Source: Bacteroidota bacterium
GTDB taxonomy: Bacteria; Bacteroidota; Bacteroidia; Cytophagales; Cyclobacteriaceae
DNA: 55,689 nucleotides
Direction of reading: 5' to 3'
NCBI GenBank assembly: GCA_947470895.1
Contig: CANIVF010000025.1
Location: forward strand, 1 to 55,689
In this document: one piece after another, positions 1 to 55,689 of the stretch
Layout of the letters: each line of letters opens with the position of its first letter
How positions within the stretch are numbered: the stretch's first letter is position 1
Translations under genes and position numbers: made by a program
The notes under the pieces: model-generated
The model's database searches: none
What the model was told of the DNA's origin: nothing
The model's input: only the letters and a program-made list of their open reading frames with translations

Positions 1-576
1 AAAAATAACGAGGCTTCCGATTTGGATAGAAGGTATAAAGAAGAAATCGCCAAAGCGGATGCTGCATTAAAAGCCAAAGATTATGCGACAGCAAAAAAAT
101 ATTATTTAAATGCAGAGGCACTAAAACCCAAGGAGCTATATCCATTTGATGAGGTGAAGGAAATTGACAGACTCATGGCCATGCAGGTAGTAACCAAACC
201 TGATGTGAAACCAACACAAGAACGTGAAAAGGAAAATTTACCGGTGAAAGAAATTGTGAAAGAGCCTCTTAAAGAGTTGCCTATAGAAGCCGAAGAGAGA
301 CATGAGACTTTCAAGAGAGAGAGACATGTTCAGGAACTTGAGTCCGGCAATTATGTAATCGTGGGCGTTTTTGGATCTGGCACTAATGCCAAAAACATGG
401 CCAAGAAACTTGTTTATACCGGGTTTAACGCCAATTATGGGTTCGGGACAGAAAAAAGTCTTTGGTACGTTCACATTTTCAACGGAGATGATATCAATAG
501 TGCAAGGAAAGAACGCGATAAATACAGAAAGCACCCCTTGTTTAAAGATGCCTGGTTACTAACCATTCAGAATTAA
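1..576 (+). CDS. SPOR-domain protein, 5' end cut by window edge
   Basis: The reading frame is open from base 1, so the true start lies upstream; a TTG at 22 is not a convincing start. The visible N-terminal part has an Ala/Lys-rich helical stretch (KAKDYATAKKYY, then ALKPKELYPFDEVKEID) resembling the tetratricopeptide-like units that precede PD40/OmpA regions in Bacteroidota envelope proteins. A charged linker follows. The last 80 residues (from about 108) read as a SPOR domain, with the typical YVIVGVF opening and a closing strand around KDAWLL. SPOR domains bind denuded peptidoglycan, so a periplasmic envelope role is likely. The stop is 4 bases before the next start, so the two genes are probably cotranscribed. 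Confidence 0.75.
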   Translation, partial: KNNEASDLDRRYKEEIAKADAALKAKDYATAKKYYLNAEALKPKELYPFDEVKEIDRLMAMQVVTKPDVKPTQEREKENLPVKEIVKEPLKELPIEAEERHETFKRERHVQELESGNYVIVGVFGSGTNAKNMAKKLVYTGFNANYGFGTEKSLWYVHIFNGDDINSARKERDKYRKHPLFKDAWLLTIQN

Positions 577-580
577 ATTT

Positions 581-3538
581 ATGAGAGCTCGATTTTATTA
601 TCTTCTTGTCAACATACTGATCGGCATGGGAAGCCTTCAAGGGCAAGCTCCAGTCATTCAAAAAATTGAACCCCAATCTGCCTTTCCAAAGGCGCGGGTT
701 GTAATATCAGGAAGTGGTTTTAGTTCAACACCATCTCAACTTCAGGTTTGGTTTGGACCTGTTAAAGGACCGATTCTATCCTCTTCTGATTTCTCTATTG
801 AAGTGGAAGTTCCGGCTCAGGCAAAGCTCGCCAGTATACGCGTGGTAAACCTTTCCACAAAGCTATCCGCAGAATCTGATGCTAAATTTATGCCCGTGTA
901 TAGCGGAGAAGGGTTTGATCCATCAAAACTAACAACACCCTTAAGCATAACCAGCACTGACGCCATCTTTGATGTTATCTCGACAGATGTGGATGGAGAT
1001 AACAAACCCGATTTGATTGGTTCCAGAAATCAAACCACCGCTACTACGATGGCTCTCATGATGAACCAAAGTACGATAGGTAATTTGAGTTTTAGCAATA
1101 CGGTAATCCCTGCATTCAACATCAATGCACCAACACAGTATTTAGTTTCAAAGGATATTAATGGCGATGGTTTACCCGATTTAGTTGCCTCACGTGCCGG
1201 AACAACCTCTAATACCGTTTTCCTTTTTAGAAATACCAGCACGGTGGGCAATCCAAGTTTTGCCACACCAATCACATTGGTTATGGACATTGCTCACTTT
1301 GCCCAGCATGTAGAGATTGAAGACATGAATGGAGATGGTAAACCTGAAATCATAGTTGCTAATTCGAATAGTAATGAATTGTATATTTTCAGAAATGAAA
1401 GTTCTTTCGGCACTTTATCGATTAATGCAACACCCACTAAAATACCTATTACTGGCGCCACCGAAACATTCTCCCTTGAAATACAAGATCTTGATGGCGA
1501 TAAAAAACCGGATATCGTTGCTACAAGAGCAAAAAAGTCTGATCTCTATTTACTTAAGAATATCAGCACCGTTTCCGCTTTCAATTTTACAATTTCAAAA
1601 ATAACTTCGGCCGGAGACTACAATGATGTAACCAGTGCCGATTTCAATAAAGACGGTAAATTAGATCTTGTTGCTACCAATTTTACCGGTAGCCAGGCGC
1701 ATGTTTTTTTAAATCAAAGCACAAATGCAGCATTAGATTTTTCTCCTCCTCTTGTGCTAGCCACTGACTCCAGGCCTTTTGGTGTTGATGTGAGTGATAT
1801 TGATGGCGATGGATTTCCGGATTTCATTATAGCCTGTCAAAATTCACCCTCATTGAATGTTTTCATTCATAACGGAAGCACATCGGCTCTTGGATTTTCA
1901 AAAACAGTTGTCGCTTCAGCAAAAACAAATTGGCATGCCAGAGTTGGTGACCTTGATGGAGATGCTAAACCAGACATTGCGTTTACTTCATTTTCAACGG
2001 CTGCCTTTTCTGTCGATATTCTGAGAAACAAAAACTGTCACAAACCTCAGATACTTAGTATTGAACCGCTCACATTATGTCCATCGCAAACCATCATTCT
2101 TGAAACCATCCCCATGCCTGGACTGACATTTAGCTGGAGTAACGGATTCAGTACCGTTAAAGATAGTACTGATCCTTTTACCAATGTTACCGCAGCGGCA
2201 ATCTATACCGTAACAGCTGTTGGTGAGGGGAGTGCCTGCTCCGTTGCTTCATCGCCTGTTACTATTCAATCAGGAGCTGGTAGTTTACCTGCCGATCCGA
2301 CCATAACAAGCAATTCGCCTATTTGCGTTGGCACTGATCTTACACTTTCAACACCGACTGTGATCGGAGCAACGTATTCGTGGGTTGGTCCTAATGGCTT
2401 TACCTCTAACCTTGCCAGCATTTCTATACCTAATGCGACCATCGCACATGCCGGGAATTATGCACTTACCGTGAAGGAGGGTGATTGCAGCAGCAACACG
2501 ATTATTGAACGGATGGATGTTGCGACTTTTGGAAGCTTTTCGATTTCCAGTTCCAGTGCGAACACCAATGTCTGCCAGGGAAAAAACATAACCCTTTCGG
2601 TAAATTCACAACCGGGATATAGCTATCAATGGTTAAAGAACGGAACAAACATCAGCGGACAAACATCCTCCACGTTACTTGTAGATCAGGAAGGCTCATA
2701 TAATGTTAAGATAACCAATACCGCACTGGGTTGCTCTCAGGAAACGAGCGTTGTTTCCGTTGTAGTCTTTGTCACTCCTGTTGCTTCATTCTCTACCGAT
2801 GCTACTGGATGTGTTGATATTACCACCAACTTTACTAATTCTTCCATCACAGACACACGGGTTACTTCCGTTGTTTACGACTGGGACTTTGGTGACACTG
2901 GCACCAGTACATTAAGGGACCCCTCCCATGCGTTCACTACCGTGCAAACCTTCAAACCTAAATTAACTGTAAGCTATAGCGGAGTTACGGGTTGCACCAG
3001 TTTCATTTCCAAAGATATCAATATTGTTATTGGAGCAGCCCCGGCAATAGTGGCTACCAAATCCGAGCTTTGCGCAAGTGGATCAGAGATCTCTACACTT
3101 TCTGTCGCCAGTACGTTTACATCCTTCTTATGGACAACAAATTCGATCCAATCTACTACTACTATTACTGACCCTGGTGTGTATTCCGTAAACACGGTTG
3201 ATGCCAGCGGTTGCAAAGCTACAGCCTCAATCATTATCTCTGAGAAAACAAATTGCACATCGGGCAATAGCGACCTTGAAGCCCCTGCTCTATTCACCCC
3301 CAATGGAGATACAAATAATGATTTCTGGATAATACCTGGCATTGAAAACAAAGGAGACTGCACGATGAGTATCTTTGATGGCCGTGGAAAAAGAGTATTC
3401 CAGGTAAAAGGGTATCCGATTAGTGGCTGGAATGGTATCTCTGATGAAGGAAAGGAAGTCCCTACCGGAACATATTTCTTCGTACTAAGCTGCCCCACGG
3501 ATGCTTCTTCTACCGGTTCAGTCTTAATTATTAGATAA
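581..3538 (+). CDS. Secreted FG-GAP/PKD protein with T9SS type B sorting domain
   Basis: A 985-residue exported protein. Residues 1-22 form a signal peptide (cut near LQGQ/AP). An IPT/TIG-like beta domain follows (about 24-105). Between about 130 and 480 there are seven DxDGD-type FG-GAP/VCBS calcium-binding repeats (DVDGDNKPD, DINGDGLPD, DMNGDGKPE, DLDGDKKPD, DFNKDGKLD, DIDGDGFPD, DLDGDAKPD), suggesting a beta-propeller. Ig-like/PKD domains with paired cysteines follow, including a clear PKD motif (YDWDFGD). The last 85 residues match the gliding-motility-associated C-terminal domain (FTPNGDTNND, then GWNG and PTGTYFF), the type B signal for export by the type IX system. It is probably a cell-surface or released adhesin-like protein; its ligand cannot be told. 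Confidence 0.9.
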   Translation: MRARFYYLLVNILIGMGSLQGQAPVIQKIEPQSAFPKARVVISGSGFSSTPSQLQVWFGPVKGPILSSSDFSIEVEVPAQAKLASIRVVNLSTKLSAESDAKFMPVYSGEGFDPSKLTTPLSITSTDAIFDVISTDVDGDNKPDLIGSRNQTTATTMALMMNQSTIGNLSFSNTVIPAFNINAPTQYLVSKDINGDGLPDLVASRAGTTSNTVFLFRNTSTVGNPSFATPITLVMDIAHFAQHVEIEDMNGDGKPEIIVANSNSNELYIFRNESSFGTLSINATPTKIPITGATETFSLEIQDLDGDKKPDIVATRAKKSDLYLLKNISTVSAFNFTISKITSAGDYNDVTSADFNKDGKLDLVATNFTGSQAHVFLNQSTNAALDFSPPLVLATDSRPFGVDVSDIDGDGFPDFIIACQNSPSLNVFIHNGSTSALGFSKTVVASAKTNWHARVGDLDGDAKPDIAFTSFSTAAFSVDILRNKNCHKPQILSIEPLTLCPSQTIILETIPMPGLTFSWSNGFSTVKDSTDPFTNVTAAAIYTVTAVGEGSACSVASSPVTIQSGAGSLPADPTITSNSPICVGTDLTLSTPTVIGATYSWVGPNGFTSNLASISIPNATIAHAGNYALTVKEGDCSSNTIIERMDVATFGSFSISSSSANTNVCQGKNITLSVNSQPGYSYQWLKNGTNISGQTSSTLLVDQEGSYNVKITNTALGCSQETSVVSVVVFVTPVASFSTDATGCVDITTNFTNSSITDTRVTSVVYDWDFGDTGTSTLRDPSHAFTTVQTFKPKLTVSYSGVTGCTSFISKDINIVIGAAPAIVATKSELCASGSEISTLSVASTFTSFLWTTNSIQSTTTITDPGVYSVNTVDASGCKATASIIISEKTNCTSGNSDLEAPALFTPNGDTNNDFWIIPGIENKGDCTMSIFDGRGKRVFQVKGYPISGWNGISDEGKEVPTGTYFFVLSCPTDASSTGSVLIIR

Positions 3539-3598
3539 ACATCGTATTCGATTGACAGCAGTAAGTTTGCCCGGGATACTTCTATAAAAAATAACTTC

Positions 3599-4441
3599 AT
3601 GATTACTTTAGGAATGGGTTTAAAAGTCTTTCGGTTATACCTCGTATTGATCTTTATTCTCATCTTACACGTATGCGGTATTCATGCTACCTATGGCCAG
3701 AAAATGATCATCGCAATCAAGGCCGGTGCCACAGCATCCAAAAATACATTTAGCGAAAAAGCTGACCGTGATGAATTTAGCCATCTATGGAAGCCTGGAT
3801 TTTCGGGAGCTGTTATCATTAATTTTCCATTGAAGAAAAGCTTCTCTTTTCAAGCAGAAACAGGTTTTTCTTCTAGAGGTCGAAAAATTGAATTCAACAA
3901 TGGCTCATGGCATAACCATGCTACTTATCATTTTATCGATGCCTCGATGATGGTCAGGAAATCATTTCCAATAAATCGTAAAGGCAATGCTAGCAGTGCC
4001 TTGTTTATTACTGTAGGGCCTCAAATGGGTTACTGGTTAAATGGCAAAGGAAAAGTAAATGGTGTAGACCAATTTGATTACCAGGTGAAGTTTGAGAAAC
4101 AACCTGATAATCCAGCTACACCAGATTTCGGCATAATGTATTTGACTGATGTAAACCGTAAGCTATATGGGTTGAATATTGGAGTAGGTATTGATGCACC
4201 CACATTATTCTTACAGCGATTTATGGTTGAGCTGCGGTATACTTTTGGAATGACTCAGTATGGCGAAAGAAATAGTGCCTATAATGCCACCTCAGGGTTC
4301 ACCGATAATCTTCGGTCAAATGAAAATACTATTGTAGCATCTGTTGCCTTTGCACTAAATCGAGATTCCAAAGAAGCAAAAAAGGGTAAGCCTGGTAAGA
4401 CTATTAAGCCACGTAAAAATTTTGATTCATTGCTTCGCTAA
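3599..4441 (+). CDS. Outer-membrane beta-barrel protein (PorT/OmpW-like)
   Basis: A 280-residue protein with an N-terminal signal peptide (hydrophobic LYLVLIFILILHVCGI, cut near TYGQ/K). Alternating amphipathic strands then end in aromatic residues, as in the Bacteroidota outer-membrane beta-barrel family PF13568: opening IIAIKAGATASKN, strand FSFQAETGFSSRG, strand FMVELRYTFGMTQYG, closing strand TIVASVAFAL. The C-terminus carries a lysine-rich tail beyond the last strand. It lies 60 bases after the T9SS substrate gene on the same strand; a functional link is inference. The start could instead be the ATG at 3614. Its stop codon overlaps that of the convergent E1 gene. Confidence 0.75.
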   Translation: MITLGMGLKVFRLYLVLIFILILHVCGIHATYGQKMIIAIKAGATASKNTFSEKADRDEFSHLWKPGFSGAVIINFPLKKSFSFQAETGFSSRGRKIEFNNGSWHNHATYHFIDASMMVRKSFPINRKGNASSALFITVGPQMGYWLNGKGKVNGVDQFDYQVKFEKQPDNPATPDFGIMYLTDVNRKLYGLNIGVGIDAPTLFLQRFMVELRYTFGMTQYGERNSAYNATSGFTDNLRSNENTIVASVAFALNRDSKEAKKGKPGKTIKPRKNFDSLLR

Positions 4442-6543
4442 TATCTTAACAGCAAGTCTATTTCTGATGTTACCTTTTCTGCTGAAGGTAACATCATTTT
4501 TTCCAAATCAACATTCAAAGGTATTGCAGGTAAATTAGCTGCACCTAAAGTCCAAACGGGGGCATCCAACCATGGAAAGCATTCCTTGGAGATTCTCCCT
4601 GCCAATGATTCGGCAAACGAGTTTAACAAAGGTTCTTCGGTAAGAATGAAAACCTTTCCGTGTCTATTGGCGGCATCAACAATACAATTCCAATCGAGAG
4701 GATTAAGCGTGCGCAAATCGATGATTTCAACCTGATCTTCAAAATCAAGTGCAGCTTCCGTTGCCCAATAAACGCCCATACCGTACGTAATGATCACTAA
4801 TGATTCACCCGATGAAATTCTTTGTTCACTTGCCTCTTTAACGATGCGGGCTTTTCCCAAAGGCAAAATATAATCTTCATCAGGCTCAATGGTTTTGGCA
4901 GCAGAGGTGTTCTGAACTTTGCTCCAATACAAACCTTTATGCTCCAACATCACCACCGGATTAGGATCATAAAAAGCAGCCTTCATCAATCCTTTCATAT
5001 CCGCAGCGTTGGATGGATATACTACTTTTATTCCACGGATAGTAAGCAATGCAGACTCAATACTTCCTGAGTGATAAGGTCCTCCACCACCATAAGCACC
5101 TATCGGTATGCGGATCAACGCTTGTATGGGGAACTTTCCTTTGGTGAGGTAACAACTTTTTGATAATTCCTCAACCAGTTGATTGATGCCTGGCCATATA
5201 TAATCCGCAAATTGTATTTCTACGATGGCCTTTGCCCCCACTGCACTCATTCCCGCTGTAGAGCCAATGATATATGCCTCTTGTATTGGCGTATTAAACA
5301 CGCGATGATCACCATACTTCTGCGCCAGTGTTGCAGCCTCTCTGAATACACCACCCAGACGAGCTCCAACATCTTGTCCGTAGAACAACGCTTCAGGATG
5401 CTTCTTTAAAATTTCATCCACCGCATGAAGTGCCGCATCGACCATCATAACCCTCTCACCTTTATTGGGTGAACGATTGCCTTTTTCTTCCAGTACAGTT
5501 GTTGGTGCAAATTCATGGGAATCAAAATCAGTTGGATCGGGGTCTGCTGAATTAAGCGCGCGTTGATATTCTGAATTCACGCTATCTTTCACTGTAGTTC
5601 TAATTTCCGTCAACTGGTTTTTATTATAGCCAAGTTCCAGTAATACCTGTTCAAGTTTAGGAAGTGGATCATTCTTTTCCTGAAGTATTAAATTATCTCC
5701 CCGATACCATTCCTTTCTTACACCTGAGGTATGATGACCCAACAAAGGACACGCGGCACGGATTAATATTGGAGTACGAGAAGTTCGCACCCATTCAATT
5801 GCTTCTTGCAGGCAGGTGTAACTTGCAATAAAATCAGAACCATCAACATTGTTGCGTTCAAGACCTTTAAACCCTGCCGCATATTCATAAGCATTCATGG
5901 CCCTCATCTCGTTGCCTTTGGCGGAGATGTCCCAATCATTGTCCTGCACTAAATAAATAATTGGAAGTTTTTTTAATACAGCCATTTGAAAGGCCTCTGC
6001 TACTTCTCCTTCGGTAACCGAGCCATCACCAAGAGAACACAATACAATTGGTTTTACCTTTTTTATGAGTAATCCTTGTGATTCAAGATACGAAATACCG
6101 TGCGCCATACCCGTTGCAGGTATTGCCTGCATGCCCGTACCTGAACTCTGATGCGGTACTATGGGGAAGCCTTTACGCTTAAGTGCCGGATGACAATAGT
6201 ACGTGCGACCGCCAGAAAACGGATCATCGCGCTTAGCCATCAATTGAAGCATCAATTCATAGGGAGAAAGACCCATTCCCAACAACATAGACTGATCGCG
6301 ATAATATGGTGAAGCATAATCTTCTTCCGCCAACTGAAGCCCTGCTGCCAGTTGGATGGCTTCATGGCCTTTGGATGTGCTATGAACATACCTGCTGCAT
6401 ACATCCCGATTTTTTTCAAATACTTCAGCCATTTCACGCGCAGTGAGCATTAACTCATAGGCTTTTAAAACCGTTTCGTTTTCTATTCGCTGCTTCACTT
6501 CCTCAGGAATCTTTGGTTTGTCTGCAGACAAATATAAAAACAT
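4438..6543 (-). CDS. 2-oxoacid dehydrogenase E1, alpha-beta fusion (thiamine diphosphate)
   Basis: A 701-residue protein joining both E1 subunits that are separate in many bacteria. The alpha half (about 1-335) has the thiamine diphosphate motif GDG (172-174) ending in DN (201-202) and the YYRDQ and HHTSG segments typical of branched-chain/pyruvate E1 alpha. The beta half (about 365-701) has GQDVG, FNTPIQEAYIIG, EIQFADYIWP and GAYGGGGPYHSGSIE. The family decarboxylates 2-oxoacids and passes the acyl group to the lipoyl E2. Branched-chain substrates are more likely than pyruvate from overall resemblance, but this cannot be settled. No E2 or E3 gene is nearby, so the partners must be encoded elsewhere. 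Confidence 0.88.
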   Translation of the reverse strand: MFLYLSADKPKIPEEVKQRIENETVLKAYELMLTAREMAEVFEKNRDVCSRYVHSTSKGHEAIQLAAGLQLAEEDYASPYYRDQSMLLGMGLSPYELMLQLMAKRDDPFSGGRTYYCHPALKRKGFPIVPHQSSGTGMQAIPATGMAHGISYLESQGLLIKKVKPIVLCSLGDGSVTEGEVAEAFQMAVLKKLPIIYLVQDNDWDISAKGNEMRAMNAYEYAAGFKGLERNNVDGSDFIASYTCLQEAIEWVRTSRTPILIRAACPLLGHHTSGVRKEWYRGDNLILQEKNDPLPKLEQVLLELGYNKNQLTEIRTTVKDSVNSEYQRALNSADPDPTDFDSHEFAPTTVLEEKGNRSPNKGERVMMVDAALHAVDEILKKHPEALFYGQDVGARLGGVFREAATLAQKYGDHRVFNTPIQEAYIIGSTAGMSAVGAKAIVEIQFADYIWPGINQLVEELSKSCYLTKGKFPIQALIRIPIGAYGGGGPYHSGSIESALLTIRGIKVVYPSNAADMKGLMKAAFYDPNPVVMLEHKGLYWSKVQNTSAAKTIEPDEDYILPLGKARIVKEASEQRISSGESLVIITYGMGVYWATEAALDFEDQVEIIDLRTLNPLDWNCIVDAANRHGKVFILTEEPLLNSFAESLAGRISKECFPWLDAPVWTLGAANLPAIPLNVDLEKMMLPSAEKVTSEIDLLLRY

Positions 6544-6574
6544 TTAAACCTCTTAAGACTTATACTAAATCATC

Positions 6575-6682
6575 AAATCATCGCAGGATTATCCTAACAA
6601 CAATATGTATTAAAATCATGTCTAATACCTGCAATTTTAAACAAAAACATATTCAAAGTTTAGATAAAAATCATCGCAGGAT
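6575..6682. repeat. Exact 15-bp direct repeat upstream of the Hsp20 gene
   Basis: The word AAATCATCGCAGGAT occurs at 6575-6589 and again at 6668-6682, 93 bases apart, in the 211-base gap between the E1 gene and the Hsp20 gene. The first copy runs into a small palindrome (AGGATTATCCT). The repeats could be operator sites for a stress regulator or the trace of a local duplication; the sequence alone does not decide. Nothing else is seen in this gap except a -7-like word (TATATTTA, 6720-6727) without a matching upstream element. Confidence 0.5.
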
Positions 6683-6740
6683 ACGACAACCGTCATGGAT
6701 TTCTGGTATCCAAATAGATTATATTTAATACGTAATTTAA

Positions 6741-6750
6741 AAAAGGAGGT
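6741..6750 (+). promoter_or_regulatory. Strong Shine-Dalgarno site of the Hsp20 gene
   Basis: The sequence AAAAGGAGGT ends 4 bases before ATG at 6755. This is close to a perfect anti-16S match, which is rare among the other genes of this window, and it fixes the Hsp20 start at 6755 rather than at the in-frame ATG at 6695. Confidence 0.8.
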
Positions 6751-6754
6751 AATT

Positions 6755-7201
6755 ATGACACTCTTGAAAAAATCGAATTTCCCATCTTTATTAAATGAAC
6801 GATGGATGACTGACTTTTTTGATACAGACCGCTTCTTTGACAGCAATTTGTTAAAGATGGCTTCTGTTCCACCTCTTCCTTTGGTAAACATCGTTGAAGA
6901 GGAGAAAGAATTTGTTGTGGAGATGGCTGCACCTGGCATGGGTAAGAAAGACTTTAATATCTCCATCGAAAATGGACTATTAACCATTTCTGCAGAGAAT
7001 AAAGTTGAGACCGAAGAAGTTAAGAAGAACTTCACGCGGAAGGAATTCAGCTTTAACTCCTTCACCAGATCATTTACGCTGCCAGAAAATGTAAATGAAG
7101 AAAAGATAGAAGCCAACTATGAAAATGGCATTTTGAAACTTCACATCGGCAAGAAGGTGCTGACTAAAGTTCCACCTAAAAAACAAATCGCTATTCACTG
7201 A
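6755..7201 (+). CDS. Small heat-shock protein, Hsp20/alpha-crystallin family
   Basis: A 148-residue protein with a short variable N-terminus (about 1-40) followed by the alpha-crystallin domain: PLVNIVEEEKEFVVEMAAPGMGKKDFNI, GLLTISAE, then FNSFTRSFTLPENV and the signature ANYENGILKLHI. A short tail without a clear IXI motif follows. Members are ATP-independent holdases that keep unfolding proteins soluble in the cytoplasm. The start is set by the AGGAGG site just upstream; the longer form from 6695 would add 20 residues outside the family. It is a single-gene unit closed by a strong terminator at 7312-7350. Confidence 0.93.
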   Translation: MTLLKKSNFPSLLNERWMTDFFDTDRFFDSNLLKMASVPPLPLVNIVEEEKEFVVEMAAPGMGKKDFNISIENGLLTISAENKVETEEVKKNFTRKEFSFNSFTRSFTLPENVNEEKIEANYENGILKLHIGKKVLTKVPPKKQIAIH

Positions 7202-7311
7202 AAGCGATCGATGGCAAGGGAAAACAGCTTTTGAAACATACTCTATCTTTGAGGCTCTTTAAGAACCTGTCTGCAAAAAAATAGGATGTATGACTTTTCA
7301 ACGGTTGTCCC

Positions 7312-7350
7312 AAAGAGAAAAACCCTGTTATCCACAGGGTTTTTCTCTTT
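7312..7350. terminator. Perfect 17-bp hairpin terminator, bidirectional
   Basis: A 17-base arm (7312-7328) and its exact reverse complement (7334-7350) enclose the 5-base loop TATCC. The arms hold the core AACCCTGT/ACAGGGTT flanked by an A-rich and a T-rich run, so a U tract forms on either strand. It lies between convergent hsp20 and trpA and can end both transcripts. The rest of the 229-base gap (7202-7430) shows no gene. Confidence 0.9.
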
Positions 7351-7430
7351 TAAAAAGAAGGTAATCATGCGAAGGTTTTATTAAGCTCTATTATGGTAGG
7401 TATCAGGACACAGTCGAGCAATCATTACCA

Positions 7431-8210
7431 CTATTTCGATCTGATAGACCGAACAAATGACTTAATATCAAAAGGTAAATCATTGCTTTCCTTGAGAGCT
7501 GTGATGAATGAACTACCCACGATGGCACCCGCTGCGTAAGAACATGCTTGCGAATAAGTTTTAAAATCAAAGATACCAAATCCAATCAGGAACGGGTTTT
7601 CTAAATCCAACGATTGAAGTTTTTTAAAGTAAGAAATCTGCTCCTCTGAAAATTCTTTCTTTGCTCCTGTTGTACTGGATGATGAAACCGCATAAATGAA
7701 TCCACTGCTCACAGAATCAATCTGCTTAATGCGCACTTCTGAAGTGGTTGGTGAAATCAAAAAGGAAACACTCAGATTCAATGACTCGGCCAGAGACTTA
7801 TAGGTATTCACATATTCGTGCAAAGGCAGATCGGGTAAAATCAAACCATCAACACCAGCGGCAGCAGCATCGCGAAAGAATTTTTCTACCCCATATTGCA
7901 TCACTGGATTTAAGTAGCCCATCAAAATCACGGGGGTGGTGACTGTAGATCGTAACTCTCTAACCTGGTTGATTAACAAGGATAGATGCATACCTTGATC
8001 CAAAGCAATCTTATTGCTTTCTTGAATCGTTGGTCCATCGGCAATCGGGTCTGAGAAAGGAATTCCAATCTCAATAATGTCGGCACCTGCTGCTTCCAGT
8101 GATTCGGCAATTCGTCTAGTATCATTCAACAAAGGAAATCCGGCCGTATAAAATATGTTAAGAATATTTTTTCCCTTCTTCTCAAACAGATCTGTAATTC
8201 GGTTTTTCAT
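7431..8210 (-). CDS. trpA: Tryptophan synthase alpha subunit
   Basis: A 259-residue TIM-barrel protein that cleaves indole-3-glycerol phosphate to indole and glyceraldehyde 3-phosphate. The signature IEIGIPFSDPIADGPTIQ carries the catalytic Glu and Asp, DGLILPDLPLHE the second acid region, and the phosphate-binding glycines lie in GFGI and GAIVGSS. Length and start fit the family. It is the last gene of the trp operon, one base after the stop of a DUF1684 gene that separates it from trpB. TrpA and TrpB normally form an alpha2-beta2 complex that channels indole. Confidence 0.97.
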   Translation of the reverse strand: MKNRITDLFEKKGKNILNIFYTAGFPLLNDTRRIAESLEAAGADIIEIGIPFSDPIADGPTIQESNKIALDQGMHLSLLINQVRELRSTVTTPVILMGYLNPVMQYGVEKFFRDAAAAGVDGLILPDLPLHEYVNTYKSLAESLNLSVSFLISPTTSEVRIKQIDSVSSGFIYAVSSSSTTGAKKEFSEEQISYFKKLQSLDLENPFLIGFGIFDFKTYSQACSYAAGAIVGSSFITALKESNDLPFDIKSFVRSIRSK

Positions 8211-8211
8211 C

Positions 8212-9120
8212 TTAGTGTGTATACCCTTTATAGTTTTTTTCTCCGGCTGTGATGGCTATTGAAAGTACGTTTTGCAACGGAGGTAAAGGACACGTTGCAA
8301 AGGGAGTAAATGCACAAGGAGGATTGTATGCCTTATTGAAATCAAGAATTGTCTTTCCATCGGCACCCGGTTTTTTCGCGTAGAGATACCGGCCAGAGGG
8401 ATAGGTGTCATTAATATTAGTAGGATCACCAAAAATGACAAATAGCTCTTCACCTTCCAGTAAAGCATCCAGGCGATACTCCTTTTCATTGAGTGTAAAC
8501 ACCAATGTGCCTGGTGATTCTTGTGCCGTGGTTTGACCCAATACATTGGTAATATCAATTCTCTTCGGCACAGGAGGTACTTCTAAAACTGCTTCCATTC
8601 GAAATCCGGGATTTATCTCATAGCGTTCAATACCAAGAAATGTTGTTTCTTTAGAACTCTCCAAATCACGCAAGCGCACACCAAATTGATTGTCTCGCTT
8701 AATGATAACCCATTGTAATGATCCGTAGGATAACTTTGGTTCGTGGGTGGAATCCGGATGAAAGATCATCCCAGTTTTGAGGGGTTTCCCATCAGCAAAT
8801 ATTTCGACATCCGGTAACGCGGTTAGTGACACCACTCCATTGTTTAATAAAAACATTCCGGCCTTGGCAGGGATTTTATCTTTAGGAAAAACAAGATCAT
8901 TACTTTCATCGCTTCCAAAAGTGCTCACCCCATCTTTGAGCCAGAACAAACCTGCCAGGTTGAGCCAGCCGTTTGAGCTCTTCAAGTTTTCAATACGACC
9001 TTCATGCCATTGGTTAATCTCCGCTTTATAGGAATTCAGATCCAAAGCAACTTCATTTGATTTTTTTGAGCTGCAACTTATTGTTGCAAAGGCAAGAATG
9101 AAGCAACATATAATTTTCAT
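8212..9120 (-). CDS. DUF1684 lipoprotein inserted between trpB and trpA
   Basis: A 302-residue protein with a lipoprotein signal (hydrophobic stretch, then ATISC/SS). The body matches the DUF1684 family: YKAEINQWHEGRIENLKSSNGWLNLAGLFWLKDG near the start, and the closing DFNKAYNPPCAFTPFATCPLPP with the conserved NPPCAF...CPLPP pattern. The family's function is not established. The two cysteines of the closing motif and the fixed Trp/Leu segment are the main conserved features. It sits 29 bases after trpB and 1 base before trpA, so it is cotranscribed with both. A role in tryptophan synthesis is not implied by the fold and would be surprising for an exported lipoprotein. Confidence 0.85.
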   Translation of the reverse strand: MKIICCFILAFATISCSSKKSNEVALDLNSYKAEINQWHEGRIENLKSSNGWLNLAGLFWLKDGVSTFGSDESNDLVFPKDKIPAKAGMFLLNNGVVSLTALPDVEIFADGKPLKTGMIFHPDSTHEPKLSYGSLQWVIIKRDNQFGVRLRDLESSKETTFLGIERYEINPGFRMEAVLEVPPVPKRIDITNVLGQTTAQESPGTLVFTLNEKEYRLDALLEGEELFVIFGDPTNINDTYPSGRYLYAKKPGADGKTILDFNKAYNPPCAFTPFATCPLPPLQNVLSIAITAGEKNYKGYTH

Positions 9121-9149
9121 ATTTCTAAATATACAATAACCCGGTTACA

Positions 9150-10331
9150 CTAATACTTTCCCCAGCGAATATAGGTTTCTAAATCTTTATCGCCACGGCC
9201 CGAAAGATTAATCACCACTACATCATCCTCATATAGATCAAGCTTCTGCAGGGCCGCAACTGCGTGCGCTGATTCAATGGCCGGAATAATACCCTCTGTC
9301 CTGCTTAATTCTATTCCTGCGTTCATGGCTTCATCATCCGTTACATTTAAAAACTGAACACGGCCTACATCAAACAAATGGGCATGCAAAGGTCCTATGC
9401 CTGGATAATCCAAACCGGCTGAGATTGAATAGGGTTCTATCACCTGTCCGTCTACCGTTTGCATCAATAGCGTCTTGCTTCCATGCAACACGCCTGGTTT
9501 ACCTAATGCCGTAGTAGCAGCGGATTCTCCGGAGTCGACTCCTTTTCCACCAGCTTCCACACCAATTAAATTCACGTGCTCATCGGATAGAAAATGATAG
9601 AATGCACCAGCTGCATTACTACCACCACCTACGCAAGCCAGCATATAGTCGGGATAAGGATTTCCAATCTCAGCCTGCAATTGTTTTTTTATTTCTTCAC
9701 TAATTATGGATTGAAAACGTGTGACCATATCCGGATAAGGATGTGGTCCAACTACAGAACCAATGATATAATGGGTGTCGGTAGGGTGATTGATCCAATG
9801 ACGCATGGCTTCGTTGGTAGCATCCTTCAGCGTCATGCTACCGGAAAGAGCGGGTACTACTGTAGTACCTAATATGCGCATGCGTTCAACATTTGGGCGC
9901 TGCCGTTCCATATCCAGCTTGCCCATATACACGATGCATTCCATGCCCATCAAGGCACACACTGTAGCTGTTGCTACGCCATGTTGGCCGGCTCCGGTTT
10001 CTGCTATGATTTTTTGTTTGCCTAATCTTTTAGCTAAAAGGATTTGTCCGATAGTATTGTTGATTTTATGCGCACCTGTGTGACACAAGTCTTCGCGTTT
10101 CAAATAGATGGTAGCCTTATATCGCTCTGATAATCGTTTAGCGAGATAAAGAGGTGTAGGACGACCCACATAATCTTTTAAAAGCTTATGAAACTCAGCT
10201 TGAAATCCGGATTCATAGATGATCGATAAATATTTTTCCCTGAGTTCTTCCACGTTGGGATACAACATTTCGGGGATGTAGGCACCGCCAAACTGGCCAT
10301 AGTAACCTTGCTCGTTCACATCGAATTTCAT
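9150..10331 (-). CDS. trpB: Tryptophan synthase beta subunit
   Basis: A 393-residue PLP enzyme that condenses indole with serine. The PLP lysine lies in HTGAHKINN, the phosphate-binding loop is [10 protein letters not shown], and the family opening [14 protein letters not shown] and closing [10 protein letters not shown] are present. Length is normal for the TrpB1 type that partners with TrpA. It starts 2 bases after the trpF stop, so translation is probably coupled. The gene that follows is not trpA but a DUF1684 lipoprotein. Confidence 0.98.
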
Positions 10332-10333
10332 AG

Positions 10334-10960
10334 CTATAACTGGTTAATGATTTCTGATATTTTATTCATGTTTTTAATACCGGGGCAATCTTCCACTCCG
10401 CTGTTTACATCAATGGCGTGAATATTTAATGACTCAAGTTTTTTTATGTCTTTCATGTTTTGAGGTTGAATACCGCCACTTAAAAAAAAAGGAACAGCCT
10501 GATTGTATTGGTGTAATAAATTCCAATCAAAAGAAGTTGCGTTTCCTCCATAGAGCTTCCCTTTCGTATCGAAAAGAAAAAAATCCGATACCAACTCAAA
10601 TTGATTTGTGCTTCCAAAATCAAAATCTTCATCTACGCGAAAGACTTTTATGATCTTAACACCTTGCTGCTTCAATGCATCACAAAACGCTACCGATTCA
10701 TCTCCATGCAATTGCGCGTATTGAAGTTGATTCCGTGACATCGTTTCAATTACAAAATCAGCAGAATGATTAACAAACACCCCTACCCTTTTCACTGAAG
10801 ATGAAATATTAGCTGGTACACTAAAATCAATACCCACAAACCTGGGCGAAGCTTCATGAAAAATGAATCCCATATAATCAGGACTCAAAGCGCTAACCTG
10901 AATAATATTGTCCGTATTCTTCATACCACATACTTTGAATTTTATAGGAGATACTTCCAT
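10334..10960 (-). CDS. trpF: Phosphoribosylanthranilate isomerase
   Basis: A 208-residue TIM barrel. The catalytic Cys is in FKVCGMKN near the N-terminus, the catalytic Asp is in [12 protein letters not shown], and the phosphate loop is [11 protein letters not shown]; it ends with the [11 protein letters not shown] family segment. It converts N-(5-phosphoribosyl)anthranilate to the carboxyphenylamino form, the third step of the pathway. It starts 1 base after the trpC stop. Confidence 0.96.
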
Positions 10961-10961
10961 C

Positions 10962-11762
10962 TTACTTTTCTACTAAATGATTCAGTTCATCGATAAATTC
11001 TTTACAAGCTTTTTCCGGTTGACTGTGTTGCATGAAATTTTGACCCATTAAAAAACCCTGATAGCCATACTTTTTCAATTCAACAATGGTTTCTGCCTTT
11101 TCGATTCCACTTTCAGATACCTTCACCACATGCCGGGGTATCAATTCTGCTAACCGTTTTGATATTCCGATATCGGTAACAAATGTTTTCAAATCTCTAT
11201 TGTTCACACCCAGTAAATCCACTTCCACATCGAGATTGTCCTGAAGTTCTTTTTCATTGTGCACTTCCAATAATATTTCTAATTGAAGTGAGCGGGCAAA
11301 GTTAGCAAGAGCAGAAATTTCTTTTGGATCAAGCGCTGCTGCAATCAGCAGAATTGCATCCGCACCGATAGATTTAGCCTCCATGATTTGATATTCATCA
11401 ACAACAAAATCCTTCCGAAGGATAGGACAAACATTAAACTTGCGAGCCAGCAGCAGGTCTTCATTTGTGCCACCAAAGAATTTTGCATCTGTAAGAATGG
11501 ATAATGCCGAGGCTCCTGCTTGCACATACCCTATGGAGGTGCGCTCAACGGAGACAGACGGATTGATATCACCCTGTGAAGGTGAGCGTCTTTTTATCTC
11601 AGCAATAATGCCTGATTTATCTTTACGTTGAACGTATTCCTTCAATGACAAAACCGGTGATTGAAAGTGAATGCTCTGCTCCAATAATTTAGCCGGGTAT
11701 AAACTTTTCCTTTCAGCTACTTCAATCCGTTTATGTTGGATAATTTCATCCAGAATATTCAT
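10962..11762 (-). CDS. trpC: Indole-3-glycerol phosphate synthase
   Basis: A 266-residue TIM barrel with the N-terminal extension typical of the family (ILDEIIQHKRIEVAERK). Key segments are AEIKRRSPSQGDI (catalytic Lys), ILRKDFVVDEYQI (catalytic Lys and acid), LLEVHNEKEL, GVNNRDLKTF and SESGI. It decarboxylates and closes the ring to give indole-3-glycerol phosphate. Not fused to trpF. Three bases separate it from trpD. Confidence 0.97.
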   Translation of the reverse strand: MNILDEIIQHKRIEVAERKSLYPAKLLEQSIHFQSPVLSLKEYVQRKDKSGIIAEIKRRSPSQGDINPSVSVERTSIGYVQAGASALSILTDAKFFGGTNEDLLLARKFNVCPILRKDFVVDEYQIMEAKSIGADAILLIAAALDPKEISALANFARSLQLEILLEVHNEKELQDNLDVEVDLLGVNNRDLKTFVTDIGISKRLAELIPRHVVKVSESGIEKAETIVELKKYGYQGFLMGQNFMQHSQPEKACKEFIDELNHLVEK

Positions 11763-11765
11763 AGA

Positions 11766-12752
11766 CTATGGATTCATTAATTTTTTAAATGATTCTAATG
11801 CTTTGCCTGATTTCAACGCATCAGCTGCTTTTTCTACCGCTTTGATCATTCCTGCATTTCGATCAACACAATAAAGTGCCATGGCAGCATTGGCAATCAC
11901 GGCTGCGTTTTGTTCTTCGGTTCCAAATCCTTCCAGCACATTGATAAAGAGCGTAGCTGATTCTTCTACCGTGCTTCCTCCTTTTATGTCTTCGTATTTG
12001 ATTGTAGGCAAGCCAAGTTCATCTGGTGTAGCAATACGCTCTCCGTCATTAAAGAAAAACTTAAAAGCTCCTGTAAGTGAAACTTCATCGTATCCATCTA
12101 ATGAATGAAGGATAAGGAAATCTTTATCGGTATTCTGATAGAGATAACCATACTGTCTGGCCAACTCCAAACTAAATACCCCCACTAACTGCCTCGTGGG
12201 AAATGAAGGATTTACCATCGGCCCCAGCATATTGAAGAATGTTTTCACACCCAAATCTTTACGGATAGGCGCTACATTTTTCATGGCTGGGTGAAACAAA
12301 GGTGCATGCATAAAACAAATGTTTGCACGATCGAGGCTTCTCTTCAATTCATCAATATCGTTGGTAAATTTATAACCAAAGTGCTCCAGTAAATTTGATG
12401 ATCCACAAGCCGAAGACACTCCATAGTTACCATGTTTTGCCACAGGCTGACCTGCTGCTGCCACCACAAAAGATGATAGCGTTGACAAATTCATGGTGTT
12501 CTTTCCATCGCCACCGGTGCCGCATACATCCATCACCGGCTGATCAAAGCGAGCTGGCAAACATAACTCCAGCATCGCATCGCGAAAGCCCTGCAATTCA
12601 TCTACCGTAACACTCCGCATCATATACACTGTCATGAAAGCAGCCGTCTGGCTCATGTTGAATTTGCCTGAAGTCAGCTCAACCAATACACGATGTGCAG
12701 TCTCTTTGGTGAGTGAGCGATTATCAATTAATTCATTTAATATCTGTTTCAT
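11766..12752 (-). CDS. trpD: Anthranilate phosphoribosyltransferase
   Basis: A 328-residue enzyme that adds phosphoribose from PRPP to anthranilate. It shows the glycine-rich PRPP loop CGTGGDGKNTMNLST, the KHGNYGVSSACGSSNLLE segment and the VRKDLG-like APIRKDLGVKTFFNMLGPMVNP region. It is a stand-alone enzyme, not fused to a TrpG domain. It follows trpG after 51 bases; that gap holds an imperfect AGTCAG-type word repeat at about 12769-12790. Confidence 0.97.
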   Translation of the reverse strand: MKQILNELIDNRSLTKETAHRVLVELTSGKFNMSQTAAFMTVYMMRSVTVDELQGFRDAMLELCLPARFDQPVMDVCGTGGDGKNTMNLSTLSSFVVAAAGQPVAKHGNYGVSSACGSSNLLEHFGYKFTNDIDELKRSLDRANICFMHAPLFHPAMKNVAPIRKDLGVKTFFNMLGPMVNPSFPTRQLVGVFSLELARQYGYLYQNTDKDFLILHSLDGYDEVSLTGAFKFFFNDGERIATPDELGLPTIKYEDIKGGSTVEESATLFINVLEGFGTEEQNAAVIANAAMALYCVDRNAGMIKAVEKAADALKSGKALESFKKLMNP

Positions 12753-12803
12753 AATATAGTCAGCAAGTCAGGAGTTAGTAAAGTCGGAAATTTATATTTC
12801 TCA

Positions 12804-13370
12804 CTAATTATTCAGCCAGTTTTTTATCATTTTGGGGCCTTCGGGTGTCATGATGGATTCGGGATGAAATTGTAAACCTCTCACATCATACTTTCGGTGA
12901 CGCATGCCCATAATTAATCCTTCGTTATTGACTGCCGTTACTTTTAATTCGGCAGGGATAGTTTCTGGCAATACTGCCCAAGAATGATAATGCGTGGCCT
13001 GAAATTTTATCTGAACATCCTTAAACAAATATTCATCCTGATCGGTAATCTCTGCAAATGATGTAACACCGTGAAGTACTTTTGGGATATTGAATAAAGA
13101 AGCTCCATACACTTCGCCAATGCCTTGATGACCAAGACATATTCCCAAAATACTTTTTGTAGAGCCATACTCGCGCACCACTTGCTTCATGATGCCCGCC
13201 TCATCCGGAATTCCAGGGCCGGGAGAAAGTAAAATCTTATCATACAGAGCCACATCCTCCAGTGAAATTTTATCGTTGCGAAAAACATCCACAACAAATC
13301 CGTTTTCAAGAATGAGGTGCACCAGGTTGTAGGTAAATGAATCGTAATTATCTAACACTAAAATCTTCAT
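12804..13370 (-). CDS. trpG: Anthranilate synthase component II (glutamine amidotransferase)
   Basis: A 188-residue class I glutamine amidotransferase that feeds ammonia to TrpE. It begins MKILVLDNYDSFTYN; the nucleophile Cys is in LGICLGHQGIGE and the His-Glu pair in LQFHPESI. The ATG at 13370 gives this normal start, 2 bases after the trpE stop; an upstream in-frame TTG at 13376 is unlikely. In other bacteria some TrpG proteins also serve folate synthesis; no pabB gene is present here to suggest that. Confidence 0.96.
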   Translation of the reverse strand: MKILVLDNYDSFTYNLVHLILENGFVVDVFRNDKISLEDVALYDKILLSPGPGIPDEAGIMKQVVREYGSTKSILGICLGHQGIGEVYGASLFNIPKVLHGVTSFAEITDQDEYLFKDVQIKFQATHYHSWAVLPETIPAELKVTAVNNEGLIMGMRHRKYDVRGLQFHPESIMTPEGPKMIKNWLNN

Positions 13371-13372
13371 GA

Positions 13373-14776
13373 TCAAATTTTTTCGGCTAACACCATGGCC
13401 TTGCGCAAGGCTTCCAATTTATTATTTACTTCCTGTAATTCGCTTTCCGCGGATGACTTGGCTACCACACCTGCACCTGCCTGATAGATCAATGCATTAT
13501 CCTTACTTAAAAAAGTACGGATCATAATGGCATGATTAAATGATCCATCGAAGCCGAGGAATCCAATAGCGCCACCATAGAAACTGCGATTTATATTCTC
13601 ATAGTCATTGATCAGCGTCATCGCCATATGCTTGGGTGCACCCGAAAGCGTGCCGGCCGGAAACGTATCGGCAGCAATCTGTATAACGGATGACCCTGGA
13701 TTTAATGTGCCCGTCACTTTCGAAACGAGGTGAATAACATGAGAGTAGTATTGAATCTCTTTAAAAACTTCTACATGCACTTCACTGGCATTGCGACTCA
13801 AATCATTGCGCGCTAAGTCTACCAACATTACGTGTTCGGCATTCTCTTTCACATCGGCTGATAATTTCTCTGCCAGCAAGGCATCTTCCTGATCGTTACC
13901 TGATCTTCTAAAAGTTCCTGCTATCGGATAAATATGTGCCTTCCCTTTAGCTACTTGGATCTGCGCCTCAGGCGATGAGCCAAACAACTTAAAGTTTCCG
14001 TAATCAAAGTAGAATAAGTAAGGAGATGGATTGATGGAACGTAGACTGCGATACACGTTGAATTCATCACCTTTAAACCCAGCCGTAAACCTGCGGGATA
14101 GTACGATCTGAAAAACATCACCCCGGTAGCAATGTTGCTTTCCTTTTTCGATGATCTCTAAAAACTCCCCATCGTTGTAATTCGAAACTTCTTCATTGGC
14201 GCGCGTAAACCTGAACGTGGTTACACGATTGTTGTTGATCAACTGCTCTAAACGATCGAGTGAAGGGCCAATCTCATTGCCTTCTACTACATGTTCAAAC
14301 AAGGTAAGTTCGTTATAGAAATGATCGACCACAATTACATACCTGAAAAGTGAATAGATTATATCCGGCAGTTCGGTTTTGGTTTTTTGAATGGGTACCT
14401 GCTCAAAATATCGGATGGCATCGTAGGCCATATAGCCGAAAAGACCATCATGCGGATACTTGGATCTGATCGAAGAGTCTATCTGAAATGAATTTTTAAA
14501 CTCTTCAAGAAGTTGTGTTACCTGACCTGCTTTATTGATAGCAATCTTTGTTGAAGGTTTGCCGGGCAGTGATATTTCTGCCTGTTCCAGATAAACCCTA
14601 AATGTAGCCATCGGATCGCAGCAGATGAACGAAAGACTGTTTTCGTGGCCGTGGTAATCCGAACTTTCCAGCAAGATACTGCCTGCAAATATATCCCTTA
14701 GCTTAAGGTAGATATTCACTGGAGTCAGGGTATCCGCCAGCATCTTTTTGGAGTATGTCTTTAGTTGAAAATTCAT
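13373..14776 (-). CDS. trpE: Anthranilate synthase component I
   Basis: A 467-residue chorismate-utilising enzyme that makes anthranilate from chorismate. The tryptophan feedback motif LLES is seen in SILLESSDYHG near residue 36, so end-product inhibition is expected. The catalytic half has QIVLSRRF, NPSPYLFYFDYG, PIAGTFRRSG, LVDLARNDLSR, TFPAGTLSGAPK and the closing GAGVVAKSSAESELQE. It is the first structural gene of the trp operon. The sequence between it and the upstream bTHX gene contains a leader peptide and an attenuator, the likely control point. Confidence 0.98.
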   Translation of the reverse strand: MNFQLKTYSKKMLADTLTPVNIYLKLRDIFAGSILLESSDYHGHENSLSFICCDPMATFRVYLEQAEISLPGKPSTKIAINKAGQVTQLLEEFKNSFQIDSSIRSKYPHDGLFGYMAYDAIRYFEQVPIQKTKTELPDIIYSLFRYVIVVDHFYNELTLFEHVVEGNEIGPSLDRLEQLINNNRVTTFRFTRANEEVSNYNDGEFLEIIEKGKQHCYRGDVFQIVLSRRFTAGFKGDEFNVYRSLRSINPSPYLFYFDYGNFKLFGSSPEAQIQVAKGKAHIYPIAGTFRRSGNDQEDALLAEKLSADVKENAEHVMLVDLARNDLSRNASEVHVEVFKEIQYYSHVIHLVSKVTGTLNPGSSVIQIAADTFPAGTLSGAPKHMAMTLINDYENINRSFYGGAIGFLGFDGSFNHAIMIRTFLSKDNALIYQAGAGVVAKSSAESELQEVNNKLEALRKAMVLAEKI

Positions 14777-14810
14777 GTCACTCGTGAGTCTATATCGTTT
14801 TCAAAATGTT

Positions 14811-14847
14811 TATAAAATAAGAAAGCCCACTGTGAACAGCAGGCCTT
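14811..14847 (-). terminator. trp attenuator: intrinsic terminator (arms 3 and 4)
   Basis: On the minus strand an 11-bp stem forms between AAGGCCTGCTG (14847-14837) and CAGTGGGCTTT (14832-14822), with loop TTCA and three G-U pairs, followed by the U-rich run CTTATTTTATA (14821-14811). It lies between the leader peptide and trpE, where only a conditional terminator makes sense. Arm 3 also pairs with the sequence at the leader stop codon, making the two folds exclusive. It would also serve as the normal 3' end of the bTHX transcript. Confidence 0.82.
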
Positions 14848-14879
14848 CGGCAAAATTATAGTTACATAGCAAGGCTGCT
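14838..14879 (-). promoter_or_regulatory. trp antiterminator (arms 2 and 3)
   Basis: On the minus strand AGCAGCCTT (14879-14871) pairs with AAGGCCTGCT (14847-14838) in nine base pairs with one bulged C, across a 23-base loop. Using arm 3 here prevents the terminator. Arm 2 begins inside the TGA stop codon of the leader peptide, so a ribosome that finishes the leader covers arm 2 and frees arm 3 for the terminator, while a ribosome stalled at the Trp codons leaves arm 2 free. This is the logic known for the enterobacterial trp leader. Arm 1-2 pairing is weak (GGCT with AGCC only). Confidence 0.75.
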
Positions 14880-14938
14880 CACATATCGAAGTTCGATTTG
14901 TGCCACCACCAAGCCATATTAACGTTCTTCATCATCAT
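14879..14938 (-). CDS. trpL: trp leader peptide (19 residues, three consecutive Trp)
   Basis: The frame reads MMMKNVNMAWWWHKSNFDM and stops with TGA at 14881-14879. Three tandem TGG codons (14911-14903) are very unlikely by chance in this position, directly before a terminator/antiterminator pair and trpE. The first ATG is two bases after the bTHX stop codon, so the peptide is probably translated by ribosomes that have just finished bTHX. The start could also be the second or third ATG (14935, 14932). The peptide is expected to act only as a sensor of charged tRNA-Trp. Confidence 0.85.
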   Translation of the reverse strand: MMMKNVNMAWWWHKSNFDM

Positions 14939-14940
14939 GA

Positions 14941-15129
14941 TTATGCGTCAGCTTTTTTCTTTGCTACTTTCTTTGGCTTTGCTTCTGCAGGTGCAGCAGC
15001 TGCCGCAGCTTTGGACTTTGTAGAAGCATTTCTCTTCAACTGAGCCTTGATTTTCTTCTTGTTTCTTGATACACCGAAAGAACCGATGGTTCTTTTACCT
15101 TTTGCTGTTTTTTTATCTCCTCTTCCCAT
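14941..15129 (-). CDS. Small ribosomal subunit protein bTHX
   Basis: A 62-residue very basic protein. The opening MGRGDKKTAKGKRTIGSFG matches the bTHX (Thx) family, a small peptide bound at the head of the 30S subunit in Thermus and Bacteroidota. Beyond the about 30-residue core there is an Ala/Lys/Pro-rich extension (about 37-62, with a run of seven alanines) resembling other disordered ribosomal protein tails. It has its own promoter at 15149-15179. Its stop is followed after two bases by the trp leader peptide, with no terminator between, so it appears to be the first gene of the trp transcript. Confidence 0.88.
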   Translation of the reverse strand: MGRGDKKTAKGKRTIGSFGVSRNKKKIKAQLKRNASTKSKAAAAAAPAEAKPKKVAKKKADA

Positions 15130-15148
15130 GGATTTAAATAATTGTTCG

Positions 15149-15179
15149 CAATATTAGTAAACTCCACGATAAATACAAA
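15149..15179 (-). promoter_or_regulatory. Bacteroidota sigma-ABfr-type promoter for bTHX/trp
   Basis: On the minus strand TTTG (15179-15176) is followed after exactly 19 bases by TAATATTG (15156-15149), seven of eight matches to the TAnnTTTG -7 box. The -7 box ends 19 bases before the bTHX ATG, giving a short 5' leader. No TTTG occurs on the minus strand inside the bTHX gene, so I see no second promoter of this type before trpE. Confidence 0.75.
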
Positions 15180-15265
15180 AAACCAATATTTTTTTTGGCA
15201 TTCAGAAAGAGCCTGAAGTAACAAAATCTGACAATAACGGTTTATACTTATATCCTCTTTCTACC

Positions 15266-15736
15266 ATGGCTAACATACGTTTCGAACTGATTCAGGCCTT
15301 AAGAACAACGGCCTACAAACTTGAACATAATACCTCATATCAATGGGGCCACATGGGCCTTTGCAACTGTGGTTTTCTGGCTCAGGAAATTACTTCCTTA
15401 TCTAAGGATGAAATTCATCGCAGGGCAATGCAACGGCATGGCGACTGGTCGGAACAACTCAATGACTACTGCCCCACCAGCGGCTTGCCCATGGATGATC
15501 TGATCGATCAGCTTGTTGATTTTGGCTTTACCTTAGAAGAATTGAGACATCTGGAGCGGCTTTCCGATCAGGTTGTTCTGCAACGACTGCCGCTGGAAAA
15601 AAGATATCTAAGTCACAATGTAAAAGCGGATGTAATCGTCTATTTAACTATATGGGCAAATCTGCTCGAGGAATTATTGCTCGACACTATCAGCTTGAAA
15701 GAACTTACCATTAAAAACAAAGTGCCAATACATTAA
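15266..15736 (+). CDS. Conserved Bacteroidota protein of unknown function
   Basis: A 156-residue soluble protein without signal peptide or membrane segment. The opening half holds a striking conserved-looking block, YQWGHMGLCNCGFLAQEIT followed by HRRAMQRHGDWSEQLNDYCP, with three cysteines (CNC, YCP) and several His that could bind a metal. The C-terminal half is helical and acidic (RHLERLSDQVVLQRLP, ending WANLLEEL). I recognise it as a family often seen in Bacteroidota genomes but know of no assigned function. It is divergent from bTHX and followed after 16 bases by another small gene. Confidence 0.75.
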   Translation: MANIRFELIQALRTTAYKLEHNTSYQWGHMGLCNCGFLAQEITSLSKDEIHRRAMQRHGDWSEQLNDYCPTSGLPMDDLIDQLVDFGFTLEELRHLERLSDQVVLQRLPLEKRYLSHNVKADVIVYLTIWANLLEELLLDTISLKELTIKNKVPIH

Positions 15737-15752
15737 TTGTATCTTTGAGATC

Positions 15753-16136
15753 ATGAAGCAGCTAAGCGTGAAATCCAATAATTCATCTCTGATCTGGCTG
15801 GTTGCGCTCATGCTGTTACTTCATGTAAGCACCGGTAACTCCGGGAGTGGTTCAATGGCTCCATTGCGGAACCTAAAACAAACGGAATTAACCTTAACGG
15901 CTGCCGATTTAAAGTCAGCTAAAAAATCTCATTCCTTTTTCAACGGCATTGCCAAACACGCCACTTGCTACACCAATGATTTATCATTTTACACACTTAT
16001 TTTCCATCATACTCAATCTGCTGAATTGAAATGGAAACTGTTCAGGAAGCAGCATTTATTCACTCATCAGATTACAGTCGTTCATAGTAAGTTAGCACAG
16101 AACGATGATGATGACCTTCCTATCCTGAACGGATAA
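15753..16136 (+). CDS. Small exported or membrane-anchored protein, unknown
   Basis: A 127-residue protein with an N-terminal hydrophobic segment (LIWLVALMLLLHV, residues about 14-26) that could be a signal peptide or anchor. The remainder is basic with several His (HSFFNGIAKHATCYTND, FHHTQ, KQHLFTHQ) and ends in an acidic DDDD cluster. No family recognised. It follows the previous gene after 16 bases on the same strand, so cotranscription is likely. Real coding is supported by its position and clean start, not by homology. Confidence 0.5.
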   Translation: MKQLSVKSNNSSLIWLVALMLLLHVSTGNSGSGSMAPLRNLKQTELTLTAADLKSAKKSHSFFNGIAKHATCYTNDLSFYTLIFHHTQSAELKWKLFRKQHLFTHQITVVHSKLAQNDDDDLPILNG

Positions 16137-16218
16137 TCTCCCCTTTCTAGTAAATCATTTATTAAACCAAGCATAGCTATGCCAGAAGGCATTGCGTATG
16201 CAATTACAATTCATTAGG

Positions 16219-16410
16219 ATGAAAACTTTCAAGAAGGTCTTAAGACTAGTTGGTCTTGGTATACTCATTATGCTAGCCATATCAGGAATAAGCATTACGG
16301 GTGCAAGCCCATTATATTTAAAGAAGAATGAACAAGATTATGACAATGAAATCAAAACGGAATTAGTGGAAGGCAAAAAGGAATCTATGGAAGAAAAGGA
16401 TGTTGAATGA
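16219..16410 (+). CDS. Small single-span membrane protein, unknown
   Basis: A 63-residue reading from MKTFKKVLRLVG with one membrane segment (LVGLGILIMLAISGISITGA, about 9-28) and a charged acidic C-terminal tail (EIKTELVEGKKESMEEKD). The ATG at 16219 gives a normal signal-anchor N-terminus; an ATG at 16192 would add nine residues. A small protein such as this could be an anchor or a toxin-like or regulatory peptide, but nothing identifies it. Confidence 0.45.
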   Translation: MKTFKKVLRLVGLGILIMLAISGISITGASPLYLKKNEQDYDNEIKTELVEGKKESMEEKDVE

Positions 16411-16453
16411 TTTATCAGGGCATAAGACTGTAATGCATGTTGCTACTAAATTA

Positions 16454-17977
16454 CTACATCCGCATGAGCGCTGCCATGGTTTCAATTCCTTCCCATAAGT
16501 ATTGCAATATTACATTTTCATTTTCCGCATGTTGATTGTTGTCATAGTTAACAATGGGAATCGTGATGGGTTTTGTTTGCAACAATTGCTCATATAAATA
16601 AAGCGGTAAACTTCCGCCAAGGGATGGAACACGCACCATATCATAATCCATGGTGGTTTCAACAGCCTTGATGGCTTTCTGAGCCAGCGGAAGATCCATG
16701 GGGGTGCGTTGGGCATTGTAGCCCGCGCCACGCTTCACCACTTTGGCTAATAATGGGTATTTCATGCGCTCTTCATCAGTAGGCTCGTGATCAATGATAT
16801 AATAGCCTTCACTGCGGATGTGATCCATTACTTTTTTTACCTGACGATCAACATCATTACCCACAACAAGTCGTAAGTCGATCACCGCTGTTGCTTCGGT
16901 GGGAATAACATTCGCTGCCATAGCCCCTACATTAGCGCTTTGAATCCCATTGATATTTAATGTCGGAATAGTAAGCAATTCCGTCATCGATTTTCCATCC
17001 CCGTCAGGTTGTGGCAACATCAGGTCTTTCTTTAAAATGTCATCGACAGGGGGAATGGCACTCAGCGCTTTTTTCTCGATCTCGGTAAGTGGCGTTACAT
17101 CATTATAAAACCCTTTGATGGTGATCATACCATTTTTATCCTTCATGCTTGCCAGAAGTTGCGCCAGTCGCATGGCGGGGTTGGGAGCCCAATTTCCATA
17201 GTTGCCGCTGTGCAACGGACGAGTGGCTCCATAAACTTTTAGATCAATGTTCACATCACCCCGCACACCAAAAAGCACTTGCTTTCTGCCGGTAACGTGG
17301 CGTGGACCATCACAAATAATCCATTGGTCAGCCTTTAAAAGATCCTTGTGAATCTTAAAGATATCGGACAAGTATTTTGATCCTGCCTCTTCTTCACCTT
17401 CAAAAAAGAATTTAATGTTTACGGTTGGTTTCAACCCGGAAACAATCAGCGATTCATAAGCAGTAATGATGGCAAACACGCCTGCTTTGTCATCTGAAGA
17501 TCCTCTGCCATATAAACGCCACTGCGGATTAATTACATCCTTGTCGCTGGGGAAAGAAATAATCTTTCCTTCTTTATCGAGGCGATCTGTGAGTAACGTT
17601 GGCGTGAATGGAGCGAGACCTTCAGCCCATTGTTTGGGATTTACCGGTTGTCCATCATAATGCGCATAAAAAGCAATCGTAGTAGTAGCTCCAGGCGTTT
17701 TCACTTCTCCATATACCACCGGTGCAGACCCAGATTTGCCAGACAGAAGTAATTGGCTTTTGACTCCATGCTTCACCATCAGATCCTTAATCCAATTTGC
17801 ATTGCGCACCATGTTAATAGAATCTCCCAACACATTGGGTATGGTTAAGAACTCTCTATACTGATTCAACCACCGGTGTTGATTCTTTTGATCAAAAATA
17901 TATTGATTGATCTTTGAAGATTGTGCCGATGAAATAAACGAAACAACAACCAGAACCGCTGTGAGGAGAGACTTCAT
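16454..17977 (-). CDS. Exported M20 family metallopeptidase
   Basis: A 507-residue dipeptidase-like enzyme with a signal peptide (cut after ISSAQ). The metal ligands of the two-zinc M20 site are seen in YAHYDGQP, GRGSSDDKAG, EGEEEAGS and CDGP, and the dimerisation lid domain follows with PLHSGNYG. It ends with a His region in NNQHAENENV. Length fits the M20A-type carboxypeptidase/dipeptidase group. It is the last of three exported peptidases in a row (gaps of 32 and 14 bases), which together suggest breakdown of short peptides in the periplasm. Confidence 0.9.
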   Translation of the reverse strand: MKSLLTAVLVVVSFISSAQSSKINQYIFDQKNQHRWLNQYREFLTIPNVLGDSINMVRNANWIKDLMVKHGVKSQLLLSGKSGSAPVVYGEVKTPGATTTIAFYAHYDGQPVNPKQWAEGLAPFTPTLLTDRLDKEGKIISFPSDKDVINPQWRLYGRGSSDDKAGVFAIITAYESLIVSGLKPTVNIKFFFEGEEEAGSKYLSDIFKIHKDLLKADQWIICDGPRHVTGRKQVLFGVRGDVNIDLKVYGATRPLHSGNYGNWAPNPAMRLAQLLASMKDKNGMITIKGFYNDVTPLTEIEKKALSAIPPVDDILKKDLMLPQPDGDGKSMTELLTIPTLNINGIQSANVGAMAANVIPTEATAVIDLRLVVGNDVDRQVKKVMDHIRSEGYYIIDHEPTDEERMKYPLLAKVVKRGAGYNAQRTPMDLPLAQKAIKAVETTMDYDMVRVPSLGGSLPLYLYEQLLQTKPITIPIVNYDNNQHAENENVILQYLWEGIETMAALMRM

Positions 17978-17991
17978 AAGAGCAAACGATA

Positions 17992-19281
17992 TTAGTTTTT
18001 TGCAAAAGGTTGATCAATAGAAATCGAAGGCTGCGAAAACCATTTTGGTCCCTCGGCAGTCATGTATACACAATCTTCATGACGAACACCAAACTCACCC
18101 ACGATAGAAATATTGGGCTCAATACTAAAGCACATGCCCGGTTGCAATAATAGTTTATTGCCTCGTACCGCATTGCCCCATTCATGCACATCCATGCCAA
18201 TGCCATGCCCGGTGCGATGTGGCAAGCCGGGTAATTTATAGTCAGGACCGAAACCAGCATCCGTAATTACCTTACGTGCAGCAGCATCCACTTCTTCTAA
18301 CGCTGCACCTATCTTGGCAGCAGCGAATCCTGCTGCTTGCGCTTTTTGTTCCAGATCCCAAATCTCTTGCTGTCGTTTGGTCGGCTCAGCCCCAAATATG
18401 ATTGTTCGGCTCACATCAGAACAATAACCTTCCACTTTACATCCACAATCCATCAAAACCACATCACCCTTCTTTAGCTTTTGCGGCTGCACACTGCCGT
18501 GCGGAAAGGCCGAAGCCTTATCAAAATTAACACCAGCGAAAGTTGGCTCCGCGCCTAGTTTGATATGTGCATCCGTAACGATTGCTTCAAATTCGGCAGG
18601 GCTCATTCCTTCTTTTAAACTCTTAATACCAATGGCCATGGCTACCATGGTGGTATCTGTGGCTTTCTGCATCAAGGCAATCTCAGCCGGAGATTTTACT
18701 AAGCGACATGGAATCGTAACCGGATCGCCACTCACAAAATTCAAATGGGGCGCTTCTTTGCGCATTCCATCCAAAATAAAAAAGCGAAGCTGCTCCTCTA
18801 CACCTATCGTTCCTGCGGTAATACCCGATTTCTTAAAAGCAACCGCAATCAATTTGTATGGACTTTCATCCTCCTGCCAAGCAAACACTTCACTACCAAT
18901 TTTGATCAATTCGCGCAGGCGTTCTTCCTCAAAACCTGGACATATATAGCTCACTTCACCTTCTGCAGGGATGATGGCAACCATCGTTCTCTCACTCGTT
19001 CCCCAGCTGATGCCCGTGAAATATTTCAATGAAGATCCGGCATCCAATACCAGCGCTTGTATTTTGTTTTCTTTCATAAGCTGCTGGGCTTTTGCAATCC
19101 TTGTTTTGCGCTCCTCCAGAGTGATCGGCAACACATCACCAGTCATAGACTGGATGGCATCATCAAACGTTTTTTCTTCTGCTTTTGGATTGCCTGATGC
19201 GCATGAACTGATACCTGTGGCCAGGCCAGTAGCCGCTGCTATTGCCGAAACGCTAATGAATTCTCTTCGCTTTAGTTTCAT
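17992..19281 (-). CDS. M24 family Xaa-Pro peptidase, exported lipoprotein
   Basis: A 429-residue creatinase/prolidase-fold enzyme. The N-terminus has twin arginines (KRREFI) followed by a hydrophobic stretch and ISSC, so it may be a Tat-exported lipoprotein. The M24 metal ligands are visible: VVLMDCGCKVEGYCSDVSRT (two Asp), HRTGHGIGMDVHEWG (His), FSIEPNI (Glu) and FGVRHEDCVYM (Glu). The family cleaves Xaa-Pro bonds. Placement between two M20 peptidases fits a proline-peptide salvage set. Confidence 0.9.
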   Translation of the reverse strand: MKLKRREFISVSAIAAATGLATGISSCASGNPKAEEKTFDDAIQSMTGDVLPITLEERKTRIAKAQQLMKENKIQALVLDAGSSLKYFTGISWGTSERTMVAIIPAEGEVSYICPGFEEERLRELIKIGSEVFAWQEDESPYKLIAVAFKKSGITAGTIGVEEQLRFFILDGMRKEAPHLNFVSGDPVTIPCRLVKSPAEIALMQKATDTTMVAMAIGIKSLKEGMSPAEFEAIVTDAHIKLGAEPTFAGVNFDKASAFPHGSVQPQKLKKGDVVLMDCGCKVEGYCSDVSRTIIFGAEPTKRQQEIWDLEQKAQAAGFAAAKIGAALEEVDAAARKVITDAGFGPDYKLPGLPHRTGHGIGMDVHEWGNAVRGNKLLLQPGMCFSIEPNISIVGEFGVRHEDCVYMTAEGPKWFSQPSISIDQPFAKN

Positions 19282-19313
19282 AGTTGAATGAATTGCTAAT
19301 GGATTAAATATTT

Positions 19314-20732
19314 TTAGTTCGCCTTTGCCAGGTTAAAGATTACCTCCCAGTTGAATTGCACAAATTTATTGATCGACTCTTCGAGTATGCGTTCCTGATC
19401 ACTATGTGCGCCAAATCCTTTTGGGCCATCTTCGGCATCCGTCAATGGACCAATGCCATAACACTCTACTCCTTTTTCCCGAACAAAGGCCATATCGGTA
19501 GCGCCTGTTAACATCATGGGAAGTGAAACCGTGTTATACATTTTATTTAGGGTACTTTCCAACATTAGAAAAGCTTCTGTTTCCAGTTTTGACGGGCGGG
19601 CGGCCGGCCGAAGGTTACTGTCTAGAATAACTATTTCAATTTGTGAATCATTGATCACGCGCTTCATTTCCGCCAACAGAATTTTCATATCTTCATCAGG
19701 CAAAGCACGAATGTCAAGTGTTGCTTCCGCTTCGCTGGGGATGATATTAACCAGGTATCCTCCTTTAATCATGTTGGGCGAAATCGATGTGCGTAGTGTT
19801 GAATAAACACGAGGCTCTCTTGCCGCAAAATATTCCTGAGCTTTTTCGGCACCATTACCATTTACAAGTGCCAGATAACGGGCAGCATCTACTGGAGGAA
19901 CGATTGCTGCCATACGCGTAAAGAATGTGCGGGTGGTTTCGTTTAGTCGCATCGGAGTTTGCCATGCTGCTATTTTAGCAATGGCTTGTGATAAGTGAAC
20001 CACGGCATTATCCTGAAGTGGAACTGAACCATGACCTGCTGTTCCGCGTGCAACAAGCTTTACACTACGAGGAACCTTTTCAGTAGTTGCAATACCAGCA
20101 AATAACACTTTACCTTCTTTCCTGCTTATTACACCGCCTTCTGCAAAACAAAACTCTGCTTCAATTTCCGACCAATGTTCCTTCACCATATACTCAATAC
20201 CAACACTGGAGTTAGACTCCTCGCCAGACTCGGCCAAAAAAATCACATCGCGATCTAGTGCAATTTTTAATCGCTTCAATTGAATCATCACCATAAGTGC
20301 GGCCACCACATTGTCTTTATCATCCACGGCACCACGGCCGTAGACATAACCACCTTCGCGCTTAGCTGAAAACGGAGGATGAATCCATTTTGTAGAATCA
20401 ACACTCACTACATCGGTATGTGCCATAATCAATAAAGGCTTCTTTTTACCACTTCCTTTAATTCGCGCCACCAGGTTTGGATGTTTGGGATCTTTAAAGA
20501 AAACCTTTGTGGCGATACCTTCCCGATCTAAAACCGATTTTAAATAATCAACCACCGGTGCTTCACTTCCGGTTGCCACACTTGAATTAATTCTCAGGAT
20601 AGCCTGAAAATATTTCATGGTTTCCTCTTGCAGCTTAGTCCAGTCTGGTTGTTTGGTCTGCGTTTGTGCATAAGAACCAAATGCGATGAAAAAAGTACAT
20701 AGGATGATCGAAAGGCGATGAATGAGTTTCAT
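19314..20732 (-). CDS. Exported M20 family metallopeptidase
   Basis: A 472-residue enzyme with a signal peptide (IAFGSYAQ). Metal-site segments are IMAHTDVVSVD, YGRGAVDDKDN, LAESGEES and the late GAHSDQERI; the lid domain has GTAGHGSVP. It resembles the M20 group of carboxypeptidase S/aminoacylase-like enzymes and is distinct from the other M20 gene in this cluster. It is the first gene of the peptidase trio. A possible promoter (TTAG-N19-TATCTTCG) lies about 36 bases upstream on the minus strand. Confidence 0.9.
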   Translation of the reverse strand: MKLIHRLSIILCTFFIAFGSYAQTQTKQPDWTKLQEETMKYFQAILRINSSVATGSEAPVVDYLKSVLDREGIATKVFFKDPKHPNLVARIKGSGKKKPLLIMAHTDVVSVDSTKWIHPPFSAKREGGYVYGRGAVDDKDNVVAALMVMIQLKRLKIALDRDVIFLAESGEESNSSVGIEYMVKEHWSEIEAEFCFAEGGVISRKEGKVLFAGIATTEKVPRSVKLVARGTAGHGSVPLQDNAVVHLSQAIAKIAAWQTPMRLNETTRTFFTRMAAIVPPVDAARYLALVNGNGAEKAQEYFAAREPRVYSTLRTSISPNMIKGGYLVNIIPSEAEATLDIRALPDEDMKILLAEMKRVINDSQIEIVILDSNLRPAARPSKLETEAFLMLESTLNKMYNTVSLPMMLTGATDMAFVREKGVECYGIGPLTDAEDGPKGFGAHSDQERILEESINKFVQFNWEVIFNLAKAN

Positions 20733-20850
20733 AAGGTTTAGGTTAATTAAAGAGGGCCATCGAAAATCGAAGATAAGGAATTGTTTTATGGCGCCTAATC
20801 CATTCGAATAATTTCGTAATAATCAGATCACCAATAGTGATATATTGAAA

Positions 20851-20882
20851 TTTGAATGAATGCAGAAGTTTAATTAATTTAA
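20851..20882 (+). promoter_or_regulatory. Possible promoter of the sugar-transport pair
   Basis: TTTG (20851-20854) is followed after 20 bases by TAATTTAA (20875-20882), six of eight matches to the Bacteroidota -7 box, 18 bases before the GTG start of the transporter gene. The rest of the 168-base divergent gap shows nothing clear. Confidence 0.35.
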
Positions 20883-20900
20883 AACACATAAACTTATAGT

Positions 20901-22151
20901 GTGAAAAAAAAATATTATTTGCTCATTCTGATATTCGTGGTTTTTTTCGCCATTTCCTTTCTGACCAATATCCTTGGTGCTATCAACCCGAATGTCAGCG
21001 ATAGTTTTTTATTAAACGGAGTGATGACAGGCTTACTGCCATTCTCATTCTTTATTGCGTATGCACTCATGTCGATTCCCTCCGGGATGATTGTTCAGAA
21101 AATTGACGAAAAGAAAAGCTTAATATTTGCATGGATACTTGCGCTTAGTGGGGCATTATTATTCTCTCTATTCCCAACGTTTCCGGTTTTTTTATGTTCT
21201 CTGTTTCTGATCGGTTGCGGGATGGCATTGCTTCAGGTGATTCTTTATCCATTACTCCGTGTAGTTGGTGGTGAAAAACACTTCGCCTTCAATTCTGTAC
21301 TTGCGCAATTAGTCTTTGGAGCTGCCTCATTCTTAAGTCCGTTTGTGTATTCATATCTCGTCACTCATCTAGATGATCCTTCACTACATCAAGGACCGAT
21401 TATTGAATTAATTTCATTCGTAACTCCCGATGCACTTTCATGGGTATCCATCTATTGGATTTTTAGTTTCGTGAGTTTTCTGATGATTGTGATCATGATC
21501 ATCACTCCGATTCCAAAAGTGATGCGTAACGAAGATGAAACCGTTGGAGCCTGGGACACCCATATTCAATTATTTAAACAGAAAAATGTAATTCTATTTT
21601 TCCTTGGAATATTTTCATATGTAGGCACCGAGCAGGGAATCTCAAACTGGATATCAGAATTTTTGAGGACGTATCATGGATTTAAACCCGAAGTGGAAGG
21701 ATCAGCCACCGTGGGCTTATTTTGGGGAATGATGACAGTCGGTTGCATTCCAGGAATGGTGTTATTGAAAGTAATGGATAGTAAACTCGTGTTGCGTATT
21801 TTCACCATCGCAGCCATTGTCATCCTGATGGGCACACTTTGGGGCAATGCTCAATTTGCTTTGTTTGGATTTCCTGCACTTGGCTTTTGTTTGTCGGTTA
21901 CGTATGCTGTGATTTTCTCTCTCGCTCTTAACAGTGTTCCAAAATATCACGGCACATTTGCTGGCATTCTATGCACCGGTATTGCCGGAGGCGCCATCAT
22001 CTCATTACTGATTGGGAAGTTGAAGGACCTGATCGGATTACAAAGCGGCATGATGATTTTATTTATACCCTTGATCTATATCATCAGTATTACCTTCTGG
22101 GCAAAACCCATCATTAAAAATGCTACCATCAGAAAAGAAGATCACCATTAA
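20901..22151 (+). CDS. MFS sugar transporter (FHS/FucP-like)
   Basis: A 416-residue protein with about twelve membrane segments. The opening helix (FVVFFAISFLTNILGAINP) and the following FLLNGVMTGLLPFSFFIAYALMSIPSG match the fucose/glucose-galactose:proton symporter family. It starts with GTG at 20901: an in-frame TAA at 20889 rules out a longer frame and no ATG lies near. Six bases separate it from the glycosidase lipoprotein, so the pair probably releases and imports a sugar. Confidence 0.85.
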   Translation: MKKKYYLLILIFVVFFAISFLTNILGAINPNVSDSFLLNGVMTGLLPFSFFIAYALMSIPSGMIVQKIDEKKSLIFAWILALSGALLFSLFPTFPVFLCSLFLIGCGMALLQVILYPLLRVVGGEKHFAFNSVLAQLVFGAASFLSPFVYSYLVTHLDDPSLHQGPIIELISFVTPDALSWVSIYWIFSFVSFLMIVIMIITPIPKVMRNEDETVGAWDTHIQLFKQKNVILFFLGIFSYVGTEQGISNWISEFLRTYHGFKPEVEGSATVGLFWGMMTVGCIPGMVLLKVMDSKLVLRIFTIAAIVILMGTLWGNAQFALFGFPALGFCLSVTYAVIFSLALNSVPKYHGTFAGILCTGIAGGAIISLLIGKLKDLIGLQSGMMILFIPLIYIISITFWAKPIIKNATIRKEDHH

Positions 22152-22157
22152 TTTATA

Positions 22158-24572
22158 ATGATGAAGATAAACTATCCACTCCCTCTTCTCCTTACACTTC
22201 TTTTGATCAGTTGTTCTACAAATGAAAAACAGACGAGAGCCTATTTACTAAAAGATGTTTCTAAACTTTCTTTCATTCAAGGAAAGGCTCAATACCTAGC
22301 TTCTCCTTTTGTTACTGCTGGCGATCGGGTTTACCTGGTAGGTCATCAGGATGGAAGCTTTCCTGATCTGGGCTGGCATGTAGGTGGCGAGATGGGCGGA
22401 GTTTGGGACCATCCCATTAAACTCATGGATGGATTTACTGCCAGCATAAAAATTAAAGGTAGCGATCGTTCATTCTGTCTCGACAAAGCAGATCAGTTTA
22501 CCAATTTTCCAATGGCCAACAGCCATCATTACACATGGGCAGAAGAACACCTGGCAGTCGATCGTACCCAATTTGTACCCGATGGTGTTGAGGGTATAAT
22601 TGTTGAATTCAGAATTGCCAATCATGAAAATAATAAAAAGGAAATCATGTTCTCTTTCACGGGAATGGTGGACCTGCGACCCACATGGCTGGGCGAACGA
22701 ACCAACATGGTTGATGCTGAAGATGAAATTTCATTTGATAATAAGGAATCTATGGTGATAGCAAAAGACAAAAACAATCCATGGTTTGCAGCCTTTGGCT
22801 CATCACTGAAATCTGATTTTTCTATCAAGGGAGATGTTTGTCATTCAACACCAGGAAAAGGATTGGGAAAAGATGCGACACTATCCTATTCACTTACCGT
22901 GGAAGCAAACGAAGAAGTAGTCGTTCCAGTTTTTATTGCGGGCTCTTATCAATCCGAAGAATTACTTCGATCAACTTATGATCTACTGAAAACAAAAGGA
23001 CAAGAAAAGCTAGCACAAAAAATAGATCGCTATCACAAAATTAATGCTACTGCTCACCTCACTATTCCCGACAAGGATATTGAGCAAATGTATGAATGGC
23101 TTAAGTACAACACCGATTGGCTCATTCGAAATGTTCCGGAACAAGGTATAGGTCTTTCGGCAGGGCTACCCGATTATCCATGGTGGTTTGGTGCCGATGC
23201 AACGTATTCGCTGCAAGGTGTTTTAGCAACCGGTAACCATGAATTGGCCAAGAATACGATCTTGTTGTTGCATAAAATATCTCAGCGCACTAACAGCAAC
23301 GGAAGAGTCATTCATGAAGTATCCACCAATGGATCGGTCTATAATCCTGGAAACATCAATGAAACTGCTCAGTTCATCACCTTAGTGAACAACTATTATC
23401 ACTGGACCAGTGATAAAGAATTAGTTACGTTACTTTATCCTGATCTGAAAAAAGGCATGACCTGGCTACTGAAGGACAGAGATCCTGATGGAAATCATTA
23501 TCCAAACGGGAGTGGGATGATGGAAATACCTGGCTTGGAATCAGAACTGGAGATGATTGATGTGGCCGTCTACACCCAACAAGCACTTACGAGCATAGTA
23601 GAACTAGCGCTAGCTGTTGAAGACAATACCGCAGCGAATGAATATCAGAAGCTTGCCGAAGAACTCAAAGTAAAAATCAATAGAGATTGGTGGCAGCCCA
23701 ATGAGAATTCGTTTGGAGATTTCAGAGGAACTGTGGAAGAAGGGAAACCAATTCTTGAAGCAGCAATGATCCGGTCAGATACTCTAGGAAAAACATGGGC
23801 TGTCGAGGAATTAAAGAATACACAAAAACAAATGAAACAATACGTCTCCGGTCAGCGCATGCCTCATGTGATTTATCATAACTGGGTGGTGAATACTCCC
23901 CTTGAAACGGGTGTTGCTGATCACGGCAAAGCACAAATCGCGCTTAAGAAAGCAAAGACTTATGAGAATCTGTTTGGTGTTTTCGTAACTGGCATAGACC
24001 GAACAGAAGAAGCCGATAGCGTGATATTAAAGTCGAGAAAGAAAATATTTTCTTATACCGGTGCCGTTATGACGTTGCCAACAAGTGTGCTGGCAGTAGG
24101 ATCAGCCAACTATGGATATTCGGATGAAGCAATGCAATACATTCATAAACTTCATCAATCATTCAGTTACGCACTTCCCGGATCTATGTATGAAGTATCC
24201 CCCGACTTTGGTATGATCACACAAGCCTGGAACATTTATGGTGTGGCCGTTCCCATCATTCAACATTTCTTTGGTATTGAACCAAAAGCCTATGAAAAGA
24301 GTATTTCCATTTCTCCCAACTTACCCACTTCGTGGAAAAACGCAGCTATTGAAAATGTGAAGGTCGGAGATAATGAAGTGAGTGTTGCCATACTCAAACA
24401 AAATGATCATGTAGAATTTCTTATTCAACAAACCCTTGAGGATTGGTCTGTTGTCATTCCGATAAAAAACTCAAAGAAGATCATCGTTAATGAAAAAGAA
24501 TTAGACATCAAAGCGATTGATGCAAATACGATTAAACTCACTGGTAAGAAAAACAGTATAAAGATTTACTGA
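22158..24572 (+). CDS. Lipoprotein with six-hairpin glycosidase domain (debranching-enzyme-like)
   Basis: An 804-residue lipoprotein (LLLISC/ST). An N-terminal beta-sandwich region (about 25-290) precedes an alpha/alpha toroid (about 300-740) with YNTDWLIRNVPEQGIGLSAGLPDYPWWFGADATYSLQG-type segments, DPDGNHYPNG, and a Glu-rich segment GLESELEMIDVAVYTQQ. This architecture resembles the amylo-alpha-1,6-glucosidase/glycogen-debranching and rhamnosidase group. The exact substrate is unknown. A C-terminal beta domain closes it. Its end overlaps the 3' tail of the opposing response-regulator pseudogene by 72 bases. Confidence 0.75.
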   Translation: MMKINYPLPLLLTLLLISCSTNEKQTRAYLLKDVSKLSFIQGKAQYLASPFVTAGDRVYLVGHQDGSFPDLGWHVGGEMGGVWDHPIKLMDGFTASIKIKGSDRSFCLDKADQFTNFPMANSHHYTWAEEHLAVDRTQFVPDGVEGIIVEFRIANHENNKKEIMFSFTGMVDLRPTWLGERTNMVDAEDEISFDNKESMVIAKDKNNPWFAAFGSSLKSDFSIKGDVCHSTPGKGLGKDATLSYSLTVEANEEVVVPVFIAGSYQSEELLRSTYDLLKTKGQEKLAQKIDRYHKINATAHLTIPDKDIEQMYEWLKYNTDWLIRNVPEQGIGLSAGLPDYPWWFGADATYSLQGVLATGNHELAKNTILLLHKISQRTNSNGRVIHEVSTNGSVYNPGNINETAQFITLVNNYYHWTSDKELVTLLYPDLKKGMTWLLKDRDPDGNHYPNGSGMMEIPGLESELEMIDVAVYTQQALTSIVELALAVEDNTAANEYQKLAEELKVKINRDWWQPNENSFGDFRGTVEEGKPILEAAMIRSDTLGKTWAVEELKNTQKQMKQYVSGQRMPHVIYHNWVVNTPLETGVADHGKAQIALKKAKTYENLFGVFVTGIDRTEEADSVILKSRKKIFSYTGAVMTLPTSVLAVGSANYGYSDEAMQYIHKLHQSFSYALPGSMYEVSPDFGMITQAWNIYGVAVPIIQHFFGIEPKAYEKSISISPNLPTSWKNAAIENVKVGDNEVSVAILKQNDHVEFLIQQTLEDWSVVIPIKNSKKIIVNEKELDIKAIDANTIKLTGKKNSIKIY

Positions 24573-25027
24573 TTCAATGAATTCGTTTTGGTAATTTATA
24601 AAAAGGCTAAATTGATACCCGTACATGCTGCTTGATAAGAAACTAAGCAGGTCCTGAAGCATGACTTCCCAAAGCGGTTTAGCCAAAAACTTCTTCCCCA
24701 CTGGATACTGCCATGTACGGTCAATGTCTTTGTGATCACTGGAAGAACTAAGCATGACCACCGCAGACTTAGCCTGTGCCCTATCCGACAACTTCAAAAA
24801 CTCATTCCAAAAATCAAAACCGTGAATAACGGGCATGTGGATATCAAGAAAAATCAGATCCGGGAAATCATCAGAACCTATTTAATGTTTTTTTTATATT
24901 CCAATGCATCTACCACAGAAGTCATGGACGTCATTTTTCCGGCAAAATTAAATTGATTAATGATCTCACCAGCCACATAGCTGTCAATTTCTTTATGATC
25001 GATTAACATAGCGTTTTTTCCTTCCAT
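24501..25027 (-). pseudogene. Response regulator (receiver domain) broken by a frameshift
   Basis: The N-terminal piece (25027-24878, 49 residues) begins MEGKNAMLIDHKEIDSYVAG and ends EYKKNIK before TAG. In another frame the receiver continues as SDDFPDLIFLDIHMPVIHGF, with the phospho-acceptor Asp at codon 24845-24843, the switch Ser region VVMLSSSSD and the conserved Lys-Pro in FLAKPL. Restoring one A in the AAA at 24883-24881 joins both parts without a stop. The acidic pocket is odd (IDHKEID rather than DDD). It follows its kinase by 7 bases. The tail beyond about 24590 runs into the opposing gene and is probably not native. A sequencing error cannot be excluded. Confidence 0.75.
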
Positions 25028-25034
25028 ATCAGAT

Positions 25035-27737
25035 TCAAGTGGATGTACTAATAAGGTTGGGAATTACTACAGTAAATTTGGTTCCTCTTTTTAGCTCAGA
25101 TTCCAATGTGATACTTCCTTCCAGCTTCTCGATAACTTCCTTTACAATATATAGTCCAAGGCCAGAGCCCGTGGAGAGTGTTGTGGCACGATAGAACATT
25201 TCAAATACACGTTTCTGACTTTGTGCTTCAATACCGATTCCGTTGTCTTCAATTTCTATATGCGCATTCCGTTTATCGCAATGTATGGTTATGGATAATA
25301 GCAAATTATCCTTCGTTGTATCCTGATACTTGATCGCATTCGAAATTAAATTGTTCAGTACTACGCTCACTCTGCTTTTATCAGAAATGAACTTTTCATC
25401 TTGCTTTATTTCTAGTTTTAGTTTCAAGCCACTACCACTACTGCCATTAATAAACTTAAGATTTCCATCAATTTCGCGAATCAATTCATCAAAATTAATT
25501 TCTTCTCGGGCTACATCAAGCCGGGCGTTGCGGGAAAAATGAAGTATATCTTCGATAAAGTCGTCCAGCTTAGTAATGGTACGCTTCATCATCTTTAATT
25601 TTTCGTGCAGATTGAGATCTGCTGGTGCAGCATCCTGATCGGTAATGCGTATCAATCCCAGCAGCGATTTCAGTGGTGCGCGCAAATCATGTGAAGCACT
25701 GTAAACAAAACGATCCAGTTCTGAATTGGCTTTTTGAAGTTCAGTATTTTTCTGTTCCAGCTCTACTTCAGCACTTTTCCGATCGGTAATATCTTGAAAA
25801 CTGCCATATATTTTGATGCATTTCCCATCTGCAAATTCTGTTTCTCCAATTGTTCGAATCCAACGTTGATTTTTTTTTGCGGTAACAATCTCTAGCTCTA
25901 GATCCCATGGGATTCCTGATTCAATCGCTTCATTTACTGCTCGCTTGATGATCTCCCTCGTCTCTCCTTCTTTATAAAAGGAAATACCTGCTCCCAAATC
26001 AGGGGTAAAATTTGCTTCTGTTTCATGGATTTCTCTCGTGATATCCGACCAGTAAACTGACCCTTTTGCTAAATCCACATTCCAACCACCAATTCTTGCC
26101 AAAGTGTTGGCCTTATTCAAGAGGTTTTCCAATTCTTTTCTCTTCGTGACATCCCTGATGTTAAAAACAATGGCCTTAATATCTTCGTCATGAAGCAAAT
26201 TAATAATAGTACCCTCTAACCATAAATAATGTCCATCCTTATGCTGGTTGCGGAATATGATTTCTCCTGATTTACCTGGGCTATTCATCAACTGCGTTAA
26301 AACACCTCTGGCATACTCCAAATCATTCGGGTGTGCATGAATGATAACCGACTTGCTATCCATCTCACGATCACTCCAACCGGTAATCCGGTGAGCTGAC
26401 GGGCTTCGATACAGAATCTTGAAAGATTCATCAATTAATGAAACAATTTCATCATTGTTTTCAACTAATGCCTGAAAACGTCTTTCATTCTTTTTAATTT
26501 CTCTGACTTGGTTTATAACTTCTTGCTCAAGTGATTTATTCAATTTCTTAAGCGCATCTTCTGCTATCTTTCTATCTGTAAAATCGCGGGCAATACAATA
26601 CAGTTTACCAGTAATATCAAAAGGTACTGCGTTCCAATCAAGATAAAGATAGGTGCCGTCTTTCTTGCGATAGCGGTTGATGAAATGAATTATTTTTTTT
26701 CCTTCTTTTAATTGATCGTAAACTTGCAACGTATCAGCAATATCATCCGGATGTACAAAGTCGATAAACGGAATGGTTGACAGTTCGCTGTTAGAATATC
26801 CAAGGACCCTATTAAAGCTTGGATTTACGACTTCAAAATAGCCTTTGGCATTTGCAATGCTAGAAAAATCATTGCTGTTATTAAAAAAGTACTCAAACTG
26901 TTTTAGTTTCTCCTCTAAGGCTTTCTGGGTTGTTATATCAATTACTAAAAGAAGCTGACCAGAAAAACTATTACCAGGAACTTTAAGTTTGGTCCCGGTA
27001 ACCTTAACATTAATCGGCTTACCCGATTTCGTATAAAAAATAAGTTCTTCACGCCAATAACCCTTTGTTTCTAACTCGGAACCTATCTCGTAACGGGTTT
27101 TATTTGGAAAGAAGAGATTAAACATTGTAATGGTATTCTTACCAATTACTTCATCCGCTTTCCATTCCAGGAGTTCCTCTGCTGCCTTATTCCAACGGAT
27201 GATATTAGAATCATTATCCAGGGTAATAACCGGCTCTTGTATGTTGTTGGCGATATTAGCGAGAAACCGATATTCACCTTCTATTTTCTCAATCATTGAA
27301 ATATCTCGCATTGCAACAGAAACCAGAAGACCACCCTCCATTTTCAACGGACTTAAACTCATTTCAACAGGAAATTCATTTCCATCCTTCCTCTTTCCAA
27401 GTAGCTCCAACCTTACCTTTTTCACTCTTGAACCTTCCTGGAATTTATCAAGAAGGGCTTGATGAGCACCACTAAAATAGTGAGGAGTTAATGTTTGAAT
27501 TTTTCTTTCAAGAAGTTCTTTAACTTCATACCCGAATAGGGTTTCGGCTTCAGCATTAATGATCTTAATTATTCCGGATTCATTTAGAACTACCAAAGGG
27601 CCAGACACGGATTTTAGTAACTCTTCCAAACTGCTGATATACTTTGGATCAACTGTAACTCCAAAAAAATATTTCGCCCATCTTTTTAAAGTATCGAACT
27701 GCAAGATGTTTCTGACCGAGAGGTTAATTTTTCTCAT
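25035..27737 (-). CDS. Multi-PAS sensor histidine kinase
   Basis: About 900 residues with no membrane segment, so probably cytoplasmic. Five PAS/PAC units follow one another, opening with LVVLNESGIIKIINAEAE, VITLDNDSNIIRWNKAAEEL, FSSIANAKGYFEVVNPSF, IVSLIDESFKILYRSPSA and the more divergent GGWNVDLAKGSVYWSD. The HisKA box is YSASHDLRAPLKS (His codon at 25691-25689). The ATPase has NNLISNAIKYQD, IEDNGIGI and GSGLGLYIV. The start is taken at ATG 27737 (MRKINLSVRN); an ATG at 27776 would add 13 residues. The broken response regulator lies 7 bases downstream. Signal unknown; PAS domains may sense redox, oxygen or ligands. Confidence 0.92.
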   Translation of the reverse strand: MRKINLSVRNILQFDTLKRWAKYFFGVTVDPKYISSLEELLKSVSGPLVVLNESGIIKIINAEAETLFGYEVKELLERKIQTLTPHYFSGAHQALLDKFQEGSRVKKVRLELLGKRKDGNEFPVEMSLSPLKMEGGLLVSVAMRDISMIEKIEGEYRFLANIANNIQEPVITLDNDSNIIRWNKAAEELLEWKADEVIGKNTITMFNLFFPNKTRYEIGSELETKGYWREELIFYTKSGKPINVKVTGTKLKVPGNSFSGQLLLVIDITTQKALEEKLKQFEYFFNNSNDFSSIANAKGYFEVVNPSFNRVLGYSNSELSTIPFIDFVHPDDIADTLQVYDQLKEGKKIIHFINRYRKKDGTYLYLDWNAVPFDITGKLYCIARDFTDRKIAEDALKKLNKSLEQEVINQVREIKKNERRFQALVENNDEIVSLIDESFKILYRSPSAHRITGWSDREMDSKSVIIHAHPNDLEYARGVLTQLMNSPGKSGEIIFRNQHKDGHYLWLEGTIINLLHDEDIKAIVFNIRDVTKRKELENLLNKANTLARIGGWNVDLAKGSVYWSDITREIHETEANFTPDLGAGISFYKEGETREIIKRAVNEAIESGIPWDLELEIVTAKKNQRWIRTIGETEFADGKCIKIYGSFQDITDRKSAEVELEQKNTELQKANSELDRFVYSASHDLRAPLKSLLGLIRITDQDAAPADLNLHEKLKMMKRTITKLDDFIEDILHFSRNARLDVAREEINFDELIREIDGNLKFINGSSGSGLKLKLEIKQDEKFISDKSRVSVVLNNLISNAIKYQDTTKDNLLLSITIHCDKRNAHIEIEDNGIGIEAQSQKRVFEMFYRATTLSTGSGLGLYIVKEVIEKLEGSITLESELKRGTKFTVVIPNLISTST

Positions 27738-28002
27738 GTAAGATATTCGTTTATTTCGCCACCTGAAGTAACTCAATCTAGTCTCAAAAATAATATTCTA
27801 TTTTTAAGGTAACCCGAAGTAAAAGTTAATATACTACTATTTCAGATATCTACCATTAGAGAATACGAAATTTTAACTGACCATATCAGCGAAATACGAA
27901 CTCAATTAAATAACATTGTAAAAAACGGATAACCAATATTCGCTTTCACTATTCAGCATGAATTTTAAACATCCAGAATCTAAAAACACATATCCTTAAA
28001 TT

Positions 28003-30324
28003 ATGTATTTTTATAAAAATCAAATTTCCATGCTGGAGTCATCTCTTCTAAAAAAGAACCCCGACTTGTTTGTTTTTCTTCCCATCCTCTACACCGTGTG
28101 GTCGGATGCCGTGCTCACGCCAAGTGAGATAGCCACACTTCAAGGATTGATAGCAAGTCAGGCCTGGTTAAATACAGATGAACGGAATTTTCTATTAGAA
28201 CAAATCAGTCCCTCCACTCCTCCATCACCCGATGAGTTCATGGCCTGGCGCGAAATGATTAAGAGAGTAACCAACGGCTCCACCGGAAATAGTCTTGTCG
28301 ATCTGGGACTAAAACTGGCTGCTCTGCATGGTGATGGCACTATGAGTGCCACCCTAGAAAAAGAAAAATCGTCTTTGGCTAACATTGAGAAAACATTAGG
28401 CCTAATCAGCTACGAAGCAGCCTACAGTTTTCAATCAGCACATGCTACCATTACTTCGGCTCAGGCAACCAGAAATACGTTTGACACCGGTAAACTCACT
28501 GCTATTTTGGATGGAGAAAACGCAGCCATCATCCGCAAAGTAAAAACGCTGCTCTCCGATCCGGAGTTTGAATATGTCGGTCCGGGTGATCTCGCTCTCT
28601 ATCGCGCAAAAGTGTTGCAATGGTGTAAGTTCTTAGCCGAGCAAGGTTATGGCAGCATGGCTTATCCCAAAGAGTATGGAGGACAAGGCGATATGGCCGC
28701 ATACTTCGCCATTATGGAAACGCTTAGTTATCATGATTTGAGCATGGTGATCAAATTTGGAGTCCAGTTCGGATTATGGGGTATGAGTGTTTACTTTCTG
28801 GGCACCGAAAAACATCATAAGAAATACCTGAAGGACATTGGCACACTCGAGTTACCCGGATGTTTTGCCATGACCGAAACGAATCACGGATCGAATGTGA
28901 AAGGTATTGAAACGACCGCCACGTATGATCATACCACCAAAACATTTGTGATTCATACACCCAACGAACAGGCGCGCAAAGAATACATTGGAAATGCGGC
29001 CCTGCACGGGCAAATGGCAACCGTGTTTGCCAAACTTATGCTCGATGGAAAAGATTATGGAGTGAGTGCCTTTGTCGTTACCTTGCGGGATAAGAAAGGA
29101 AATCTTCATCCAGGGGTAATCATCAAAGACTGTGGAAGAAAGATGGGCCTCAATGGTGTGGATAATGGTGTGATCTCTTTCAATCACGTAGTGATTCCCA
29201 AAGAAAACATGCTTGATCGTTTTGCGAATGTGAGTGAACAAGGAAAGTTTGAAAGCCCGATCGCCAGTGACAACCGCAGGTTCTTCACCATGTTAGGCAC
29301 GTTGGTTGGAGGAAGAATAGGAATCCCCCGTTCGGGAAATGCGGCTTCCAAATCCGGATTAACGATAGCCATTCGCTATGGTGATCAACGCAAGCAATTC
29401 GGGCCCGAAGGAGGAACAGAGGTTCCTATTCTGAATTACAGAACCCATCAAAAAAGGTTGATGCCATTGCTGGCAAATACTTATGCGCTTCATTTTTCTT
29501 TGGAGTATCTCACCACCCGTTTTCTTAATCGCAAGGAAGAAGACATGCAAGAGATTGAAGCGCTCGCTGCAGGAATCAAATCTTTTGCTACGTGGAACAC
29601 GACAGCCACACTACAAGAATGCCGTGAAGCCTGTGGTGGTAAAGGATATTTATCAGAGAATAGAATTGATGCACTTAAAAACGATACCGACATCTACACT
29701 ACGTTTGAAGGCGACAACACCGTGTTGATGCAATTGGTTGCCAAGAGCCGACTCACGGAGTTTAAGCAGGAGTTTAGTAATATGAATGTGTTTACCATTT
29801 TGAATTATGTAGCCGATCAAGCCAGGACGAGCATATCCGAAATGAATCCGATCGCAGTAAGAAATACCAGCGAAGAGCATTTGCTTGATCCGGAATTTCA
29901 ATGGCAAGCCTTCAAATACAGAGAGCGGGATATTTTAACCTCGGCCGCTAAACGACTAAAGCGCCACATTGATAGTGGCATGGATTCGTTTGATGCGTTT
30001 AATGTGTGTCAGCATCATTTGGTTCAAGTGGGGTTTGCCTATATCGAACGCATCATCCTCGAACAATTTATTTCGCAAGTTGCAAACACAAAAGATGCAG
30101 GCTGCAAAGTAGTATTGAAAAAACTATGCGACCTGTTCGCACTATCACAAATTGATAAGAACAAAGGCTGGTATCTGGAGCAGGGTTATATGGAAGGTGT
30201 GAAAACAAAAGCCATCCGTAAATTAGTGAATCAACTATGCTGGGAAATCAGGCAGGAAGCTGTTCCGCTGACTGATGCATTTAATATTCCGGATCGGTGT
30301 TTAGCTGCACCTATTGCGTTGTAA
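28003..30324 (+). CDS. Large acyl-CoA dehydrogenase/oxidase family flavoprotein
   Basis: A 773-residue protein, much longer than the about 380 residues of common acyl-CoA dehydrogenases. An N-terminal helical extension (about 1-180) precedes the core with MAYPKEYGGQGD, GCFAMTETNHGSNVKGIETTA (FAD and acyl site), DCGRKMGLNGVDNG, and the C-terminal helical domain with REACGGKGYLSENRI and DIYTTFEGDNTVL. A further C-terminal part resembles acyl-CoA oxidases. It should oxidise acyl-CoA at the alpha-beta bond in fatty-acid breakdown. The start may instead be ATG 28030 (MLESSLLKKNPD). The gap upstream (27738-28002) shows no clear promoter or gene. Confidence 0.88.
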   Translation: MYFYKNQISMLESSLLKKNPDLFVFLPILYTVWSDAVLTPSEIATLQGLIASQAWLNTDERNFLLEQISPSTPPSPDEFMAWREMIKRVTNGSTGNSLVDLGLKLAALHGDGTMSATLEKEKSSLANIEKTLGLISYEAAYSFQSAHATITSAQATRNTFDTGKLTAILDGENAAIIRKVKTLLSDPEFEYVGPGDLALYRAKVLQWCKFLAEQGYGSMAYPKEYGGQGDMAAYFAIMETLSYHDLSMVIKFGVQFGLWGMSVYFLGTEKHHKKYLKDIGTLELPGCFAMTETNHGSNVKGIETTATYDHTTKTFVIHTPNEQARKEYIGNAALHGQMATVFAKLMLDGKDYGVSAFVVTLRDKKGNLHPGVIIKDCGRKMGLNGVDNGVISFNHVVIPKENMLDRFANVSEQGKFESPIASDNRRFFTMLGTLVGGRIGIPRSGNAASKSGLTIAIRYGDQRKQFGPEGGTEVPILNYRTHQKRLMPLLANTYALHFSLEYLTTRFLNRKEEDMQEIEALAAGIKSFATWNTTATLQECREACGGKGYLSENRIDALKNDTDIYTTFEGDNTVLMQLVAKSRLTEFKQEFSNMNVFTILNYVADQARTSISEMNPIAVRNTSEEHLLDPEFQWQAFKYRERDILTSAAKRLKRHIDSGMDSFDAFNVCQHHLVQVGFAYIERIILEQFISQVANTKDAGCKVVLKKLCDLFALSQIDKNKGWYLEQGYMEGVKTKAIRKLVNQLCWEIRQEAVPLTDAFNIPDRCLAAPIAL

Positions 30325-30329
30325 ACGTT

Positions 30330-30360
30330 GCCAGTCTCTGATTACTGGCGATTAGTAATC
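30330..30360. terminator. Two overlapping hairpins between convergent genes
   Basis: GCCAGT (30330-30335) pairs with ACTGGC (30344-30349), and GATTACT (30340-30346) pairs with AGTAATC (30354-30360). They share the bases ACT and so cannot form together. No strong U tract follows on either strand, so termination is plausible but unproven. Confidence 0.35.
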
Positions 30361-31170
30361 GGTCTTAATTGATTTATCAAATGGGAGTTTGAATTGATAG
30401 CCGATATCTTCATCTTTCCTATCGTCTAATACATCGAGGCCGTAGCGGATCTTCTTTGGATCATCATAAACAAACGTGCCGAAGATGCGATCCCAGATCG
30501 AAAAGATATTTCCAAAGTTAGTATCCGTCCATGGGCGTTCGAAATGATGATGGAACTTGTGAACATTGGGTGTAACAATGATGTAACTAAGCATTTTATC
30601 CAACTTACCCGGCAAGGAAATATTGGCGTGAGAGAAATAGGTGAAAAAGATTGTGCAGAACCGATAAAATAAATAATACGATAGCGGTGCGCCCATAGTG
30701 ATCACTACCATGAGGGATAACACCTCACGCAAAATAAAATCTCCCGGATGCAAGCGAGGTCCGGTGGTAGCATCCACATGCGTATCGGCATGATGAATCA
30801 TGTGAAATCTCCATAGCCATTTAACACGATGTAGAAGATAGTGTGCCATGTATTGTGCCACCAGATCAAATGTTAACATGCAAAGTAGAAACTCGATCCA
30901 TAAGGGAAAGTCAAGCAGGTAGGTGATTCCAAATTGATTGAATTCAATCCAGCGAAACACGCCCACTGTGGTAATACCAAAGATTGTGTTGATGACCAAC
31001 GTGGTGCCCAGAAACGCAAAGTTAACACCCGCATGTTTCCATTTCCTGTAACTGAATAGAATAAGTGGAATACCACCCTCCAGCAACCAGAAAAAAGTTA
31101 AACACGATAGCACCCAAAGTGCTCGCTGCCAAAAGGGCATTACTTCAAAAAAATGTAAGAATGAATCCAT
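30352..31170 (-). CDS. Sterol desaturase/fatty acid hydroxylase family membrane protein
   Basis: A 272-residue integral membrane protein with about four hydrophobic spans. The di-iron histidine clusters of the family are present: HYLLHR (HxxxH), FHMIHHADTH (HxxHH) and NVHKFHHHFERPWTDTNFGN (HxxHH). Such enzymes use O2 to hydroxylate or desaturate lipids or sterols in the membrane. The substrate cannot be told; in Bacteroidota relatives include carotenoid and fatty-acid hydroxylases. It follows the DDAH-like gene after 71 bases. Confidence 0.88.
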   Translation of the reverse strand: MDSFLHFFEVMPFWQRALWVLSCLTFFWLLEGGIPLILFSYRKWKHAGVNFAFLGTTLVINTIFGITTVGVFRWIEFNQFGITYLLDFPLWIEFLLCMLTFDLVAQYMAHYLLHRVKWLWRFHMIHHADTHVDATTGPRLHPGDFILREVLSLMVVITMGAPLSYYLFYRFCTIFFTYFSHANISLPGKLDKMLSYIIVTPNVHKFHHHFERPWTDTNFGNIFSIWDRIFGTFVYDDPKKIRYGLDVLDDRKDEDIGYQFKLPFDKSIKTDY

Positions 31171-31241
31171 CGTTAAATTTCGAAATTGAATTTAAATATT
31201 TCCATCAATACATCCGGTCGATCCAGGAAGCCATTCATCAA

Positions 31242-32120
31242 CTAACTATATCGCTCCAGCGGTCGGGTTAAACAAGTAGGACCACCTCCTCCTTTTACGC
31301 TGATCTCCTGACCTTCATATTCATGTACTACGCAACCTGCATCGATCAGTCTTTGTTTTGTAATCGGGTTTCCCTTCACCAGCACAACTTCGCGAGGAGC
31401 GATTGCTAATACATTACAGCCCATCGAATCCCATTCGGAGTCTGGCACTTCCACCAATGAAAAGCCATGATCAAGCAAACCATTTCTGAATGAAATAGGC
31501 ATGAGGGGAGAATATACTACCGCCAGATTTTTATCAACCGGGCTTAGTACCGACATTAGATGAAATACATCAGATGGCCCTTTGTAATGCGGCATCTCGG
31601 CCACCCATACTTTTATTCCATGTGGTTCCACCAAATGTTTGAGTTGACGAATGCCTTCCCAATTCGTTCTATACGTGTGACCAACGGCCAGCGTGTGTTC
31701 ATCAATCCATGCCACATCGCCACCTTCCATCGTGCCGGGATAGGAAATCTCTCCTAAAATTTTTATCTGTTCCTTTTCAAACGCTTTACGTTCAGCGCCT
31801 GGTTCATTCTTGCGGGCAGCCTTACCCATGTTGCAAAGAATCATCCCATGATCAGTAGCGATCGCTGCATCACGACAATAAATTGAATCCATGGTTACTG
31901 ATGAATCGTAAGGCAGGTAGTGAGTTTCTGCACCTAGTTTGGTAATCAATTTTTCAAATGCTGAATACTCCACTTCGGCTTTCGCGAATTCGGGCTTTGA
32001 TAAAAAATTCAGCTCCTCCCATTGTAACGATATCTGCTTATCATCCACAAATGCTTGTTTAGGAGTTTTGATAAAAACGGATTTCAATTTTCCGTAATCC
32101 GATTGGTGGGTTGTTTTCAT
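31242..32120 (-). CDS. DDAH-like guanidino-group hydrolase (amidinotransferase fold)
   Basis: A 292-residue protein of the pentein fold. It has the acidic motif TMEGGDVAWI, the central His in SDVFHLMSVLSP and the nucleophilic Cys in GGGGPTCLTRPL close to the C-terminus, together with the DSIYCRDAAIAT entrance segment. These fit dimethylarginine dimethylaminohydrolase-type enzymes that give citrulline from (methyl)arginine. Related amidino hydrolases cannot be excluded. It lies 31 bases after an AdiC-like permease gene, which supports an arginine-type substrate. Confidence 0.8.
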   Translation of the reverse strand: MKTTHQSDYGKLKSVFIKTPKQAFVDDKQISLQWEELNFLSKPEFAKAEVEYSAFEKLITKLGAETHYLPYDSSVTMDSIYCRDAAIATDHGMILCNMGKAARKNEPGAERKAFEKEQIKILGEISYPGTMEGGDVAWIDEHTLAVGHTYRTNWEGIRQLKHLVEPHGIKVWVAEMPHYKGPSDVFHLMSVLSPVDKNLAVVYSPLMPISFRNGLLDHGFSLVEVPDSEWDSMGCNVLAIAPREVVLVKGNPITKQRLIDAGCVVHEYEGQEISVKGGGGPTCLTRPLERYS

Positions 32121-32151
32121 GTGTTAATCTATTCTTTATGGCAACGTGCTG

Positions 32152-33456
32152 TCATTCAACCTGCTGTTTTCTTTTTACTTGTGTCCAGGCGTAAAATGGC
32201 AATCCTGCCATCAGCAGAATAAAACCCCAATACACAATTTCTTCGCCTGAGCCAATCACCGCCCATATAGAATACACGAAAGCCAACGAGGCCACCGTCA
32301 TCTTGCCCCAGCGTATGCCAGGTTGCCGGCTATCTATAATAAAAAATGCCACAATAGAGAAAAGGTAAGCAACCAGGCAAGTCAGTGTTCCCATTAAAAT
32401 GGCAAACTTATAAGTATCGGCAAGACTGTTACTGAAGTTCATCATGGTGAGTACGGAAACAAGCACACTGGAAATTATAATACCCAGTGCCGGAGTTCCA
32501 TTTTTATTTTCTTTCGCAAACACATGCGGAAATAAATGATTGCGGGCTGCAGCCATAGGCATTTGACCTTGCACCAATATCCACCCATTGAGTGCGCCAA
32601 AAGTTGCAATGACTGCCCCACCGGCCACGAGGTATCGAGCCTCTTCACCCCAAATAGAAGCGGCCGCATCAGCAAATGGCGCTTGCGATTCGCGAAGTAT
32701 GGAAGGTGATATCAGGCCCATCACCGCCACGGTGCTTGCGATGTAAATAAAAGTAGTTAACACAGTGCCGATAATCGTGGCCCTTGAAATAGTCTTTTCA
32801 GGATTCTTCACATTGCCTGATGGTATGGTCGCGCACTCTAAACCAAGAAAAGCAAATAACGTAAGAGTTGTTGTACTGGTAATCGCGGAAAGGTCGGATT
32901 GCTCACTCACGTTGAACGGAATAAAGTGATCTGCATTCAAATAGAAAAGGCCACCGATGCTGATGACCAACAGGGGTACAATTTTCAACACAGTAGTAAT
33001 CACTTGTACTATCCCTGCTTCTCTGATTCCTTTTGTGTTGATCCAGGTTAAAAACCAAATGGCCGCTAAGCCGGTACCAACCGATAGAATTGGATTACTG
33101 CCCAATGCCGGAATGAATGCAGAGAGATAACTAACAAAAGCAACCGTGATGGCCGCGTTGGTACACCATACTGAAATCCAATATCCCCACGCTACCAAAA
33201 ACGCTGCGAAGTTACCCATGCCTTCGCGTGTGTAGGCATAAGGCCCTCCCGTTGCCAAGGGTTGAAGTTTACTCAACCAACTGTATACTAATGCTAAACA
33301 AATAGCACCAGCACCTGATATAAGCCAGCCTATTAAACTGATGCCTCCATAAATTCCCAGCGTGGCGGGCAACATAAATAAGCCCGAAGCAATCATGTTA
33401 CCAACTACCAGTGAAGTAGCTGTCCACAGACCAATTTGTTTTGATTTTTCACTCAT
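32152..33456 (-). CDS. APC-family amino acid permease (AdiC/CadB-like)
   Basis: A 434-residue protein with about twelve membrane segments. The opening LWTATSLVVGNMIASGLFMLP holds the GxxIxSG substrate motif of helix 1, and ATGGPYAYTREGMG matches helix 3 of the basic amino-acid/polyamine antiporters, as does WISVWCTNAAITVAFVSYLS. The closest known type by eye is the arginine:agmatine antiporter AdiC. Placement directly upstream of a DDAH-like hydrolase suggests uptake or exchange of arginine or methylarginine. It follows the copper operon after 58 bases and may be read through from it. Confidence 0.82.
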   Translation of the reverse strand: MSEKSKQIGLWTATSLVVGNMIASGLFMLPATLGIYGGISLIGWLISGAGAICLALVYSWLSKLQPLATGGPYAYTREGMGNFAAFLVAWGYWISVWCTNAAITVAFVSYLSAFIPALGSNPILSVGTGLAAIWFLTWINTKGIREAGIVQVITTVLKIVPLLVISIGGLFYLNADHFIPFNVSEQSDLSAITSTTTLTLFAFLGLECATIPSGNVKNPEKTISRATIIGTVLTTFIYIASTVAVMGLISPSILRESQAPFADAAASIWGEEARYLVAGGAVIATFGALNGWILVQGQMPMAAARNHLFPHVFAKENKNGTPALGIIISSVLVSVLTMMNFSNSLADTYKFAILMGTLTCLVAYLFSIVAFFIIDSRQPGIRWGKMTVASLAFVYSIWAVIGSGEEIVYWGFILLMAGLPFYAWTQVKRKQQVE

Positions 33457-33514
33457 CCGGATCGTTAATTACAAAGAATACCGGATTCACACAATGATCT
33501 AAACAAATTTTGAA

Positions 33515-34138
33515 TTACTTAATGGCGATTGGAATTTGAAGCTGAACCTTGTCCCACGAGATATGCACCACGCCTTCATTACCTGATTTAGTAATGATCT
33601 CATATTGAAGGCGTTCCTGAACTTCAGAAAGTTGAGATGGGGTAATCTCCATGCGGACCACATCTTCCTTGCTGTCATACTCATCGGTGAGATGTTGTTG
33701 CCAGTTCTTATTGATGATCACCATCCACTTATCCTTTCCGGGAATGGTGAAGAATCCATACTTACCTGCAGCGATCGCTTTATTATCTAAAATAAAATCC
33801 ATATTACTTTCGATGGTGGTAGCCATGTGCGCACCGGTTACCCACACTTTGTCAAAAGGAACGAGGCCACCCCAAACAATTCTACCTCGTACTGCCGGAG
33901 AATGATAGGTAATTTTAAATTCGGCCTCTCCTATTCTTCCTTTCGCATAGGCTTTTAAACTTCCTTTCAGTGTATCTTCTTTGGTCTGCTTCATGATCAC
34001 CACTCCGTCATCATCAACTTTCGTTGTGGATGTTGCTGGTGTTTGTTCCACGGTACCTTCTTCTGTGGCTTTCTTTTCCGTGCAGCTCATCAGGCCCCAA
34101 AAAGTTAATAAACAAAGTATCGTTATAAAATTTCTCAT
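33515..34138 (-). CDS. DUF2911 lipoprotein at the end of the copper operon
   Basis: A 207-residue lipoprotein (MRNFITILCLLTFWGLMSC). The body matches DUF2911: AEFKITYHSPAVRGRIVWGG, the VTGAHMATTIESN segment, AAGKYGFFTIPGKDKWMVIINKNWQQH and a closing beta strand. The family is found mostly in Bacteroidota and has no assigned role. The start at 34138 gives a proper lipoprotein signal; an ATG at 34165 is less likely. It lies 20 bases after the BNR lipoprotein gene. Confidence 0.82.
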   Translation of the reverse strand: MRNFITILCLLTFWGLMSCTEKKATEEGTVEQTPATSTTKVDDDGVVIMKQTKEDTLKGSLKAYAKGRIGEAEFKITYHSPAVRGRIVWGGLVPFDKVWVTGAHMATTIESNMDFILDNKAIAAGKYGFFTIPGKDKWMVIINKNWQQHLTDEYDSKEDVVRMEITPSQLSEVQERLQYEIITKSGNEGVVHISWDKVQLQIPIAIK

Positions 34139-34158
34139 CTGTTGATTTATAAAAATGA

Positions 34159-35355
34159 TTACCATAAAACACTGGCTGTCTTAATAACTTTCTCTTTATC
34201 ATCCGTCCAGGCAAAAATCAATTCACTTCCTGATTTTGTCATTTGAGGAAAACCACTGGAGCGTGAGTCAGAAGATGAAGCAATTGTAATCGATGAACCT
34301 TTTGATCCATCACGATTTACTTTCACGGCTTTGATTTGTGATCCTTCCATCCAACTCACCATCGCGTTGTCATTGTCCAACATCGCCACATCCACTCTTC
34401 CAATTGCTTTGCCTTCATCAATTTTGACAGGCTCTCCAAACGTAGCACCACCATCCGCAGAGAATATGACCCGCACACTTGCACTCCCTTCCGGGGATGA
34501 GAACCACGCCATGGCGAGATTATTTCCTGATGCAGAAACCCGAGGTCCGTTTACAGGGCAACCGGCTATCTTCCAATTGTCAGCATAGACCGTTTTGGGC
34601 TCTGTCCATTGTCCGTTAACAAAACGAACAATCGACATGTCGCGAATTTCTTCATCCGAACGATCGCGGTAAATAACCACAGGCCCGCTATCAGTAAGGG
34701 CAGTCGCTGTCTGGCAGCAATCGCAAGTACGGTTATCCAGTTCCCAGTCATTGCTCTTCACTCCATTCTTATCCACAATAGCGGCACGAATAGACATTTG
34801 TCCATGATGGCCTTCATGATTCTCCATACCTTCCACAACGGTATTGCGTCCATCAAGCCATGCCACTAAGAAATTTTCACCGTAAGGCAACAACGAAACA
34901 AAGCCATGTTCCGCTTGCCTTGCATCATCATGAACCGGCTTTGGTTCGCTCCATGTACCCCCGTCATCTTGCGAAGTCGTGAGCATCACATCATAGGCAA
35001 ATGTTCCTTTTCCACTTTTACCCAGATAATGAGCAATGAGTTGTTGACCGTTGACTGCGATCAATGGGTAGTCGGCCCAATTCACAAACCAATCTTCACC
35101 AGAACTGATCATGCGTGGTTCTGACCATTTCTCATTTTCAAGTTTAGAGAATTTCAAAAAGTTTTTGCCTTCCGATACTTCAATCCAGGATAAGAAAGTA
35201 TTTCCACTGCTATCCGTAAATAAATATGGTTCGCCACTGGAGGCTTTGGTGGGTGTTTCTATAAAGTTGATAGTCACTTCCTGACTTGCTTTTTTGTCGC
35301 TGGTTGTACAAGCAGGCAGAAGAGCTAAGATTAAAAACAAAAAATATTTATTCAT
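34159..35355 (-). CDS. BNR/sialidase-like lipoprotein with Cys-Asp-Cys-Cys motif
   Basis: A 398-residue lipoprotein (LALLPAC/TT). The body is a beta-propeller built from repeats ending in Asp-box-like motifs (SQDDGGTWSEP, SADGGATFGEP). A distinctive block, NRTCDCCQTATALTDSGPVVIYRDR, and a later GCPVNGPRVS supply four cysteines that could bind metal or form disulfides. Typical sialidase arginines and acids are not evident, so glycosidase activity is doubtful. It overlaps the TlpA gene by 8 bases and lies inside the copper operon, suggesting a periplasmic part in metal or thiol handling. Confidence 0.75.
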   Translation of the reverse strand: MNKYFLFLILALLPACTTSDKKASQEVTINFIETPTKASSGEPYLFTDSSGNTFLSWIEVSEGKNFLKFSKLENEKWSEPRMISSGEDWFVNWADYPLIAVNGQQLIAHYLGKSGKGTFAYDVMLTTSQDDGGTWSEPKPVHDDARQAEHGFVSLLPYGENFLVAWLDGRNTVVEGMENHEGHHGQMSIRAAIVDKNGVKSNDWELDNRTCDCCQTATALTDSGPVVIYRDRSDEEIRDMSIVRFVNGQWTEPKTVYADNWKIAGCPVNGPRVSASGNNLAMAWFSSPEGSASVRVIFSADGGATFGEPVKIDEGKAIGRVDVAMLDNDNAMVSWMEGSQIKAVKVNRDGSKGSSITIASSSDSRSSGFPQMTKSGSELIFAWTDDKEKVIKTASVLW

Positions 35356-35851
35356 GGTCTTTAATTAATTTCGATACCATTTCAATTGTTGCGGGTTCAT
35401 CCCACTTTCTGAAGCCAACTTCGGAATATATCAAATTACCTTCTCCATTAAAAATGAATGTCGTTGGTAAAGCTTGTATTCCCAGTGCTTCCTGATTTCC
35501 CAATCGAACAAAATTTAAAGTCATGCTACGGCTCTCCTTAAATTTCTGAATCCTTTCGACTTCCTCATCCGAAGCAAAAAAGAATTCAATGTTCTCACCT
35601 GCCAATTGAGTTTGCAACGCTGCAATACTCGGCATTTCCTGAATGCAAGGCCGGCACCAGGTAGCCCAGAAATTAATAAACACCGTCTTTCCTTGCTGAT
35701 CGGAAAGGTTGATCTTTTCACCATTCAGGTTGGACAATTCAATATTTTCCAAAGCTATTGTTTCTTCCCTCCTTTCCTTTGCAGGGGTGCAGCTCCATAC
35801 AAGTAAAAGTGTAAAGATGATCGCTGATCCTACATTATCAATTCTATTCAT
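35348..35851 (-). CDS. TlpA-family thioredoxin-like lipoprotein
   Basis: A 167-residue protein with a lipoprotein-type signal (LLLVWSC/TP) and a thioredoxin fold. The redox pair is in FINFWATWCRPCIQEMP, and the cis-Pro region is IQALPTTFIFNGEG. It should act in the periplasm as a thiol-disulfide reductase. The start is ATG 35851. It lies 19 bases after the multicopper oxidase gene and overlaps the BNR lipoprotein start (ATGAATAA shared). A job in keeping copper-site cysteines reduced is inference from position. Confidence 0.88.
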   Translation of the reverse strand: MNRIDNVGSAIIFTLLLVWSCTPAKERREETIALENIELSNLNGEKINLSDQQGKTVFINFWATWCRPCIQEMPSIAALQTQLAGENIEFFFASDEEVERIQKFKESRSMTLNFVRLGNQEALGIQALPTTFIFNGEGNLIYSEVGFRKWDEPATIEMVSKLIKDHE

Positions 35852-35870
35852 TATCAATTAATTAATATTT

Positions 35871-37340
35871 TCAAACTATCGTATAGTTCAGCATCATGCC
35901 ATCGTCTTCATGCTCCAGGTTATGACAATGGAAGACAAATTTGCCAACGTATGATGGAAACGTCATGATAACGCTTACTTTTTCTCCCGGCATTATAAGT
36001 ACGGTATCTTTCCATCCCCTTTCAAAAGCAAATACCTGATTCCTTCCACCCGTTCGTTTCAATATCTGAAACTGAACACCATGAATATGCATGGGATGAA
36101 TTTCATCACCCATCAAATTGTCGAACTCCCAAATTTCTGTACTACCCTTCTCCACTGAAAATGCAGAGTAGTCGTTGTCAAACGTCATTCCGTTAATACC
36201 ATGCCTGCTACCGCTCCCGTGTGAACCTATGCCACCTACTAACTTTGAAATATCTAACATGCGTACCTTCGTTGCAGGAGATGACGACAATTTAGTAATG
36301 GTGCTAAGCTTTAGTGGTAACAAAAAGGAATCGGTCGATACTTTTTCTATCCGGAATTTCATAATCTTAAATCCCTGCCTTCCTTGCGGATTGAACTCAC
36401 TGAATTTATAACTTTCCAAAAATATTTCACTACCAACAGGCAAATCTTTGAAGTTTATAAGTACATCTGCTCGTTCGCCTGGTGCCAGCATTATGCTTTT
36501 CAATTTTTCAGGGACCTCGAGAAGACCGCCATCGGTGCCAATTAAATAAAATGGCAATTGATTACTGAACCCTAATTGATAAACCCGCGCAGTTGATCCA
36601 TTCAACAATCGTAAGCGATACCATCTTGTTTCCACCGAGCTAAAGGGCGCGTGGATACCGTTCACTAAAATGGTTTCACCAAGGTATCCTGTCATGATTT
36701 CCTCATCAGAAGGCATATAAACCATGGAGGACCCCATGAATCTTTTATCCTGTATGATCATCGGAATTTCAAACTCACCAGTAGGTAAGTTCAATGCAGA
36801 TTCCTCTTCATCTTTCACGAGGAACATCCCGGCCATACCCATAAAAACCTGCTGTGCCGTTGCCTTGTGTGGATGAGGATGATACCAATAGGTCCCTGCA
36901 CGTTGGTGGATGGGTAATTGATATTCAAATGAACCTCCTGGTATAGTCAGGTCTTCAGGATGTCCGTCCATATCGGCAGGAAGAACCAATCCATGCCAAT
37001 GAATATTGGTGTGATCAACAAGGTTGTTTTGAAGATGAATGTTCAGGGTTTCTCCGCGCTGCGCTTCAATCGTAGGTCCCAGTGTTCCATTGCCGTAGGC
37101 CATCGTGGCAGAGCCGTTTCCATTTAATATTTTGGCTGAAGACATTTGAGCCACTAAAGAGGTTATGCCGGAAACTTTCTGTGGAATAATTAAAGGTGTA
37201 TCAAAGCTACCCTCAACAATCCAATTGGGTTTTCCTATCATGTCTTCTTCTGTATGACACGCGTGGAGCAAAACCGAAGATCCTGCCCACGCAGTGATCG
37301 TTGATTTTGCTGACAGCTTAATGAAATACCTCCGTTTCAT
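35871..37340 (-). CDS. Multicopper oxidase (CueO/CopA-like), exported
   Basis: A 489-residue three-domain cupredoxin enzyme. The N-terminus (KRRYFIKLSAKS, then a hydrophobic stretch and LLHAC) may be a Tat-type lipoprotein signal. All four copper-site motifs are visible: NIHWHGL, YHPHPH, HPMHIHG and the type 1 site HCHNLEHEDDGMM. The family oxidises Cu(I) to the less toxic Cu(II) using O2 in the periplasm. There is no long Met-rich insert as in E. coli CueO. It lies downstream of the efflux genes in the same operon. Confidence 0.93.
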   Translation of the reverse strand: MKRRYFIKLSAKSTITAWAGSSVLLHACHTEEDMIGKPNWIVEGSFDTPLIIPQKVSGITSLVAQMSSAKILNGNGSATMAYGNGTLGPTIEAQRGETLNIHLQNNLVDHTNIHWHGLVLPADMDGHPEDLTIPGGSFEYQLPIHQRAGTYWYHPHPHKATAQQVFMGMAGMFLVKDEEESALNLPTGEFEIPMIIQDKRFMGSSMVYMPSDEEIMTGYLGETILVNGIHAPFSSVETRWYRLRLLNGSTARVYQLGFSNQLPFYLIGTDGGLLEVPEKLKSIMLAPGERADVLINFKDLPVGSEIFLESYKFSEFNPQGRQGFKIMKFRIEKVSTDSFLLPLKLSTITKLSSSPATKVRMLDISKLVGGIGSHGSGSRHGINGMTFDNDYSAFSVEKGSTEIWEFDNLMGDEIHPMHIHGVQFQILKRTGGRNQVFAFERGWKDTVLIMPGEKVSVIMTFPSYVGKFVFHCHNLEHEDDGMMLNYTIV

Positions 37341-37416
37341 TGATTAATTATTGTTTACCATGAACTCATTGCATCAACCTTTCTTGCAAATAGGACAAGG
37401 TTGCAGTTTATATTCA

Positions 37417-38040
37417 TCAATTCAATTTCTCTTGAACCGATCCACAGGTCAACATCTTATCACCAAAATAAGGGTTGCGAATTTCCGACACATCGCTCAA
37501 CCAATATCCACCTTGGTTATTAAATGCCATGGGACAGAATTCATAGAATGCTGTTGTACCACCTAACCCGTAGGCTTTAATACTTTTATACATATTGTCA
37601 GACAGTTTGCTGAATGATGCACGTTGTGCTTCGATATCACCAGAAGCTTGCATCTCTTTCAAGGCAGCTTTCAGACCTCCTTCAAAAGTCATCCAATCGT
37701 TGTGAGCAACACCGGTAAGCAACATCATATCGACTTTTGAAAGTGACTCCTGAGTTTTAATCGCTTCGTCTTTCACTTTCGCTGCATCGGTAGCTACAAA
37801 CGCATTCTTCAATGAAACATAAGAAGTAAACACGCCACCTAGTTGTTGTTGAAATGTGGCGTCCACCTTAAATTGAGGCGCTACTGATTCTGATGAGGTG
37901 GCATCTTCAGTTCCGGCATGCATCGATTCATCATGAGTTTCCTCCTGAGCCACTTCTTCCTTCTTTGCTGAACAAGAGCCCAATGCAAAAACCGTAACCG
38001 CGCTATAGAATGTTGCGATAAATAATGATTTGATTTTCAT
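37417..38040 (-). CDS. DUF3347 lipoprotein (putative periplasmic metal-binding protein)
   Basis: A 207-residue lipoprotein (FALGSC/SA) with an acidic His/Met-bearing linker (HDESMHAG). The rest is a helical DUF3347 domain ending in YEFCPMAFNNQGGYWLSD and IRNPYFGDKMLTCG. The conserved Cys-Pro-Met and Met-Leu-Thr-Cys pieces could bind Cu(I). DUF3347 domains are often found with CusB adaptors in Bacteroidota, so a role as a periplasmic copper donor to the pump is plausible but unproven. It lies 31 bases after the second adaptor gene. Confidence 0.83.
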   Translation of the reverse strand: MKIKSLFIATFYSAVTVFALGSCSAKKEEVAQEETHDESMHAGTEDATSSESVAPQFKVDATFQQQLGGVFTSYVSLKNAFVATDAAKVKDEAIKTQESLSKVDMMLLTGVAHNDWMTFEGGLKAALKEMQASGDIEAQRASFSKLSDNMYKSIKAYGLGGTTAFYEFCPMAFNNQGGYWLSDVSEIRNPYFGDKMLTCGSVQEKLN

Positions 38041-38071
38041 AGTTGTTTTTATTTATTGATTTGAATTTTTT

Positions 38072-39181
38072 TTACTTTTCATGTTGATGACTTAACATAG
38101 GATCTCTTCCATTTTTTAAAATAAGTTCGCTATAAATCAGGTAAGCTCCTGTAACGACAACCACCTCACCTTCTTTCAATCCTTCCACAATCTCAACAGA
38201 ATTAAAATTCTCAACACCGGTCTTTACCATTCTCGGTGCAAAGGTATTATCAGCGGTTTGAATATACACATGTGTTCCACGCTGATCATGGATTACTGCA
38301 TCGGTAGGAATTGCGAATGAGGATTTCTCCGAATGCTTCAAAAACACTTGTGCCTGCATACCGGGTTTCCATTGTGAGGTTGGATTATTCAAAGATGCTC
38401 TCAACACAGTCACTTGAGTGTTTGCGCGGTATTCCGGACTTAAGAAAGTAACAATGGCTTCAGGCGGTGAATTGTTATAACCCGCCACCTGAACAGAAAT
38501 ACGATCTCCCGGTTTCACATATTGCAACTCTGTTGGATAAAGTTCAGCTTCCACCCATAGCTTGCTGATGTTTTCCAATTGATAAAGAGCATCACCTTCA
38601 TTTAAATATTGACCTTCCGCGACTTTGATTTCCTTAACGACACCCGAAGCAGTTGCTAAAAAAGTAATTCGCGGTTGGATATCATTCGTGCCATTCAATC
38701 GATCGATTTGTCTATCTGTCAATCCATATAAAAGAAGTTTCTTTCTGGCCGACTTAAGATAATCTTCATAGCGATTATCCACAGTCTTCATGGTTTTATA
38801 CTGCTCCAAGGCCAGCAAATATTCTTTTTGAAATATTAAGAGCGATTCGCTATAGAGTTCATAAAGTGGCTCTCCTTTATTCACCATGCGACCCGTTTCT
38901 TTCACGAACAGTTTTTCAATTCTTCCGGCAGCGCGTGAACTGATCACTTCTGTCAATTCCTCATTAGCAACCAATCGTGCATTAACAGGCAGGGTTTGAC
39001 CGATACTTTGCATACTTACAACCTGAGTACTGATATTACCCAGTTTAATCTGACTCTCCGTAAGCATTAAAACATTGTTTACCGGTTTCATCTCTATAGA
39101 AACAACTTGTCCAGGTTGCTTATTCTCCTGGGAACAAGCAAACAATCCCATGAATAAAATACTACTGATTAAAACTCTCAT
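38072..39181 (-). CDS. cusB: RND efflux periplasmic adaptor (CusB-like), second copy
   Basis: A 369-residue lipoprotein (SSILFMGLFAC/SQ). It has the split lipoyl/barrel-sandwich halves (VISSRAAGRIEKLFVKETGRMVNKGEPLYELYS and FLATASGVVKEIKVAEGQYLNEGDALYQL), a helical hairpin between, then beta-barrel and membrane-proximal domains (PTDAVIHDQRGTHVYIQ). It lacks the Cys-Pro-Met-His domain of the first copy. The ATG at 39181 is one base past the first adaptor's stop, so translation is coupled; a longer start at 39247 would overlap that gene by 65 bases and is rejected. Confidence 0.87.
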   Translation of the reverse strand: MRVLISSILFMGLFACSQENKQPGQVVSIEMKPVNNVLMLTESQIKLGNISTQVVSMQSIGQTLPVNARLVANEELTEVISSRAAGRIEKLFVKETGRMVNKGEPLYELYSESLLIFQKEYLLALEQYKTMKTVDNRYEDYLKSARKKLLLYGLTDRQIDRLNGTNDIQPRITFLATASGVVKEIKVAEGQYLNEGDALYQLENISKLWVEAELYPTELQYVKPGDRISVQVAGYNNSPPEAIVTFLSPEYRANTQVTVLRASLNNPTSQWKPGMQAQVFLKHSEKSSFAIPTDAVIHDQRGTHVYIQTADNTFAPRMVKTGVENFNSVEIVEGLKEGEVVVVTGAYLIYSELILKNGRDPMLSHQHEK

Positions 39182-39182
39182 A

Positions 39183-40526
39183 TCAATTAGATGTTTTAAT
39201 AAAGTTTTCACTATCCACAAGGTATTGTGCATTCGTAGCCACCTCATCCGATGAAGCTAAGCCACTTGCAATTTCAATCCATTCACCGGTGCGTAATCCT
39301 GAGCTTACCTTTTTCGGTTTGAATAAACCTCGCTCTTTCACAAATACAATTTGATCAAGACCTAAATCAAGTACTGCCCTTTGGGGAATCCATAACGCTT
39401 CGCGCGATGCTGTTGTGGCGCTGGCTTCCACCAACTGTCCCACTGAAATATCTGCGCCTTTATGGTAAGAACGCAACTTGATAAAATCATCACCTTCAAC
39501 AAAGAACGGTTCAATAAAATCAATTTTTAATTGTCTCTTTTCGTCCTGATCCATCCATTCCAGATTATCTCCTACTTTTATTTGTGACGCCTCCAATAAT
39601 GGAAGATTAAACTCTATCCAAAGGGAACTGGTATTTACAATTCGAAATAAAGTTTGCCCGGATGTAACATAACTTCCTTCGCGAACAAAAGATGCCGCCA
39701 CAACAGAAGGACTCGCTCCAGATGAAGGGCTTGTCAAATTCCCAGGTCCACCCCCCATGCCCATTCCACTTGCATTCTTCGTAGCTCCATTTATGGGTGC
39801 TGAAGGTGTTGCTTGATTTTCTGAAATCACGAAGCCATCATAGGGACTGTAAATAAAAAAGGTATAGGTCACCTCCTGCTTCTTCGCCAACTCTTCAATT
39901 TGTTTTTCAGAAGCACCGAGTAATACTAATTTACTCTTTGCCGCATCAATCAAGAGTTGATTATCAGCATCATTTTTAAGGAGATATAAAAACTCCCGCT
40001 GTACATTCACAAGCTCAGTACTATAAATTTCTGCCACCTTTTGCCCTTTACGGACTGGTTGATAATTGTATTTCAATAATACTTTTTCAAGTCGCCCACC
40101 CACGCGAGCGGGAATGGTATAAATGTTACGAGTATCATAAGTAACCACTCCAAGAACATTCAAAGACACTGGCATCGATTTATATTCTGGCTTCGTAGTC
40201 GCAATAGAAGACACCACCACTTCGTTGGGCGACTTAATCAGCTTAGCTAAGTCTTCCGTAATTTTCACTTCTTCACCAGGCCTACCCTTACGCACTAAAT
40301 CCATCGCACACACGGGACAAACACCGGGCTTGTCGGATACGACTGTTGGGTGCATGGGACAGGTGTAGGTATCAGCATGTTCATGAGCACTGTCCTTTGA
40401 ACTACAAGCAACTGCGATGACCATTAGTAGAATTAAGTTGAAAGTCGAAAGTTGAAAGTTAAATACACTTTCAACTCTAAACTTTGAACTTTGAACTACA
40501 TAATTACTTTTCAATTTCTCTCTCAT
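39183..40526 (-). CDS. cusB: RND efflux periplasmic adaptor (CusB-like) with heavy-metal-binding domain
   Basis: A 447-residue lipoprotein. After the LMVIAVAC/SS lipobox comes a small metal-binding domain, YTCPMHPTVVSDKPGVCPVC, typical of CusB-type adaptors in Bacteroidota. The lipoyl halves (TIPARVGGRLEKVLLKYNYQPVRKGQKVAEIY and FIYSPYDGFVISENQ) and barrel follow, with a Gly/Met-rich insert (GMGMGGGPG) near residue 245. The N-terminal 30 residues before the lipobox are encoded by a short-word DNA repeat (40435-40498), so the signal peptide is unusually long. It overlaps the cusC end by 23 bases. Confidence 0.87.
   Translation of the reverse strand: MREKLKSNYVVQSSKFRVESVFNFQLSTFNLILLMVIAVACSSKDSAHEHADTYTCPMHPTVVSDKPGVCPVCAMDLVRKGRPGEEVKITEDLAKLIKSPNEVVVSSIATTKPEYKSMPVSLNVLGVVTYDTRNIYTIPARVGGRLEKVLLKYNYQPVRKGQKVAEIYSTELVNVQREFLYLLKNDADNQLLIDAAKSKLVLLGASEKQIEELAKKQEVTYTFFIYSPYDGFVISENQATPSAPINGATKNASGMGMGGGPGNLTSPSSGASPSVVAASFVREGSYVTSGQTLFRIVNTSSLWIEFNLPLLEASQIKVGDNLEWMDQDEKRQLKIDFIEPFFVEGDDFIKLRSYHKGADISVGQLVEASATTASREALWIPQRAVLDLGLDQIVFVKERGLFKPKKVSSGLRTGEWIEIASGLASSDEVATNAQYLVDSENFIKTSN
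40435..40498. repeat. GAAAGTT-word repeat with inverted arms in the cusB signal sequence
   Basis: The plus strand shows repeated words AAGTTGAAAGT, GAAAGTTGAAAGTT and then the complementary words ACTTTCAACT, ACTTTGAACT. The inner arms GTTGAAAGT (40451-40459) and ACTTTCAAC (40467-40475) are perfect; longer 24-base arms match at about 20 positions. It encodes the SSKFRVESVFNFQLSTFN part of the adaptor's signal peptide. Such short-word stretches look like dispersed intergenic repeats rather than protein-selected sequence. Confidence 0.65.
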
Positions 40527-41835
40527 AACGCACGATCATTAAATAATACTCCTGCATCTTATTTAGATATTCCATCTGGGCCATGTTCATTGCTTCCCAG
40601 CCATCAATCACAATTGGCAGCGGCTCACGGTTTTCTTCATAAGCCAGTAGCAGCGTTTCATAGTTCTTCTTCAAAGCCGGTATGATCTTCTGATCATAAT
40701 TTCCAAGTTGCTGCTTCATTCTTACCAGTTGTGAGGCCATTCCCGCCAGCATTCCGCGGGCCTCAATTAAAACAGCTTCCCTACTTTTTTGCATAGCCTC
40801 AATCTCATAATTCATTCCGGCAACTTCTGACTTATACATTTTTGAAGCCCAGGGGGCTATGGGAATGGATACCATCGCCATCAGGGAGAACTGCGTAACC
40901 ATATTGCCTATTGGTTGCATGTGTTCATAACGAATTCTGAAATCGGGTTTTGCCTGAGTCTTCTGCCACAATTGATTTTGCCGCATGACTTCAATAGAGC
41001 GATTGATCTGTTGCACATCACTGCGATTAACACTCAATTCGGCCGTGTCGTATAAAATCTTGTTAGCTTCAAAAGATATTTGCGTAGTCGTATCAATCGT
41101 AAGAGAAACTTCTTCAGGGAGTTTCATTAATGACTTCAACCGATAAGCTTTGTCTTCAATCTCTGCCGTATTCATCAGGAGCATATTATCCACTTCATGC
41201 AAACGAGCTTCTGCTTTGTAGATGTTCCCCAGGCTTCCCTGATTGTATGGATATCGGATTCGCGCCAGCTTCAACATGAGTTCTACAATACGCTTGTTCT
41301 CCAGCAACACTTTCCCTTTCTTTTCCAATACCAGCCATTGGTAATAATTTTCTTTGGCTTCCGATCGCAACTGATTGAACTGATAAGAGCGTCCTTTCTT
41401 CTCCACAGATGCCTTTGATACAAAATAGTTTCTCTTAGCGTTTAACTTGGCACGGTTTGGAATATCCTGCTCTACGTTGATGACAAACATCCCCTTATCA
41501 CGTTCATCCATTAACTTCTGTCCAGGATATGGATAGAAGAATGGTCCGCCACCCACCATAGGAGCCATCCAACTCTTAGCTCCTTCGGTATAGGCATTCA
41601 TGGCTTTCACCTTGCTGTCGTATTCCTGCAACATCGGGTTTTGTTTGTCAATCACTGAGAGTACGCTATCCACGCTCATCACCTGAGCAGTACTAGATAA
41701 AGGGATTAGAAATAATAGAATGAACAATGGATAAAGGACAATGGACAATCTGGTACACCATGAAAATCTAAATATCCAGTATCCAGTATCCACTATCGAG
41801 TATCGAGTATCTAATTTGTTAATGAGTTTTTTCAT
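40504..41835 (-). CDS. cusC: TolC-family outer-membrane efflux protein (CusC-like)
   Basis: A 443-residue protein of the outer-membrane channel family, long helical with two repeated halves (SVDSVLSVIDKQNPMLQEYDSKVKAM and later MLAGMASQLVRMKQQLGNYDQKIIPALKKNYETLLLAY). The mature part starts after LSSTAQ. The preceding signal peptide is about 50 residues, long because it includes sequence encoded by DNA word repeats (41725-41813). The start is taken at ATG 41835; ATG 41844 is possible. It overlaps the cusA end by 17 bases. It should form the exit duct of the metal pump. Confidence 0.88.
   Translation of the reverse strand: MKKLINKLDTRYSIVDTGYWIFRFSWCTRLSIVLYPLFILLFLIPLSSTAQVMSVDSVLSVIDKQNPMLQEYDSKVKAMNAYTEGAKSWMAPMVGGGPFFYPYPGQKLMDERDKGMFVINVEQDIPNRAKLNAKRNYFVSKASVEKKGRSYQFNQLRSEAKENYYQWLVLEKKGKVLLENKRIVELMLKLARIRYPYNQGSLGNIYKAEARLHEVDNMLLMNTAEIEDKAYRLKSLMKLPEEVSLTIDTTTQISFEANKILYDTAELSVNRSDVQQINRSIEVMRQNQLWQKTQAKPDFRIRYEHMQPIGNMVTQFSLMAMVSIPIAPWASKMYKSEVAGMNYEIEAMQKSREAVLIEARGMLAGMASQLVRMKQQLGNYDQKIIPALKKNYETLLLAYEENREPLPIVIDGWEAMNMAQMEYLNKMQEYYLMIVRYEREIEK
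41725..41813. repeat. Short tandem repeats inside the cusC signal-peptide sequence
   Basis: Two word families lie side by side. At 41725-41749 the words ATGGATAAAGGACA and ATGGACAAT repeat. At about 41773-41813 there are five to six tandem 7-base units (ATCCAGT twice, ATCCACT, ATCGAGT twice, ATCTAAT). Units of 7 bases are not a codon multiple, so the encoded LDTRYSIVDTGYWIF and LSIVLYPLF are by-products. They form the n-region and part of the hydrophobic core of the signal peptide. Confidence 0.7.
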
Positions 41836-44800
41836 GCACTTCAAGTTTTCCGAATTTTCTTAATTCATATTCCTTCGTCATCAAAAAGATGAGCGGTGTT
41901 ACTAATAATATATGGGTAGATGATGTGAGTACGCCACCAATCATGGGTAATACGATGGGCTGCATCACATCGCTGCCAACACCGGTCGCCCACAATACCG
42001 GCACAAGACCAAACAATGCAACGGATACCGTCATCAATTTCGGTCTTAACCGTTTTGCTGCTCCTGCGATCACAAACTCCTTCAATTCTTCGCGTGATAT
42101 AGTTTCGCTGGAATTGCCTCTGAGTTTTACTAATTGATTCATGGCATCGTTCAGGTAAATCACCATGACCACACCGGTTTCTACCGCAATACCAAAGAGT
42201 GCAATAAAACCAACTGCCACGGCCACAGACAAATTCACTCCATAGAAATACACCATATACGCTCCACCAATCAAAGCGAAAGGAACAGTGATCAAACTAA
42301 AGAACGCTTCCCGTAAGGAATTGAATGCGAGGTAGAGCGAGATGAAGATGATCAACATCACTACGGGCAGAATAACCATCAACGTTTGCTTACCGCGAAT
42401 CAGGTTTTCATATTGGCCACTCCACTCGAAGAAATAGCCGTTAGGCATCACGTCCATTTCTTTGTTTAGTTTTTCAATGGCTTCATGTACGGTGCTTCCT
42501 AAATCACGATCGCGTACGTTGAAGAGAACAGCTCCGCGCAGTAAGGCATTGTCGGATACAATCATCGGTGGTCCATTTTCAAACCGGATATTCGCTACCG
42601 CGGAAAGTGGAATCATTCCCATCGAAGGAGTTTTAATCGGAATACGTTGAAGTTGTGAAATGCTGTTGCGATAATCTTGCGCTAATCGAACACTAATCGA
42701 AAACCGCTGCCGTCCTTCAATTGTTTGACCAATCGGTGTTCCTCCGATAGCGGATTCAACAATCATATTGACATCGTCAACAGTTAATCCATATCGACCT
42801 AATGCTTCGCGATTCACATCAATGGTCAAATATTTTCCCCCAGTAATCGGATCCACATATAAATCTTTTACTCCCGGGATTCCTTTCAGGGCAGTTTTTA
42901 CTTTTTCTGAAATTGTGTAAATACTGTCGAGATTTTGTCCGTATACTTTCACCCCCACATCAGTACGAATACCGGTTGACAGCATGTTGATACGATTGAT
43001 AATCGGTTGTGTCCAGCCGTTTACTACACCTGGAATTTGCAGCTTCGCATCCAACTCATTGATGATGTCTTTCTTGGTGATGCCTTCACGCCACGCTGAT
43101 TTTGGTTTGAGTGTGATAATCGTTTCAATCATTGATAAAGGAGCATTGTCAGTAGCAGTGCTGGCACGACCTGCCTTACCCAACACCTTATCTACCTCCG
43201 GCACTGATTTGATAATCTTATCCTGCACCTGAAGGATGCGCTTGACTTCTTCATTGGAAACATCCGGCAATGTAACCGGCATGAAAAGTATGGATTGCTC
43301 ATCTAATGGAGGCATGAACTCGCTACCCATGCTGAACAACAAGGGAATGCTTACTGTCAACGCTAACAGGTTTACACCAATAGTAGTCTTGCGCCAATTC
43401 ATACAGGTACGAACCACGGACTCGTACATTTTTTCCAACCAACGATTCAGCGGATTGGCCTTTTCGTCCTTGAACTTTCCCTTCATGAAAAATGAAATGA
43501 GCACTGGTGCCAGGGTAATCACCAGGATGGCATCTACCAGCATAATGAAAGTCTTCGTGTATGCTAAGGGATGAAATAATTTTCCTTCTTGTCCTGTGAG
43601 CATGAAAACAGGTAAGAATGAAGTGATGATGATGATCGTGGAATAAAAAACACCTCGTGAAACCTGTGTAGATGATTTTTCAATGATGGCAAGTCGCTCG
43701 AGTTCTGGAATGGCTCCGTTCAATTCGGCATAGCGAATGGCGAGATTCTTATAGGAGTTCTCTGCCATGATGATCCCATTATCAACAATCACCCCAATAG
43801 CCAAAACGATTCCCGTCAAGGACATAATGTTGGATGAAATACCAAATGCGTTCAATAAAATAAAGCTGGTTGCAATGGTAACGGGTATTTGAATGATGAT
43901 GCTCACAGCACTGCGCCAATGGAACAGGAAGAGAATCACCACCAGTGAAACCACAATCATCTCTTCGATTAACGTAGTCTTAATGGATGATATTGATTCT
44001 TCGATCAGTTCACTACGATCATACACCACCCTAAACTTAACTCCTTCCGGAAATCCTTTCGCTACTTCTTCCATCTTCGCTTTTACGCGATGGATGACTT
44101 CATCCGCATTTTCGCCATAGCGCATCACCACAATACCTCCCACCACTTCGCCTTCTCCATCCTGATCGAAAATTCCAAGACGCGCTTCACCGGTCATCTG
44201 CACCGAACCGAGATCTTTTACTTTCACGGGCACCGAGTTCACGGTCTTCACTGCGATGTTTTCAATCTCCTCTACCGACTTGAGATAGCCAGTCGTTTTA
44301 ATGATGTAACCGATGTCGCTCATCTCAAACTTTCGACCGCCAGCTTCATTGTTGTTGGATCGTACCGACTGAATCACTTCAGGAACTGAAAGATTGTAAT
44401 AGGAAAGCTTATTCGGATTTAACGCAATCTGATATTGCTTTTGAAATCCCCCGAAGGAGGCGATCTCACTTACACCTTGCACATTCTGCAACGCAAATTT
44501 TACATACCAGTCCTGCATAGCACGTTGCTCACCCAGATCCATTCCCGGGGCATCAAGTGTATACCAAAGAATATGTCCAACGCCTGTTCCATCGGGACCG
44601 AGTGTTGGGGTTACTCCTTGTGGTAATAATCGCGTAGCATAGTTCAAACGTTCAAGCACACGTTCGCGTGCCCAATACACATCAGTATCATCATTGAAAA
44701 TAACGTAAACGAAACTCATTCCAAACATAGAAGCCCCACGAACATACTTTACTTGTGGAAGTCCCTGCAGGTTGGTGACAAGTGGATACGTTACCTGGTC

Positions 44801-44986
44801 TTCAATAATCTGCGGACTGCGGCCCATCCACTCGGTGAATACTATGACCTGGTTTTCGGAAAGATCTGGTATGGCATCGATCTTATTAATGCGCACGGAA
44901 TGAATGCCCCAGGCAAACAATCCGATGGCAATCATCAGGATGAGAAAGCGATTACGAAGTGAATAAGAGATTATATTTTCTATCAT
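41819..44986 (-). CDS. cusA: Heavy-metal RND efflux pump (CusA/CzcA family)
   Basis: A 1055-residue inner-membrane proton antiporter with the two-fold RND layout: one N-terminal helix (LRNRFLILMIAIGLFAWG), a large periplasmic loop, helices 2-6, a second loop and helices 8-12. Family segments include VRGASMFGMSFVYVIF, IGVIVDNGIIMAENSYKN (the charged helix 4 motif) and GFIALFGIAVETGVVMVIYLND. Cu(I)/Ag(I) is favoured by the neighbours, but Zn/Co/Cd pumps of the same family cannot be excluded. It is the first gene of a nine-gene operon. Confidence 0.93.
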   Translation of the reverse strand: MIENIISYSLRNRFLILMIAIGLFAWGIHSVRINKIDAIPDLSENQVIVFTEWMGRSPQIIEDQVTYPLVTNLQGLPQVKYVRGASMFGMSFVYVIFNDDTDVYWARERVLERLNYATRLLPQGVTPTLGPDGTGVGHILWYTLDAPGMDLGEQRAMQDWYVKFALQNVQGVSEIASFGGFQKQYQIALNPNKLSYYNLSVPEVIQSVRSNNNEAGGRKFEMSDIGYIIKTTGYLKSVEEIENIAVKTVNSVPVKVKDLGSVQMTGEARLGIFDQDGEGEVVGGIVVMRYGENADEVIHRVKAKMEEVAKGFPEGVKFRVVYDRSELIEESISSIKTTLIEEMIVVSLVVILFLFHWRSAVSIIIQIPVTIATSFILLNAFGISSNIMSLTGIVLAIGVIVDNGIIMAENSYKNLAIRYAELNGAIPELERLAIIEKSSTQVSRGVFYSTIIIITSFLPVFMLTGQEGKLFHPLAYTKTFIMLVDAILVITLAPVLISFFMKGKFKDEKANPLNRWLEKMYESVVRTCMNWRKTTIGVNLLALTVSIPLLFSMGSEFMPPLDEQSILFMPVTLPDVSNEEVKRILQVQDKIIKSVPEVDKVLGKAGRASTATDNAPLSMIETIITLKPKSAWREGITKKDIINELDAKLQIPGVVNGWTQPIINRINMLSTGIRTDVGVKVYGQNLDSIYTISEKVKTALKGIPGVKDLYVDPITGGKYLTIDVNREALGRYGLTVDDVNMIVESAIGGTPIGQTIEGRQRFSISVRLAQDYRNSISQLQRIPIKTPSMGMIPLSAVANIRFENGPPMIVSDNALLRGAVLFNVRDRDLGSTVHEAIEKLNKEMDVMPNGYFFEWSGQYENLIRGKQTLMVILPVVMLIIFISLYLAFNSLREAFFSLITVPFALIGGAYMVYFYGVNLSVAVAVGFIALFGIAVETGVVMVIYLNDAMNQLVKLRGNSSETISREELKEFVIAGAAKRLRPKLMTVSVALFGLVPVLWATGVGSDVMQPIVLPMIGGVLTSSTHILLVTPLIFLMTKEYELRKFGKLEVHEKTH

Positions 44987-45025
44987 AGCTGAATAGTATC
45001 AAGTAGAAAGACACAAGAAGTGAGA

Positions 45026-45057
45026 CTAATCTAATAGCGTTATCAGATACTCACAAA
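45026..45057 (-). promoter_or_regulatory. Promoter of the copper operon
   Basis: On the minus strand TTTG (45057-45054) is followed after 20 bases by TAGATTAG (45033-45026), seven of eight matches to the Bacteroidota -7 box, about 40 bases before the cusA start. The spacer holds the small palindrome TATCTGATA, a possible but weak operator. Confidence 0.6.
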
Positions 45058-45070
45058 AAATGAGCTATGA

Positions 45071-45490
45071 TTAAATAAGGAAAGATTGAACGAGCACAGG
45101 AATGTTGCGCTCGAGAATGGGTGGTTTGTAAGGTGTGTTAGTTGAAAAGGTAAATGCTTCATTCACCTGGATTACTTCCATAATCATAGGGAGAGTAGCA
45201 ATCCAGTTAACAGCCTGCCAGCTAAGAATTGAAAAATCCTGAACTTGCGAGTTAAAATCTTTGCCTTCGAAGGTAACGTGCTTATCTTCACAGCATCCCG
45301 ATTTCTTTGCGGTCATCTTCTTATGGCAAGGAGGAAGTTGAACTTCCATAGGGCAAGGAGCCGCTTCTTCAATGAAAGAAAAACTTTGCACGTGACCTCC
45401 ACAAAAATGCATATTCACCATAAAGCTGCTTGTCGAAACAAGCACCAACAAGGCGAGCAAAGAGGACATTATAGGGTTCAAAAATTTCAT
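45071..45490 (-). CDS. HYC_CC_PP family exported small protein
   Basis: A 139-residue protein with a signal peptide (LLALLVLVSTSSFMV). It then shows the family's namesake pieces: an HxC-like MHFCGG, a CPMEVQLPPCHKK segment, GCCEDK and, at the end, YKPPILERNIPVLVQSFLI. The dense Cys, His and Met content fits metal binding. The family is common in Bacteroidota beside copper efflux genes; function not established. It sits just upstream of the cusA promoter on the same strand, with a -7-like TACATTTG word only 8 bases before its start. Confidence 0.83.
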   Translation of the reverse strand: MKFLNPIMSSLLALLVLVSTSSFMVNMHFCGGHVQSFSFIEEAAPCPMEVQLPPCHKKMTAKKSGCCEDKHVTFEGKDFNSQVQDFSILSWQAVNWIATLPMIMEVIQVNEAFTFSTNTPYKPPILERNIPVLVQSFLI

Positions 45491-45540
45491 TGACTTAGCA
45501 AATGTAATAAAAAGCTATTAACAAGTTGTTAACTAGATTT

Positions 45541-45744
45541 TTAGACCCGTTCTGCGTTATAACCGGCCTTCTGAAGAGCTTCTACGATTTTATTGTCATC
45601 TGAGTTGTCGATTGTTAATGTTCGTGCTGGGTCTACCAAATCTATATGCCAATGGTTCTCACCGGCTACTTCATTAAGATAAGGAGTCACTTTAGCCACA
45701 CAAGCAGAACACTTAATATTGGTTTTGAATTTAGTCTTTTCCAT
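45541..45744 (-). CDS. Heavy-metal-associated (HMA) domain protein, CopZ-like
   Basis: A 67-residue ferredoxin-like HMA domain. The metal-binding CxxC is in IKCSACVAKV (CSAC), and the fold closes with IVEALQKAGYNAERV. A lone HMA domain of this size acts as a cytoplasmic Cu(I) chaperone. It is the most upstream gene of the metal cluster. No copper P-type ATPase lies in the window, so its client may be encoded elsewhere. Confidence 0.9.
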   Translation of the reverse strand: MEKTKFKTNIKCSACVAKVTPYLNEVAGENHWHIDLVDPARTLTIDNSDDNKIVEALQKAGYNAERV

Positions 45745-45856
45745 GCTGTTTTAATTTATAGTTACAAATAAAGTAACACCAAAAGAGAAGTGCTTACAAA
45801 ATTTACCTGCTGATTTATACGATTATGAACAGCTATTGCGGCTGATTCATTCCCGC

Positions 45857-46384
45857 CTATCTTCCAAAATCATCCTGTACTCTAATGATATCACTTTCAT
45901 CAGAAGGATAATTGGCATCCGTGTGCTGCCAGATTTCAGCCACCATTCCCCACCCTCCAGATACACCGATCAAACGATGACGTTGTCCTTGCTTCAGGCG
46001 AATGATCTCTCCTACTTTCAACTGCTGAACAGGACCTTCCTCATCAGTTTCACTAGTAACCACTCCGGCATGGCCGGCAACCAGTTTCCAAATCTCAGCA
46101 CGTCTATGATGGTATTGCCAAGATAATCGTTTGTTGGCTTCCACCATCAAAATTTTAGGGCTCAGCTTACCGCTGATTTTCAACGATGAAAAATCAACAT
46201 CCTGAAAATACTTTTTGCTAAATGTCTGAGCTTGTGATTCGTCCAGAACAAAAAATCCTCCCCACGGGCGATTAAAATCCTGCGACACAACCGTGAATCC
46301 GGCTTTTGATAAATAGGAAGCTACCGATGCAAACACTTCCGTCCTTTCACATGAAAGGGATAACTGTGATTCTAATTCGATCAT
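45857..46384 (-). CDS. Cupin protein related to phosphomannose isomerase type II
   Basis: A 175-residue protein ending in a cupin domain (about 75-165) that resembles the isomerase half of mannose-1-phosphate guanylyltransferase/phosphomannose isomerase: NRPWGGFFVL, PKILMVEANKRLSWQYHHRRAEIW, GHAGVV and LKQGQRHRLIG. The nucleotidyltransferase half is absent, so it may be a stand-alone isomerase or a sugar-binding regulator. Metal ligands (HH, Glu, His) look present. A -7-like TAAATTTG box lies only 7 bases before the start. Confidence 0.75.
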   Translation of the reverse strand: MIELESQLSLSCERTEVFASVASYLSKAGFTVVSQDFNRPWGGFFVLDESQAQTFSKKYFQDVDFSSLKISGKLSPKILMVEANKRLSWQYHHRRAEIWKLVAGHAGVVTSETDEEGPVQQLKVGEIIRLKQGQRHRLIGVSGGWGMVAEIWQHTDANYPSDESDIIRVQDDFGR

Positions 46385-46524
46385 AACTATGCAAATTTAA
46401 TTAGGTACAGTGAACCTCGAAGGCTCGAAGATACACAAAGAGATAAACAACAAAACATTCGCTGTTTTTTTTAACGGATTGCGATTACTTCGTAAATACT
46501 TTACTTTTCGGTTTTAACCATCGA

Positions 46525-48030
46525 ATGTCAACAGCGCAAGACAAAAGCAATCCAGTAAAAGGAACTAATCTAAACCGACAGATGGGTTTACTTGGGTTGG
46601 CGGCTACTGGAATCTGTTCCATGATTGGTGCTTCCATACATGTGGTGCCCTTTATGATTCAACGCAACGTGCCTGGCATTGGTCCTTACGTGCTGCCGGC
46701 ATTTCTATTTGCAGCCGTGCCCGCTGTGCTCGCGGCCTTTGCTTACATCGTATTAGCATCGGCCATGCCCCGTGCGGGTGGAAGTTATTTATATGCCAGC
46801 CGATCATTAAGTCCCTACCTCGGTTTTGTGGCTAGTTTTTCGCAATGGTTTGGTTTATCGATTGTGATTGGGGTAGTCGCGTATGTGATCATCCCCTTTC
46901 TGCGGGACATCGCTTCGGCATTGTATTGGAATGAAGTTGCGCAATTGCTGAATACCGGTTCCGTGCGTGTGATCCTTGCTCTGATCATTCTATGGATATT
47001 TGTCTTGATTAATATTCGTGGTGTGAAATCATATGAAAAGACAGTTGTACCGCTCATGATCCTCATGTTTGTGTTGGGCGGGATTGTGATCGTTGCCGGC
47101 CTAATGTTTACACAAGAAGATTTTGCATCAGCCTTAATGATCAAAGAAGGAAGGACTGTGCCTGCGACAATTGCTAAGTTTAATTGGAACACATTTCTGT
47201 CTGCGTCCGCTTTACTCTTTGCAAGCTTCATCGGTTTCGATTCGATTGCACAAGCAGGTGGCGAAGCAAAAGATCCAGGTCGTTCGCTACCAAGAGCTAT
47301 TGGCATAGCCATTTTCAGCGTCAGTTTGTTTTATATTCTATTCACGTTTTCAGTCTATCATGCTATACCGTGGAGCTTTGTTGCTCAGGAAGCTATGAAC
47401 AAAGATGTAACTGCACCCGGTTTGTTAAGTTATATTCTTCCAGCCGGTTGGGCAGTTGCCATTGTGCTTGGTGCCGCGGTTGCTCTAACAAATGATTTAC
47501 CAGCCATGATATTGTCTGTTTCCCGGTTGATGTTCTCTTGGGCCGAAGATGGGATTTTTCCAAAGCGATTAACGGCTGTTCATCCCAAGTATCATACTCC
47601 ACACCTCGCCATCATAGCCTGTGGTGCCATGGCTTCTGTTGGAATTCTAGGAAGTCATTTTGCTGGTGATTTCTTTTTGGGTATTGATATTATGGTCACC
47701 TCTATGCTGGTGAATTTTCTATTGATGTGCGTGTCTGTGCTCTTGCTTCCCAAAAACAATCCGGCATTGGCGGCCGAAATAAAAGTATTTAAGTCCCGCA
47801 CGATACAACAAGTGCTGGCCATTACGGGCACGATCGCGCTTTCTTGTTTTTTACTCATCCATATCATCAAAGATGTAACGGCTGAGGTAGATGCATGGTA
47901 CTTTCACTCTACTCCAGTATGGATTATCGTGATGATTGTTGCCAGCGTGATCTTCTTTACCCAATGGAATTCATTAAAAAAATCAGGTGTTGATACAAAA
48001 AAAATATTTTCCGAATTGCCTCCTGAATAA
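46525..48030 (+). CDS. APC-superfamily amino acid permease
   Basis: A 501-residue membrane protein with about twelve to fourteen spans. The helix 1 motif LAATGICSMIGASIHVVP and helix 3 region AMPRAGGSYLYASRSLSP are typical of the APC superfamily; FASFIGFDSIAQAGGEAKDPGRSLPRAI matches the helix 6-7 loop. The substrate is unknown. The next gene, an aldo/keto reductase-RidA fusion, begins 24 bases later on the same strand, which suggests a shared substrate such as an amino acid or its imine product. Confidence 0.85.
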   Translation: MSTAQDKSNPVKGTNLNRQMGLLGLAATGICSMIGASIHVVPFMIQRNVPGIGPYVLPAFLFAAVPAVLAAFAYIVLASAMPRAGGSYLYASRSLSPYLGFVASFSQWFGLSIVIGVVAYVIIPFLRDIASALYWNEVAQLLNTGSVRVILALIILWIFVLINIRGVKSYEKTVVPLMILMFVLGGIVIVAGLMFTQEDFASALMIKEGRTVPATIAKFNWNTFLSASALLFASFIGFDSIAQAGGEAKDPGRSLPRAIGIAIFSVSLFYILFTFSVYHAIPWSFVAQEAMNKDVTAPGLLSYILPAGWAVAIVLGAAVALTNDLPAMILSVSRLMFSWAEDGIFPKRLTAVHPKYHTPHLAIIACGAMASVGILGSHFAGDFFLGIDIMVTSMLVNFLLMCVSVLLLPKNNPALAAEIKVFKSRTIQQVLAITGTIALSCFLLIHIIKDVTAEVDAWYFHSTPVWIIVMIVASVIFFTQWNSLKKSGVDTKKIFSELPPE

Positions 48031-48054
48031 GACTATCTAAGATTTCCTTCACTC

Positions 48055-49512
48055 ATGAACACTTCGTCAAAATATATTGATCTCGCAAATGGTCTAACCA
48101 TCTGTCGTGCATTAACCGGACTATGGCAGATTGCCGATCTGGAACGCGATGGAAATATGGTGGATGCTGGCCAAGCCGCATTGGCTATGAACGCTTACGC
48201 GGAAGCTGGCTTCACCACATTTGATATGGCCGATCATTATGGTTCGGCCGAAGAAATTTCAGGTGTGTTTAAAAAAAAATATTCAAAAGACAAAGCGCAA
48301 CTATTTACGAAGTGGGTTCCTGAACCTGGTTCGGTAACCAAACAACAAGTTCGTGATGCTGTACAACTTGCGCTGAGCCGGTTGCAATCCGAACAAATTG
48401 ACCTGATGCAATTTCACGCCTGGAGTTATGCGCACCCTTCGTGGCTGGATTGTCTTTTCTATTTGCAGGAATTAAAAGAAGAAGGTCTTATTAAACACTT
48501 AGGCCTTACCAACTTCGACACGGCTCATCTACAAATTGTAGCCAACAGTGGCATCGAAGTAGTTTCCAATCAGGTTTGCTATTCTTTGTTAGATCAACGC
48601 GCAGCAGGAAAGATGAGCGCACTCTGTTTAAAACATAATGTGAAGTTACTGGCATTCGGTACCGTAGCCGGTGGTTTCCTTTCCGAGAAATGGTTGAACA
48701 AACCTGAACCTCAACGGAATGCTTCGCTCACCTGGTCGCAGATGAAATACAAGCGATTCATCAATGCTGCAGGAGGCTGGGAAAAATTTCAATCTCTATT
48801 AAAAACGTTGGATAGCATTGCGCAAAAATACAACGTAGGTATTGCCAACATTGCGAGTAAATACATTTTAGAAAACCCCGCTGTAGCCGGAGTAATCATT
48901 GGTGCACGACTGGGAAAGAGCGAGCATATTCAAGAAAACGATAAATTATTTTCTTTTCATTTTGATGAAGAGAGTACGCTACAGATTACGCAATCACTTT
49001 CCGGCTTAACTAGCATCCCGGGTGATTGTGGCGATGAATACCGCAAGCCTCCCTTTCTTACTGCATCTGGAGATTTGAGTCACCATGTAGAAAGTTTTCC
49101 GGCACCTTATCCTTCCATTACGGGAAATGATGGCCGAACAAAAGCATTAAGTGGAACCATCTGGGAAGATCTGGCCGGTTTTAGTCGTGCCGTAAGAAAA
49201 GGAAATCGCATTCTGGTATCGGGCACAACCGCTACACACGGATCAAAATCTATTGGAGGGAATGATCCCGCTGCACAAATGCATTACATCATTGACAAAA
49301 TTGAAGGTGCCATTCAATCATTGGGCGGAACCTTAGATCAGGTAGTACGCACGCGCATCTTTATTAGAAACATTAATCAATGGGAGCCCATCTCACGTGC
49401 TCATGGTGAACGCTTCAAAGATATTCAACCAGCCAACACGATGGTGAGGGCTGATATTATTGGAGATGAATACCTGGTAGAGATGGAAGCTGAGGCGATG
49501 TTGTCATCATAA
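48055..49512 (+). CDS. Aldo/keto reductase fused to a RidA (YjgF/UK114) domain
   Basis: A 485-residue two-domain protein. The N-terminal half (about 1-320) is an aldo/keto reductase barrel: FDMADHYGSAEEI with catalytic Asp/Tyr, LFTKWVPEPG with Lys, QFHAWSYAH with His, and the cofactor region VIIGARLGKSEHI. The C-terminal part (about 355-485) is a RidA domain: SGTTATHG, IIDKIEGAIQSLGGTLDQVVRTRIFIRN (with the imine-binding Arg) and YLVEMEAEAM. RidA hydrolyses reactive enamines/imines from amino-acid enzymes, so the fusion may reduce or clear a carbonyl or imine intermediate. Confidence 0.9.
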   Translation: MNTSSKYIDLANGLTICRALTGLWQIADLERDGNMVDAGQAALAMNAYAEAGFTTFDMADHYGSAEEISGVFKKKYSKDKAQLFTKWVPEPGSVTKQQVRDAVQLALSRLQSEQIDLMQFHAWSYAHPSWLDCLFYLQELKEEGLIKHLGLTNFDTAHLQIVANSGIEVVSNQVCYSLLDQRAAGKMSALCLKHNVKLLAFGTVAGGFLSEKWLNKPEPQRNASLTWSQMKYKRFINAAGGWEKFQSLLKTLDSIAQKYNVGIANIASKYILENPAVAGVIIGARLGKSEHIQENDKLFSFHFDEESTLQITQSLSGLTSIPGDCGDEYRKPPFLTASGDLSHHVESFPAPYPSITGNDGRTKALSGTIWEDLAGFSRAVRKGNRILVSGTTATHGSKSIGGNDPAAQMHYIIDKIEGAIQSLGGTLDQVVRTRIFIRNINQWEPISRAHGERFKDIQPANTMVRADIIGDEYLVEMEAEAMLSS

Positions 49513-49514
49513 TC

Positions 49515-49534
49515 AGGCAAAATATTTTTTGCCT
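49515..49534 (+). terminator. Short hairpin after the AKR-RidA gene
   Basis: AGGCAAAA (49515-49522) pairs perfectly with TTTTGCCT (49527-49534) across loop TATT, three bases after the stop codon at 49512. The repeat word TGCCTACTGCCTACT follows. No long U tract is present, so its strength as a terminator is uncertain. Confidence 0.4.
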
Positions 49535-49542
49535 ACTGCCTA

Positions 49543-50094
49543 CTATTTGTCAGGTTTAGGCGGAAAATTCTTCAACACGTGTTTTATTCCTTTGCGTATA
49601 TTCTTTTCAGAAAAATCCGGATTTAGTTCCATGTAACTAACCGCGTGCGACTGCCACACCATACGGCTTTCCGTTTTATCGGCCATACCAATAATTAACG
49701 TGCCTTTCAGATAATTGATTACCTCACGGTCTGTTGTCAATGGTTGATAATACACGTGAGAATCTTCTGCCCGATGATAGATGACAGCTTGTTCATCTTG
49801 CACAGTAATGGCAAATCCCACCAATAGTTCAGGGTTATTTGAATCCTCCTGAAGTCCCTTGCTTTCTAATTCCCTGATCAGGGATGCTTTTAGGCTCTCC
49901 CTCAACAGGCTATCATTTAAATACTCGGGACCATTGAATTTAAATTCACAGCCCGTCATCCAACAAAAAGTCTTGTACTTACTAAAATCAACTGAATGAT
50001 CATATGTCTCCTTCACTACCACTTTGCAACTCGTGAGAAGCAAAACAAACAAAACAAATACCCCTGCGCTGATAAGCTTTCTTTGAATTTTCAT
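49543..50094 (-). CDS. DUF4136 lipoprotein
   Basis: A 183-residue lipoprotein (FVLFVLLLTSC/KV). The body fits DUF4136: VDFSKYKTFCWM near the start, SLKASLIRELESKGLQE, PELLVGFAITV, a YLKGTLIIGMADK strand and a closing IRKGIKHVLKNFP. The family is periplasmic in many Gram-negatives with no known function. The start at 50094 (MKIQRK) gives a normal signal; an ATG at 50109 would add five residues. Confidence 0.82.
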   Translation of the reverse strand: MKIQRKLISAGVFVLFVLLLTSCKVVVKETYDHSVDFSKYKTFCWMTGCEFKFNGPEYLNDSLLRESLKASLIRELESKGLQEDSNNPELLVGFAITVQDEQAVIYHRAEDSHVYYQPLTTDREVINYLKGTLIIGMADKTESRMVWQSHAVSYMELNPDFSEKNIRKGIKHVLKNFPPKPDK

Positions 50095-50198
50095 AGCCAA
50101 TGATAGCAAAGATTAATCATTAAAACGATGATATAAATCATACCTTAATAATGCATTTCGCTTCCTTAGTTTAAGATGCGTCAAAAATATCTTGGCTT

Positions 50199-50229
50199 TA
50201 AAAAAAAGCGCCAACCAGTTATGATTGAC
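50199..50229 (-). terminator. Possible terminator of the hexosaminidase gene
   Basis: AAGCGCCAA and TTGACGCTT pair with one C-A mismatch across a loop of about 10 bases, with A/T runs outside both arms. It lies after the GH20 stop on the minus strand and before the DUF4136 promoter region. Nothing else is seen in 50095-50255. Confidence 0.45.
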
Positions 50230-50255
50230 GCTTATGTCTTAGTTTTAAAATTTAA

Positions 50256-51884
50256 TTAATCAACCCACGGCACGCGTGAAGAGCGATAGAAATCAATACC
50301 TTTTGCTTTCATTTTCGGTCCGTGATTAGCCAACCTCACTTTATATTCATCCCAATTGCGATTTTCTACTGGCGTCCATCCAATTTCGGCTACACCTATG
50401 ATGCGGGGAAATAACAAATACTCGATATCATCCATAGTAGCAATCGTCTCACTCCATAGTGGTGATTCAACACCCATGATCTGGTTTCTTTCGATACCTT
50501 CAACACGGGTGGCAGGATCCCAATTGTATGAATCATCTACTTCAATATAAGCGGCCCAATGCAATCCCAGCCTGCTGGTTGAATCATACTGCATATCGAG
50601 GTACACTTTCTTGGAAGGTGACATGATAATTTTCGCACCCTTGCTGGCTGCTTCCTGAGCATACTCCTCAGAGGCCCAATGTTGCGCAATGGCATTGTCG
50701 TCAATGTTGGCTTGTGCAATCTCTTCCCAGCCAATCATTTTCTTATTGTTGGCTTTTACGATCTCAGTAAAACGATTAATAAACTCAATGTAATCTTCCT
50801 TTTTGGTCACGTGAGCTTCATCGCCACCGATATGGAGATAAGGTCCTGGAGTGATTTCTGCAAGCTCGCGTATTACGTCATTTATAAATTTAAAGGTAGA
50901 AGGTTTTTTCAGACTAAGCGTACTAAACCCAACTTCAATACCTGTATAAAGTTCGGTAGGTTTTTGTTTCCCATCAAGAATACCTTGTGTTTGAACCGGT
51001 CCTTTGAACCGACCTTCAAAGGGAACCTGAATACCTGAATTCAATTCTGCATAAGAAGCCAGCGCTGAGTTGATATGGCCCGGCAAATCAATTTCTGGAA
51101 TAACCGTGATATACCGGCTTGCCGCGTAGGCAACAATATCTTTGTATTGCTCTTGTGTATAGAAACCACCTTCACCACCGCCAACTTCCGTACTGCCTCC
51201 ATGAGCAGTAAGGTTAGGCCACGATTTGATCTCGATGCGCCAACCCTGATCATCACTTAAGTGAAGATGCAGCACATTAAATTTATAATAGCTGATCATA
51301 TCGATGTAGCGCTTCACTTCTTCTACGGTAAAGAAATGGCGTGCCACATCCAGCATAGATCCTCTCCAACTGTAGTTCGGATAATCGATAACGGATCCGG
51401 CTGCAATTCTGTAACGATCATTTGGCGCATAGGCCCTTGCAGCAGGAACAATTTGTAATAATGTTTGCGCACCCATGTAAACTCCGGCAGCTTCATTTGC
51501 TTTAAGGGTAACCAGATCTTCGGTAATATTCAGATCATATCCTTCTGCTCCAATTTTAGAGTCAGCCCCTCCCATCACTAAGTAAATGTTACCTTCTTTG
51601 GGGGAACCGGTTGTTGACTCCACTTTAGGAGCAAACCCTGTTATTGCCGATAATCCGGAGGATAGTTGATTCGCAACATTCATAAGAGCCTCATTGGCAC
51701 CTTCAACATAAATTACTGTTGCGCCCGTTAATGAAAAACTTTCACCTGTGGCCACTACCGATACCGGCTTGGGGATGATACTTTCTTTGGCGAGATCTGT
51801 GGGTGGCTCGTTATTGCATGACTGCAACAAACCGATCACGATAACAGGGATCAGAAGTGAAACCATTCGCAGGTAGAATTTCAT
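50256..51884 (-). CDS. GH20 beta-N-acetylhexosaminidase, lipoprotein
   Basis: A 542-residue lipoprotein (VIGLLQSC/NN). An N-terminal GH20b domain (about 35-165) precedes the catalytic barrel: WRGSMLDVARHFF, NVLHLHLSDDQGWRIEI, PEIDLPGHINSAL and the catalytic Asp-Glu pair in LHIGGDEAH (residues 355-356). The family removes terminal GlcNAc or GalNAc from chitin fragments or glycans by substrate-assisted catalysis. As a lipoprotein it probably acts in the periplasm or at the surface. A weak -7 box (TAGATTCG) lies upstream; no transporter is adjacent. Confidence 0.94.
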   Translation of the reverse strand: MKFYLRMVSLLIPVIVIGLLQSCNNEPPTDLAKESIIPKPVSVVATGESFSLTGATVIYVEGANEALMNVANQLSSGLSAITGFAPKVESTTGSPKEGNIYLVMGGADSKIGAEGYDLNITEDLVTLKANEAAGVYMGAQTLLQIVPAARAYAPNDRYRIAAGSVIDYPNYSWRGSMLDVARHFFTVEEVKRYIDMISYYKFNVLHLHLSDDQGWRIEIKSWPNLTAHGGSTEVGGGEGGFYTQEQYKDIVAYAASRYITVIPEIDLPGHINSALASYAELNSGIQVPFEGRFKGPVQTQGILDGKQKPTELYTGIEVGFSTLSLKKPSTFKFINDVIRELAEITPGPYLHIGGDEAHVTKKEDYIEFINRFTEIVKANNKKMIGWEEIAQANIDDNAIAQHWASEEYAQEAASKGAKIIMSPSKKVYLDMQYDSTSRLGLHWAAYIEVDDSYNWDPATRVEGIERNQIMGVESPLWSETIATMDDIEYLLFPRIIGVAEIGWTPVENRNWDEYKVRLANHGPKMKAKGIDFYRSSRVPWVD

Positions 51885-51961
51885 AGAATTGTAAGTTAAA
51901 ATTTTGGTGTGCGAATCTAACTAAAAATCACTTCTGAAATAATGATTCGTAAGAGGAACGG

Positions 51962-52714
51962 TTAGTTCTTCTTGCATTCGACCAGCCAGTCCCACGGATA
52001 GGGTGCCTCTAGCCAGGGAGGAGGAGATGTAAGTTCTGTATTCCAATCATATTCCAGTTTATCAACTTTGGTTACTGAAAATCCTGCTTCCTTAAAGATC
52101 ACTTGTATCTCAGGTTCCATGTAATGCTTAGTGGGCACACCATCAATATGTACAATGCCTTGAAGAATATCTCTCTTGTTGCCTTTGAAATAATGGAACT
52201 CATGAGCGGGGATATCTGACGGCTTCACTCCTTCCCTACCATACAGTTCAATAAGTCGCCAGGAAGAAAACAAAGCAGAGTCGAGTGATGGTAATACGAT
52301 CAGGGCGGTACCGCCCGTCTTTAAAGCACGATGAATATTCTTGATCATGAATAAATTCTTTTCGATCACCGGAAACATGATCACATTACAGCAGAATGCA
52401 AAATCAACATTCGGCAGCACCAGATTCTTTCTTGTTAAATCCTCTTGCTTTAATTCGACATTCGTGTACCCTCGTTGTTTGGCTTGCTTGAGCAGATCTG
52501 CAGAAATGTCAAGAGCTAATATCTCCTTGAATTGCGGAGCCATATAGGGAAACGATTTTCCATTGCCACAACCAAAATCAATGGCTGTTTTATCTAACCC
52601 CGCGTGTTTTTTAAAATACCTGGGCAACTTTTTTTTCTTATCACTTTGGAATACATCAAAAATCTCATCATTGTAACTGGGTGCAATTCTGTTCCAGTGC
52701 TTTTTCTCATTCAT
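51962..52714 (-). CDS. Class I SAM-dependent methyltransferase
   Basis: A 250-residue protein. Motif I is AIDFGCGNGKSFPYM, followed by EILALDISADLLKQAK with the acidic residue that binds the SAM ribose, and VDFAFCCNVIMFPV as motif II. The C-terminal part is unusual (HEFHYFKGNKRDILQ and PPPWLEAPYPWDWLVECKKN). The substrate cannot be predicted. It follows the NMO-like gene after 30 bases. Confidence 0.85.
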   Translation of the reverse strand: MNEKKHWNRIAPSYNDEIFDVFQSDKKKKLPRYFKKHAGLDKTAIDFGCGNGKSFPYMAPQFKEILALDISADLLKQAKQRGYTNVELKQEDLTRKNLVLPNVDFAFCCNVIMFPVIEKNLFMIKNIHRALKTGGTALIVLPSLDSALFSSWRLIELYGREGVKPSDIPAHEFHYFKGNKRDILQGIVHIDGVPTKHYMEPEIQVIFKEAGFSVTKVDKLEYDWNTELTSPPPWLEAPYPWDWLVECKKN

Positions 52715-52744
52715 GATTTCTCTACTCTATGTCAAATCAAAATC

Positions 52745-53713
52745 TCAATGTTGATTTGCCTGATTATACTCGTTCGTCAAAGTCTTGACAATTTCACCCA
52801 TTGGGCGAATGCTATGAACATGTTCAATAGCCGGGCCCGCGCACCAAACCGTTTTATAGGTAGCACCAAACGCAGCTTTCTCAACCTGTTTCATTCCGCG
52901 ATAGGCGATGATCATCTTCACATACTTTTTGAGCGTTTTATTCTTATTTAAAATGCGTTCTAAAAAATTGGCTTTCGTTCCCATTTGCTGCACATAAGGA
53001 GTATTGATAACCGTTAATGCAGAACCAGATAATTTGGTTGACATCACGATATCTTTCTCACCATAATCAACCATCGCCTTTTTATATTCTGGTGAAATAT
53101 CGGCCTCCTCACAGGCTATGAAAATGGTGCCCACAGAAGCACCTGCTGCACCCCAGTCCATAACATCCTTCAAATCCTTTCCACAGGCAATACCACCAGC
53201 CGAAATAACAGGAATGCCACAGTTCTTCGTAAGTAGTGTTACCAATTCATTGGGAGAAATGTTTCCTGAATGCCCCCCTGCCCTGCTATTGACTGCGATG
53301 ATTGCATCCGCACCGAGGCTTTCCACCTTTTGTGCATAGGATAAATCAACTACATCACAAAATACTTTTATACCCAATGGCTTGCACTGATCAATTACTT
53401 CTTTGGGATTACCTAATGAGGTGATAATGAAATCAACTCTCAGATCGACCAGCGTCTTTAACTGATCCTTGTATTTAAGATTGGATTTATTAACAATCAG
53501 GTTTACTCCAAAAGGTTTTGACGTAGAAGTTTTGATGTCATTCATGGCGGCACGCAATTCATCATCGGTGCGGTAGTTCAATGCAGGAAAAGCAGCTGTT
53601 ACTCCATTCGCCAATGCCGCCTTAATCATTTTTGTATTGGAGATCAGAAACATGGGTGCCACGATTACCGGGTAATCGATGCCTAAAAGTTTATCCAAGG
53701 TAATTTTGCTCAT
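52745..53713 (-). CDS. Nitronate monooxygenase-like flavoprotein (NMO/2-nitropropane dioxygenase family)
   Basis: A 322-residue FMN TIM barrel. Family segments: YPVIVAPMFLISNTKMIKAAL, FGVNLIVNK, the AIIAVNSRAGGHSGN loop with the active-site His, PVISAGGIACGKDLKDVMDWGAAGASVGTIFIACEE for FMN phosphate, and the late WCAGPAIEH. Members oxidise nitronates or act as enoyl reductases or unknown flavin enzymes, so the function is only general. The first gene of a two-gene unit with the methyltransferase. Confidence 0.85.
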   Translation of the reverse strand: MSKITLDKLLGIDYPVIVAPMFLISNTKMIKAALANGVTAAFPALNYRTDDELRAAMNDIKTSTSKPFGVNLIVNKSNLKYKDQLKTLVDLRVDFIITSLGNPKEVIDQCKPLGIKVFCDVVDLSYAQKVESLGADAIIAVNSRAGGHSGNISPNELVTLLTKNCGIPVISAGGIACGKDLKDVMDWGAAGASVGTIFIACEEADISPEYKKAMVDYGEKDIVMSTKLSGSALTVINTPYVQQMGTKANFLERILNKNKTLKKYVKMIIAYRGMKQVEKAAFGATYKTVWCAGPAIEHVHSIRPMGEIVKTLTNEYNQANQH

Positions 53714-53971
53714 GAAGCCGTTTATCTAAATTTCAGGAAGATTAGAAAAAAGAATCAAAGTAAAAAGTCGCATTTCGATAGCATAATTTGACAGATCGTT
53801 TGCTGCAAGTAAGCGCTGAGATACAATCTTATAAAATATTATCAAAGAGCGCTTCCCTTCATGTCGCTTTTTTACTACGAGCCAGGTGTAATACTTTTTT
53901 TAATATTACGACAATTTCCTTTTTACCATTAGTCTTAATAAGCCCTCGTCTTATAACTCTTTGCTTTTAAT

Positions 53972-55582
53972 ATGGTAACTAAAATCAACTACTTAATTCA
54001 AAACCTTCGTAATTCGATGATTACAATCGGTGCCGATGGTAAACTCCCAGAAAACGAAAGAAGATCCATCATATCAATCAATCGCTTAAGCTTTTTATTC
54101 ACGCTGATCGCAACCCTGAATATTGCGTTAATATGGTTAATGGTTGGGGCAGAACGTATCTCTTTTTTACTGATTACTCAACCAATTTTACTATCAACAC
54201 CCATTATTTTTAACAAGTTTGGCTATATCAACACGAGTCGTATTCTACTTTCCTGGATACCCACTTTAATAACAACCATTTATTCCGTTTATACTAAGTT
54301 GCACGGGCAAGATCTTGAAACAAGTGGATATGTAGGTTTTAGGATTGTTTTAATAGCATGCTTCGTGGTCCCTTTTCTCATATTCAGTTTAAAGCAACGG
54401 ATACTTTTGGCATTAGCATTAACCTTTCCTTTAATAGCTCTTTTTGGATTTGATCAAATTCATGCATTTTTTGGTATCGGCTATTCGCAAGTGGGTTTAA
54501 CGGATGTTACCTACCATCTTACTAATACGAGGGTACTTATTGCTGTATTATCGTTGGGCGGTGGAGCAATCCTTCTCCGACAAAAGTTTGAAGAAAGTGA
54601 AGAAACTAATACACATTTATTGGATGCGCTTAATGATGCCTATCAGGAAGTGCAGACACAAATGGAAGAGATTGCCTCTCAAAATAAGAAAATCAATACC
54701 GAAAACGAAGATATTCAGATAAAAAACCTAACACTTCAATATCAATACAAAAACACGCTCGAAAAAAATGTAACCCTTAGCCTGGGGAAAAAAAATATCA
54801 AACAAGCTCATGAAAAAAGTGAAGAACAAAAACAGATACTAGCCACCGAAAATGAGGCCCTTGAATTGGAGTTAGTGGAACGTAATGAAAAACTGGAGGA
54901 GATGAACCGGGACCTTATTAAAACCTACAATAATTTAAGTCAATACTCCTATATGGTATCGCACAACTTGCGCGGCCCCGTAGCTTCAATCATCGGATTA
55001 CTCAGCATCGTACCTAAGGATAATCTCGATCCCACTCTGATGTCAATTTGTGAAAAGACCCATACCTCCATCCAGCAACTGGATTCGGTCATTCGCGAAA
55101 TTCACATGTTACTTGATTCAGAAAAAAGCCCAATTAGCTTTAAACAAAAAGTATATTGGGAGGATGTAGTGAATAAAAATTTGAAAGTATATGAACAGGA
55201 AATTGAACAGTATGGAATCCAAATTACCTGCGACTTTCTTAAAGCACCATTTATCGTAAGTATAAATCATATCATTGAAAGCATTGTCTATAATCTGATT
55301 AGTAACGCCATAAAATTCAGAGCACCCAACCGAACACTTGACATTCAAATACAAACACGATTTGAAAACCAACAAGTGGTTTTTCAAATCACTGATAACG
55401 GACTAGGTATCAATCTGGAATTGCAGAAAGATTATCTATTCAAGATGTACAAACGACTACACACCCATGTGGAAGGAAAGGGACTTGGCCTGTATATGAC
55501 CAAAATGCAAGCCGAACTGCTACATGGCAGTATAGACGTAGATACACACACATCCGGACTTTTGGCAGATCTACTGGAATAA
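53972..55582 (+). CDS. Membrane sensor histidine kinase
   Basis: A 536-residue kinase. Five to six membrane segments (about 35-205) form an integral sensor, followed by a long coiled coil (about 215-320). The phospho-acceptor box is YMVSHNLRGPVASIIGL (His331), of the HNLRGP type common in Cytophagales. The ATPase shows NLISNAIKF, ITDNGLGINLELQ and GKGLGLYMTKMQ. The end is odd: it closes with HTSGLLADLLE, while the next frame offers the more usual FWQIYW from base 55560, suggesting a small indel near 55559. The 258-base gap before it (53714-53971) holds no clear gene or promoter. Nothing is seen in 55583-55689. Confidence 0.88.
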   Translation: MVTKINYLIQNLRNSMITIGADGKLPENERRSIISINRLSFLFTLIATLNIALIWLMVGAERISFLLITQPILLSTPIIFNKFGYINTSRILLSWIPTLITTIYSVYTKLHGQDLETSGYVGFRIVLIACFVVPFLIFSLKQRILLALALTFPLIALFGFDQIHAFFGIGYSQVGLTDVTYHLTNTRVLIAVLSLGGGAILLRQKFEESEETNTHLLDALNDAYQEVQTQMEEIASQNKKINTENEDIQIKNLTLQYQYKNTLEKNVTLSLGKKNIKQAHEKSEEQKQILATENEALELELVERNEKLEEMNRDLIKTYNNLSQYSYMVSHNLRGPVASIIGLLSIVPKDNLDPTLMSICEKTHTSIQQLDSVIREIHMLLDSEKSPISFKQKVYWEDVVNKNLKVYEQEIEQYGIQITCDFLKAPFIVSINHIIESIVYNLISNAIKFRAPNRTLDIQIQTRFENQQVVFQITDNGLGINLELQKDYLFKMYKRLHTHVEGKGLGLYMTKMQAELLHGSIDVDTHTSGLLADLLE

Positions 55583-55689
55583 CCTATAATTCTTGAAAGG
55601 CTGCTGTCTTTGTGTTTGACAGTGGGGAATAAAAGTGGCTCATGCGTTTTGGAATAGGGATGGACTTTTTTCAAAACACAAAGCACTTT

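Follow-up and report, generated by a model that had tools for sequence, protein, structure and literature searches.

Locus upstream of trpE and conservation of the leader frame

The window, by which we mean the whole 55,689-nt stretch of DNA analysed here, carries on its minus strand a proposed operon in the order trpE-trpG-trpD-trpC-trpF-trpB-(DUF1684)-trpA, extending down to position 7431. trpE, trpG and trpF each match several protein models, some of them under their curated cut-offs. The best model for trpE, TIGR00564, was matched with an E value of 2e-123, yet the score of 412.7 bits is below the curated cut-off of 517.7. A DUF1684 gene (PF07920; 8212-9120, minus strand) lies between trpB and trpA. 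Upstream of trpE are the gene for ribosomal protein bTHX, a leader peptide frame and two hairpins (Table 1). The frame of 19 codons with three TGG codons, noted before trpE in the preliminary description, is read directly in the sequence.

Table 1. Features of the trpE upstream region in the window
Feature	Position	Strand	Basis
Promoter-like sequence, Bacteroidota type (TTG at 15178-15176, 19 nt, TAATATTG at 15156-15149)	15178-15149	minus	8 of 9 consensus positions
bTHX gene, 62 aa	15129-14941	minus	TIGR04560 ribo_THX, 38.4 bits (cut-off 26); precedes the leader in relatives
Leader peptide frame MMMKNVNMAWWWHKSNFDM, 19 codons	14938-14879	minus	Sequence; ATG 2 nt past the bTHX stop codon
1:2 hairpin (protector), holding the Trp codons and arm 2	14923-14861	minus	Folding, comparison
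Three tandem Trp codons (TGG x3), proposed stalling site	14911-14903	minus	Sequence; recurrent in relatives
Leader stop codon TGA	14881-14879	minus	Read from sequence
Arm 2 core UGAGCAGC	14881-14874	minus	Pairing comparison, folding
3:4 terminator hairpin, 12 pairs, loop UUCA	14848-14821	minus	Terminator scan, folding, comparison
Arm 3 core GCUGUUCA (pairs with arm 2), formed by the upper part of the terminator 5' arm and by the loop	14840-14833	minus	Pairing comparison, folding
T-rich terminator tail TTATTTTATA	14820-14811	minus	Sequence, terminator scan
trpE, ATG at 14776	14776-13373	minus	TIGR00564

The comparison comprised 160 loci, and the region upstream of trpE was readable in 156; L003 and L160 (no trpE match) as well as L002 and L096 (match starting late in trpE) were left out. 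The 156 loci consist of a genus set of 54 (the window, genomes of its genus and five named relatives, L004-L007 and L031) and 102 others. A leader frame with tandem Trp codons was found upstream of trpE in 127 of the 156 loci, but since these 127 are related and include duplicates (L005 and L115 are identical over the stretch, others nearly so), the counts of loci are not independent. The TGG run is conserved in relatives, as the preliminary description had proposed to check, with WWW in 124 loci. Within the genus set the leader was present in 53 of 54 loci (50 with WWW, three with two Trp), the sole exception being L125, where the contig ends 40 nt upstream of trpE. Outside it, an ATG-started WWW frame was present in 74 of the 102 loci, and this strict frame was absent in 28. 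With a looser definition (at least two Trp in a frame no longer than 60 codons, start codons other than ATG accepted) a leader was detected in 141 of the 156.

One alternative to a regulatory leader is that the downstream hairpin is only a constitutive terminator of bTHX, with the WWW frame accidental and trpE transcribed from a promoter further downstream. An ATG-started WWW frame arose in the leader-trpE interval in 20 of 200,000 mononucleotide shuffles, a chance of about 1 in 10,000 that argues against an accidental frame.

A second alternative concerns what the leader peptide senses. TnaC acts as an arrest peptide through which the ribosome senses free tryptophan, and the leader, likewise a short Trp-containing peptide before a Trp-related operon, might do the same rather than respond to uncharged tRNA-Trp. 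However, past the Trp run the peptides differ in sequence and in how far away the stop lies (3 to 17 codons), and the target is a biosynthetic operon, which is expected to be switched on upon lack of Trp. A His codon does follow the Trp run in most of the genus set, but its conservation is explicable by RNA pairing, because it sits in the CAC/GUG part of the 1:2 stem. We thus consider an arrest peptide highly unlikely.

Terminator, 1:2 hairpin and antiterminator

A terminator scan over 801 nt returned two terminator-like sites (shuffles: mean 0.5, s.d. 0.8), one of which is the 3:4 stem. The 143-nt leader had a folding energy of -44.8 kcal/mol, compared to -29.9 kcal/mol (s.d. 3.3) for its shuffles (z = -4.5). 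The terminator originally described was retained in amended form, since its stem has 12 pairs, not 11. Its T-rich tail, TTATTTTATA, is weaker than a pure U tract. All 127 tandem-Trp loci contain a terminator-like hairpin, the weakest at -12.1 kcal/mol. Among 127 shuffled sequences, 61 had any such hairpin and five had one of -12 kcal/mol or better, a threshold that was chosen after the fact.

The pairing of arms 1 and 2 had initially been thought weak. This view had to be abandoned, as folding gave a strong 1:2 hairpin of -24.5 kcal/mol. Across 19 relatives carrying the window's version of the antiterminator (version A; see below), 9 of its 24 pairs had changes on both sides, and 77.2% of cells were paired. 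Taking 1:2 and 3:4 together in these sequences, changes on both sides occurred in 26 cells, compared to 13.1 in shuffles, none of 500 of which reached 26. The proportion of paired cells was 84.6%, as against 33.6 to 44.9% when the pairing was slid. Two weaker measures, the number of pairs with a double change and the pair types, were matched by 20 and 26 of the 500 shuffles. The outer part of the 1:2 hairpin is poorly conserved, and some of its pairs fail in most sequences. RNAalifold, unaided, predicted both 1:2 and 3:4 in version A. In version B it predicted 1:2 and part of 3:4 (four terminator pairs only), probably because the arms there are poorly aligned.

An antiterminator competing with the terminator had also been proposed. 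The competition was upheld, but in another register: the conserved helix starts at the stop codon, pairs (G)UGARCAGC with GCUGUUCA(C) and extends into the terminator loop. In this register, UGARCAGC:GCUGUUCA, 98.4% of cells were paired in the 19 version-A sequences. The register first suggested, AGCAGCCTT with AAGGCCTGCT, was rejected; among the 19 relatives it had 78.4% of cells paired, no double changes and a result not above shuffles. Note that in the window alone the earlier register is slightly better (-10.4 kcal/mol versus -9.1 kcal/mol for a simple version of the conserved register), so that a single sequence would mislead. The version-A 2:3 helix is nearly invariant and equal to its shuffles. 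Because it hardly varies, covariation within version A is uninformative for this helix. Support for 2:3 comes instead from version B and from swapping arms.

Version B comprises 32 distinct genus-set loci, in which the arm 2 cores vary from species to species, with corresponding changes in their partners (GATCGG/CCGATC, AGGTTCGG/CCGAATCT, TGAATCGG/CCGATTCA and TCGGGG/CCCCGA). Most cores pair with CCGATC-like partners; in two of the 32 loci, L113 and L132, the best core is unlike the others. In 26 of 32 loci the core lies 13-15 nt past the last Trp codon, within the coding part. The version-B cores are ungapped and were selected by how well they pair, which accounts in part for their perfect pairing; the swap blocks serve as the control. 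Version-A arms paired with their own partners at -13.5 kcal/mol and with version-B partners at -8.9 kcal/mol, and version-B arms with their own at -17.2 kcal/mol and with version-A partners at -11.7 kcal/mol. For all 127 loci, the arm 2 region combined with its own arm 3 gave a mean of -12.9 kcal/mol, compared to -10.1 kcal/mol (s.d. 0.23) for permuted partners, with none of 10,000 permutations as low. The locus's own arm 3 ranked in the better half of all partners in 107 of 127 loci and in the best 5% in 33, a figure lowered by relatives that share arms. In 63 of the 127, own pairing was better than that of shuffled regions (5% level); distant loci may pair in ways outside the coverage of the arm test. 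Flavobacteriia-type loci, viewed by eye, have an arrangement that suggests pairing of arm 2 (GUCGUGA) with the loop and 3' arm (UCACGAC). The matching arm differences, as seen in the two versions, the swap and the permutation, are the main evidence for selection on 2:3.

These differences also bear on the constitutive-terminator alternative. The hairpin does come after bTHX, and a sigma-70-like match at 14781-14752 (one of 3 found, compared to 2.0 in shuffles) could be taken for a promoter of trpE itself, although this consensus is not that of the phylum. However, arms 2 and 3 differ in matching ways, and loci lacking a bTHX match also retain both the WWW leader and a terminator-like hairpin. 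This explanation is therefore very unlikely.

Attenuation model and the bTHX setting

We then considered the structures predicted for different positions of the leader ribosome, using assumed footprint sizes. With a ribosome at W1 or W3, 2:3 had the lowest energy at each of four 3' ends from 14833 to 14823, whereas with a ribosome at the stop codon only 3:4 was predicted. Without a ribosome the predicted fold was 1:2 with 3:4. Once the terminator is complete, 3:4 is favoured over 2:3 by a few kcal/mol even with a stalled ribosome. The switch must therefore be kinetic, its outcome depending on timing.

In the proposed mechanism, RNA polymerase would start before bTHX, as the promoter-like sequence suggests, and transcribe bTHX and then the leader. 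Ribosomes ending at the bTHX stop codon would restart 2 nt downstream on the leader frame. When charged tRNA-Trp is scarce, a ribosome stalling on WWW would open the 1:2 hairpin, and the freed arm 2, from the UGA stop on, would pair with the 5' arm and loop of the terminator, allowing the polymerase to read into trpE. With plentiful Trp, the ribosome would reach the stop codon and cover arm 2, and the 3:4 terminator would form, giving a short bTHX-leader RNA with its end near 14811. If the leader is not translated, 1:2 would hold arm 2 and termination would ensue as well.

The region has the parts that define ribosome-mediated trp attenuators: a tandem-Trp leader frame directly before a trp gene, an intrinsic terminator between leader and first gene (from sequence and shuffles), and, from predicted structures and comparison, an antiterminator and a 1:2 hairpin, the former incompatible with the terminator and the latter with the antiterminator. 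The attenuation originally suggested is supported, since relatives share the Trp run, the terminator, the antiterminator and the 1:2 hairpin, and since the 2:3 partners vary between lineages in matching ways. The region before trpE is thus very probably a ribosome-mediated transcription attenuator of the trp operon. This reading draws on the parts, their conservation, the matching arm differences and the states predicted by folding, from which we infer the response to Trp and the read-through. T-box, TRAP and TrpR control trp genes elsewhere. However, an Rfam search of the window at the gathering score returned no family, T-box included, and the TrpR and TRAP models (PF01371, PF02081) had no match in the genome, while control genomes gave matches. 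Control of this operon by any of the three is extremely unlikely.

A bTHX match precedes the leader in 52 of the 53 leader-bearing genus-set loci. The distance from the bTHX stop codon to the leader ATG is at most 4 nt, or the two overlap, in 44 of these 52 loci (overlapping in 10), and at most 18 nt in 51. In L094 the bTHX match runs into an early stop 79 nt before the leader; L120 has no bTHX match, but by eye a bTHX-like tail ends ~170 nt before the leader. No bTHX match was obtained in the 102 upstream regions outside the genus set (at most 700 nt before trpE, E 0.01). In the wider family, 60 of 148 genomes had a bTHX match, a count made with one short query and likely to contain misses. 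trpE could be placed in 57 of the 60; bTHX lies less than 1 kb before it on the same strand in 30 and does not in 27. At 30 bTHX loci, the window and three other genus members included, trpE follows on the same strand in 23, and in 19 of these 23 the ATG of a Trp leader is within 20 nt of bTHX. Two loci, L187 and L188, in which a Trp leader and trpE likewise follow, have bTHX frames of ~147 and ~199 codons, where 60 is usual.

Bacteroidota promoters follow the pattern TTG, 17-23 nt, TAnnTTTG. At least 8 of the 9 positions of these textbook boxes were matched in 41 of 50 distinct stretches upstream of bTHX, compared to 11% of shuffles. With boxes adjusted after this result had been seen (TTG or TTT, 17-21 nt, TAnnnTTG, 14-27 nt from the ATG), the pattern was present in 49 of 50 stretches and in 0.65% of shuffles. 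The TAnnTTTG box is also named in PMC6414381. We infer one transcript, with bTHX first and the attenuator as its end.

The stop and start codons, 2 nt apart in the window, are placed as in termination-reinitiation pairs. Judged from this spacing, there is about an even chance that the leader is read by ribosomes re-initiating after bTHX. A rival to this step, in which the attenuator works in the same way, is that the leader initiates on its own and the contact with bTHX reflects compact packing. Leaders without a bTHX match in front exist outside the genus set, and therefore re-initiation is not needed in general. In addition, Bacteroidetes dispense with Shine-Dalgarno motifs both at first initiation and in overlapping genes (PMC6728339). 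Independent initiation is nonetheless somewhat doubtful, given the close spacing or overlap in most genus-set loci and the fact that only 3 of 50 sequences had at least 7 of 9 promoter positions within the final 90 nt of bTHX.

With re-initiation, the trp operon of this family would be a conditional extension of the bTHX mRNA, which would normally end at the attenuator. The sensing ribosome would have come straight from completing bTHX and restarted on a leader whose start codon touches or overlaps the bTHX stop codon; we find the grounds for and against this reading evenly balanced. If it is true, Trp synthesis would need both active ribosomal protein synthesis and a lack of charged tRNA-Trp, and enzyme supply would therefore be tied to ribosome building. 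The bTHX arrangement would offer a natural way to time the sensing ribosome without a Shine-Dalgarno motif. A conserved ribosome-mediated attenuator would also imply that in Bacteroidota the ribosome and RNA polymerase keep close to each other as they move.

Relation to known leaders

Whether this form had been described was left open in the preliminary description. The kind of attenuator is already known in the phylum: Bacteroid-trp (RF01692) is listed in Table 1 of PMC2864571 (Weinberg et al. 2010), and PMC6414381 describes its conservation upstream of the F. psychrophilum trp operon and compares it to the leader of E. coli. For amino acid operons of the same species, PMC9723704 reports strong indications of attenuation by upstream leader peptides. 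In the open-access literature searched, we found no paper on the pairing of bTHX with a trp leader or on a trp attenuator of Cytophagales.

Like the window leader, RF01692 stands before trp genes, has Trp codons within a long 1:2 hairpin and carries the terminator 5' arm AAGGC as its 3'-terminal segment. The window aligns to all 131 positions, in the right place and on the right strand, with its Trp codons and terminator arm in register, but at 25.5 bits, below the cut-off of 49. In contrast to RF01692, it has different arm sequences and lies directly behind bTHX. A direct scan at E <= 0.5 reported none of 10 genus-set loci, although 50 of the 54 carry the WWW frame; the present model thus misses this branch. 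Of 10 order loci, L151 passes the cut-off and L141, at 48.4 bits, is 0.6 short. The gap is bridged by loci outside the genus set, 12 of 18 chosen ones passing. In whole-genome searches, in which only some candidates were scored, 8 of 198 class genomes and none of 39 near relatives passed. Nine weak matches were obtained in the near relatives, seven of them just before trpE (five in genus members, two in order members) and two elsewhere. The window leader looks like a diverged relative of RF01692, a non-member by score, that should work alike.

The enterobacterial trp leader has Trp codons and 1:2, 2:3 and 3:4 pairings directly before trpE, as does the window. It differs from the window, where the stop codon is the first part of arm 2, the terminator loop takes part in the antiterminator, and a ribosomal protein gene precedes the leader. 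The corresponding model, RF00513 Trp_leader, matches the window weakly (20.0 bits, cut-off 41) and matches weakly in 5 of 20 loci (10 from the genus set and 10 from the order).

An attenuator leader behind a ribosomal protein gene also occurs in E. coli rplT-pheM-pheST. The pheM attenuator responds to Phe and regulates a tRNA synthetase. Between rplT and pheM there is an intergenic region, whereas the start and stop codons of bTHX and the leader touch or overlap. PMC5371410 mentions the pheM attenuator as well as the intergenic region between pheM and rplT. As far as our searches go, the novelty lies in where the attenuator sits, directly behind a ribosomal protein gene whose stop codon touches the leader start codon, and in the retention of this placement in many species of a single family.

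Several loci in the comparison have further elements near trpE. In six (L042, L063, L079, L072, L039 and L081) two consecutive Trp-rich leader frames, each followed by a terminator-like hairpin, lie within ~380 nt before trpE, possibly as tandem trp attenuators. Three of the six have the common peptide end WLWWGNTFLC. Two are from Rufibacter, and in both of these the first hairpin has a poor T tail. Flavo-1 RNAs (RF01705) occur near trpE in two loci (L040:1476-1555 and L057:4478-4558, minus strand). In Xanthocytophaga flavus a tRNA-Trp gene (anticodon CCA; L047:2894-2967) lies between the trp attenuator and trpE, oriented with trpE. The same placement was found at L141:694-767, apparently the same record as L047, and at L143:262-335 (minus strand). 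The attenuator would thus control an extra copy of the tRNA that it senses; a second tRNA-Trp is present elsewhere in both Xanthocytophaga-genus genomes searched (L203 and L204).
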